Positions 1-37,331 of a DNA stretch of 37,331 nucleotides are shown here, one piece after another; within the stretch, counting starts at the first letter, position 1, and every line of letters begins with the position of its first letter. Under the pieces are notes generated by a model. It made no database searches. It was not told where the DNA came from and saw only the letters and a program-made list of their open reading frames with translations. The translations under genes and the position numbers were made by a program. Source of the DNA: a virus. The stretch covers positions 1 through 37,331 of IMG/VR virus record IMGVR_UViG_3300037993_000152; one strand, 5' to 3'.

Positions 1-10
1 CCGTGTCAAC

Positions 11-39
11 TTGACTTCGGCTGCTAAAGCGAATACAAT
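11..39 (+). promoter_or_regulatory. Promoter of the tRNA-Pro gene
   Basis: A TTGACT -35 box (11-16) and a TACAAT -10 box (34-39) are separated by exactly 17 bases. The -10 box ends 10 bases before the tRNA, which fits a sigma-70/SigA promoter driving the host tRNA. This is seen in sequence; its activity is inferred. Confidence 0.75.
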
Positions 40-49
40 TTAAGGTGAT

Positions 50-126
50 CAGGGTGTAGCTCAGCTTGGTAGAGCGCTTGCTTGGGGTGCAAGAGGTCGT
101 GGGTTCAAGTCCCGCCACTCTGACCA
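50..126 (+). tRNA. tRNA-Pro (anticodon GGG)
   Basis: The sequence folds as a full cloverleaf: acceptor CAGGGTG pairs with CACTCTG, the anticodon stem CTTGC/GCAAG closes a 7-base loop TTGGGGT with anticodon GGG, and the T arm carries GTTCAAG. The CCA end is encoded (124-126). It reads proline CCC/CCU codons. It lies directly beside the phage integrase and is the likely integration target, so it is probably the only host gene in the window. Confidence 0.95.
106..126 (+). other. Probable attL core at the tRNA 3' end
   Basis: Tyrosine integrases often recombine within the 3' half of tRNA genes, and the integrase here starts only 75 bases beyond the CCA. The exact core cannot be fixed because the right end of the prophage is outside the window. 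The range given is the T arm to CCA and is an inference. Confidence 0.4.
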
Positions 127-134
127 TTGATAAT

Positions 135-169
135 AAAGGATCTCCCGTGAAGGAGATCCTTTTTATTTT
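135..169. terminator. Bidirectional terminator between tRNA-Pro and int
   Basis: A perfect 11-bp stem AAAGGATCTCC / GGAGATCCTTT with a 6-base loop is followed by TTTTATTTT on the plus strand. The leading A-run gives a T-run on the minus strand. It can end the tRNA transcript and the leftward integrase transcript. Confidence 0.8.
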
Positions 170-200
170 GCTCGTTTGACCCTGATTTGACCCACTTCTT

Positions 201-1388
201 TTATTTCGCTTTTCTGAACGACAGCACCTTTCCCATTTTCCCCTTAGACTCTTCTATCCTACCGATCCTGTCTATCTCCGCATCTACCCGATTAAAGGCT
301 GCATCAATCTTGTCGGCTGTCTGCTTCATGGACTCGTTTATGATGTCGCCGTAAATATCGAGCGTTGTCGTGCTCTCCTCATGGCCCAGGGCAGCCTGCA
401 TCTCTTTCAGCGTCATCGAGTCCCGAGTTATATAAACAAAAGTGTGCCGCATCATGTGTGGGCTGGCCTTGATGCCGGCCTTTTTAGCGGCCCTGGCCAA
501 CAGGGTATAGTAGGAATCCGGCCGGAGCAGCTTGCCCGATCTGTTCGGGAAGACGAGCGCACTCTTTTTTAATTCATCGTTGAACAGCACCGGGTTAAAT
601 TCGGCCTGCAGCATGTTCTTTTGTCCGTTCAAATATTGGATAGCTTTATCTGATAGTGGCACATAATGAATCTTGGCCGACTTTGTATCTCCCATTCCGG
701 TGGTGCTATTCGATTCATCTATAGTGAGGCGCTTATTGTCAAAATCAACGTCCGGCCATTTCAGCGCCAGGAGTTCGCCCCGTCGTAGCCCGGTCACCAG
801 AAGAAACTTTACCGACCATATCCACCGGCTACGGGCCATAGCCTTGAGCAACTTCGATAATTCTTCAACCGTTAAGGTCTTTCTGGGCTTTGCCTGCTTG
901 ATAGGGATCTCTATCTTATTAGAAGGATCATTGGCAGGATTAAAAGGTATGAGTTTTTCTTTTATAGCTTTTGATAAAGCACCGTTCATCACTTTCTTGG
1001 CGTGTTTCATGGTCGAGGTCGCAAGGCCCTTTTCATTCATTTTCGCGATAATCCCTTGCAATTCGTGAGTTTGCAAATCTGATATTCTCCGATGACCGAT
1101 CACCGGCTTTATGTGCTGTTCATAGATAATTCGATATTGGTCATATGTAGCAGTTTTTTTTAACGGCTTAATATAGATGCTCAACCATCTATCAAACCAT
1201 TCGGCAACTTTCAGTTTATTAGATGTGATAGGCAGATCACTAATCTTCTTGACCTTTGCCTGAAGTTCCTTGAAAGTCTTGCCATAGAGACTCCTTGTTT
1301 CTCCATCTTTTGTTTGTATCCATTCGCAGCGCCCATCTGCACGTTTCTTATAGCTTCCCGATCCGTTTGGATTTCTCTGCTTGGACAC
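201..1388 (-). CDS. int: Phage integrase, tyrosine recombinase
   Basis: This 395-residue protein would catalyse site-specific integration and excision of the prophage. An N-terminal AP2-like arm-binding region (about residues 8-48) is followed by a helical core-binding domain (about 55-160) and the catalytic domain. The catalytic residues are visible: Arg202 in TGLRRGE, Lys near 236-239, His311 and Arg314 in HMMRHTF, His336 in LGHE and Tyr346 in DIYGD. The start is GTG with a GGAGG seven bases upstream. It lies 21 bases after the repressor on the same strand, so the two are probably co-transcribed, and its 3' end faces tRNA-Pro, the likely attachment site. Length and motifs match intact Gram-positive phage integrases. 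Confidence 0.95.
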   Translation of the reverse strand: MSKQRNPNGSGSYKKRADGRCEWIQTKDGETRSLYGKTFKELQAKVKKISDLPITSNKLKVAEWFDRWLSIYIKPLKKTATYDQYRIIYEQHIKPVIGHRRISDLQTHELQGIIAKMNEKGLATSTMKHAKKVMNGALSKAIKEKLIPFNPANDPSNKIEIPIKQAKPRKTLTVEELSKLLKAMARSRWIWSVKFLLVTGLRRGELLALKWPDVDFDNKRLTIDESNSTTGMGDTKSAKIHYVPLSDKAIQYLNGQKNMLQAEFNPVLFNDELKKSALVFPNRSGKLLRPDSYYTLLARAAKKAGIKASPHMMRHTFVYITRDSMTLKEMQAALGHEESTTTLDIYGDIINESMKQTADKIDAAFNRVDAEIDRIGRIEESKGKMGKVLSFRKAK

Positions 1389-1409
1389 GTTATCCCCTCC
1401 GATGAAAAT

Positions 1410-1799
1410 TTACATAGAAGACGTTTCCTCTACGTCCTTTTCTCCGATTTTTTCCCCGTCTGCTGCAGCTTGCTCCAACAATAATTCAATCCTGCCGATT
1501 ATTCTTTGCTGTTCACAGTGCGGAAGTCTGCGCCATAGGTTGATGAGTCCTGTCTCATCCTCTGTCAACTGCAGGGGCTTGGGCATCTCTTTGCCGGTGG
1601 CCAGATACTCCACACTGACATTAAAATAATCTGCGATTTTGGATGCATATACTAAGCTGATATTTTTGGCCTTTTTCCTGATTATTCCGTATAGCGTTGT
1701 TTTCGGGATTCCCGTAGCCTTTGATAAATCTGCTATTTTAGTTCCCCGCTCGTTAAGAAGCATTTGAAACCTTTCATAATACTGCATGCTATATTCCAC
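1410..1799 (-). CDS. XRE-family repressor (CI-like)
   Basis: A helix-turn-helix of the Xre/Cro-CI family occupies residues 10-68, with the recognition region around KATGIPKTTLYGI. A short C-terminal tail rich in Glu follows, with no peptidase domain, so this is a small repressor rather than a LexA-cleavable one. GTG at 1799 is preferred as the start because AAGGGAG lies eight bases upstream; a TTG at 1817 is also in frame but overlaps that ribosome binding site. It is divergent from the Cro-like gene across an operator-rich intergenic region and lies upstream of int. It most likely maintains lysogeny by binding the TTACCC/GGGTAA sites. Confidence 0.85.
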   Translation of the reverse strand: MEYSMQYYERFQMLLNERGTKIADLSKATGIPKTTLYGIIRKKAKNISLVYASKIADYFNVSVEYLATGKEMPKPLQLTEDETGLINLWRRLPHCEQQRIIGRIELLLEQAAADGEKIGEKDVEETSSM

Positions 1800-1822
1800 C
1801 CCGTCATCTCCCTTCAATGTAT

Positions 1823-1850
1823 ATATTAACTATATTATTACCCAATGTAA
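1823..1850 (-). promoter_or_regulatory. Probable leftward promoter for repressor and int
   Basis: On the minus strand TTACAT (1850-1845) and TAATAT (1828-1823) are 16 bases apart and point into the repressor gene. One TTACCC operator half-site (1838-1843) lies in the spacer, which would allow autoregulation. Promoter use is inferred. Confidence 0.5.
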
Positions 1851-1938
1851 ATATATTATTACCCTTCCATGAAAAATATATGTTGACACGTTACCCCAAA
1901 GGGTATATATTTATGTCGCAAGTTACGATAAAGGGTAA
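1838..1938. promoter_or_regulatory. Lysogeny-switch operators (TTACCC/GGGTAA)
   Basis: TTACCC occurs at 1838, 1859 and 1891, and its complement GGGTA(A) at 1901 and 1933. The first two copies sit in a 21-bp direct repeat of ATATTATTACCC, about two helical turns apart. The 1891-1906 pair forms a near palindrome centred on CAAA. These are the likely sites of the repressor and the Cro-like protein. Confidence 0.65.
1883..1911 (+). promoter_or_regulatory. Rightward early promoter
   Basis: A consensus TTGACA (1883-1888) is followed after exactly 17 bases by TATATT (1906-1911). The TACCC/GGGTA palindrome fills the spacer, so repressor binding would block RNA polymerase directly. It reads into the Cro-like gene and the whole early operon. 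Confidence 0.85.
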
Positions 1939-1972
1939 TTAATTAGCAGATAATGGGAGGGAGATAACGTAT

Positions 1973-2197
1973 ATGTTTCCTAATCTTCGGGCAGAAATGG
2001 CCAGATATGGCGTCAGCACAAATGACCTGGCAAAGGTATTAAGCCTCAGCCGCAAATCGATTAACAACAAAATGATTGGCCAGCACAAGGGATTTAGCCT
2101 CGATGAGGCGGCCAAAATCAGGAATACTTTCTTTCCTGGAATCTCCCTGGATGACTTGTTCGCAAAGGCGGCTCCGAAAAGCCAGGGAGTGGCCTAA
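1973..2197 (+). CDS. Cro-like helix-turn-helix regulator
   Basis: This 74-residue protein is almost entirely one small HTH domain: an amphipathic start, a recognition region around TNDLAKVLSLSRKSI, and a C-terminal helix ending in LDDLFAKAA. The ATG has a GGGAGGGAG Shine-Dalgarno nine bases upstream. It is the first gene of the rightward operon, divergent from the repressor, which is the position of Cro in lambda-like switches. Its role as antirepressor or second repressor is inferred from that position. It could instead be an Xre-type activator. Confidence 0.8.
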   Translation: MFPNLRAEMARYGVSTNDLAKVLSLSRKSINNKMIGQHKGFSLDEAAKIRNTFFPGISLDDLFAKAAPKSQGVA

Positions 2198-2237
2198 TGA
2201 GGCTGGAGTCTAAAACGGCGTGATAGGAGGGATGCGA

Positions 2238-2333
2238 TTGAAAGTTTTGGAGATCATGATTGTTTTTCTCTGCTGCATCATGGGGATGGCAGAAACGGCT
2301 TGGTGTCAGATATTCGAGAGGGAAATAAAATAG
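2238..2333 (+). CDS. Small membrane protein, 31 residues
   Basis: This short reading frame has one hydrophobic stretch (EIMIVFLCCIMGMA) and a charged tail. TTG at 2238 is preferred as the start because AGGAGG (2225-2230) is seven bases upstream; the ATG at 2232 is only one base from it. It overlaps no other likely start and sits between the Cro-like gene and the next phage gene. The function is unknown; a single-pass membrane peptide is all that can be said. Confidence 0.5.
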   Translation: MKVLEIMIVFLCCIMGMAETAWCQIFEREIK

Positions 2334-2368
2334 GCGCTGTGCCAGAGCGCCATGAAAGGAGATTGATC

Positions 2369-2629
2369 GTGAACATCATATCAGAATATCCCCCTGAAGT
2401 CAATCACTTCACCCTACGTCAATCCCAGATGGAGTCCACCCTGGCCGGCTATCGTCTCAGCCCCCCCGCCGAACGGAGAGATCGGCTCATATCTCGACGG
2501 CCTGCTCATCCGGGGGAGGAAGTTCATCTGCGGCAAATTCCGGATCGCGCCGGCAAGATCATCATCGCCTTGTGCGCGGTTTACGTCCTAGTGCTACTTG
2601 GGCAAACGATTCAATATTTTGCGAGATAG
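2369..2629 (+). CDS. Hypothetical protein with C-terminal membrane helix
   Basis: The reading frame is open from 2300, but the start is placed at GTG 2369 because AAGGAG lies seven bases upstream of it. The 86-residue product is polar and arginine-rich through residue 60 and ends in one hydrophobic segment (KIIIALCAVYVLVLLG), so it is probably a tail-anchored membrane protein with its N-terminus in the cytoplasm. I do not recognise the family. It overlaps no neighbour and is followed 12 bases later by the pentapeptide gene. Confidence 0.55.
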   Translation: MNIISEYPPEVNHFTLRQSQMESTLAGYRLSPPAERRDRLISRRPAHPGEEVHLRQIPDRAGKIIIALCAVYVLVLLGQTIQYFAR

Positions 2630-2641
2630 GGAGGGAGAAAA

Positions 2642-3193
2642 TTGATCATTACAGAGTTAAACAAAATCCTTGAAGATCACGCGAAATGGCTCCGCAGCGA
2701 AGACGGCGGTAGCCGTGCCAACCTGAGCGGTGCCAACCTGAGCGGTGCCTACCTGAGCGGTGCCGACCTGAGCGGTGCCAACCTGAGCGGTGCCGACCTG
2801 AGCCGTGCCGACCTGAGCGGTGCCGACCTGAGCGGTGCCAACCTGAGCGGTGCCTACCTGAGGAGTGCCGACCTGAGGAGTGCCGACCTGAGGAGTGCCA
2901 ACCTGAGCGGTGCCTACCTGAGGAGTGCCGACCTGAGCGGTGCCAACCTGAGCGGTGCCGACCTGAGCCGTGCCGACCTGAGCGGTGCCGACCTGAGCGG
3001 TGCCAACCTGAGCGGTGCCGACCTGAGCCGTGCCAACCTGAGCGGTGCCGACCTGAGCGGTGCCAACCTGAGCGGTGCCGACCTGAGCGGTGCCAACCTG
3101 GATAAACGGTATATTGTAATTTCCTGCATAGGTAGCCGCAAGGGCAGCTCTGGCATCTCTGTCCGACATCTTCACCCAGGACCTCGAAGATAA
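2642..3193 (+). CDS. Pentapeptide-repeat protein, C-terminus fused or truncated
   Basis: After about 24 ordinary residues come 26 consecutive A[N/D/Y]LSG-type pentapeptides (residues ~25-153), predicted to form a right-handed quadrilateral beta-helix. Members of this superfamily can mimic DNA or act in binding, but none of that can be read here. The TTG start has GGAGG seven bases upstream. The tail begins as in other phage pentapeptide proteins ([15 protein letters not shown]), then becomes an Arg/His/Pro-rich tail ending at 3193. In another frame the same DNA runs smoothly into the next gene, which suggests a recombination junction near 3140. The protein is probably expressed but its C-terminus is not native. 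Confidence 0.75.
2715..3100 (+). repeat. 15-bp tandem repeat array, about 26 copies
   Basis: The unit is GTGCC-NAC-CTGAGCG with near-perfect copy identity. Variation is confined to the first base of the NAC codon (A, G or T, never C) and to the serine-glycine pair (AGC GGT, AGC CGT or AGG AGT). The reverse strand is open throughout, which is a consequence of the repeat. Confidence 0.95.
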
Positions 3194-3194
3194 T

Positions 3195-3752
3195 ATGAAC
3201 CTGCCGACGAGCAACGCCACAAATTCAGCCAATCAAGGCAAGTCTCCCGGTGATACAGTTCTGACCTTCGGCAAGAACAAAGGGCGCACCATTGCTGACC
3301 TCTTCAAGGACGACAAGGGATACTTCGATTGGCTGGTCGAGAACAACGAGAAGATGAAACCCATATGCGAAGCCTACATCCAATCCCTAAAAGAAGTGCA
3401 GCAACAACCAACCTCGCCTATCGAAGTCAGCTGGGAAGATGTTCCCGCAGCCGAAACGCCTCCCGAAGCAATGTCCACCCTTCAGGATCAGAAAACTATC
3501 CACATCGAGAAATCCCGCCTCAAGTGGTCGGATGCCAAACTCAAGGCAAACCTGCAAAAGCAATTCAGGACTGAGCATACCGCCGACCTGACAGACAATC
3601 AGGCCAAGAAACTCGTTGCGTGGTTCAAGAAGCAGCCAACCCCTGCGGCAGCGCAAGACCCGGCAGAGAAACAGTTCAATGAGATGGCGGATCAGCAGGT
3701 CGAAGAGTTCAAGCAGGAAATGGAGCCGATGCGGGAACCTGGCGAAGATTGA
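3195..3752 (+). CDS. Protein with ExoX-like C-terminal motif, possibly N-truncated
   Basis: Residues ~20-60 contain TFGKNKGRTIADLFKDD..YFDWLVEN, the GK.KG...D..Y..Wl signature of the small domain found at the C-terminus of exonuclease X-like and some phage recombination proteins. A linker and a basic helical region near residues 105-150 follow. The ATG has no good Shine-Dalgarno. The frame is open upstream and reads protein-like sequence ([16 protein letters not shown]) back towards the pentapeptide tail. I infer that this is the C-terminal part of a longer recombination protein that lost its N-terminus. It is coupled to the HNH gene by a TGATG overlap. Confidence 0.6.
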   Translation: MNLPTSNATNSANQGKSPGDTVLTFGKNKGRTIADLFKDDKGYFDWLVENNEKMKPICEAYIQSLKEVQQQPTSPIEVSWEDVPAAETPPEAMSTLQDQKTIHIEKSRLKWSDAKLKANLQKQFRTEHTADLTDNQAKKLVAWFKKQPTPAAAQDPAEKQFNEMADQQVEEFKQEMEPMREPGED

Positions 3753-4006
3753 TGATCGTCACTCATAAGCGCATCGTTGACCGCAAGGCAATCGCTGCGG
3801 CACGAAAGCCGTTTTGCGAGAACTGCGGTAGATGGGGCACAGTCCACGTCCACCACGTCAAGAGCAAAGCCAGTGGCGGATCGGATGAATTAGCAAACTT
3901 AGTTAGTCTGTGCCCCATTTGCCACACCTTGGCACACACCGGACAGATCAGCAAAGAAACCCTGCGAGAGATAGTCAGACGAAGAGAAAGTGGCAACATT
4001 GGGTGA
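3752..4006 (+). CDS. HNH endonuclease
   Basis: This 84-residue protein is a compact HNH nuclease. It shows the structural zinc pairs C22xxC25 and C54xxC57, the catalytic H34/H35 in VHVHHVKSK, N49 in LANL and H58/H62. The ATG at 3752 overlaps the previous TGA (TGATG), so translation is probably coupled; the in-frame TTG at 3749 is less likely. In phages such proteins nick or cut DNA in packaging or recombination, or act as homing nucleases. Its place in the early operon away from the terminase argues for recombination or homing. Confidence 0.85.
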   Translation: MIVTHKRIVDRKAIAAARKPFCENCGRWGTVHVHHVKSKASGGSDELANLVSLCPICHTLAHTGQISKETLREIVRRRESGNIG

Positions 4007-4033
4007 CAACTTAAAAATTCAGGAGGCCACAAC

Positions 4034-4300
4034 ATGATCGACCACAACAGAATTATTATCCCCAAGTTAACCGTTGAAGAGATCGCTACCCTGCAATGCG
4101 ATGCGGCCAAGCGCGGAGCGGGTGAGGTTCAGTCCGCATTGGTAGTCGCCAACGAATTGCTCTATGAGGCCTACGATAACAAGCTCAAAGCATTGAGGGA
4201 ACTGGACGAGGCCAATATAGACATTGCGAAAGTAAAGAGCTCAAAGGGGACACTGATCGAGTCCGGCAGGATATTCAAGACCATCGCAGCAAGGGAATAG
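4034..4300 (+). CDS. Hypothetical phage protein, helical
   Basis: This 88-residue acidic and basic mixed protein has long predicted helices (residues 15-75) and no cysteines, signal or membrane segment. The ATG is preceded by AGGAGG. It sits between the HNH nuclease and the phage tRNA-Gln, in the same direction. I do not recognise the family. The heptad-like spacing of Leu and Ala around VVANELLYEAYDNKLKAL suggests a coiled-coil or small oligomeric protein. Confidence 0.6.
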   Translation: MIDHNRIIIPKLTVEEIATLQCDAAKRGAGEVQSALVVANELLYEAYDNKLKALRELDEANIDIAKVKSSKGTLIESGRIFKTIAARE

Positions 4301-4304
4301 AGTT

Positions 4305-4378
4305 TGCCGGGTAGTGTAATGGTAGCACATGAGATTTTGGCCCTCATAATACAGGTTCGACACCTGTCCCGGCAACCA
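4305..4378 (+). tRNA. Phage-borne tRNA-Gln (anticodon TTG)
   Basis: The acceptor stem TGCCGGG/CCCGGCA is perfect, the D stem is GTGT/GCAC, the anticodon loop TTTTGGC carries TTG, the T arm ACAGG/CCTGT is perfect, and CCA is encoded. The base of the anticodon stem has one A-C mismatch. It reads CAA. It lies inside the early operon between protein genes with no promoter of its own, so it must be processed from the operon transcript. Confidence 0.9.
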
Positions 4379-4405
4379 AATTTACGGTAACACCCAACTG
4401 AATAG

Positions 4406-4456
4406 GCCGCCTCGTCAGTCCAGGGGCGGCCACATACAAAGGGAGGATGGAGAGCA
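4406..4456 (+). repeat. 51-bp direct repeat, copy A
   Basis: These bases are identical to 6220-6270. Similarity continues to both sides: AACACC-AACT-AATAG on the left, and a GCGTAAATTGGGGCA block on the right that in copy B lies 34 bases further on. The two copies bracket the 4498-6199 gene pair. Copy A contains GGGAGGATGG, which resembles a translation start but opens no real gene. Confidence 0.9.
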
Positions 4457-4497
4457 GCGTAAATTGGGGCACAGACCCCTAAAAACAAGGAGGAGCC

Positions 4498-4812
4498 ATG
4501 GACAAGCAGTATAGGCACGGAGAGCTGTTACTTTGCGAGATTGACGCTATCCCGGATGGGGCTGTCGTCAAGAAGTCGTCAGTGGTGGCCACGGGCAAGA
4601 CCGGTCACGACCACACGATCAAGGGTGGCCAGATCCTGGAGTGCAACACGCCAGGTGGTACCAGCAGCTACCTCGACATCACGCACGCCGGCGCTACCAT
4701 CGACCACGAAGAGCATGGCCCGATCCTGCTGCAGCCGGGCGAGAAGTACGAGGTCATCAGGCAGCGGGAACACGATCCTTATGCTGATGCAACTCGCCAG
4801 GTCGCTGATTAA
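4498..4812 (+). CDS. Conserved small protein paired with the DUF6745-like gene
   Basis: This 104-residue soluble protein has features I associate with small proteins encoded next to DUF6745-like genes: an N-terminal HGELLLCEIDAIP, a central ATGKTGHDHTI, and a C-terminal HEEHGPILLQPGEKYEV followed by RQREHDP and a final RQVAD. Conserved His residues (41, 43, and the HEEH pair near 73) could bind metal or form a small cupin-like barrel; that is inference. AAGGAGGAG precedes the ATG. It lies 61 bases upstream of the QV-repeat gene in the same orientation and the pair is bracketed by the 51-bp repeats. No enzymatic function is known to me. Confidence 0.7.
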   Translation: MDKQYRHGELLLCEIDAIPDGAVVKKSSVVATGKTGHDHTIKGGQILECNTPGGTSSYLDITHAGATIDHEEHGPILLQPGEKYEVIRQREHDPYADATRQVAD

Positions 4813-4873
4813 TTACCGTTGGACAGCGAGGACATAACCGGGTGAGAGGCCGGCAATACGAGGAGGACCTGAG

Positions 4874-6199
4874 ATGAAGCTGGAGCGACTCACGCCCGAA
4901 CAAGAGGCGTTAATGATTGAAGTAAAAGATGAATGGCTCGGTATAGTATTCCAGTCTACCGAGCCCCTGAACACGGAAGCAGCCACGAAGGGAATCGAGT
5001 GGTTGTACGAGATGGCCAAGCTGCCGCGGCCCCTGATACTGATCATGGATAGCCCGCTTGGCTGCCAGTACGCCGCCAATATCGTGGTCGAGGCCATAAA
5101 GAAAGTTTTACAGGAAAACGAGGGCCAGGGGGATCAGGTCTGGGATCAGGTCGGGGATCAGGTCGGGGCTCAGGTCGGGGATCAGGTCAGGGCTCAGGTC
5201 AGGGCTCAGGTCTGGGCTCAGGTCAGGGCTCAGGTCTGGGATCAGGTCGGGGATCAGGTCAGGGCTCAGGTCAGGGCTCAGGTCAGGGCTCAGGTCGGGG
5301 ATCAGGTCTGGGCTCAGGTCTGGGCTCAGGTCAGGGCTCAGGTCGGGGATCAGGTCAGGGATCAGGTCGGGGATCAGGTCTGGGCTCAGGTCTGGGCTCA
5401 GGTCAGGGCTCAGGTCGGGGATCAGGTCAGGGATCAGGTCTGGGATCAGGTCGGGGATCAGGTCAGGGCTCAGGTCAGGGCTCAGGTCGGGGATCAGGTC
5501 TGGGCTCAGGTCAGGGCTCAGGTCGGGGATCAGGTCTGGGATCAATACTACGACTTTGCCTGGTGCAACCTGCTCTGGGATGCCGACGATACCTCTTTTT
5601 ACTCCGTTTTTGAGCGCCTTGGCGTCGTAAAGGTTCCGGCCCTAGGCAAGTATGCTGACTACCTCCGCTCCGGAGTATTCTTCTCGATCTTCCTGCGCGG
5701 CGTCGCCATCGTCTGCGGTCGTCCCGACCACATCCAACGGGATGCCTCCAACCGCTTACACTGCCCCGATGGGCCGGCCATCCGCTGGAAAGATGGGTAT
5801 GCCAACTACCGCTGGCATGGCGTCACCATCCCGTCGAAGCTGGTCGATGCGCCTGACACTGTCACAAAAGAGGATCTAATCAAGGAGACCAACGCGGAGG
5901 TCCGCCGGGCCCACCTGGAAGCCCTCGGCGCCGATCGCTTCTTCGAGCTCCTGGACGTCGACATTGTGGACAAGGCCGAGTTGGGCGAGCCGGGATACGT
6001 CCGGGAGTACATCCTATACCGCACCCGGGAACAGGATTCGGTCATCGGAGACCACATCAACTTCTTGCAGGTCGAGTGCCATTCGACCGGGCTCAAATTC
6101 ATCCTTTGTGTGCCCGATATCACGACGGCGGAAGCTGCGCGTGCGTGGACATGGCCGCTACCCGAAGGCGTGGAGTACCGGCCTATTATCGAGGCTTAA
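4874..6199 (+). CDS. QV tetrapeptide-repeat protein with DUF6745-like C-terminus
   Basis: The 441 residues divide into three parts. Residues 1-85 form a helical N-terminal domain. Residues 86-224 are 34 full copies of [W/G/R][D/A]QV. Residues ~226-441 form a C-terminal domain with [24 protein letters not shown] and a later ERG-like region, which matches the DUF6745 type as I remember it. That type occurs in many bacteria, often after degenerate repeats, with unknown function. No signal peptide or membrane segment is visible, so it should be cytoplasmic. AGGAGG lies upstream of the ATG. It is probably translated with the small partner upstream. The repeat array is hypervariable DNA and its length may differ among relatives. 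Confidence 0.8.
5129..5545 (+). repeat. 12-bp tandem repeat array, 34.75 copies
   Basis: The unit is NGG-GMT-CAG-GTC. The first codon is TGG, GGG or AGG and never CGG; the second is GAT or GCT. CAG GTC is invariant across the array. Units 15-20 (5297-5368) and 21-26 (5369-5440) carry the same order of variants, a 72-bp block duplication. The reverse frame is open only because of the repeat. Confidence 0.97.
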
Positions 6200-6219
6200 C
6201 TGGCAACACCAACTTAATA

Positions 6220-6270
6220 GCCGCCTCGTCAGTCCAGGGGCGGCCACATACAAAGGGAGGATGGAGAGCA
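6220..6270 (+). repeat. 51-bp direct repeat, copy B
   Basis: This is identical to 4406-4456. After it come 34 extra bases and then GAGAGCAGCGTAAATTGGGGCA, which in copy A follows directly. A small GGGG(6)CCCC hairpin (6314-6327) ends just before the ribosome binding site of the next gene, as in copy A (4466-4479). Confidence 0.9.
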
Positions 6271-6351
6271 TGAATTGGGACTTTTGATGAACCGCAGGAG
6301 AGCAGCGTAAATTGGGGCAGCGTCCCCTTAAAACGAGAGGAGAAACTGAGC

Positions 6352-6666
6352 ATGCACACACCAGGTAAATGGGCAGCCCGGCAACAATTTCAGGCCAGAA
6401 CAGGCAGAAGTCTTGGTTGGATCATCGAGACCGAAGATGGTAGCCGGATAGGTTGGAGCGATTACGCAGATGCCACCACGAAGAAAGGTGAAGAGGCCCC
6501 TTTCGAGCAATCAGGCGAGAATGCCCGGCTGATCGCGGGGGCGCCTGATCTGCTGACCGCTCTGAAGAAGATCACCAATGACTTCAGTTGCTATTGGCCT
6601 CTGGATTATATCGAGATAGCCAGAGCCGCCATCGCCAAGGCCGAGGGGAGCGATACCAATGCGTGA
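6352..6666 (+). CDS. Ead/Ea22-like phage protein
   Basis: This 104-residue protein has the layout of a widespread phage early-gene family: HTPGKW at the N-terminus, then ENARLIAGAPDLLTALKKI in the middle, and a C-terminal helix ARAAIAKAEG. The family is common in early left operons of lambdoid and Gram-positive phages and has no known activity. GAGAGGAGAAA precedes the ATG. Its start follows repeat copy B, so its upstream region is shared with the gene at 4498, which suggests that it once followed copy A directly. Confidence 0.75.
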   Translation: MHTPGKWAARQQFQARTGRSLGWIIETEDGSRIGWSDYADATTKKGEEAPFEQSGENARLIAGAPDLLTALKKITNDFSCYWPLDYIEIARAAIAKAEGSDTNA

Positions 6667-6679
6667 AGGAGGCGATCAC

Positions 6680-6940
6680 ATGCTGAGAATTTCACTCGAA
6701 AGAGAAAAACGTGGCTGGTCGAAGACCCGGTTGGGGATCAGGGCCGATGTCAACCCTGTTTCAATCGGCCAGATCGAGCTTGGCCGGGTACCTGCCTGGC
6801 CAGCGTGGAGAAAACGGATATCACAGGCCCTGGGTGTGTCCGTGGAAGAATTATTTGATAGCGATGGCCATCCGCTTGAGATGCAAGGCGGGGTGAAAAG
6901 AATTATCAACCAGGCCGAGGGGAAGCCATGCGGCGGGTAG
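6680..6940 (+). CDS. XRE-family HTH protein
   Basis: This 86-residue DNA-binding protein has a helix-turn-helix over residues 1-60 (EREKRGWSKTRLGIRADVNPVSIGQIELGR) ending in the typical ALGVSVEELF. ATG 6680 is chosen because AAGGAGGCGATC, an extended match to the 16S 3' end, lies just upstream; an earlier in-frame start at 6659 overlaps the previous gene. It may tune early transcription. The C-terminal 25 residues overlap the start of the lysozyme-like gene by 13 bases. Confidence 0.8.
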   Translation: MLRISLEREKRGWSKTRLGIRADVNPVSIGQIELGRVPAWPAWRKRISQALGVSVEELFDSDGHPLEMQGGVKRIINQAEGKPCGG

Positions 6941-7386
6941 CCCTGGCCCTGCTCCTGCTGCTCTGTTGGCCGCACCCGCTGGCAGCCGATAATTCGCACC
7001 ACAGCATCGCCGAAGCCAACCGTGGTAGCCTGACATCCCGTGACGAGATCGACGGGCTGATAGCAGCCGAGGCCGGAGCTCATGGGATCGATCCGGCGGT
7101 GCTCCGGAGGGTGGTCCGGGTAGAGAGTAATTATCATCCTGATTGGATTGGTAGGGACAACGAAATCGGGCTAATGCAACTGAAACCGGCAACGGCAGAA
7201 GAGATGTGCCGGCGGATCGGGGTGCCGTATTCGAGGGGGATGCTATTCGAGCCGGAGGTCAACATCGAGATCGGAGCCGCGTACCTCTCCCTCTGTTTGC
7301 AGGAGGAGCACGGAAACGTGAGCAGGGGCTTGGAGAAATATAACGGCTGGGGTCCTGGATATGCAAGAAAGGTTTTAGGAGACTGA
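6928..7386 (+). CDS. Secreted lytic transglycosylase (SLT)
   Basis: An N-terminal signal peptide (MRRVALALLLLLCWPHPLAA, cleavage near residue 20) is followed by a soluble lytic transglycosylase domain. The catalytic Glu66 lies in RVESNY, followed by NEIGLMQLKPATA and the later AAYLSLCL and LEKYNGWGPGYARKV blocks. At 152 residues it is a minimal single-domain enzyme that would cleave the MurNAc-GlcNAc bond with anhydro-ring formation in the cell wall. It lies in the early operon among regulators, far from any lysis or tail module, so it is more likely a wall-remodelling function of the lysogen or early infection than the lysin. No holin is seen nearby. Confidence 0.85.
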   Translation: MRRVALALLLLLCWPHPLAADNSHHSIAEANRGSLTSRDEIDGLIAAEAGAHGIDPAVLRRVVRVESNYHPDWIGRDNEIGLMQLKPATAEEMCRRIGVPYSRGMLFEPEVNIEIGAAYLSLCLQEEHGNVSRGLEKYNGWGPGYARKVLGD

Positions 7387-7420
7387 GATTTGGCGGCCAG
7401 AGCAGAAACGGAGGAACGAT

Positions 7421-7693
7421 ATGGACAAGAAAACAATGGCAGACCTTGAAAAATGCTTCTACGACGCCAGTATTAACGAATCAGAGTATATCGGAGTCTT
7501 GATTGAAATGCAGGACTTTCCTGAACCGGAAGTGATTATCAACCCGCTAAAAAACTTTGATGCAAAAGCCGCCTACTACAAAAAGGCATACACCGATGAT
7601 CTGGTGCTGAAAACCTTTTCCGGCATCAGAATCAAAGACTTTGTACGTGGCGACAACTATGAGGAGATTGAGACCGCTTTGCTGTGTAAATAA
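7421..7693 (+). CDS. Conserved hypothetical phage protein
   Basis: This 90-residue protein has alternating short strands and helices, with ESEYIGVLIEMQDFPEPEVIINP in the centre and no cysteine motif, signal or membrane segment. GGAGG lies six bases upstream of the ATG. The sequence looks like a small phage family, but I cannot name it. It is followed by a short hairpin (7695-7714) and then the DUF4031-like gene. Confidence 0.65.
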   Translation: MDKKTMADLEKCFYDASINESEYIGVLIEMQDFPEPEVIINPLKNFDAKAAYYKKAYTDDLVLKTFSGIRIKDFVRGDNYEEIETALLCK

Positions 7694-7694
7694 C

Positions 7695-7714
7695 AACTGG
7701 CCTGGCCGCCAGTT
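7695..7714 (+). terminator. Weak hairpin AACTGGC/GCCAGTT
   Basis: A 7-bp stem with a six-base loop is followed by AATTTT. It may be a partial terminator or an mRNA processing site inside the early operon. The T-tract is short, so full termination is unlikely. Confidence 0.35.
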
Positions 7715-7732
7715 AATTTTGAAGGAGAAACC

Positions 7733-8053
7733 ATGATCTACATCGACCAGATCGGCCACATGATCAGCGATGTCTCTCTTGATGAACTGTACGCCTTCGC
7801 TCAGAAGCTGAGGCTGAAGCGCAAATGGTTCCAATCCAAGCCAGGCTATGAACATTACGATTTGACCACATCGAGCGCCAGACAGCGGGCATTGTTCGCC
7901 GGAGCCAAGAGGATCACCGCGCAGGAACTGGTGAGGATGCAGCCAGGGTATAAGGAGAAGCAGAACAGTATTTCCATCCCTGATAACAACGCCGCCTTAT
8001 ATTCAAAAACGGCGGGAGAGGGACATAAGGAGACTATAACCCGGATGCAATAA
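7733..8053 (+). CDS. DUF4031-like protein
   Basis: The first 70 residues follow the DUF4031 pattern: MIYIDQI start, a D..LDELYAFAQKL helix, LKRKWFQ, then HYDLTTSSARQRALFAGA and a final ITAQELVRM. The domain is about 80 residues, is found in phages and actinobacteria and has unknown function. The extra C-terminal 30 residues are polar and probably disordered. The ATG is preceded by GAAGGAG. Confidence 0.75.
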   Translation: MIYIDQIGHMISDVSLDELYAFAQKLRLKRKWFQSKPGYEHYDLTTSSARQRALFAGAKRITAQELVRMQPGYKEKQNSISIPDNNAALYSKTAGEGHKETITRMQ

Positions 8054-8066
8054 GGGGGAGAGCGAT

Positions 8067-8270
8067 TTGCCTGACGATGACACCACCACCGACCGCGCCC
8101 GCTTCGCCTCCTGCGCCGATGTTCGCGCCTGGTATAAATCGATGTATCGCGGCATGCCTATCTTTGAGAGCGGTGTCGAGCAGACGTGCAAGAATTACGG
8201 CATCCCCTACATCGCCAGGTACGCGGACCAGCCGGCGGTATTTCACGAATTTTGGGAGCGTGAAGCATGA
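8067..8270 (+). CDS. Hypothetical protein with TTG start
   Basis: This 67-residue acidic protein contains two cysteines (16 and 41) and several Tyr/Trp residues. TTG 8067 is supported by GGGGGAG six bases upstream and by the lack of a better start. Its TGA overlaps the next ATG (ATGA). I do not recognise the family. The last residues, WEREA, are encoded by GGGAGCGTGAAGCATGA, almost the same bases that end the next gene (GGGAGTGTGAAGCATGA), which is a sign of local duplication. Confidence 0.55.
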   Translation: MPDDDTTTDRARFASCADVRAWYKSMYRGMPIFESGVEQTCKNYGIPYIARYADQPAVFHEFWEREA

Positions 8271-8479
8271 GTCTGACCATCGTCCCTTGTACTTTATCCG
8301 AAGCAAATAGATTCATCGCTGCAGCAGGAAAAATTCAGGTGGGAGTTGGATGCGATATGATCTGCGACGGCACCTACCAGGGTTGGCCGGAGACCCCGAT
8401 CAAACGAATAGGCGACACGGTGATCGTCCATCGCGGACCAGCCAACGGTATTTGGGAGCTTTGGGAGTGTGAAGCATGA
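8267..8479 (+). CDS. Chimeric small protein, XF1762-like start
   Basis: The N-terminus MSLTIVPCTLSEANRFIAAA resembles the start of XF1762-type phage proteins, which normally continue for more than 100 residues. Here it switches after about 22 residues to KIQVGVGCDMICDG and then to WPETPIKRIGDTVIVHRGP, a stretch repeated in the gene at 9300. It ends with ELWECEA, echoing the previous gene. I infer a product of repeat-mediated recombination rather than a native protein. Start and stop overlap the neighbours by 4 bases each, so it may still be translated to couple the radical SAM gene. Confidence 0.5.
   Translation: MSLTIVPCTLSEANRFIAAAGKIQVGVGCDMICDGTYQGWPETPIKRIGDTVIVHRGPANGIWELWECEA
8384..8439 (+). 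repeat. 56-bp direct repeat, copy C
   Basis: These bases are identical to 9324-9379. The repeat encodes the same residues in both places (WPETPIKRIGDTVIVHRGP). The two copies bracket the radical SAM gene. Confidence 0.92.
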
Positions 8480-9309
8480 CAATAGCTCGGGTATTTCCTC
8501 GCAAAACTATGGCGACCCCAACCGATGATCTCTCCTTCTACGGCAAGCGGGAGAAGCCGGGCATGTTCCTGCCCGAGATTGACGCGGTGCATATATCGGT
8601 TAGCTTCACGTACGATCTGCCCCACGCAGAACAGTTGGCCGAGCAGTGGCGGCACGTTGCCCCTGTCTCAATGGGAGGGCCTGCGCTGGACGATCCCGGC
8701 GGGGAGAGCGTTCCCGGACGCTATATCAAGCCCGGTTACGTGTTCACTTCGAGAGGCTGTCCTGGGCATTGCTGGTTCTGTTCAGTCCCCAAGCGGGAAG
8801 GTGGTATCCGTGAACTGCCGATAGTTGACGGCAATAACATCCTGGACAACAACCTCCTAGCTTGCAGTCAAGGGCATATCCTGGGCGTTTTTCACATGCT
8901 CCACCAACAGAAGCACGGTCGCCCGATGTTTACCGGAGGCTTAGAAGCAGCCAGGTTGAAGCAGTGGCACATTGATTACCTGAGAGACTTACATCCGAAA
9001 GAGATGTTCTTTGCCTACGATACGCCAGACGATCTGGAGCCGTTGATCGAGGCCGGGAAGATGCTCAGACAAGCAGGGTTCACGACAGCATCTCAGTCGA
9101 TGCGCTGTTACGTCCTATGTGGGTATCCCGGTGACACGATGGATCATGCTGAGGTTAGAATGCTACAGACGATCAGGGCGGGATTTTTGCCTTTCGCCAT
9201 GCTATATCGGGATGTTACCGGGAAGAGAGATCCAAGGTGGGGTAAGTTCAATCAGTATTGGGCGCGGCCAGCCACAATAAACCTGGAGATGAAGAAGATA
9301 TGGCGATGA
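8476..9309 (+). CDS. Phage radical SAM protein
   Basis: This 277-residue protein has the cluster motif C95xxxC99xxC102 in RGCPGHCWFC, and later blocks typical of the radical SAM barrel (MFTGGLEAARL, MFFAYDTPDDLEPL, YVLCGYPGDTMDHAE). It lacks the extra cysteines of B12-binding or SPASM types. Radical SAM proteins use a [4Fe-4S] cluster to cleave S-adenosylmethionine and start radical chemistry; the substrate here is unknown. It is translated from an ATGA overlap. It lies exactly between the two 56-bp repeats, so it may be an acquired cassette. A role in modifying phage DNA, tRNA or a peptide would be speculation. Confidence 0.85.
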   Translation: MTIARVFPRKTMATPTDDLSFYGKREKPGMFLPEIDAVHISVSFTYDLPHAEQLAEQWRHVAPVSMGGPALDDPGGESVPGRYIKPGYVFTSRGCPGHCWFCSVPKREGGIRELPIVDGNNILDNNLLACSQGHILGVFHMLHQQKHGRPMFTGGLEAARLKQWHIDYLRDLHPKEMFFAYDTPDDLEPLIEAGKMLRQAGFTTASQSMRCYVLCGYPGDTMDHAEVRMLQTIRAGFLPFAMLYRDVTGKRDPRWGKFNQYWARPATINLEMKKIWR

Positions 9310-9509
9310 TCCCCTACCACAACTGGCCGGAGACCCCGATCAAACGAATAGGCGACACGGTGATCGTCCATCGCGGACCTCTGTACGTGGTGCGGCGAGG
9401 CGAGGAAGAGCGGTACTGCCATTGTGATGCGATGGCGGAGAGAATTGCGAGGGAGATGGAGATATGCTCGAGGACCGCGACTGGGAGATCAAGCAAGGCG
9501 ACGTCTTAG
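9300..9509 (+). CDS. Small protein carrying the WPETPIKR repeat
   Basis: ATG 9300 overlaps the radical SAM gene by ten bases; ATG 9306 is an alternative. The 69-residue product begins MAMIPYHNWPETPIKRIGDTVIVHRGP, shared with the gene at 8267, then has YVVRRGEEERYCHCDAMAERIAREME, a possible strand-turn-helix with one CxC. It overlaps the methyltransferase gene by 46 bases. This copy has a sensible N-terminus, so it is probably the parent of the repeat, but the function is unknown. Confidence 0.5.
   Translation: MAMIPYHNWPETPIKRIGDTVIVHRGPLYVVRRGEEERYCHCDAMAERIAREMEICSRTATGRSSKATS
9324..9379 (+). repeat. 56-bp direct repeat, copy D
   Basis: This is identical to 8384-8439. CCTACCA also precedes both copies a few bases upstream, so homology is slightly longer than the exact block. 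Confidence 0.92.
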
Positions 9510-10162
9510 ACTTGTTGCGGGAGATGCCGGATCAGTGCGTGGTCGCATCTCCGCCGTACTGGGGCCTCCGGGATTATGGGGTGCCCGGGCAGCTCGGCCT
9601 TGAAGCCACGCCGGAGGAGTATGTCGCCAGGATGGTCCAGGTGTTCCGGGAAGTCAGGCGGGTCCTTAGGGATGATGGCGTATTGTTTCTGAATCTTGGC
9701 GACTCATATTGGGGAAGTGGAGGAGCACACAAAGAGCATCATGCTAATCCTGGGCTATCTCGTTCGTCTGAGCGCGGAGGTGTTCCACGTGAAGCCTCTT
9801 ATGGCACTTCCGGCAAAGAACTTGGAGGTTATCAAGATCATGGTTACTCTTCTGAAAATCCTTGTGATGGGTGTCATGGGGAGTGCCGCCGCATATCTCG
9901 CAACGATTCCCAGCGCGTTCCCATGCAATCTGCTTTATCTTCCGAGCCCAACCGGGAGAATACGGAATCTGAGCCCGGCCATTTTCCCACATCGGATTCT
10001 TTTCTCCCGGGAGTCCACAGTTTAACGCCTATATCTCAAGAGTGGACCGATGCTTTAGAAATGGTGCGGCAAGAGTTAAATCCGGCTTATGTAGAAATGT
10101 CCAAGCGGCGGATCATCGCAGACAATCCACTTATAAACGGATATGCACAGGGGGTGTATTAG
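9464..10162 (+). pseudogene. DNA methyltransferase remnant interrupted by an HNH gene
   Basis: Residues 1-75 are the start of a beta-class N4-cytosine/N6-adenine DNA methyltransferase: GDVLDLLREMP, the catalytic S29PPY32WGLRDYG, then EEYVARMVQVFREVRRVLRDDGVLFLNLGDSYWGSG. The last 30 residues, ELNPAYVEMSKRRIIADNP, match the end of such enzymes. Between them the target-recognition region and the SAM-binding DPFxGxGT motif are absent, replaced by about 300 bases whose minus strand encodes an HNH nuclease. The reading frame stays open but the plus-strand residues across that stretch look like a shadow. I therefore call it non-functional as a methyltransferase. Full-length relatives are usually above 300 residues. 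Confidence 0.7.
9744..9992 (-). CDS. HNH endonuclease, antisense within the methyltransferase
   Basis: This 82-residue minus-strand protein is a textbook HNH: C31xxC34 in NRCEICGG, H42 and H43 in DTHHKDF, N55 in LDNLQVLC, C60xxC63, H64 and H68. GGGAG lies eleven bases upstream of its ATG. It runs against every gene around it and occupies the place where the methyltransferase lost its centre. The likely history is invasion by a free-standing homing-type HNH gene with deletion of methyltransferase sequence. Transcription would need a leftward promoter, which I do not see clearly. Confidence 0.75.
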   Translation of the reverse strand: MWENGRAQIPYSPGWARKIKQIAWERAGNRCEICGGTPHDTHHKDFQKSNHDLDNLQVLCRKCHKRLHVEHLRAQTNEIAQD

Positions 10163-10370
10163 AATCAAACTTTACATCCTCAAACCAAGTTCAACCGATC
10201 TCACCATCACCCCCTACGCCGCCAAAGATATTCAAGATGCTTTCAGGGCAGGCAGATACGTGATGGAATGCGGAGAAGTTAAAGGGTCGGATGGTCAATG
10301 GTACGTGGTGACACTGACGCTGAAAAGCAAGATGACACGGCAGGCAAGTATGTTTGAAGGGGAGGAATGA
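10143..10370 (+). CDS. Hypothetical phage protein
   Basis: This 75-residue protein has a strand-rich N-terminus (IRIKLYIL), a central helix YAAKDIQDAFRAGRYVMECGEV, and a C-terminal sheet GQWYVVTLTLKSK. ATG 10143 overlaps the end of the methyltransferase frame by 20 bases and has no clear Shine-Dalgarno, so the true start is uncertain. The family is not recognised. Confidence 0.5.
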   Translation: MHRGCIRIKLYILKPSSTDLTITPYAAKDIQDAFRAGRYVMECGEVKGSDGQWYVVTLTLKSKMTRQASMFEGEE

Positions 10371-10373
10371 ACT

Positions 10374-10646
10374 GTGAATTTTTTCTCATTAATTGCCCAG
10401 GAGGGCGAAGATGGACAAATATTTTGTACCTGCCACTTGGCAGCGGAGAATGATCAGGGTCTGGCGAAGCATCGGGAGACCTGCGGCGGTAATGTAGATG
10501 ATTGCCAGACCGAGGATCTCAAGATCATCAAGAGTGAGGATGGCCGGACGTGGAGACTTCTGTTGGTCGAGGATCTCACCGGCTGCGGGGGCTGCTGTGT
10601 CTCGTGTGGGGAAACGGGGGAGGCGAAAACGGATGCCTGGTTATAA
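10374..10646 (+). CDS. Cysteine-rich hypothetical protein
   Basis: GTG 10374 follows the previous stop by three bases, with GGGGAGGA about nine bases upstream. The 90-residue protein has nine cysteines, including FCTCH near residue 17, C37, C44, and CGGCCVSCGE near residues 71-79, so it probably binds zinc in one or two small knuckles. The pattern CxC...CGGCC...C suggests a DNA- or RNA-binding zinc finger, but no family is recognised. It overlaps the next gene by 14 bases. Confidence 0.55.
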   Translation: MNFFSLIAQEGEDGQIFCTCHLAAENDQGLAKHRETCGGNVDDCQTEDLKIIKSEDGRTWRLLLVEDLTGCGGCCVSCGETGEAKTDAWL

Positions 10647-10857
10647 CGACCCGAATGATCCCGGCAATAGTGCCGCGTTCCACACTGGTAAAATCTGCAT
10701 CGAACCCGGTTGCGATAAACCAGCAGGAACAGCCTGGTCGCCATACTGGTGCTTTGAGCACAACGTGAAGCGGATAGACCGGATAAGCAAGTCACTGAAG
10801 GACATATCGGCTCACTTTGAACAAAGGACACGCAAGGAGGCGAAAACGGATGGCTAA
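10633..10857 (+). CDS. Small zinc-knuckle-like protein
   Basis: ATG 10633 is chosen because GGGGGAGGCGAAAACGG precedes it; the upstream frame is open but lacks coding character. The 74 residues start MPGYNDPNDPGNSAAFHTG, then CIEPGCDKPAGTAWSPYWCFEHN, a C-x4-C...C-x2-H array likely to bind one zinc, and end in a basic helix. Its translation start region is nearly identical to that of the next gene (GGAGGCGAAAACGGATG), a sign of duplication or recombination between early genes. Confidence 0.6.
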   Translation: MPGYNDPNDPGNSAAFHTGKICIEPGCDKPAGTAWSPYWCFEHNVKRIDRISKSLKDISAHFEQRTRKEAKTDG

Positions 10858-11047
10858 CAGATGCCCATTCTGTGGCGAGCCGTGGAAGACGGAAACGTAC
10901 AAGAAAAAGAATACTCGATCCTACATCGTGTTTTGCGGCAATGACGAATGCCCGGTACAGCCATGCACGGATGATTGCGCTCCATCTGCTGCTTTGCGTG
11001 ATGCCGAGGTTATCGGAAAGATTGAACTGGGAGGCGATCTCCATTGA
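10850..11047 (+). CDS. Lar-like zinc-ribbon protein
   Basis: ATG 10850 follows AAGGAGGCGAAAACGG. The 65-residue product has NRCPFCGEPW, then VFCGNDECPVQPC, and a C-terminal helix with AALRDAEVIGKIE. CPFCG near the start with a second C-rich pair and a helix is the layout of Lar-type restriction-alleviation and related phage zinc ribbons, but the usual final WN is missing, so the link is tentative. It overlaps both neighbours by a few bases. Confidence 0.6.
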   Translation: MANRCPFCGEPWKTETYKKKNTRSYIVFCGNDECPVQPCTDDCAPSAALRDAEVIGKIELGGDLH

Positions 11048-11256
11048 CACCGCAGAATGCCCAACAGATAATCCACCGCCTGGCCGAGCTTGACAAAGAG
11101 GCTGAGAGATTCGTGGCCGATCCGACCTGCTTAACTAGGGAGCAAGCAGAAGCGATCTGGCACGAGCATGAAAGATTGCAGCACCAGCGCTTTGAAGCGT
11201 TGGACGTGCTATTTTTCCACCAACTAGCGGAGAGGAAAGCGGGGCGAAGGAAGTGA
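11044..11256 (+). CDS. Hypothetical helical protein, TTG start
   Basis: TTG 11044 overlaps the previous stop and has GGGAGGCGATC upstream. The 70 residues are nearly all helical (IIHRLAELDKEAERFVADP, LTREQAEAIWHEHERLQHQRFEAL), charged and without cysteine motifs. It is probably a small coiled-coil early protein. No family is recognised. Confidence 0.6.
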   Translation: MTPQNAQQIIHRLAELDKEAERFVADPTCLTREQAEAIWHEHERLQHQRFEALDVLFFHQLAERKAGRRK

Positions 11257-11819
11257 CAGCACAGGAAATTGAGGATTTGCGGGAAGTGCACGCAGAGCTA
11301 ACAAGTCTGCGTGCCCAGCGAGGATATTTCCGCCTGACGGAGTGGCAATGGAGGGTTGATGCTGTATTGGCCGCCCTGCCCGCGCTGCTAGATGCGGCAG
11401 AAGATCACGAGAAGTGGGAACATCTCCTGCGTGAACAGATGGCAGTTACTGGACAAGTCTTAGAAGAGAACACCCAGCGAATGGTAACAGAGTTGGTCCT
11501 GGCCGCCGAGAACACCCAGCTGCAGGAATCGCTTATGGCTGAGGGATTGAAGGATGCAAAGGCATTTATGGAAACCGAAACGATCAAGGCGATGCAGGGG
11601 AAGATCGAGCAGTTACGCGCCGACCTCGCTGAAACATTGTATACGTTGGAGACTACCGAGAATACCCTGCGTACCGAGATCGAGCAACTAAAATCCCTTC
11701 TGGCTGATGACCTGAAGCGCAGGAACCGGCTGGAGATCGAGTGTGCCAGGCTATTGCAGGATGTCGAACGGCTACAGGTTCGAGATTTGGATCAAGCAAC
11801 CGGTGTGGGTCTGCTATGA
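11253..11819 (+). CDS. Coiled-coil early protein
   Basis: GTG 11253 overlaps the previous TGA. This 188-residue protein is acidic and dominated by heptad-type helices from residue 45 on (QEIEDLREVHAELTSLR at the start, LRTEIEQLKSLLADDLKRR near the end). The start resembles a phage family with a DLREVHAEL...W..RVDAVLAALP...LLDAAE pattern that is common in early operons but uncharacterised. The following two genes are also coiled coils, so these may form a hetero-oligomer, which is inference. Confidence 0.65.
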   Translation: MTAQEIEDLREVHAELTSLRAQRGYFRLTEWQWRVDAVLAALPALLDAAEDHEKWEHLLREQMAVTGQVLEENTQRMVTELVLAAENTQLQESLMAEGLKDAKAFMETETIKAMQGKIEQLRADLAETLYTLETTENTLRTEIEQLKSLLADDLKRRNRLEIECARLLQDVERLQVRDLDQATGVGLL

Positions 11820-11876
11820 CCAATTCTGTAAGGCATGGGAAGTCGTGATGAAAGCTCTGGAAGGGAGCGACGAGGA

Positions 11877-12203
11877 ATGGAGAATATCCAAAATATGAAC
11901 AGCCAAGAACTGTTTAACAAAGTGGTTGAACAAGATTGTCTACTCGTAAAACTGCGCGCTGAGAATAAGCGACTACGGACTGACCAGTACCAGTTATTGC
12001 AAATACACAGCGAAGGGAAGGAACTGTATTGGAATCTGGCCGGTGCGCTGATCGAGGTGCTGGAAGAGAATAAGCGGCTACAGGAGCAGCAGAAGAAACT
12101 CCTGGAATACGCAGAACAGAAATACGCGGCATGTCTCGTGCCACGCTTCGCCAGTTGCGGGATGTGCAAAGCGATCAGAATGACCCTGAAAGGGGTGAAA
12201 TAG
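11877..12203 (+). CDS. Coiled-coil early protein
   Basis: ATG 11877 has GGGAG nine bases upstream and is preferred over the in-frame ATG at 11835, which lacks one. The 108-residue protein is a coiled coil (ELFNKVVEQDCLLVKLRAENKRLR, LEENKRLQEQQKKLLEYAEQ) with two C-terminal cysteines in CGMCKAIR. LRAENKRLR and LEENKRLQE look like one unit repeated. The TAG stop overlaps the next gene's GTG (TAGTG). Confidence 0.6.
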   Translation: MENIQNMNSQELFNKVVEQDCLLVKLRAENKRLRTDQYQLLQIHSEGKELYWNLAGALIEVLEENKRLQEQQKKLLEYAEQKYAACLVPRFASCGMCKAIRMTLKGVK

Positions 12204-12808
12204 TGGACGAACTTGTAAAGGCACTGAAAAACGAGGTCCATGATCTAGGCGATGTGATTGAGAAGCTAATCTGCCACATCTCCGATCAGGATCAGCAAAT
12301 CGGGCGTCTGGAGGGCACCGTCGAAGCGTTGCAGGGTGAGGTAGCGCTGTGGCGAGAGGGCACGCAGATCGAGAAGTTACAGGCTGAGCTAGAACAGCAA
12401 TGCCACCAATTCGCGATTTACAACGAGCAGCGGTTGTCCGCCTTGGCCGAGAATGAGCGGCTGCAGGCTGACCTCGCCGCCCAAACTCAATACGTCGAGC
12501 AGTTCAAGCAGCAGTTGATCGAGGCAGAGGCGGCTGGACTCCGTATGGGGGTGATGTTCTACTGCCAGGAATGCGATGATTTTGCTGCTTGCAAGGATTG
12601 CTACTTGGATGGCATCAAGGATACCACCGCTGGCCAGCCCATCCTCGACCGGCTGCAGGCAATGGGGGCGTTGCTAAAAAGGATTGCGAGTGAACATTGC
12701 GGCAAGGAGTGCAACCCAGAAGAACAGGGCTATCCTTGTTGCCACTTCTGCCTGCCACTGCTGGCTAAGAATGGCTTGGCGGAACTGGACAAGGGAGGCG
12801 AAGAGTAG
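12203..12808 (+). CDS. Coiled-coil protein with C-terminal cysteine cluster
   Basis: GTG 12203 is preferred: it overlaps the previous TAG and has AAAGGGG upstream, whereas the in-frame ATG at 12131 lies inside the previous gene. Of 201 residues, about 1-115 are coiled coil (ELVKALKNEV, LEGTVEALQGEV, LQADLAAQTQYVEQ). Then come FYCQECDDFAACKDCYLDG and HCGKECNPEEQGYPCCHFCLPLL, which together hold ten cysteines and probably bind two or more zinc ions. No family is recognised. A DNA-binding or scaffolding role is a guess. Confidence 0.65.
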   Translation: MDELVKALKNEVHDLGDVIEKLICHISDQDQQIGRLEGTVEALQGEVALWREGTQIEKLQAELEQQCHQFAIYNEQRLSALAENERLQADLAAQTQYVEQFKQQLIEAEAAGLRMGVMFYCQECDDFAACKDCYLDGIKDTTAGQPILDRLQAMGALLKRIASEHCGKECNPEEQGYPCCHFCLPLLAKNGLAELDKGGEE

Positions 12809-12809
12809 G

Positions 12810-12971
12810 ATGCCAACAGATCCGATGTTTTGGAGCTTCGTTGGTTTAGGATGCTTATTTGGTTTGCCATTCCTGTTAGGAGGCATAGGGATGGGAATTG
12901 CCTCCCATGGGTTCAAATTGATCGAGATTAATCATCATTATCACGGCGAGAAGAAGGACGGTGATAAGTGA
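12810..12971 (+). CDS. Small membrane protein, 53 residues
   Basis: ATG 12810 comes one base after the previous stop, with GGGAGGCGA upstream. One long hydrophobic segment (MFWSFVGLGCLFGLPFLLGGIGMGIA) is followed by a His- and Lys-rich tail, so a single-pass inner-membrane peptide is likely. It does not have the charge pattern or position of a typical holin. Function unknown. Confidence 0.6.
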   Translation: MPTDPMFWSFVGLGCLFGLPFLLGGIGMGIASHGFKLIEINHHYHGEKKDGDK

Positions 12972-13159
12972 TGGACTACAGCCTAAATCACCCGAACTCA
13001 GAAGCAAGATTCTGGTGCGAGTATTGCCAGCGGGGAGATTTCTCTGGTATGCACATAGGCCCGATAAGATATTGGCTATGTGGGAAATGCCCATGGCCTC
13101 CTGCTACCTGGTTTCCGGTGCTACCGTGGCCACTGCGGATACTGGAGGCGATCACCTGA
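12971..13159 (+). CDS. Small zinc-binding-like protein
   Basis: ATG 12971 overlaps the previous TGA (TGATG). The 62 residues contain WCEYCQRGDF and LCGKCPWPP, two CxxC pairs 20 residues apart that look like a zinc ribbon, followed by a Pro/Trp-rich hydrophobic end. No family is recognised. Confidence 0.5.
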   Translation: MDYSLNHPNSEARFWCEYCQRGDFSGMHIGPIRYWLCGKCPWPPATWFPVLPWPLRILEAIT

Positions 13160-13314
13160 TGCCAGCAGCGAAGAAACATCCCAAAATAATCTACATGCCT
13201 GGCGACTTCGGGGATCGCAAGATCAGGCGGGAGTATCGCAAGGCGGGCAAGGTGGTAGTTGTCCAGGAGCGGCAAGGGTTCGAGGTATACAGGCCGAAGG
13301 ATACAGCAAAGTGA
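13159..13314 (+). CDS. Small basic protein, 51 residues
   Basis: ATG 13159 overlaps the previous TGA and has GGAGGCGATC ten bases upstream. The product is basic with a GDFGDRKIRREYRKAGKVVVV core, which could bind nucleic acid. It ends 30 bases before the replication gene. No family is recognised. Confidence 0.5.
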   Translation: MPAAKKHPKIIYMPGDFGDRKIRREYRKAGKVVVVQERQGFEVYRPKDTAK

Positions 13315-13344
13315 ATAAATATTCATTAATGCAGGGGTGAGGGC

Positions 13345-14181
13345 GTGGCCTGGATAGAGAGTCATCAGGAACTGTTGGAACATCCCAAGACAAAGAAACT
13401 TATCAGAATGTTGGGTATCTCTGAAGTAGAAGCGATAGGGCATCTACACTGTCTCTGGTGGTGGGCGATGGATTACGCCCAGGACGGTGATCTATCCTGC
13501 TATGATGTTGCAGACATCGCTGATGCCGCTCACTGGAAAAGTGACCCGCAGCAGTTCGTCGATGTACTCTGTAATTGCGGTCCTGGTGGCAAGCCTGGAT
13601 TTATTGAGCGCACGGATGATTGGACATTGGCGATACATGACTGGCACAAGTATGGTGGAAAACTGCTTCGCCGCCGTCAGGCCGATGCGGAAAGGAAAAA
13701 GGAGTCCGAAAGAATTCCAAAGGATATCCAACGGAACTCCGAAGGAACTCCAAAGGAGTCCGCACGTAGAGAAGAGGACCCAAGAGAAGATCAGAATACA
13801 AAAGATTTAAAAGATCCTCCGTCGCCTCCGGCTCCGTCTCCCCTGTTTGAACAGGCGTGGCTCCTCTATCCCGTCAAGAAAGAGAAGCAAAAGGCGCTCG
13901 AACTCTGGCGTAAGGAAAAACTGGACCGGTTATTCGATGTGATCAGGAACGCGATAGATAGGCAGAACGCCACTAAGAAGGCTAATGATGCTGCCGGAAC
14001 ATTCTATCCCGAATTTCCCTATTTCCATCGATGGCTGAAAAACAGACGCTGGGAGGACGAGGACGCAGCTCCTTCTGTCGCTAATAGACCATTTGGCAAG
14101 AGCAGCCGCCTGAATGATTCTGAAATGCAAGCGCGTATTGCCGCCAAGGAAGAGAAATACAAAGACGTTTATCTGTCGTGA
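13345..14181 (+). CDS. Replisome organiser / replication initiator
   Basis: Residues 1-110 have the pattern of the N-terminal winged-helix domain of phage replisome organisers (WIESHQELLEHPKTKKLIRML, HLHCLWWWAMDYAQDGDLS, IHDWHKYGGKLL). A charged, Pro-rich linker (residues ~115-165) and a C-terminal region (FEQAWLLYPVKKEKQKALELW, FYPEFPYFHRWLKNRRWEDE) follow, also common in such proteins. It should bind the phage origin, perhaps within its own gene, and load host helicase. The start is GTG with a GGGG ribosome binding site; the helicase loader often found next is not present. Confidence 0.75.
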   Translation: MAWIESHQELLEHPKTKKLIRMLGISEVEAIGHLHCLWWWAMDYAQDGDLSCYDVADIADAAHWKSDPQQFVDVLCNCGPGGKPGFIERTDDWTLAIHDWHKYGGKLLRRRQADAERKKESERIPKDIQRNSEGTPKESARREEDPREDQNTKDLKDPPSPPAPSPLFEQAWLLYPVKKEKQKALELWRKEKLDRLFDVIRNAIDRQNATKKANDAAGTFYPEFPYFHRWLKNRRWEDEDAAPSVANRPFGKSSRLNDSEMQARIAAKEEKYKDVYLS

Positions 14182-14222
14182 GGCTGAAAGAACATTAATC
14201 CCATGGACTGGAGGCGACCCTG

Positions 14223-14507
14223 ATGCCCCGCCACTACTGCAGCCACGTCGAGATCACCGCCCACGCTCACTCCAAGTGGAGGCTGAGAGCGCCCGGCCAG
14301 GACGAGCTATCGCCGGGGATGATCATGGGGCGGCTCAACAACATACTGCGGCTCGGTGTCCAGCCTGACGCTGAAGGAGCAGTCTGGGTGCCGGTGACAA
14401 AAATTCTATCGGCGGTCTGCACGCCGGAACTGGATGGATGCTGGCGAGTGATTACGTACAAGTACCACGGAGAGTGGAGCATTTACGAACGGGAGGCGGC
14501 AAGATAG
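14223..14507 (+). CDS. Hypothetical phage protein
   Basis: ATG 14223 has GGAGGCGA eight bases upstream. The 94-residue protein has strands and one helix (ITAHAHSKWRLRAPGQDELSPGMIMGRLNNIL) and a C-terminal sheet (WRVITYKYHGEWSIYERE). It is translationally coupled to the next gene by a TAGTG overlap. No family is recognised. Confidence 0.65.
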   Translation: MPRHYCSHVEITAHAHSKWRLRAPGQDELSPGMIMGRLNNILRLGVQPDAEGAVWVPVTKILSAVCTPELDGCWRVITYKYHGEWSIYEREAAR

Positions 14508-14707
14508 TGGTAGCTAAGGTGCGCTCCGACTTGATCCTGAGACAACTGGCGAATCACGGAGCAGGCCGATGGGAAGTGTATGATGATTTGGCTCGATTCC
14601 TTAAAGAAGCGTTGAAAAAGTCATTGCCTCCTGAAATGGCAAGGTTGGTGGGAAGTATCGAGCAGGATGCTTCAAAGCTCAAAAGCATGCTGGAGGTGGC
14701 ACGATGA
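14507..14707 (+). CDS. Hypothetical phage protein, GTG start
   Basis: GTG 14507 overlaps the previous TAG and has GGGAGGCGG upstream; an in-frame ATG at 14438 lies inside the previous gene. The 66 residues are helical (LILRQLANHGAGRWEVYDDLARFLKEALKKS). Function unknown. Confidence 0.6.
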   Translation: MVAKVRSDLILRQLANHGAGRWEVYDDLARFLKEALKKSLPPEMARLVGSIEQDASKLKSMLEVAR

Positions 14708-15081
14708 TTTCACTGGAGACAGCCCAAAAACTCAAAGCGGCAAGGCTGAAGTGGGAGCCGCAGGTATTAGACTTTTATCAACTGTACGCAGGTAAGCCTT
14801 ACAGAGAGACTATTTGCCTCAGGGCAGACATGTTAGAAAGCGCCATAAAATGGGCTGACGACGAGGTGATAATATTCCTGCCTCGCCTCGACCAACTGCT
14901 GGCGGAGATTGAGAAGCGGGGCTGGATAGCGGATTCGGTAGCGGTTGACGGCGGCTATGCCTGCGACATCGCCTGGCTGTCAGAGACAGTGCACACCAAA
15001 TATCACACATTCAAAGGCGCCACCCGGGAAGAGGCGGCGGCATTGGCGCTGCTCTGGATCCTGGAGCAAAAGAAACCATGA
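14704..15081 (+). CDS. Conserved hypothetical phage protein
   Basis: This 125-residue protein starts at ATG 14704, overlapping the previous stop by 4 bases. It has a helical N-terminal half (AQKLKAARLKWEPQVLDFYQL) and a C-terminal ATREEAAALALLWILEQ helix that is common in small phage proteins. It is probably cytoplasmic. I cannot name the family. Confidence 0.65.
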   Translation: MISLETAQKLKAARLKWEPQVLDFYQLYAGKPYRETICLRADMLESAIKWADDEVIIFLPRLDQLLAEIEKRGWIADSVAVDGGYACDIAWLSETVHTKYHTFKGATREEAAALALLWILEQKKP

Positions 15082-15386
15082 AGCAACTGCCCGGCCTGAA
15101 GGAAAACGACATCGAGCACGCCGCCCGTGATTACCTGCTCTGGACTGGATGGTACACTTTTCACCTGCAGCAATCGCTGGGTTGTCACCCGGGGATTGCC
15201 GACCGGTACGCTATCAAGGACGGAGTCAGCGTCTGGATTGAGTTTAAGAAGCCGGGCGGCCGGCAGTCGGATTACCAGAAACTATTTCAGGCCGAGGTAA
15301 AGAGGCATGGCGGAGTCTATATTTTGGCCAAGAGTGTCGAGGACGTGATTGAAGGATTGAAAGGAGCGGTGACCAATGGCGTTTGA
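15078..15386 (+). CDS. VRR-NUC domain nuclease
   Basis: This 102-residue protein is a single VRR-NUC domain of the PD-(D/E)XK superfamily. The metal-binding residues are visible as D42 in GIADRY and E55-F-K57 in WIEFKK, with Q-S-D-Y-Q and RHGGVYILA downstream. Stand-alone VRR-NUC proteins are typical of phage replication modules and are thought to cleave branched or flapped DNA. Its position between the replication initiator and the late-regulator genes fits a role in resolving replication or recombination intermediates. Confidence 0.9.
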   Translation: MKQLPGLKENDIEHAARDYLLWTGWYTFHLQQSLGCHPGIADRYAIKDGVSVWIEFKKPGGRQSDYQKLFQAEVKRHGGVYILAKSVEDVIEGLKGAVTNGV

Positions 15387-15414
15387 AACCTACAAAGCGG
15401 GGGGGGGGCACTAA
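15376..15414 (+). CDS. Twelve-residue leader ending in a poly-G tract
   Basis: ATG 15376 has AAGGAG nine bases upstream. The frame reads MAFETYKAGGGH and stops at a TAA that overlaps the ATG of the next gene (TAATG). Ten G bases (15399-15408) lie inside. One extra G, or loss of two, would join this start in frame to the following 399-residue protein. The best ribosome binding site in the area belongs to this short frame, so it is either a coupling leader or the real N-terminus of the next gene. Confidence 0.45.
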   Translation: MAFETYKAGGGH

Positions 15415-16613
15415 TGCAAAAGACACCAATGCAAGCCATGGAGCAAGGCTTACCCATGACGGAGGCCCGGCAGATGCCACCGGACGCGCTGACCTACGAC
15501 GATTGCCGGCGCCTGCGGGAGGCGGAGTATCCGCAGTACGTGATCGCTGACCGGTATAGCATGTCAATTGCCGAATTCTACGAGAAACTGAAGGAATTCG
15601 GCTTGAAGAGAAACGGTAAGTCGTGGGATTTCCGGGCGCAGAAGACCGAGCCGGTGACCAGGTTGACCCCTGGGGATCTGACCCGGGAGCAGGCGGCCAG
15701 GATGCTGCTGGACAACGTATCGAAGCCGGACATCAAGAGAAAATACGGATTCCCGAATGACCCGGCTCTGTACCTGAAACTGGAGCAGTGGGGCCTGCAT
15801 AAGAAAGGATTACCGCCCGATTTTAAGGCGAAACAGGAGGAAACAAAGCGTATGGCAGCAGCGGTGCTGGAAGAGATCGAACATGGGGAGAAATCGGCGA
15901 TAAAGTGGCATGAGGATAAAGTCAAAAGCGATGTAATTTATGGTGCTGACCAGGAGCCGGATGAGGCCGCAGGTAACGTTACCACCGCGACTGCAGCAGA
16001 ATTTGCGCAGGATTTAATCGAGTGCACGCCAGGTTGGATACCGGAGACCCCGATCAGCGAGGCCGTCCACCAGGCCAAGGCCGCTGGCGAAATCAAGGTT
16101 GAGACGGTGGAGCGGCCGGCGCCGGAGCCATCCGGCAGTGTCAAGCTTGTCATCGAAGCGTCACAAGGACATATCGCAGAAACCTTCACTGAGGCCAATA
16201 AAATTCTCACCTCTGCCCTGTCGCCGGCAATCGACCTCTCCACCATGATCCGCTTCACTCCCAACAACTGCACCAACCAGCCCAAAAACATGCTGATCAC
16301 CATCACCAATAAAAACACGGTCCGGCTTTGCGCCGGCCTGATCGTCGCCGGCCCTGAGGCATACCAGAACGACAAGGCCAAGTTCGTGGCTGGGATTTGG
16401 CTCGATCCCGATGGCAGACGGATCGTCATCAAGCCGGGTGAGAACGGCTACAGGTTCAACGGCTCGAAGAGCATCATGAAGAAATGCAATGCCGCATCGG
16501 TATCAGCATTCGTGGCTGAGAAGGTAGCTCTGCCGGCGGTGTATCAGGCCGAGTGGAACGAGAGGGAAAGGGCCTGGGTGGGCCGGCTGGTGGAGAAAGC
16601 GGGGGTGGCATAG
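15414..16613 (+). CDS. Large early protein with two tandem HTH-like repeats
   Basis: The 399 residues have three parts. Two related 45-residue segments (LTYDDCRRLREAEYPQYVIA... at ~25-70 and LTREQAARMLLDNVSKPDIK... at ~80-125) each look like a helix-turn-helix with a following EFGLK/QWGLH. A low-complexity linker (~150-215) follows. The C-terminal 170 residues (IEASQGHIAETFTEANKIL, MLITITNKNTVRLCAGLIV, WLDPDGRRIVIKP) form a separate domain. A DNA-binding role is inferred from the repeats only. The ATG has only the poly-G tract as ribosome binding site. Confidence 0.65.
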   Translation: MQKTPMQAMEQGLPMTEARQMPPDALTYDDCRRLREAEYPQYVIADRYSMSIAEFYEKLKEFGLKRNGKSWDFRAQKTEPVTRLTPGDLTREQAARMLLDNVSKPDIKRKYGFPNDPALYLKLEQWGLHKKGLPPDFKAKQEETKRMAAAVLEEIEHGEKSAIKWHEDKVKSDVIYGADQEPDEAAGNVTTATAAEFAQDLIECTPGWIPETPISEAVHQAKAAGEIKVETVERPAPEPSGSVKLVIEASQGHIAETFTEANKILTSALSPAIDLSTMIRFTPNNCTNQPKNMLITITNKNTVRLCAGLIVAGPEAYQNDKAKFVAGIWLDPDGRRIVIKPGENGYRFNGSKSIMKKCNAASVSAFVAEKVALPAVYQAEWNERERAWVGRLVEKAGVA

Positions 16614-16889
16614 ATGTTCGATTTATCAAAGCTCTACCTGATCACAACAAACGACTGGTTTCATGCTAAGGACGGTCAGAATTATAAGGCTGTCTGGGGC
16701 AAAGCGCAGGTGGTCGAGGCCAAGAATGAACTTGGCTTCATTCCGAAGGCCGGGACAAACTGGTATGTGCGGGTCGGGGAAGGCGAGGGGTCTATGATCA
16801 TCGCCGGCTGTCAGGTCCATTACGTTCAGGAGTTCGAAAAGCGGCCGACTGGGAATAGTGTGTTGTGCATTGGAAAAGGAGTAGCGTGA
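16614..16889 (+). CDS. Conserved hypothetical phage protein
   Basis: This 91-residue, beta-rich protein starts directly after the previous stop. It has MFDLSKLYLITTNDWF at the start and GSMIIAGCQVHYVQEFEKRP near the end, and looks like a small soluble phage protein. The TGA overlaps the next ATG. Function unknown. Confidence 0.65.
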   Translation: MFDLSKLYLITTNDWFHAKDGQNYKAVWGKAQVVEAKNELGFIPKAGTNWYVRVGEGEGSMIIAGCQVHYVQEFEKRPTGNSVLCIGKGVA

Positions 16890-17104
16890 TGCTGAATATT
16901 AAGGTTGCCGACATCCCTGAAGATACGATCATGTTGGTCGTCGAAGACCCCGAACTCTGGAGACAGGCGCAGCGGCTAAATCCGGATGATGCTTTATTTG
17001 AATATGCTCGGCTACTTGTATCTAACGGACGGGCGGTCATGGTCAGGCGTGTGGGAGGAGCAATGATGCCGGAGCCAATAGGTATTCTTGGGCGAAAGTT
17101 GTAA
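16889..17104 (+). CDS. Hypothetical phage protein
   Basis: ATG 16889 overlaps the previous TGA and has AAAGGAG ten bases upstream. The 71 residues begin with a strand (MLNIKVADIPEDTIMLVVED) and a helix (PELWRQAQRLNPDDALFEYARLLV). It is the last gene of the early operon, followed by a terminator that points the other way. Function unknown. Confidence 0.6.
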   Translation: MLNIKVADIPEDTIMLVVEDPELWRQAQRLNPDDALFEYARLLVSNGRAVMVRRVGGAMMPEPIGILGRKL

Positions 17105-17111
17105 AAATAGA

Positions 17112-17136
17112 CAAAAAAAGCGCCCCTTCCGGAGCG
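17112..17136 (-). terminator. Leftward intrinsic terminator at the early/late boundary
   Basis: On the minus strand CGCTCC-GGAA-GGGGCG forms a 6-bp stem with a GNRA-type loop, followed by CTTTTTTT. On the plus strand the same hairpin has an A-C mismatch and no T-run, so it works for leftward transcripts only. No leftward gene lies to its right nearby, so it would stop antisense transcription into the early operon. Confidence 0.7.
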
Positions 17137-17181
17137 ACTATGCCAAGTCAATTATAACATATCTTCGGGAGGTGGCAAGGC

Positions 17182-17664
17182 TTGACCGAACAGGAATACA
17201 GGCAAGTTGAGAAATGGCTGTATTCGATTACAAGAATAGAAATTGCCATTGAGGGTTTGAAAAAGGCGCTTGAGCAATTGGACACGCGTCGGGCATCGCC
17301 GCCGACATGGATGAGCAACCCGACCGCAATACCGGTCATGGGTGGTGATCTCGACAGCCGTCAACAGCGTTGGGCTGAATTTCTGGATGAATACAACAAC
17401 CAACGGACTGATCTATTGCAGCACATCCAAGAAAAAGAGAGCCAGCTTGACTGTTTTAACAAGGTGCTCGATCAACTTCGGGATGAGGATGGAAAACTTG
17501 CGCAGTTGGTCAGATACAAATATCTCCATAAAATCAAGCCCGATTCGGTGATCTATGAAAATCACATATACGTCAGCAGAACAGAATTTTACAGGATGAG
17601 AAGCTATATTATACAATTCTTCTACGACTGTTACGCTGAGACTTTATTTCGCAAGGTTTCTTAG
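17182..17664 (+). CDS. Late-gene regulator (RinA/ArpU/DUF1492-like)
   Basis: The TTG start has GGGAGG nine bases upstream. The 160-residue protein opens with a coiled coil (EYRQVEKWLYSITRIEIAIEGLKKALEQL), has the IPVMGGDLDSRQQRWAEFLDEY block, a second helix pair, and a C-terminal region (LVRYKYLHKIKPDSVIYENHIYVSRTEFYRMRSYIIQFFYDCYAE) that resembles sigma-like HTH ends of RinA/ArpU activators. These activate late phage operons. It lies just before the repeats and minus-10 element at 17679-17736 and the packaging genes, which supports that role. Confidence 0.75.
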   Translation: MTEQEYRQVEKWLYSITRIEIAIEGLKKALEQLDTRRASPPTWMSNPTAIPVMGGDLDSRQQRWAEFLDEYNNQRTDLLQHIQEKESQLDCFNKVLDQLRDEDGKLAQLVRYKYLHKIKPDSVIYENHIYVSRTEFYRMRSYIIQFFYDCYAETLFRKVS

Positions 17665-17678
17665 GGTTGGCTGAACAA

Positions 17679-17711
17679 TTTTGGTACTATTCTGGTACAA
17701 TCCTGGGACTG
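17679..17711 (+). repeat. Three 11-bp direct repeats (TTYTGGTACWA)
   Basis: TTTTGGTACTA, TTCTGGTACAA and TCCTGGGACTG follow one another with no gap, giving one copy per helical turn. The third copy reaches the -35 position of the TATACT element downstream. The arrangement fits binding of an activator, most likely the protein encoded just upstream. Confidence 0.7.
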
Positions 17712-17736
17712 TTTAATGGATTTATGGTGTTATACT
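17708..17736 (+). promoter_or_regulatory. Candidate activator-dependent late promoter
   Basis: TATACT (17731-17736) is a good -10 box, but the -35 position (about 17708-17713) has no TTGACA-like sequence and is occupied by the end of the third 11-bp repeat. That is the layout of a promoter that needs an activator. It would drive 17806 onward. Confidence 0.5.
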
Positions 17737-17771
17737 TGCATCAATGGAGCCGTCACTTATCATGGGCTGTT

Positions 17772-17789
17772 TTATTTCACGTGAAATAA
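17772..17789. promoter_or_regulatory. 18-bp palindrome resembling a parS site
   Basis: TTATTTCACGTGAAATAA is a perfect 18-bp palindrome. Its central 16 bases differ from the bacterial parS consensus TGTTTCACGTGAAACA only by a symmetric G-to-A / C-to-T pair. It lies about 300 bases upstream of a ParB-like gene and in the leader of the gene at 17806. Confidence 0.6.
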
Positions 17790-17805
17790 TCCTGGAGATG
17801 GTGGA

Positions 17806-17967
17806 ATGAAAATCAACCTGGCAAAACTGCGGGGCGGAATGAAAGTGAAACTAGATGAGGTCCTGGGCAGGAGGCCCAGGATATACCAGAGAGACATCGA
17901 GGACTGCATGAGGCATGACGCCTATGTCCGTGATAGAGGCAGACTTAAGCAGACTAGGCACGGATGA
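17806..17967 (+). CDS. Small basic phage protein, 53 residues
   Basis: ATG 17806 has GGAG nine bases upstream. The product is very basic (MKINLAKLRGGMKVKLDEVL, RRPRIYQRDIEDCMRHDAYV, RDRGRLKQTRHG). Short Arg-rich proteins of this kind occur in front of ParB and terminase genes in phages and may bind nucleic acid. It is the first gene after the candidate late promoter. I cannot name the family. The bases from 17968 to 18083 hold no other convincing gene. Confidence 0.5.
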   Translation: MKINLAKLRGGMKVKLDEVLGRRPRIYQRDIEDCMRHDAYVRDRGRLKQTRHG

Positions 17968-18083
17968 AAAGACGAAGGTACTGCTGGCAGTCTTTGGGCA
18001 ATACGCTTGGCTAAGCCCCGGAAACTTTCTAGGTGCAAAGTTTTTTTCAGGCATTTCCTTCTTTTGGCAAAGGAGCGATTCAT

Positions 18084-18668
18084 TTGCAAATCAGGTCACT
18101 CCCACTAAAAAAGCTGAAGCCATCACCATACAACCCCAGGAAGAAACTTCACCCCGGCGATCCAGAATATGAAAAACTCAAGAAATCCATAATTGAGTTT
18201 GGCCTCGTCGAACCGCTCATTTTCAACATGGCCAGCGGCCATATAATCGGCGGCCACCTGCGCATTGAGATTATGCGAGACCTCGGATATACAAAAGCGG
18301 ACGTGGTAGAACTCGACCTCACCGACGAAAAAGAGAAAACACTCAATCTGGCATTAAATAAAATCTCTGGCGACTGGGACATGACCGCCTTGAAAGGTCT
18401 CTTGCAGGAACTTGATACCGGCAACATAGATATGGAACTCACCGGCTTCGACGCCACCGAGATCGAAGAACTGATGAACCAGACTTTCCAACCGACTAAC
18501 ATTGACGATCTCCTGAACGAACTCGACACCAGCCAGGCAATCGATAAACCTATCTGGGTGACCGTCAGAACATCCGCCGCAAATCAGGAAATCCTTGAAC
18601 GCTGTCTGGCCGTCCTTGAACAGAATCACATCAGAGTGGAGCGCAGCTATGGCGAAGCAATGGGGTAA
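18084..18668 (+). CDS. ParB/sulfiredoxin-like phage protein
   Basis: TTG 18084 is chosen because AAGGAG lies eight bases upstream; the frame is open further but has no better site. Residues 1-100 are a ParB-N domain: IRSLPLKKLKPSPYNPRKKL, then KSIIEFGLVEPLIFN and the nucleotide-binding GGHLR at 56-60. Phage forms often carry a fused DNA methyltransferase after this domain; here only a short C-terminal region follows (195 residues in all). It may bind DNA, use CTP, or act as a nuclease; the parS-like palindrome upstream makes DNA binding plausible. It overlaps the next gene by 20 bases. Confidence 0.8.
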   Translation: MQIRSLPLKKLKPSPYNPRKKLHPGDPEYEKLKKSIIEFGLVEPLIFNMASGHIIGGHLRIEIMRDLGYTKADVVELDLTDEKEKTLNLALNKISGDWDMTALKGLLQELDTGNIDMELTGFDATEIEELMNQTFQPTNIDDLLNELDTSQAIDKPIWVTVRTSAANQEILERCLAVLEQNHIRVERSYGEAMG

Positions 18669-19236
18669 GACGGACAACTCAATGGAAAAGGAAAAGGCAG
18701 AGCTCCGAAGTAGATATCTACCTGAAGAAGCTGTCGTGCTCGATTGCTTCTGCGGCAACGGCGAGATGTACCGCCGGGCATACTATGGGAAGGTCAAAGA
18801 ATATCACGGCCTGGATAAGACGAAAATCCATGACCCCAATATCTGCACGCTGATCGACAATATCACTTACATCACCCGGCATGATCTCGGCGAATACAAC
18901 GTCTTCGACCTGGATGACTACGGGTCTCCCTGGAAGCTGATATACCTGATTCTTAGAAAGCAGCCGCCAGGTGATATAACATTGTTCGTCACCGATGGGC
19001 TGGTGATGCACCAGAAGGTAGACGGCAAGGTGACCAAGTTTGTTTCAGCCATAGAAAGAATACCGCAACAGATGAACCTGCCGGGTATAAACAGATTCTA
19101 CGAGGATTTATTTGCTACGATGCTGCTGGACATAGAAGAAAGATACGGCTGGAAAACGACCAAAGCAGTTTACTTCCACAATAAGCGAAGGTCGGTCTAT
19201 TATTGGGCGCTGAAAATGAGCAAAACAGAAGCCTGA
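18649..19236 (+). CDS. SAM-fold methyltransferase-like protein
   Basis: ATG 18649 has GGAG eight bases upstream and overlaps the ParB-like gene. The 195-residue protein has a motif I (VVLDCFCGNGEM, residues ~28-40), an acidic motif II region (YHGLDKTKIHD) and FDLDDYGSPWKLIYLIL, which looks like a class I SAM-dependent fold with a D..DYGSP motif as in some tRNA methyltransferases. The last part (KTTKAVYFHNKRRSVYYWALKM) forms the closing sheet. The substrate is unknown. It may be the separated partner of the ParB-like protein. Confidence 0.65.
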   Translation: MAKQWGKTDNSMEKEKAELRSRYLPEEAVVLDCFCGNGEMYRRAYYGKVKEYHGLDKTKIHDPNICTLIDNITYITRHDLGEYNVFDLDDYGSPWKLIYLILRKQPPGDITLFVTDGLVMHQKVDGKVTKFVSAIERIPQQMNLPGINRFYEDLFATMLLDIEERYGWKTTKAVYFHNKRRSVYYWALKMSKTEA

Positions 19237-19511
19237 TGCAAAAACAGAACCCCGCCAACAAAGGGAAGTAGGGATCGGCAAAACCCGGCAAAACGTCAAA
19301 ACAGCATAATTACCACATTCAGAGGGGTAAAAAACACGAAAGCCACGCCAACACTGAATAGTAGCGACGCATTTAAGAGCGTTTTAAGGCATGGCAGAAC
19401 CAAGATACATACAAACACACAGAGAAAAAATTAACCCTAGCTTAAAAGACATCCTAAGAAGGAGCAATCAGAAGCGAGAGCGAGCAAATTAAAGCAAAAC
19501 GAATAAAAACC
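19237..19511 (+). other. A-rich intergenic stretch without a convincing gene
   Basis: About 275 bases are rich in A and C and poor in T on the plus strand. One 33-codon frame (19391-19492, MAEPRYIQTHREKIN...) is basic and ends properly, but the only possible ribosome binding site is one base from its ATG, so I leave it as unlikely. No hairpin with a T-run is seen. The stretch separates the ParB/methyltransferase pair from the promoter at 19512. Confidence 0.5.
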
Positions 19512-19540
19512 TTGTAGTATCATACCATACGTGATATAAT
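19512..19540 (+). promoter_or_regulatory. Promoter for SPL gene and packaging operon
   Basis: TTGTAG (19512-19517) and a perfect TATAAT (19535-19540) are 17 bases apart. TATCA/TGATA motifs at 19518 and 19532, and a CGTGATA (19530) to TATCACG (19556) inverted repeat, surround the -10 box and the start site, so a regulator probably binds here. Confidence 0.65.
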
Positions 19541-19564
19541 AGAAATAAATGGAGGTATCACGCT

Positions 19565-19885
19565 ATGGTCTACAATCAAGAAGTACGCCACATGGCAGCC
19601 GTCAAGGCCTGGTTCACCAGGCGGGAGCAAATGGGAGAGCGGGAATGCTACAGGCTCGAAGAACTCAGGGAGAACAAGCTGGAACGAAAGCAATTATACA
19701 AAGCGATCCTCTCGCTGGGCGGCATCAAAGATAAAGACTACGAATGCATCCCTACTCACCTGAAAAGAAAAACCGGCAGCACACTGGACATGGTTGCCCA
19801 GGAATTAACCAGCATCATCGGATCGCTTTACGAAGATGGCAATGACCTCTACCAGGCCATCATGAAGGCAGGTGAGGTCACATGA
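19565..19885 (+). CDS. Hypothetical protein preceding the SPL gene
   Basis: GGAGG lies nine bases upstream of ATG 19565. The 106-residue protein is helical and charged (EVRHMAAVKAWFTRREQMGERECYRLEELRENKLERKQLYKAIL). It ends in LYQAIMKAGEV and overlaps the radical SAM gene by 4 bases, so the two are probably made together. No family is recognised. Confidence 0.6.
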   Translation: MVYNQEVRHMAAVKAWFTRREQMGERECYRLEELRENKLERKQLYKAILSLGGIKDKDYECIPTHLKRKTGSTLDMVAQELTSIIGSLYEDGNDLYQAIMKAGEVT

Positions 19886-20613
19886 GTATCATTTACGAAC
19901 CAGCCGGCAGGGCTCGGGAATATGCACCGTTAGCAGCCAACCTTTATAAAGGATGCGGCCATGCTTGCGTTTATTGCTATGCTGCTGCGGCAACCAGAAC
20001 CGACAGGCAGAAGTTTATCGGTGACCCGCATCCACGATACAAAGCCTTATCCGAACTTCAGAAGGATGCAGGCAAGCGAAGGGGCGACAAGACTCCCGTA
20101 TTGCTATCGTTTACCACAGATCCTTTTCAGCCCATTGAAATGGATCACGGCATCACCCGGGAGGCCATCAAGATCCTGCATGCCAATGGCATCCCAGTAC
20201 AAATCCTGACCAAGGGCGGCATGAGGGCGGCTAGAGACTTTGATCTACTCGGCCAAGAACCAGGAGACGCATTTGCAACCACGCTGACGTTGCTCGATCC
20301 TGCACAGTCACTCGAGTGGGAACCGGGCGCCGCTTTGCCGGACGATAGAATCATGGCTATCAAGTTGGCGCACGCCCACGGCATCAAGACCTGGGTGAGT
20401 CTGGAGCCGGTCATTGACCCGGCGCAATCGCTGGAGATCATCAGGCGCACATTCAGTTTTGTCGATCTCTACAAAGTCGGGGTGCTTAACTACCACCCGA
20501 GAGCCAAGGAGATCGACTGGAAACAGTTCGGCCTAGATGCAATCGCATTGCTGAAGTATCACAACAAGGAATACATTATCAAGGACGACCTGAAGAAGCA
20601 TCTCGACGCATAA
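19882..20613 (+). CDS. SPL-type radical SAM protein
   Basis: This 243-residue protein carries the cluster motif C25xxxC29xxC32 in YKGCGHACVYC and the blocks of the spore photoproduct lyase-like family: LLSFTTDPFQPIE, ILHANGIPVQILTKGG and KTWVSLEPVIDP, plus a late FVDLYKVGVLNY. It is shorter than true spore photoproduct lyase (about 340 residues) and has no HTH region, so DNA-lesion repair cannot be assumed. Phage members are common and of unknown role. A strong terminator follows, so it forms a two-gene unit with the protein upstream. Confidence 0.85.
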   Translation: MSIIYEPAGRAREYAPLAANLYKGCGHACVYCYAAAATRTDRQKFIGDPHPRYKALSELQKDAGKRRGDKTPVLLSFTTDPFQPIEMDHGITREAIKILHANGIPVQILTKGGMRAARDFDLLGQEPGDAFATTLTLLDPAQSLEWEPGAALPDDRIMAIKLAHAHGIKTWVSLEPVIDPAQSLEIIRRTFSFVDLYKVGVLNYHPRAKEIDWKQFGLDAIALLKYHNKEYIIKDDLKKHLDA

Positions 20614-20627
20614 CTAAAAGCGAAACT

Positions 20628-20657
20628 ACCGCTCCTTAAACGGGGCGGTTTTTATTT
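20628..20657 (+). terminator. Intrinsic terminator before the terminase genes
   Basis: ACCGCTCC / GGGGCGGT is an 8-bp stem with a six-base loop followed by TTTTATTT. It lies 11 bases before the terminase small subunit start, so packaging genes need read-through or antitermination. Confidence 0.85.
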
Positions 20658-20668
20658 GGGGTGGGACC

Positions 20669-21178
20669 GTGGCAAAGAAAGAATTGAGTTTCTCAAACGT
20701 CAATGTCCCGACTAATGTCCTAGCCGACTTTTTAGGAATCTCAGTACGCCGAATCGATCAATTGGTAAAAGCCAGCGTGATAACTAAGCAGGCTAGCGGT
20801 GCGTTTCATTTCCGGTCAGCCGTTGATGAATACTACGTTTACAAGCTCGTGCCAAAAAAAAAGGTTGACTTTGACCACGAACATGCCCTTCACGAAAAAG
20901 CCAAGCGGCAGATGGCCGAAAATGAACTCGCATTATCAGAAGGCAAGTTGCACGATGCCGACGAGTGCGAAAAAATATACGCCAGCATGCTCGTAACCTT
21001 CAGAACGAGAATCCTGGCGATGGGGGCCAAGTGCGCTCCCAAAATCATCGGGCAGAAAAACATGGCGATCATCGCCGACATCATTAACGCAGAGGGATAT
21101 GAAGCTTTGGAGTCCTTGAGCCGAATCCCTGCTGAAAAATTAGGTGAAGCATATGAGGGAGAAAGCGGCCAGCCTTGA
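20669..21178 (+). CDS. terS: Terminase small subunit (Nu1-like)
   Basis: The GTG start gives a 169-residue protein. Residues ~10-45 form a winged HTH ([26 protein letters not shown]) that would bind the packaging site, followed by FRSAVDEYYVY and a long helical oligomerisation and terminase-binding region. It has the size and layout of Nu1-type small subunits and directly precedes a GpA-type large subunit, which it overlaps. The start is only 11 bases after a strong terminator. Confidence 0.85.
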   Translation: MAKKELSFSNVNVPTNVLADFLGISVRRIDQLVKASVITKQASGAFHFRSAVDEYYVYKLVPKKKVDFDHEHALHEKAKRQMAENELALSEGKLHDADECEKIYASMLVTFRTRILAMGAKCAPKIIGQKNMAIIADIINAEGYEALESLSRIPAEKLGEAYEGESGQP

Positions 21179-23018
21179 TTACAACCAGCGCGCTCGGCAG
21201 TATGTAACTCCCCCCAAACGACTGAAGATCAGCGAATGGGCCGATCAAAATAGAGTTTTATCCAGCGAGACCTCGGCGGAGCCTGGCCAGTGGAGAACGG
21301 ATCGAGCGCCATATCAGCGTGAGATCATGGATGCTATCACGCAGCCAGGCATTGAAAAAGTCGTGGTGATGAGCTGCGGCCAGGCGGGAAAAACGGAAAT
21401 CATCCTGAACACCATCGGTTATTACATTGATGTAGATCCCTGCCCGATCTTGATGATCCAACCCACGGAAGCGACTGCCGAGGACTATTCCAAACGCCGG
21501 GTATCATCGCTCATCCGGGACACCAAAGTTCTGGCCGATAAAGTATCAGACTCTAAGAGCCGGGACATCAATAACACGATTCTCATGAAAGTCTTCCCTG
21601 GTGGCTTCCTGTCGATGGGCGGCGCCAACTCGCCTGCTGGCTTGGCCAGCCGTCCGATCCGTATCTTACTCTGCGACGAGGTCGACCGCTACCCGGACAG
21701 CGCCGGCACGGAAGGCGACCCGATCCAGCTTGCGGAGAAGCGGACAATTACTTTCTGGAACCGGAAGAAGATTTACGTTTCCACCCCTGGCATCAAGGGT
21801 GTCTCCCGGATCGAGTTTGAATACGAATCGGGTACCCAGGAAGAGCGGCACCGCTGGTGTCCGCACTGCGGTGACCACGTTTTCATAAACCTCTACGGCA
21901 TGATCTACAACGCCCATCAGGATCCCAAGGGCAACTGGCTGGTGGAGAACGTTGTCTTCCGCTGCCCGTATTGCCTGGAAGAGGCGGATGAGATCAACTG
22001 GAAAGCCCAGGAGGGCCAATGGTTTGCGCAGAACCCCGATGTCAAAGGAGTCCGGAGCTTTCGGTTAAATTCTTTCGTATCCCCCTGGACCTCCTGGACG
22101 GAGATCATAACCGAATATCTAAGAGTCAAGGACGACCCCGAGCAGTACAAGGTTTTCGTCAACACCGTCCTCGGTGAACCCTATGAAGTCAAGGGGGAGA
22201 TCGAGAACGAGGAATACCTGGTCAAACGCCGCGAACAGTACGCCGCCGAACTCCCGGACGGTGTTTTGCTTCTGACTGCAGCCGTGGATGTGCAGGATCG
22301 CTGGTTGGAATTCGAGGTCTGCGGTTGGGGCAAAGGGGAAGAGTCCTGGGGCATCAAACATGGGGTAATCATGGGCGCGCCGGATAAGCCTGAGACCTGG
22401 CAGACCATCGATGACATTCTAAAGGCCACGTACAGATTCGCCGATGGTCTGGGCCTGACAGTGGCCTGCGCTTGCATTGACTCCGGCGGTCATTACACGT
22501 CCAGGGTCTACGATTACTGCAAACTCAACGAGGGTCGCAGGATTTTTGCCATCAAGGGCCAGGGTGGATCAGGTATCCCACTCATTCATCACATCACCCG
22601 GACCAAGAAAGAGAATGCCGCCTTGATCATCCTTGGCGTTGACGAGGGCAAGACGGCTGTCATAAATAGCCTCAAGGTACAGACACCGGGACCGTTCTAC
22701 TGCCACTTTCCGCTCGGAACCGATTACGACGTGAATTACTTCCAGGGTCTGATCTCGGAGCGGCTAGTCCAGCGAAAATACAGAGGACGAATCACGATGA
22801 ATTGGGAGAAGGTCTCCGCAGAGGCGCGTAACGAACCCTTCGACATTCGGAACTATGCCCGGGCGGCCATGAAACTGATTGTCCCGGTATCGGATAAAGG
22901 ATTTTTGGCGCTGGAGAAGCGCCTGCAAGCGGCACGTAGCGGAAGCATAATAATTTCGACACCAACGAAACAGAAGCCGAGTCGAGTTATCAGAAGCAAT
23001 CTGGATGGAGGGATTTAA
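21153..23018 (+). CDS. terL: Terminase large subunit (GpA family)
   Basis: This 621-residue packaging motor and nuclease has a Walker A at C75GQAGKT81 and a Walker B ILLCDE near 171-176. It continues with KKIYVSTPGIKG, a zinc-binding WCPHCGD...CPYC segment (~225-265), and C-terminal nuclease blocks (LTAAVDVQDRWLEFEV, CACIDSGGHYTSRVYDYC, FPLGTDYDVNYFQGLISE). It cuts concatemers at cos or pac and drives DNA into the prohead. ATG 21153 is chosen because AGGTG lies close upstream; GTG 21144 is an alternative. In lambda-like phages gpW and portal come next; here a 9-kb island intervenes. Confidence 0.95.
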   Translation: MREKAASLDYNQRARQYVTPPKRLKISEWADQNRVLSSETSAEPGQWRTDRAPYQREIMDAITQPGIEKVVVMSCGQAGKTEIILNTIGYYIDVDPCPILMIQPTEATAEDYSKRRVSSLIRDTKVLADKVSDSKSRDINNTILMKVFPGGFLSMGGANSPAGLASRPIRILLCDEVDRYPDSAGTEGDPIQLAEKRTITFWNRKKIYVSTPGIKGVSRIEFEYESGTQEERHRWCPHCGDHVFINLYGMIYNAHQDPKGNWLVENVVFRCPYCLEEADEINWKAQEGQWFAQNPDVKGVRSFRLNSFVSPWTSWTEIITEYLRVKDDPEQYKVFVNTVLGEPYEVKGEIENEEYLVKRREQYAAELPDGVLLLTAAVDVQDRWLEFEVCGWGKGEESWGIKHGVIMGAPDKPETWQTIDDILKATYRFADGLGLTVACACIDSGGHYTSRVYDYCKLNEGRRIFAIKGQGGSGIPLIHHITRTKKENAALIILGVDEGKTAVINSLKVQTPGPFYCHFPLGTDYDVNYFQGLISERLVQRKYRGRITMNWEKVSAEARNEPFDIRNYARAAMKLIVPVSDKGFLALEKRLQAARSGSIIISTPTKQKPSRVIRSNLDGGI

Positions 23019-24584
23019 ATGCCTGAACCACAGGTGATGTTTCTCAAGGCGGCAAACGGAGTATCGGTGCCCTTCCTCGTCGTGCAGGATGAGGCCGGCA
23101 ATTATCAGATGGCCACCACTCTGCTTGACGCAGACGGAAACCAGATCGCTTTCACCGGAGCCGGCGAGATCAAGGCCGTTATCGACAGCGCGGAAGTCAA
23201 CGTCGATGGAGCCTTGACTATTGCTGACGGGGCGGACGTTACCCTGGGCAGCAAGGGGGATGCTGCGGTTAATAACCCGACATCGTCGGCCACGGAGATC
23301 GCCCTTCTCAAGGGACTGCTCGAGCAGCTTCAGGGCACTGGCACGGGGAGCACTCCTACCACGCTTTCTGGTAGTATAGTTCCAGATGCTCAGTCGTTGC
23401 CGACCCATATTTATGATCCCGTAAGTGGCAAAATAGTTGGCATAGATCAGTACAACAATCTTAAAGTAGCAATGATGAATGCCTTTAGTGCCTTGGTGGA
23501 CTCAATGGCAGTCGTCCCATTTATCGGAACTTCCACAGCGGGAACATGGACAGGCGGCATACTGGTAACATCTACCTCCGGTGGGTACATCCAGATCGCC
23601 GTGGATGCCGATGTGACCGATCCGGTGGGCGTACAATACCAGACAGCCACAATCGGTTCAGCAGGCACTGCTATAGCTGTTGCCACCGCGCTACAGACGG
23701 GCATCCGGGTACTCGGCGGCATCTATCAGAGCGTTACGGTGTCTGCTGCCATGGGCGCGTACGTGATCGCATCGGCCACCCAGGGGTTTGGGTCTAAGGT
23801 CAGAATCATTGCGGCAGTCTCCGGTGATATTGCCGTTGCGCTCAACCTTACCGCCGCCACTGGCGCAACCAACAGCGACGGCACGATAGGCACCCAGGTG
23901 AGTACTACCAATCCTCTGCCTGAGCAGATCGTAGGAACAACTATAGCCAGCAGATCCTCAACGGTGACGGCTACGGCGGGTGTCCTGACGAGTGGGGCAT
24001 CTCCGATTACCAACATCACAGGATTGACCACGCCGCAGCTCAAAATCTCTGTTGATGCCAATGTGGGCTATGGAGATTCGCCTACCTATTTCAATGTTAC
24101 ACTGACCACCACCGGCGCCCACACGGGAGCACTGGTAGCCACGGCGATTACCAACGCTATAGCGGCGCTGACAGGTATCTACGCCTCCGTAGTCTGTACT
24201 TACAGCGGCGGCGTCTATGTCATTACATCAAGTACGACCGGCGTATCGTCGAGGGTGCGGGTGACGCTGGGCAATGCCGACGACTGCGCAGCGGCTCTGA
24301 ACCTGACCGGATCTACTGGCGCATTGGCCGCAGATGGCAATAGCCTCTTGACAACCAGTTTTATCAGTACAACGCCTGGACGCTCCATCCTAGCGGTTAA
24401 ACCGAGCGTGGCGGGGATTCTTTACTGCGTCATCAATAATGTGTCCGGCTATCTCCAGAGTGGGATCAAATTGACCGCAAATGCATGGTGGACGTGTGAT
24501 ATACCTATCCTGCCTAACATCCCGTACAACCTGCAGTTTGACACTGCTGGAATTGTCACAGTTGAATGGGAGGTGGGAGTATAA
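23019..24584 (+). CDS. Virion structural/adhesin protein with internal duplication
   Basis: The 521-residue protein follows the terminase directly, with GGAGGGA upstream. After an N-terminal domain (MFLKAANGVSVPFLVVQDEAGNYQM), two related beta-rich modules of about 110 residues follow. Each has IQIAVDADV or LKISVDANVG, then a TAI..ALTGIY / TGIRVLGGIY helix, a YVI(A/T)S block and a final ALNLT(A/G)..GA motif; such modules occur in phage tail and sheath proteins. Thr/Ser/Gly-rich sequence and lack of cysteine catalytic motifs fit an exposed structural protein. Whether it is a tail fibre, head fibre or neck protein cannot be read. No signal peptide is present. Confidence 0.7.
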   Translation: MPEPQVMFLKAANGVSVPFLVVQDEAGNYQMATTLLDADGNQIAFTGAGEIKAVIDSAEVNVDGALTIADGADVTLGSKGDAAVNNPTSSATEIALLKGLLEQLQGTGTGSTPTTLSGSIVPDAQSLPTHIYDPVSGKIVGIDQYNNLKVAMMNAFSALVDSMAVVPFIGTSTAGTWTGGILVTSTSGGYIQIAVDADVTDPVGVQYQTATIGSAGTAIAVATALQTGIRVLGGIYQSVTVSAAMGAYVIASATQGFGSKVRIIAAVSGDIAVALNLTAATGATNSDGTIGTQVSTTNPLPEQIVGTTIASRSSTVTATAGVLTSGASPITNITGLTTPQLKISVDANVGYGDSPTYFNVTLTTTGAHTGALVATAITNAIAALTGIYASVVCTYSGGVYVITSSTTGVSSRVRVTLGNADDCAAALNLTGSTGALAADGNSLLTTSFISTTPGRSILAVKPSVAGILYCVINNVSGYLQSGIKLTANAWWTCDIPILPNIPYNLQFDTAGIVTVEWEVGV

Positions 24585-25459
24585 TGGCTGGTCCTATGCA
24601 GGGAACTGTAAATTTATACGAACAGATCAAATTCGCTCCCGCGAACCACGGAGCGGTGGATACAGGAGGTCTTTTCGGGATTCTCTCCATAACGGCGACC
24701 TCCGAGGCGTCCGGGGTGGGCAATGCTGATGGTTCTGTGGCGATCACGGCAATCAGTAAGTCCATGACCGTCAACGATGTTGTGGTAGCGGCGGGAGATC
24801 CTAGGGTGACTTTCAACAGGTGCGGCGCTCGCATGGTGACCAATCCCAGCGCGATAGGTGCTGGCGCCACTTTGCATTTACGGGCTTACATCGACTCTCA
24901 GGATACCAGCCACATGCTGTTCGATGTGACCTACAGCGCAACGGGAGCCCAATACAATGTGAATGATCTGATTGCCTATGGGACTGTGGGCAACGGAGCG
25001 GGCAATCTTTCCACCGCCGCCTTTGCTTCTCTGCTCGACGGTGGAGCGCATACGCTTTATTTCTTCTTCTGGTGCTCCGGTGGCACTCCGACGGCGACCA
25101 TCACCGCCGCCTCGACGGATTTGGTGTACGCTATTGGGACGACTGTCGAGCCTGCAACCGCCAACGAGCAGGAGTTTTGCCAGATCGCCTTCACCGGCCA
25201 TATATCGGGATTGGCTGTTCTAACTATTGCAACAGCCACGACCGACACGGCAAACATGAAGATATATAATAACACCACGTTCTCACTAAATATATCCACT
25301 TACCTAACTTCAGGGACGGGTGGCGCTAGCAATGGTGGTTATCTTGCTTTGTTGCTGAATCTTACTCAAATCTACGATTATCTGTCGCTCAAGGGTTATG
25401 CCAGCGGAGCTAATGACCTCTGTTACTTCTCGGGCTTCAATTACGTGCTTAATGTTTAA
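24584..25459 (+). CDS. Virion structural/adhesin-like protein
   Basis: ATG 24584 overlaps the previous TAA (TAATG) with GGTGGGAG upstream. The 291 residues are beta-rich and low in charge (GSVAITAISKSMTVNDVVVAA, AGATLHLRAYIDSQDTSHMLFDVTY, NLSTAAFASLLDGGAHTLYFFFWCSGG), like phage fibre or decoration proteins. I do not recognise a named family. Its coupling to the upstream gene and the hydrolase downstream suggests that the three form one receptor-binding or surface-degrading set. Confidence 0.6.
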   Translation: MAGPMQGTVNLYEQIKFAPANHGAVDTGGLFGILSITATSEASGVGNADGSVAITAISKSMTVNDVVVAAGDPRVTFNRCGARMVTNPSAIGAGATLHLRAYIDSQDTSHMLFDVTYSATGAQYNVNDLIAYGTVGNGAGNLSTAAFASLLDGGAHTLYFFFWCSGGTPTATITAASTDLVYAIGTTVEPATANEQEFCQIAFTGHISGLAVLTIATATTDTANMKIYNNTTFSLNISTYLTSGTGGASNGGYLALLLNLTQIYDYLSLKGYASGANDLCYFSGFNYVLNV

Positions 25460-25470
25460 GGAGGGCTGAC

Positions 25471-27417
25471 ATGGGCAGACCGCTTGTCTCACTCACATCC
25501 ACCAGGCAGCCCGTAGCGAGGAGTCCGGTCGCGCAGCGTCACACCGTATCATCAAGGGAATTAGCCTACCTCCCGCGTTGGCGCGGCTTTGGCCTGCCGG
25601 ATCTGGATACTGAAAAAGTGCCGTTTAATCAGAGCGACTTTCAGATTATCGCTCAATACGGCTTCAACTTCGTCCGATTAGCTATGGGGTATCAATATAT
25701 TACATCCCCCATTACTACTTCCCAGGCGGCTGCTCCGGGAGCCGAGATGATCTACGTCAATGCTCTGACTGTGGCAATCCCCTCTGGATACAAAGTCATT
25801 TTCGGCATCACGGGAAGCACTGTCGTCACGACGCTGTCTGCTCCAGCCAATATAGGAGATACCAGTTTGACCGTGTCTGCTATCAAGACTGCCATACCGT
25901 CTGGCGAGGTGAGCTACTCGGTGCTCGATCCCGTCGCTCTGGGCTACATAGACCAGGCGATCTCCTGGTGCCTCTCGCTGGGCATCCATGTGATGCTGGA
26001 CATGCACGAGACGCTGGGATACAGCGTATTGAACCCATCTCAGAGCCCGTCCCTGTGGTTAGACTATGGGTGTATGCTGACACTGGCTCAACACTGGTCT
26101 ACCTTGGCGACAAGGTACAAGGGCATCTCCAGTACTCAACTATCGTTCAATTTGCTCAACGAACCGGAGGGAATTAACCACATCAATTATGCCGGTGTGA
26201 TTAAGATAGTGATCAATGCGGTGAAAGCGGTCGATCCTACTCGAAAGATGTTCTGCGACGGGATGCCGACTGCTCTGGTGCCGACACCGGAACTGATCGG
26301 GACAGGTGTGGGGCAGGCTTATCACGGACTCTATACTCCCATGACACTTTCGCACTATGGGGCGATATGGCTCACAAACTGGTCGGAATTTGCTGTCCCG
26401 GCATGGCCTGATACTCTTTTTGTGAACATGCTGTGGGGAAACGACTACCCGGACTACATTCTGCCTGTTATCGTTAAAGGCACTTTCTCGCCGGGAGACA
26501 CCATTTCGCTCAATATCTCACAGTGTAACATCCGTGCTCAGTACCAGATCTGGGACGCGGACAACAATATTCTCGTAGTTGACACTGGACTTTTAACGAT
26601 GACATCCAGCGGCCCCGGAACGCCTTACGAAGATCCGATCTGGCACGTCTGGTCGAACATCAATCTCGGTGTTGTGGCGACCGGCACAGTGACAGAGGCA
26701 ACCACCCAACTAGAAATTAGAGTCCCGAACGGTAACTGGTCAACGATAGCAAACATCACAACATACAACCACGGGAATACCGCCGTGCTTACTCCAAACA
26801 CCACAGAGATGGCGGGGTACTATGGACTTCCGGCAACAACTTTAACTCTGGACGACGAGGGAAATTATGTCCCGGCTGATTCCAACTGGAACATTGACAC
26901 GATCAGAGAATTGGTCAAGGCGTGGTCTGATCTGCTCACCAAGCGAGGTATCGACATCATGTCCACCGAGGGCGGGGTGTTCCACACTGTTCCTGAGAGC
27001 ATTGCATTAGCTGCCCTATCAGACCATCTCCAAGTGCTTAAGGAGTTCAGCATCGGCTTCACGATCTGGATGTTGAGAGGCAATTTCGGGGTGTTCGACT
27101 CCGGCAGGAACATGACAGGGATTTGCAACGTTAACGGCACCACGGTAACATTCGTTTCGGGAACGGCGACGGGGATGGGGGCGCAGACGGCGTTCTTCTT
27201 CTGGCCTCCGGGACAGACGATCACGCTTCCTAATGGTGTTTTTACAATAACTGCAGTTGACCCAAGCTTGTCATTCCTGACACTGACAGCATCGGCAGGA
27301 GTGCAGAATGGGGTGGCGTTCAGTTATGGGAACACCAATTATGAAACTGTCACATTCCCGGATGAATCGGTGCATTATCTGGACACGGCAATGATGAGTT
27401 TGTTACAGAGTTATTGA
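25471..27417 (+). CDS. GH5-type glycoside hydrolase, virion-associated
   Basis: The 648-residue protein has a TIM-barrel hydrolase interrupted by phage-type inserts. Early barrel strands (FQIIAQYGFNFVRLAMGY), DMHETLGY, the acid/base N230E231P232 in FNLLNEP and the nucleophile E500 in MSTEGG are the GH5 (cellulase family) signatures. Two beta repeats (GAEMIYVNALTVAIPSG and IGDTSLTVSAIKTAIPSG, residues ~90-147) and an Ig-like insert (~340-425) are added, and a C-terminal beta domain follows. No signal peptide is seen, so it is probably carried on the particle to cut a beta-glycan capsule or wall polymer. The start ATG has AAGGAGGG. Confidence 0.8.
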   Translation: MGRPLVSLTSTRQPVARSPVAQRHTVSSRELAYLPRWRGFGLPDLDTEKVPFNQSDFQIIAQYGFNFVRLAMGYQYITSPITTSQAAAPGAEMIYVNALTVAIPSGYKVIFGITGSTVVTTLSAPANIGDTSLTVSAIKTAIPSGEVSYSVLDPVALGYIDQAISWCLSLGIHVMLDMHETLGYSVLNPSQSPSLWLDYGCMLTLAQHWSTLATRYKGISSTQLSFNLLNEPEGINHINYAGVIKIVINAVKAVDPTRKMFCDGMPTALVPTPELIGTGVGQAYHGLYTPMTLSHYGAIWLTNWSEFAVPAWPDTLFVNMLWGNDYPDYILPVIVKGTFSPGDTISLNISQCNIRAQYQIWDADNNILVVDTGLLTMTSSGPGTPYEDPIWHVWSNINLGVVATGTVTEATTQLEIRVPNGNWSTIANITTYNHGNTAVLTPNTTEMAGYYGLPATTLTLDDEGNYVPADSNWNIDTIRELVKAWSDLLTKRGIDIMSTEGGVFHTVPESIALAALSDHLQVLKEFSIGFTIWMLRGNFGVFDSGRNMTGICNVNGTTVTFVSGTATGMGAQTAFFFWPPGQTITLPNGVFTITAVDPSLSFLTLTASAGVQNGVAFSYGNTNYETVTFPDESVHYLDTAMMSLLQSY

Positions 27418-27420
27418 GCA

Positions 27421-27458
27421 CGCCTTCCCATAATATGCTAATATTATATGGGGAGGCG
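27421..27458 (+). promoter_or_regulatory. Long hairpin enclosing the Shine-Dalgarno of the next gene
   Basis: CGCCTTCCCATAATAT (27421-27436) pairs with ATATTATATGGGGAGGCG (27441-27458), with one bulge and one G-T pair, around a 4-base loop. The GGGGAGG that serves ATG 27464 is inside the 3' arm. No T-run follows, so it is not a terminator on the plus strand. It would block translation from read-through transcripts but not from a start inside the hairpin. Confidence 0.7.
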
Positions 27459-27463
27459 AGATC

Positions 27464-28153
27464 ATGAACATCTACCAGAGTGGCATCTATTTAGACGAGA
27501 ATCCTGGTTGGCACGAAGAAGATTCACCCTGGAAGGCAAAGCAGATTCTTGGCATGCTGGATAGGCATGAATTGCCGATAAGCACAATATGCGAGGTCGG
27601 TTGTGGTGCTGGAGAGATTCTGAAGCAGCTACAGAACAAACTAGATGGTGATCATAACTTTTATGGTTATGATATATCACCACAAGCATACGAACTGTGC
27701 AGCAAAAAGAGCAACGACAAACTGATTTATTACTTAAAGGACTTCACGAAAGAGGATTGTTATTACAATCTGCTTTTAATAATGGACGTTGTTGAACACA
27801 TTGAAGATTATTTTAATTTCTTGCGATCTATTAGGATAAGGGGGCAATATAAGATATTTCAGTTTCCCCTGGACATGAACGCTCTTAACATCATTGTCCA
27901 CAGGTTGATAAGCACCATGAGAAATAAATATGGGCATATCCATTATTTCACTAAAGAAATCGCTTTGGAGATTTTAAAAGATACTGGATATGAAGTGATA
28001 GACTACTTTTATACCCGGTCATTCGATCTTGATTCGCCAAAAACATTAACAGCTTCAGTCTATCGGGCGACCCAGAAAGGTTTGTTTGCAATTAATAAAG
28101 ATTTAGCCGCACGTCTAATCGGTGGCCCCTCGTTGTTAGTATTAGCAAAATAA
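27464..28153 (+). CDS. Class I SAM methyltransferase, AT-rich
   Basis: The 229 residues show a type-11/23 methyltransferase: motif I EVGCGAGEIL (44-53), YGYDISPQAYELC, LLIMDVVEHIEDYFNF with the post-II VVEH, and YFTKEIALEILKDTGYEV. The family methylates small molecules, sugars or lipids; genes like this often lie in polysaccharide loci. The gene is visibly richer in A and T than its neighbours, which suggests recent transfer. Its ribosome binding site is inside a strong hairpin, so its expression is separate from the virion genes upstream. Confidence 0.8.
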   Translation: MNIYQSGIYLDENPGWHEEDSPWKAKQILGMLDRHELPISTICEVGCGAGEILKQLQNKLDGDHNFYGYDISPQAYELCSKKSNDKLIYYLKDFTKEDCYYNLLLIMDVVEHIEDYFNFLRSIRIRGQYKIFQFPLDMNALNIIVHRLISTMRNKYGHIHYFTKEIALEILKDTGYEVIDYFYTRSFDLDSPKTLTASVYRATQKGLFAINKDLAARLIGGPSLLVLAK

Positions 28154-28227
28154 TTCCTTCTCGCGCTAACGGAAAGGCTATTGCGGAGGAGCAGATCGGG
28201 TCTTTTGTCCCGAATAAATGTTCCGTT

Positions 28228-28257
28228 TTGACTATGTAAATAGTGACATGGTATGGT
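28228..28257 (+). promoter_or_regulatory. Promoter of the recombinase leader
   Basis: TTGACT (28228-28233) and TATGGT (28252-28257) are 18 bases apart. A start near 28264 would place the first base of the transcript at the first arm of the structured leader. Promoter strength is uncertain because the -10 box is 4/6. Confidence 0.55.
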
Positions 28258-28263
28258 GTAGCA

Positions 28264-28370
28264 TGAAAGCAGGCTTTGCCCGGACTGATCATCTGGGCGA
28301 GAGGCGTCCCCGTAGGCGCTGCCTGCTTTCACTACGGGACCACAAAAATACCTTACGGGAGGTACATACC
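28264..28370 (+). ncRNA. Structured, pseudoknot-capable leader of the recombinase
   Basis: P1 is an 11-bp perfect pair TGAAAGCAGGC (28264-28274) / GCCTGCTTTCA (28321-28331). P2 inside it is GCCCGGA / TCTGGGC (28278-28284 / 28292-28298) with a 7-base loop. GTCCCCGTAG (28306-28315), inside the P1 loop, pairs with CTACGGGAC (28332-28340), directly after P1, forming a pseudoknot with one bulged C. The same segment can instead pair with TACGGGA (28354-28360), which overlaps the GGGAGG of the recombinase. TACCT/AGGTA also closes a small hairpin around that ribosome binding site. It does not match a riboswitch class that I know. Confidence 0.6.
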
Positions 28371-29210
28371 ATGCTGCTCTCCGAATCGTGGCGGCTCTAT
28401 GCTGCCGACAAACATCTTTTGGGCTACAGCCCGATCACGCTCACAAACTACAAACTGCAAGTCGATTTACTGATCAGGGGAATCGGAGATCTCGATCTCG
28501 AAGAGATCAAGACCGAAGAACTCAAAGGCTACTTGGCCAGCCAAACCCAACTCAAGCCGTCCAGCTTGGGGATGCGGATCCGATCACTCCGCTCTCTGTT
28601 CCACTGGGCCAGCGACGAGGGTTATCTGCCCAAGAATCCTGCCAGCCGGTTAAAAGAGCCGAAGCTTGGCGACCGAATCCCGAAGGCTTTAAGCGATGAG
28701 GACATGGAACGCCTCAGGCAGGCCTGTATCACGCCATTCGAGCATTCTCTGATTGAGTTTTTCGCTGCTACCGGGTGCCGGATCGGCGAGATTTACCGTC
28801 TCGACCGGGATGACATTAATTGGACTGATCGAGGCTGCGTTGTACTCGGCAAAGGCAATAAGGAGCGTCCGGTATTCTTCGACGTTCCGACCGCTGTCTG
28901 GCTGCAAAAATACTTGGCCGAACGGAAGGACATCGACCCGGCGCTCTTTGTGACCAGAAGGGCTCCGCACAGGATGTCAATATCTCAGATCCGATATGTG
29001 GTCAAGCAGATTGCCAAACGGGCTGAAATAAGGGTGAACGTTTTCCCGCATGCCCTGCGGCATACGTTTGCAATGGAGATGCTCAACGGCGATGCCCCGA
29101 TGGATCTGGTGCGGGAGCTACTGGGGCACAACGACCTACGAACGACCAGGATATACGCCCGGCTGACCAAAGAAAGCATGCGGAATCAGTACAGAAGATA
29201 TCGGCACTGA
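28371..29210 (+). CDS. Second tyrosine recombinase (XerC/D-like)
   Basis: ATG 28371 has GGGAGG eight bases upstream; the frame is open from 28218 but that part is the structured leader. The 279-residue protein has the SAM-like core-binding domain (residues 1-90) and a full catalytic set: R137 in GCRIGE, K164 or K161, H227 and R230 in HALRHTF, H253 in LGHND and Y262 in RIYARL. It lacks the arm-binding domain of the main integrase, so it resembles Xer-type enzymes and small cassette recombinases. Its likely job is mobility or inversion of a segment of this island. It is followed by a strong terminator. Confidence 0.9.
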   Translation: MLLSESWRLYAADKHLLGYSPITLTNYKLQVDLLIRGIGDLDLEEIKTEELKGYLASQTQLKPSSLGMRIRSLRSLFHWASDEGYLPKNPASRLKEPKLGDRIPKALSDEDMERLRQACITPFEHSLIEFFAATGCRIGEIYRLDRDDINWTDRGCVVLGKGNKERPVFFDVPTAVWLQKYLAERKDIDPALFVTRRAPHRMSISQIRYVVKQIAKRAEIRVNVFPHALRHTFAMEMLNGDAPMDLVRELLGHNDLRTTRIYARLTKESMRNQYRRYRH

Positions 29211-29230
29211 AAAATATTTCACGTAGAATA

Positions 29231-29258
29231 AACCGCCCAGCGAGGCGGTTTTTCTTTT
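29231..29258 (+). terminator. Intrinsic terminator after the recombinase
   Basis: AACCGCC / GGCGGTT with a six-base loop is followed by TTTCTTTT. It isolates the recombinase from the glycosyltransferase genes, whose ribosome binding site starts at once after it. The stem is the same as in the terminator at 32316. Confidence 0.9.
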
Positions 29259-29267
29259 GGAGGCACC

Positions 29268-30656
29268 ATGAACATTGCCATCGTCTTCAGCCCGGACTGG
29301 TCGCGATACGTAGCCATTGAGCTTTTATCTATTTTCAGCACTAATCCAGCCCCGATCAAGGTGTATCTAATTTCGGACGGTCCGCCGCTGATGGATTTCC
29401 AGTGTCTTTGTCGTCCTGGTTGCGAGGTGCAATACATCGACTTGGAGCAGCGATTCAAGGAGCGGATTCCCAGCATCGTAAACGTATGCACCCGGTTTAC
29501 GAAATACGTTCTTTATCGGTTACTGCTTCCGGAGATCATCAATGATGATCGGCTGCTCTACCTGGATGCTGATGTAATCGTCAACGGTGATATTACCGGG
29601 TTCTATAACACGGACATGGGTGACAACCTTGTTGCTGGTGTTCAAGACACGGGCATGGGCTGCGGTAATCTAACGGCCTGGCATCAACGGCTGCAGTCAA
29701 TCGGGTTAAGCCCGGGCGCGCGATATATCAATGCCGGTGTTACTCTGTTCAATATGGCCGCGGTTCGTAAGTCCGGGCTGCAAGAGACCTGGATCCGGAT
29801 GGCCAATGAAATGGCCTACGCCTGCCATGATCAGGACATTATCAACCTTACTTGCCAGGGGCGGATCCAACTGATCAATTTGCCCTACAATGTGTCGCTA
29901 TCAACCGGATTGGATATCAACCAGGATGATATTCGGATCATGCATTATGCTGGCCAGAAGCCCTGGGCAAACTCTGATGCGCCTTTTCAGGCCATCTGGA
30001 AGCGCTGGGCAGATAAGTACGATGCTGAGACTCCGAAAATTCCAAAGAAGATCCATTATTGCTGGTTTGGTGGCTGGCCAAAGCCGCCGATCATTCAGAG
30101 ATGCATGGAGAGCTGGCAACGGGTTCTCCCGGGTTACGAGATCGTCGAATGGAATGAATCCAATTTTGATCTCAGCCGTTATCCTTACGCAAAGGCAGCT
30201 TACGACAGCGGTAAATTCGCTTTTGTAACCGATGTCGTAAGGCTCTGGGCCTTATACCATTATGGCGGGATCTACCTTGATGGTGATGTGGAAATTCTTC
30301 AACCTCTCGACCGATTTTTAAGACATCGGGCGTTCACCGGGCACGAGATAGACGATCTCTGGTTGACGGCCGTACTGGGCGCCGAGCCGGGACATCCTTG
30401 GATTGAGAAATTATTGCGGTACTACGAGACGGCCCCCTTTGATTGCGTTCCGAATACGCAAGTTGTGACCAAGTTATCTCGGCCTTTGTTGGAACGAGAA
30501 GTTTATGGCTTCAAATACCTGCAGGGTGGCGTAGTGATCTATCCTATAGATACGTTCTGCGGCTATAACCATCAGGAACTCAGGCCGATAGTGACCGAAA
30601 ATTCATATGCCACTCACTGGTTCGCTGGATCGTGGCTGGGAAGGATGGCAGTATGA
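29268..30656 (+). CDS. Two-domain glycosyltransferase (GT8 + GT32)
   Basis: The 462-residue protein joins two retaining glycosyltransferases. Residues 1-235 are GT8-like, with the metal-binding D100AD102 in LLYLDADVIV, NAGVTLFNM and HDQDIIN. Residues ~255-462 are GT32-like (KIPKKIHYCWFGG, MESWQRVLPGYEIVEW, DVVRLWALYHYGGIYLDGDVE with D337GD339). Such fusions could add two different sugars in turn from nucleotide-sugar donors. GGAGGC precedes the ATG. Its neighbours are a methyltransferase and another glycosyltransferase, so it probably acts on a host-surface or virion glycan in the cytoplasm. Confidence 0.85.
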   Translation: MNIAIVFSPDWSRYVAIELLSIFSTNPAPIKVYLISDGPPLMDFQCLCRPGCEVQYIDLEQRFKERIPSIVNVCTRFTKYVLYRLLLPEIINDDRLLYLDADVIVNGDITGFYNTDMGDNLVAGVQDTGMGCGNLTAWHQRLQSIGLSPGARYINAGVTLFNMAAVRKSGLQETWIRMANEMAYACHDQDIINLTCQGRIQLINLPYNVSLSTGLDINQDDIRIMHYAGQKPWANSDAPFQAIWKRWADKYDAETPKIPKKIHYCWFGGWPKPPIIQRCMESWQRVLPGYEIVEWNESNFDLSRYPYAKAAYDSGKFAFVTDVVRLWALYHYGGIYLDGDVEILQPLDRFLRHRAFTGHEIDDLWLTAVLGAEPGHPWIEKLLRYYETAPFDCVPNTQVVTKLSRPLLEREVYGFKYLQGGVVIYPIDTFCGYNHQELRPIVTENSYATHWFAGSWLGRMAV

Positions 30657-31354
30657 TCGATCTGGGCGAGATACTCCAGGATGATATCCTCTGGCAGATG
30701 AGCGCTGCAGAGAAAATGGCCATCCTCTACTTGCTTGGTAAACTGAAAAACAAGCATACAGCTATTGAGATCGGCAGTTACAAGGGTGGTTTTACCAGGA
30801 TCCTGGCGCAGCACTTTAATAAGGTCTATTCATGCGACATAGACCATTCTGCAATCATTCATCCGGAGCAATACGGCAATGTGCTCTGGATCGAGGGTGA
30901 TTCCCGGGAGACTGTGCCTTCGCTCATTGAGCAGATCAACAAAACTGAAGAAATCGTCAATTTGATTCTGATAGACGGGGATCATTCCTATGAGGCAGTT
31001 TCTCAGGATATTAAAAACATTCTGGAATATAAGCCCTTAGACGAGACTATAATTCTGGTTCATGATTCCTGGTACCCTGGTTGTAGGGATGCCATCAACA
31101 ATGCCGACTGGAACAGCAATCCCTATATCGACTACGTAGAAAAGGATTTTGTGGCCGGAGATATCTGCGGTTCGGCAAACGGCAATTTCTTGGTTGGTGG
31201 TCTGGCTTTAATTGCGATGTCACCGCAGAAGAGACATGGATTTGTTAGGGTTGAGCAGAGCCAGGATCATATGTATTCCGTTTGCAAGCAACTCCTGGAA
31301 ACATCGAAAGACCTCTACGAGATGAAGGCGATCTGGAAGAGGATGGTCGAGTGA
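30653..31354 (+). CDS. Class I methyltransferase (type 24-like)
   Basis: ATG 30653 overlaps the previous TGA. The 233 residues contain AIEIGSYKGGFTRIL (motif I, ~38-50), VYSCDIDHS, LILIDGDHSYEAVSQDI (the IDGxHxYxxVxxD signature of Methyltransf_24) and ILVHDSWYPG. Members methylate sugars, often O-methylating capsule or glycan residues. Its overlap with glycosyltransferases on both sides makes sugar methylation the natural reading. Confidence 0.8.
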   Translation: MIDLGEILQDDILWQMSAAEKMAILYLLGKLKNKHTAIEIGSYKGGFTRILAQHFNKVYSCDIDHSAIIHPEQYGNVLWIEGDSRETVPSLIEQINKTEEIVNLILIDGDHSYEAVSQDIKNILEYKPLDETIILVHDSWYPGCRDAINNADWNSNPYIDYVEKDFVAGDICGSANGNFLVGGLALIAMSPQKRHGFVRVEQSQDHMYSVCKQLLETSKDLYEMKAIWKRMVE

Positions 31355-32040
31355 GGCCAAAAGTGATCATCGGTTGCCCGGTGAACCGAGCCAGAGTGCT
31401 CCCGAAGTATTTGAAAGCCTTGCGGGATCTGGATTACCCCGACAAGGCTTTTCTGTTTTTGGAGAATGATTCCACGGATAGCACATTGCCTATCCTACTG
31501 CAGTTTGCTTCCGAGTGGGGTGCCCGGGCGGTCAGTGAATCTTTCCCAGGCCCTGCGTACAACCGCAATGAGTTCAAAAGAGATAGTTATACTCGCCTGG
31601 CTGCGGTCCGGAACCGGCTTATCGATCTGTTTCTTGAATCCGATGCCGACTACCTTTTTTCGGTTGACTCCGACGTGATCGTGCCGCCGGATATCCTGAC
31701 CAGGCTGCTGGCTATCGCCGATCCGGAGACGATTGCCGGCGCCGCCATCTGTAATGTCGCTGGCTGCCAGTTGGATGGTACGGTGGCGGGCAATTTCATG
31801 ATTCGCAAGGGCAACTTGTTCGACCATCCGAAGAATTATCCGTTGTCTGGCGTCATGGACGTGGATCATCTCGGCGCCTGCTACCTAATTCCCCGAAGCG
31901 TGCTTGAGGGTGGCGTGAGATATGCCGCTGATATGCAGGGGGAAGATGCTCCCTGGTGCCGGGCAGCCGCAGAAAAAGGGTACCGCATGCAGATTCTATT
32001 GGATTCGGGCTGTGATCACCGTATGAACGAGGTGGTATAA
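31351..32040 (+). CDS. GT2-like glycosyltransferase
   Basis: GTG 31351 overlaps the previous TGA. The 229-residue protein has a GT-A fold: VIIGCPVNRARVLPKYLKAL, FLENDSTDST, the metal-binding D106SD108 in YLFSVDSDVIVP and a late HLGACYLIPRSVL and GEDAPWCRAAAEKGYRM. The pattern resembles family 2 and the glycosyltransferases of phage islands. It ends 1 base before the connector gene, so the island joins the packaging operon without a break. Confidence 0.75.
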   Translation: MRPKVIIGCPVNRARVLPKYLKALRDLDYPDKAFLFLENDSTDSTLPILLQFASEWGARAVSESFPGPAYNRNEFKRDSYTRLAAVRNRLIDLFLESDADYLFSVDSDVIVPPDILTRLLAIADPETIAGAAICNVAGCQLDGTVAGNFMIRKGNLFDHPKNYPLSGVMDVDHLGACYLIPRSVLEGGVRYAADMQGEDAPWCRAAAEKGYRMQILLDSGCDHRMNEVV

Positions 32041-32041
32041 G

Positions 32042-32290
32042 ATGTCTGTAAACTTCACGGGGGCGCCAGGGCAGGCGCTTGCGATCAAACAAAGTGAGCT
32101 GCAGCTATACCTGGGCGCTCAGACAGCCTTTGCCTCGGGTGCTCAGGAGTATTCGATAGGGAACAGGCGAATGCAATACACCGATCCGACCAAACTGCAG
32201 CAGATGATAAACAATTTGATGCTCGAAATTATAATGCTGCAGGGAAATGCGAGAAGGCCCAGTTGGGCGGTTATACCGCGTGACATTTAA
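32042..32290 (+). CDS. gpW/DUF6148-like head-tail connector
   Basis: This 82-residue protein has a helix-hairpin (LAIKQSELQLYLGAQTAFASG), the A..S(G/A)...Y.IGNR motif (AQEYSIGNRRMQYTD), and a second helix LQQMINNLMLEIIML, as in gpW and DUF6148 proteins. In lambda the gene order is A, W, B; here it lies between the large terminase (after the island) and the portal. It stabilises filled heads and joins the tail. Confidence 0.75.
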   Translation: MSVNFTGAPGQALAIKQSELQLYLGAQTAFASGAQEYSIGNRRMQYTDPTKLQQMINNLMLEIIMLQGNARRPSWAVIPRDI

Positions 32291-32315
32291 AACATGATAA
32301 AAAATAAGCCAAGGT

Positions 32316-32338
32316 AACCGCCACCGGGCGGTTTTTTC
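32316..32338 (+). terminator. Intrinsic terminator before the portal gene
   Basis: AACCGCC / GGCGGTT with a four-base loop is followed by TTTTC. The stem is identical to that at 29231. It would stop transcripts of the island before the portal gene unless antitermination acts. Confidence 0.85.
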
Positions 32339-32446
32339 ATTGGTCCGAGAGGGGGTGATTCTATCGGGGGTCTAAAAGGCTTCTTTAGCAACCTTTGGAA
32401 TGGTAAGCAGAATGGTAAGCAGCAGGAAGCCCCTGAAATCCAGGAG

Positions 32447-34015
32447 GTGAGAAAAGAAGCTGCCAGGTTCACCACGGCCACGATAAAAAGGGCATATGTC
32501 AATAGCGGGTATTCCTACGAAGGCGGCAGCCTCGATAAAAGGTCGTTAAAGGGTTGGATAGCAGATTCTAGGAGCCCGGTTGAGGACATAGATATGAATT
32601 TGTTCCTCCTCCGCATGCGCTCCCGCTCCCTCTACATGGGGTCTCCGCTGGCTGCCTCCGCAATCAAGGCGTACAACGCCAACGTGGTGGGCGCCGGCCT
32701 GCAACTCCGCCCCAAGATCGATTATGAATTCCTGGGACTCTCCCGGGAAGAGGCCAAGGCCTGGGAGTCGGGCGTCAGGCGTGAATTCGAGTTGTGGGCC
32801 AGTAAGCCCCGTAACTGTGACGCCACGAGGGTCAATAACTTCTACGAGATGCAGGGACTCTGCCTGATCTCCTGGCTGCTCAACGGCGACGGCTTCGCCC
32901 TGATAGACAGCGAGCCGGTAAGGGATTTCGCTCCGTACAGCCTGCGGATACACCTGATCGAGGGTGACCGGATAACGAATCCGAACACCACCGCATTCTC
33001 GGGCTTGACTGGTCAGGTCTGGTGGAACCTCGACAATGGCAACCGGGTCTACAATGGGATAGAGATCGACGACAACGGCGGGATCGTAGCCTATCACGTC
33101 TGCAATTTCTACCCGAACAGCTTCATCCCGACGATGAAGCTCCGAAGGTGGACGAGGATCCCGGCATATGGATCGACCGGGCTGCCGAACATCCTGCAGT
33201 GTATGTATTCCGAGCGCCCAGAGCAGTATCGGGGCGTTCCTCTCCTGGCACCGGTGATCGAAACCCTGAAGCAGTTGACCCGTTACATCGATGCTGAGCT
33301 GATAGCGGCGGTGATCAACGGCTTCTTCACCGCGTTTGTCACGAGCTCACTGCCGACCAGTGGGTTTCCTTTTGATGAGTCGTTGCCCGAGGCACAGAAA
33401 GTTGACAACACCGAGTACACCTACGAGATGGGGCCAGGCAACGTCAACCGGTTAATGCCCGGCGAGAGCGTGGAGGTTGCCGATCCCAAGCGCCCGACCA
33501 AGCAATTCGATGCGTTTGTGACCGCTATGGCCAAACACATCGGCGCCGCCATCGAGGTGCCCTACGAGATCCTGCTCAAGTCTTTCGACGCCAGCTATTC
33601 TGCCAGCCGGGCGGCCTTACTGGAGGCCTGGAAATCGTTCCGGATGCGCAGGTCGTTTTTATCAAAGGATTTCTGCCAGCCCATTTACGAGATTTGGCTT
33701 TCTGAGGCGGTCGCCCGGGGCAGAGTCACAGCCCCCGGGTTTTTTGATGACCCGATCGTTGCCGCAGCATGGGCAAAAGCAGAATGGAACGGGCCTTCAC
33801 CGGGCCAGATCGACCCGCTTAAAGAGGTCCTGGCTGCTCAGAAGCGTGTGGACAATGGTTTCTCTACTCGTGAAAAAGAAACGATTGAGCTCACTGGCGG
33901 CGATTTTAACGCAAACATTGAGCAGATCACCCGTGAAAACGCGCAGATGAAAGAGGCCAATGCTGTGTTCGACCCTACAGTGATCGATCAGCAGGTTGAG
34001 AATCCGGCAACTTGA
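32447..34015 (+). CDS. Portal protein (lambda GpB family)
   Basis: The 522-residue frame from GTG 32447 covers the lambda-family portal: RAYVNSGYSYEGG, LRMRSRSLYMGSPLAASAIKAYNANVVGAGLQL, LLNGDGFALID, the wing/stem region (YRGVPLLAPVIETLKQLTRYIDAELIAAVINGFF), and the clip and crown with SFDASYSASRAALLEAWKSFRMRR. It forms the 12-fold DNA channel. The frame reads protein-like sequence upstream to about 32363 (IGGLKGFFSNLWNG), but no ATG, GTG or TTG opens it, and GTG 32447 has its ribosome binding site too close. The true N-terminus is therefore uncertain; see findings. Confidence 0.92.
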   Translation: MRKEAARFTTATIKRAYVNSGYSYEGGSLDKRSLKGWIADSRSPVEDIDMNLFLLRMRSRSLYMGSPLAASAIKAYNANVVGAGLQLRPKIDYEFLGLSREEAKAWESGVRREFELWASKPRNCDATRVNNFYEMQGLCLISWLLNGDGFALIDSEPVRDFAPYSLRIHLIEGDRITNPNTTAFSGLTGQVWWNLDNGNRVYNGIEIDDNGGIVAYHVCNFYPNSFIPTMKLRRWTRIPAYGSTGLPNILQCMYSERPEQYRGVPLLAPVIETLKQLTRYIDAELIAAVINGFFTAFVTSSLPTSGFPFDESLPEAQKVDNTEYTYEMGPGNVNRLMPGESVEVADPKRPTKQFDAFVTAMAKHIGAAIEVPYEILLKSFDASYSASRAALLEAWKSFRMRRSFLSKDFCQPIYEIWLSEAVARGRVTAPGFFDDPIVAAAWAKAEWNGPSPGQIDPLKEVLAAQKRVDNGFSTREKETIELTGGDFNANIEQITRENAQMKEANAVFDPTVIDQQVENPAT

Positions 34016-34028
34016 AAGGAGGGATAGC

Positions 34029-35456
34029 TTGAAAGTCATAAATGATATTGTGTCCAAGCATCTCAAGGATGGTGGCGAGGAACCGGCGCCGCTGGATCTT
34101 CTCAACCGGATTCCCGGCCCGGGTATTGGTAAGAAGTTCTGGCAGTTCAAGAATATCGCTCCCAACCAGGCTGAGTTGCTGCTCTATGGCGAGATCAAAT
34201 CCGAGCATTGCTGGTGGGATGACTGGTTCGGCGGCAGCGGGGTCTATGCTGATGAATTTGTCCAGGACCTGAGAGATCTGGGCAACGTCAGCCAGATTAC
34301 CTGCCGGATCAACTCCATTGGCGGCGACATCTTCGCAGCGATTGCCATCTACACCCAGTTAAAGACCCACGCGGCGCGGATCGTCTGTATCGTTGATGGC
34401 CTGGCGGCGTCGGCGGCCACTCTGATCGTGATGGCAGCCGACGAAATCCAGATGCCGATCGGCGCCATGCAGATGATTCACGATCCCCTGGCTTGTCTGT
34501 GCGGTATCTACAATGCCGATGAGCTGGCGAAGAATGTCGATACCCTGAATACCATCAAGGAATCTATCGTGGCGATCTACGCCGACCGCACCGGTCTGAA
34601 AGCGGATGAGATCGCCGCGATGATGAGCACAGAGACCTGGCTGACCACCGCCCAGGCGGTCAAACTCGGTTTCTGCGATACCACTCTAGCTTCAAGGGTT
34701 GAAAATATGGAGATGAAAGGACGGATATTGTACATGAATGGTACTGAGCATGACCTCTCGCAGTTCAAGAATGTGCCTCCGGAACAGCTCATTATGGACG
34801 CCATTGCCAACCACAATGCCAGCAGCGGTATTGTGACCGAGTTTGTGGCACTGGCAAAGAAGGCGACCGGCAAACCAGATCCGGATGAGACGGACAATCC
34901 CGATCAGGACCCCGAGACCCCGGAAGAGGATGACAAGAACAAGGGCAAGAAAGGCAAAAAGGGCAAGTCCAAGGATTGCCCTACCGATGAGGAAGAGGAG
35001 ATCGACGATGACGATGCCGATGGAGACGGCGACGGCAAGGATGATAAGAAGGACAAGGACAAAAAGGCCAAAAATACCATGCGGCGCCTCGTCAACCGGT
35101 ATCCGAAACTGACCGCTATGATCGTCACCCAGGCCAAGGCTGAGGAGCGCAAGCGCATCCAGGACATTGATGCCATTGCCGGCCAGGTCGATCCGAAAAT
35201 GGTCCTCAAGGCGAAATACGAAGATGCCACCATGACGGCCGAGGCCCTGGCCTTTGCCCAGTTACAGTCCTCGCAGGCCAAGGGCTCTGCTTTCCTGTCC
35301 AAGTTCCAGGCCGACACTACCGCCGCCAAGGAAATCGGTTCCGATCCCACAGGCAGCAACTTCTCCGGCGAGACCAAGGACCAGGAGCGGGCGACCATCG
35401 GGGAGTATATCGCCAAGGCAGCAAACAAGATTCTGAGCAAAGGAGGTAAAAGATAA
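34029..35456 (+). CDS. ClpP-like head maturation protease with scaffold tail
   Basis: TTG 34029 is chosen for the AAAGGAGGG just upstream; the frame is open to 33996 inside the portal gene. Residues ~45-215 form a ClpP/S49-type protease with SIGGDIFAAIAIYTQL, the nucleophile S128 in GLAASAAT and H151 in MIHDP. Then comes a very acidic, Lys-rich low-complexity linker (~275-350) and a C-terminal region (RRLVNRYPKLTAMIVTQAKAEERKRI) that acts as internal scaffold in this family. It processes itself and head proteins during assembly. Confidence 0.9.
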   Translation: MKVINDIVSKHLKDGGEEPAPLDLLNRIPGPGIGKKFWQFKNIAPNQAELLLYGEIKSEHCWWDDWFGGSGVYADEFVQDLRDLGNVSQITCRINSIGGDIFAAIAIYTQLKTHAARIVCIVDGLAASAATLIVMAADEIQMPIGAMQMIHDPLACLCGIYNADELAKNVDTLNTIKESIVAIYADRTGLKADEIAAMMSTETWLTTAQAVKLGFCDTTLASRVENMEMKGRILYMNGTEHDLSQFKNVPPEQLIMDAIANHNASSGIVTEFVALAKKATGKPDPDETDNPDQDPETPEEDDKNKGKKGKKGKSKDCPTDEEEEIDDDDADGDGDGKDDKKDKDKKAKNTMRRLVNRYPKLTAMIVTQAKAEERKRIQDIDAIAGQVDPKMVLKAKYEDATMTAEALAFAQLQSSQAKGSAFLSKFQADTTAAKEIGSDPTGSNFSGETKDQERATIGEYIAKAANKILSKGGKR

Positions 35457-36157
35457 TGCCGTTCGTAATCAACGAAAAATACGCGATCATCGGCGACTTT
35501 GAATACGATTCTCTGATCGCGGCTGAGCAGGAACCGATCATCCCGATCGGTGTATGGCTGGCGCCCGGCCAGGGCGTCCTCGCCCGGGGTACCCTCCTGG
35601 GCATCCAGACAGTCAACGGTTTGGCGTATGTGTGCGATTCGCAAGCAGGAGATGGCACTCAGAATCCCAAGTACATCCTTGGGTTGCAGCAAGGCCAGTT
35701 GATGGACCCGACCCAGACGACCATCGACACCGGCGCCTATTCCGAAGCTACTCCGATCCCCATTCCGTCAATGGCATACCAAACCGGTATTTTCAACCGG
35801 TATGCTATCATCTGCAAAGCCGGCCAGGTGATCAGCACGTTCAAGGATGCCCTGCACATCCGCGGCATCATCCTCAAGGGCACCATCCCGAACCCGACTA
35901 CTGCTGTGGATGCCTTGGGCCTCAACGTGGCAACCGCGGCTCTGTCAGGTGTCAGCCCCACACTGCAGCTGACTACCGTGTTCACGCCGACCAATGCCAC
36001 GAACCAGAACGTTGCCTGGACATCGAGCAACACCGCCGTGGCCACGGTGAACGCCAACGGCCTCGTGACGAGGGTAAATACCGGCACTGCGACTATCACC
36101 GCAACCTGTGCGGATAACACCAATGTAACCGCTCAGTGCACTGTCACCGTCAGCTAA
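35456..36157 (+). CDS. Head decoration protein with C-terminal Ig-like (Big2) domain
   Basis: ATG 35456 overlaps the previous TAA. Residues ~1-145 resemble lambda-D-like decoration proteins (PIIPIGVWLAPGQGVLARGTLLG, YILGLQQG, FKDALHIRGIILKG). Residues ~160-233 form a bacterial Ig-like Big2 domain (LQLTTVFTPTNATNQNVAWTSSNTAVATVNANGLVTRVNTGTATITATC). Ig-like domains on capsids bind weakly to glycans and help the particle stay in mucus or on surfaces, which is known of the type, not shown here. Confidence 0.85.
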   Translation: MPFVINEKYAIIGDFEYDSLIAAEQEPIIPIGVWLAPGQGVLARGTLLGIQTVNGLAYVCDSQAGDGTQNPKYILGLQQGQLMDPTQTTIDTGAYSEATPIPIPSMAYQTGIFNRYAIICKAGQVISTFKDALHIRGIILKGTIPNPTTAVDALGLNVATAALSGVSPTLQLTTVFTPTNATNQNVAWTSSNTAVATVNANGLVTRVNTGTATITATCADNTNVTAQCTVTVS

Positions 36158-36185
36158 AAGCTGGCTCTGGGCAACCCCAATCAAG

Positions 36186-36217
36186 GCCCCACCCGTTAAT
36201 GGATGGGGCTTTTGCTT
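36186..36217 (+). terminator. Intrinsic terminator between decoration and capsid genes
   Basis: GCCCCA / TGGGGC, with a further CC/GG pair inside, is followed by TTTTGCTTT. It probably lowers transcription into the capsid gene only partly, or marks a processing site, since high capsid expression is needed. Confidence 0.7.
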
Positions 36218-36248
36218 TAAAAAATCATACAAACAGGAGGAAATGTAA

Positions 36249-37331
36249 ATGGCAGGTATTGCTCTTTACGAAACCAGAACACTCCTGGAGGCGCTGCGCC
36301 GGATAATGCCGGCCCGCACGTTCCTCCGGGATGTCGTGTTCAACCAGGTCAAAACGTTCGTTACTGAGAATATCGACGTCGACTTCCAGAAGGAACGCCG
36401 TAGGGTGGCGCCGTTCATTGCCAAGGGTGCCGGCGGCTACACCATGGACCGCCAGGGCTTCGTAACTCGTAACTACACCCCGCCTTTCGTGGCGCCGCAG
36501 CGCAAACTCACGGTCGAGGATATCAGCACCAGGGTCATGGGCGAGAATATCTACAGCGAGCGCACCCCGCAAGAGCGCCAGGCCGAGAGGATCGCCGAGG
36601 ACCTGGCCTTCTTCGAGAAGGCGATTTCCCGCCGTGAAGAGATCATGTGTCGGGACATTCTGACCACCGGTCAGTGCACCATGTACGGCTACGTCGCTGA
36701 TAATGAAAGCGGCTACACCGTCGACCAGATCAATTACGGTTTTTCGCAAACAGTTGTCAATTCGGGGACCAGCCTGTGGACGGCCCCGTCGACCTCGGAT
36801 CCGTTCAATGACCTGAAACTCTGGAGGAAGATCATCTTTCAGAATTCCGGGACGGTGCCGAACCTCTGCATTATGGCAGGCAACGTGGTCGAAGACTTTG
36901 TCACTCACCCAAAGATCGTCGGCATTCTGAACCGCAACATCTTGCTTGGCATCCTGTCTCCGGTCGCTGCCGGTTTCCAGCAGGATTCGCTTGCCAAGAT
37001 GTCCGTCGATCTTGATCCTTATGAGGGTGCCCTGACATTCGTCGGTATCATCCCCGGGCTCGGACTGGAGATCTATCAGTACGAGGAATGGTATGACAAC
37101 GATAACATGAACGGCACCTTTACCACTGAGCCGATGATCCCGGACAACACCGTGATTCTGTGCAAGCGCTCCATGGGCAAGCGGTTCTATGGAGCCGTGA
37201 CCCAGATGGAGATGGACGGCAATTTCTACACCTATGAGGGCATGCGTGTCCCCAAGGTGTGGAGCAACATCAACGCCGACACCCGAATGATCCGGACCAC
37301 TACCCGGCCACTGGTTGCTCCCGATGTCGTG
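36249..37331 (+). CDS. Major capsid protein (lambda GpE family), partial
   Basis: AGGAGG precedes ATG 36249. The 361 residues visible (the gene runs off the window) match the GpE family: LYETRTLLEALRRIMPARTFLRD, the FxKxRRRVAPFI region after IDVDFQKE, PPFVAPQRKLTVEDIS, RRQ/ERIAEDLAFFEKAISRREE, and a late IPDNTVILCKR. Full-length relatives are about 340-360 residues, so it is nearly complete here. It builds the HK97-fold shell and is the last gene of the head block in view. Confidence 0.93.
   Translation, partial: MAGIALYETRTLLEALRRIMPARTFLRDVVFNQVKTFVTENIDVDFQKERRRVAPFIAKGAGGYTMDRQGFVTRNYTPPFVAPQRKLTVEDISTRVMGENIYSERTPQERQAERIAEDLAFFEKAISRREEIMCRDILTTGQCTMYGYVADNESGYTVDQINYGFSQTVVNSGTSLWTAPSTSDPFNDLKLWRKIIFQNSGTVPNLCIMAGNVVEDFVTHPKIVGILNRNILLGILSPVAAGFQQDSLAKMSVDLDPYEGALTFVGIIPGLGLEIYQYEEWYDNDNMNGTFTTEPMIPDNTVILCKRSMGKRFYGAVTQMEMDGNFYTYEGMRVPKVWSNINADTRMIRTTTRPLVAPDVV

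Follow-up and report, generated by a model that had tools for sequence, protein, structure and literature searches.

The tyrosine recombinase gene that starts with the ATG at 28371 of the analysed stretch of viral DNA (the window, a virus record of 37,331 bases) is directly preceded by 107 bases of structured sequence, 28264-28370, which are likely to be a diverged RNA of the int-alpA type and to act as a two-state translational switch. The loop of one hairpin in this leader is complementary to two segments further downstream, the second of which overlaps the Shine-Dalgarno sequence. The structure of the leader is itself well supported, and that it switches in response to some trigger is what we infer from the pairings in the sequence.

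The recombinase is the second tyrosine recombinase of the window and is flanked by a methyltransferase gene upstream and a glycosyltransferase gene downstream; replication genes are also encoded in the window. Between the terminase and portal genes, the interval 23019-32040 holds probable cargo genes (GH5-type protein, GT8 glycosyltransferase, methyltransferases) with the recombinase in their midst. In locus L139 and in Terrisporobacter phage TPELB_ph1 the related recombinase comes after tail genes, and in the latter it precedes the holin. The features of the locus are as follows.

201-1388, - strand: tRNA-side integrase.
21144-23018: terminase.
28211-28224, + strand: LexA-like box CGAATAAATGTTCC, two mismatches to the consensus CGAAC-N4-GTTCG, just upstream of the -35 element.
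28228-28257, + strand: sigma-70-type promoter TTGACT-18-TATGGT with a TG before the -10 box; RNA start expected at about 28264, where P1 begins.
28264-28274, + strand: 5' strand of P1, TGAAAGCAGGC, 11 bp at 100% with GCCTGCTTTCA; P1 is kept in 8 of 8 leaders, with 98% of cells paired.
28278-28298, + strand: hairpin P2, GCCCGGA (28278-28284) with TCTGGGC (28292-28298), 7 bp including one G-U; 6 of 7 pairs show two-sided changes over 8 leaders.
28303-28320, + strand: hairpin P3, GGCGTC (28303-28308) with GGCGCT (28315-28320); its loop CCCGTA (28309-28314) is predicted to choose between the two partners.
28321-28331, + strand: 3' strand of P1, GCCTGCTTTCA.
28332-28340, + strand: p1, first of the two segments complementary to the P3 loop, CTACGGGAC; gives the pseudoknot and covaries with the loop.
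28349-28364, + strand: hairpin P4, TACCT-TACGGG-AGGTA (TACCTTACGGGAGGTA), which carries the Shine-Dalgarno sequence in its loop.
28353-28362, + strand: p2, second segment complementary to the P3 loop, TTACGGGAGG; overlaps the Shine-Dalgarno sequence and covaries with the loop.
28371-29210, + strand: tyrosine recombinase, 279 aa (Phage_integrase E 1.2e-30, Phage_int_SAM_1 2e-6, PHROG 1 integrase).
32447-34015: portal.

A preliminary description of this leader had reported the perfect 11-bp P1, the P2 hairpin inside it, two copies of TACGGGA, the promoter and the ATG, each of which lies where it had been placed. The copies of TACGGGA are at 28333 and 28354, the second overlapping the Shine-Dalgarno sequence GGAGG (28358-28362), and the pseudoknot pairing joins GTCCCCGTAG (28306-28315) to CTACGGGAC (28332-28340) through 9 bp with one bulged C. 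The same description had proposed an H-type pseudoknot, of which the loop-to-downstream pairing stands, but a third hairpin, P3, had been missed, which makes the fold a three-way junction. Similarly, the overlap of the second partner with the Shine-Dalgarno sequence is real, and that this partner sits in the loop of hairpin P4 had been overlooked. The elements go beyond chance, as their layout is conserved in relatives and the minimum free energy of the leader (-49.7 kcal/mol) was reached by 0 of 200 shuffles (-36.1 +/- 3.5 kcal/mol; z -3.9). In the plain minimum free energy fold, CTAC (28332-28335) is paired to GTAG (28258-28261); the latter is probably absent from the RNA, since it follows the -10 box but comes before the position at which transcription is expected to start. 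The loop-p1 and loop-p2 duplexes of the window have strengths of -13.6 and -12.9 kcal/mol. An in-frame ATG at 28263 was considered as an alternative start and rejected, as it is not conserved in relatives.

Relatives of the leader were found at seven further loci in phages or prophages of Bacillota, in each case directly upstream of a recombinase 35-58% identical to that of the window. A blastn search of phages and plasmids with the leader gave no relative, and a single-protein scan of viral contigs gave no match. A scan of viral contigs for the two pseudoknot halves (CCCCGTAG-N8..30-CTACGGG) returned about 120 matches, mostly chance, including one in locus L035 immediately upstream of a recombinase with 58% identity to that of the window. 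The same leader is present in L139 (recombinase 42%), and L146 (recombinase 54%) has a leader with an altered loop, CCCCTGA, and correspondingly altered partners, TTCAGGG and ACAGGGA. In a further relative, L242, the loop CCTAGGG faces the p2 segment CCCTAGG in the Shine-Dalgarno sequence; its p1 is absent or very weak, and this leader may therefore lack the decoy or use a different partner. A covariance model built from four leaders and used to search 528 genomes without any protein input gave three new strong matches (L301-L303, 58-72 bits), all directly before recombinases 35-40% identical to the window's, and their loops (TCCCTGAG, TCCTGGAG) fit both partners; L302, for example, has the loop TCCTGGAGG with p1 TCTCCAGGA and p2 TTTCCAGGA. 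Weak matches of the model in Clostridia and Bacilli (L304-L306) were rejected, as no recombinase lies beside any of them and L304 and L305 are terminator-like hairpins.

Compensatory changes, the lack of which in homologues had been named beforehand as grounds for abandoning the proposal, are present in these leaders. Over the 8 leaders 90.4% of helix cells are paired, and 11 pairs and 22 cells show two-sided changes, compared with 36-53% paired and 1-9 such cells in slid controls. This covariation comes mostly from P2 and P3, P1 telling little because it hardly varies, and in P4 two of four pairs have two-sided changes. Among the Bacillota relatives, changes in the loop (CCCGTA, CCCTGA, CCTGGA, CCTAGGG) are matched in both partners; with the 8 leaders alone, partner permutations were as good in 12 of 20,000 cases for loop-p1 and 6 of 20,000 for loop-p2. 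The proposal made from the window, of two partners in competition with the Shine-Dalgarno sequence as one of them, is thus supported by covariation in the relatives of the leader, and also in the Rfam int-alpA family, as set out below.

Some near relatives of the recombinase are without this leader (L148, L241 and the Bacillaceae loci L158-L161). The Bacillaceae loci (recombinase 50-54%) have in common a conserved leader of another kind, ATAGTTCAATACC...AATCAAGGCAATAATTCCTC. An unrelated candidate pseudoknot leader, AGTGGC...GAAC-GCCACT...GTTCT with varying stems and without an Rfam match, precedes N-extended recombinases of Clostridia (L162 3581-4001, L163 3581-4001, L166 1735-2155).

Control of transcription may be judged from the region upstream of the leader. 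A -10 box is found at the equivalent place in L035, L139, L146, L242 and L301-L303, and a LexA-like box matching the consensus lies 51-54 bases before P1 in 6 of the 8 Bacillota leaders (for instance, CGAACAAATGTTTG in L302 and CGAACAAACGTTTG in L303). This fixed distance makes it probable that transcription of the recombinase is under SOS control through the LexA box. Short imperfect inverted repeats are also present upstream of the promoter in L148, L035, L146 and the window (28165-28190), such as ACTAACG-AAGGTG-CGTTAGT in L148; they resemble a recombinase core site more than the RNA does, and are weak in the window.

The preliminary description could name no class for the leader, and this no longer holds, as it corresponds at a distance to int-alpA RNA (RF02996) by way of two relatives. 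The leader of L146 scores 36.5 bits against RF02996, above the Rfam gathering cut-off of 35.8 bits, and that of L035 scores 27.2 bits at the same place, below the cut-off. The window leader itself gave no meaningful match to Rfam, RF02996 included, either at the gathering cut-off or at E<=10, and matches to RF02996 are likewise absent in L139, L242 and L301-L303. The structure line of RF02996 reads P1, UAG, P2, GAAAA, P3 and the closing strand of P1, after which a short tail leads to a terminal AGGG opposite CCUU of the P3 loop. The three-way junction of P1, P2 and P3 is present in 8 leaders with covarying helices and is given by the Rfam structure line on L146, and the P3 loop of the window is complementary to the segment directly after P1. 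The junction strands UAG and GAAAA are found in L035 and L146; the window has UUU and GAGA. The leader is therefore treated as a diverged int-alpA-type variant, having the int-alpA architecture and a link through close relatives, but failing the formal score.

The original description of int-alpA is reportedly Weinberg 2017. Both int-alpA and the window leader have the P1/P2/P3 junction, a P3 loop that pairs just after P1 and a tyrosine recombinase nearby. However, int-alpA is proteobacterial, follows an integrase and is placed between an integrase gene and alpA, whereas the leader in this Bacillota phage has its own promoter, with a methyltransferase gene upstream and the recombinase downstream. 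The RF02996 model, with 71 positions, reaches as far as p1 and lacks both P4 and p2 with the Shine-Dalgarno sequence; Rfam types the family as 'Gene; sRNA'. The name int-alpA also appears as an entry in a list (PMC12370729).

The two-partner idea came from the window alone, so that the int-alpA RNAs of other genomes provide an independent test. Within the class of E. albertii, 41 of 369 genomes contained such an RNA, and 50 gammaproteobacterial loci were read, with P3, p1 and p2 assigned by a script and seven manual corrections. In nearly all 50, the P3 loop matches both p1 right after P1 and p2, which is the Shine-Dalgarno sequence and ends a median of 7 nt from the start codon; both partners are not clearly shown in L257, L265, L276, L288 and L290. 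Over 55 RNAs, 0 of 20,000 partner permutations were as good as the observed complementarity, for loop-p1 (z 11.0) and for loop-p2 (z 9.1), and the outcome was unchanged with one sequence per distinct loop; the permutations ignore relatedness, yet the loops are nearly all different (53 distinct). Stretches inside the downstream genes reach the score of the leader's own p2 only about 3-6% of the time. The stem of P4 around p2 was likewise unmatched by permuted arms (0 of 20,000, z 8.5, n = 49), and its sequence varies between members (GCACG/CGTGC, CGCATT/AATGCG, GGTGCA/TGCACC). The most telling cases are loops that do not look like generic anti-Shine-Dalgarno sequences: CTCTCAC with GTGAGAG twice (L298), TCGTA with TACGA twice (L295), TCGCACCTTGC with a p2 match of 11 bp (L297) and TTCGTTAC with GTAACGGA (L287).

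The same loop bases serve p1 and p2 in 53 of 56 RNAs, so that the two pairings exclude each other. Median duplex strengths are -9.0 kcal/mol for loop-p1 and -9.75 kcal/mol for loop-p2, near-equal values that are as expected of a two-state switch. The junction strand between P1 and P2 is TAG in 46 of 50, the distance from P3 to the start codon is mostly 35-60 nt, and the genes downstream are mostly unrelated orphans, including non-recombinases. A relative of the RNA occurs in 88 of 5,426 E. coli genomes; the order in E. coli members is integrase, RNA, hypothetical gene and AlpA-like HTH regulator gene, the annotated start following p2; among strains p1 changes with the loop (ACCTTA/TAAGGT, GCCTTA/TAAGGC). 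In L250 and L252-L300 the RNA mostly begins 3-13 nt past the stop codon of an upstream gene (integrases, HTH antitoxin-like genes, DUF2283). A ribosome that terminates there would thus overlap with P1 and might itself contribute to the signal. This spacing also led to the idea that int-alpA is an attC-like intergenic cassette site, which was rejected on the Shine-Dalgarno covariation. The two-partner design appears to be conserved across the int-alpA family. This conservation suggests that mobile DNA employs the family to switch translation.

The leader thus combines two mutually exclusive pairings, one of which covers the ribosome site, as in riboswitch-type control. With the P3 loop on p1, the pseudoknotted junction would close and the Shine-Dalgarno sequence would be exposed in the loop of P4, allowing translation; with the P3 loop kissing the P4 loop, the ribosome site would be covered and translation would be off. 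The on state should form first, as a kinetic default, because p1 is transcribed before p2. Some event, be it a ligand, a protein, an antisense RNA or a ribosome, may then shift the balance, the likeliest receptor being the junction bases CUAG and GAAAA. SOS induction would release transcription through the LexA box, and production of the recombinase would require agreement of both controls. The element could be a metabolite riboswitch, but the unrelated orphan genes downstream of the proteobacterial RNAs speak for a signal common to mobile elements and are unusual for a riboswitch of that kind.

Three other explanations need to be weighed against a two-state switch. It is unlikely that the leader is static, its structure tuning or stabilising the mRNA and P4 and the kissing interaction dampening translation without a regulated change of state. 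The diversity of the downstream genes would fit such a role, as would the lack of a known ligand or trigger and the fact that in 37 of 56 RNAs the loop forms its stronger duplex with p2; however, a competing second partner would then have no reason to persist and to covary with the loop, and the junction bases (TAG 46/50) are far more conserved than a passive hairpin needs. We give a low probability to a trans-acting sRNA, whose CU-rich P3 loop would pair with the Shine-Dalgarno sites of other mRNAs and match its own site only incidentally. Loops rich in C and U would indeed fit many such sites, the leader might act in trans once released, and Rfam lists the family as an sRNA. Nevertheless, the loops match their own downstream sites much better than the sites of other members (0 of 20,000 permutations), which holds also for loops that are not anti-Shine-Dalgarno-like (L287, L295, L297, L298, L300); moreover, almost every member has the RNA adjoining the start codon, and the window has no terminator-like site between RNA and recombinase gene.

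Very improbable is a recombination site acting in DNA, double-stranded or as a folded single strand, which the preliminary description had offered as its alternative and for which a perfect 11-bp inverted repeat beside a tyrosine recombinase gene would be the obvious sign. The helices hold 25 G-U cells and 3 A-C cells as read on the sense strand, an asymmetry at odds with a site that would serve on either strand, and selection therefore appears to act on the coding-strand RNA rather than on an inverted repeat in DNA. Furthermore, a partner that covaries with the loop at the Shine-Dalgarno sequence makes sense only in mRNA, every leader has P1 close behind the end of a -10 box, and relatives of the RNA precede genes other than recombinases.

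The switch proposed here can be compared with other pseudoknots that control translation. SAM-II and preQ1-II are translational riboswitches in which a pseudoknot holds the Shine-Dalgarno sequence, and the present leader resembles them in being a compact pseudoknot adjoining the start codon with a loop that pairs with the ribosome-binding region. It differs in having two competing copies of the partner, the second in a hairpin loop of its own, and in being without an evident ligand or pathway gene and without an Rfam match to the SAM-II or preQ1-II families. In the repZ gene of IncB and IncI plasmids, an activator pseudoknot takes part in copy-number control. There a pairing between loop and leader likewise controls whether ribosomes gain access to the start of a replicon gene, and the loops are suited to kissing, but in the present case no antisense RNA was found, the fold is another one and the controlled gene is a recombinase.

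Tentatively, int-alpA-type RNAs may constitute one widespread class of bistable kissing-loop switches that mobile elements put before any gene in need of gating, from prophage recombinases to orphan cargo, and that sense induction, replication or infection rather than the metabolite of one pathway. The family is filed in Rfam as a small RNA with no function assigned, and its model ends before the ribosome site; for the second partner, p2, outright priority over the original int-alpA description is not claimed. If the reading is correct, int-alpA would be a cis-acting translation switch with a specific and mutable logic of loop, decoy and Shine-Dalgarno sequence, and it would extend beyond Proteobacteria to phages of Bacillota, in which recombinase translation would respond to a further input in addition to the likely SOS control. 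An orphan class of RNA would also gain a function open to direct testing, E. coli included.
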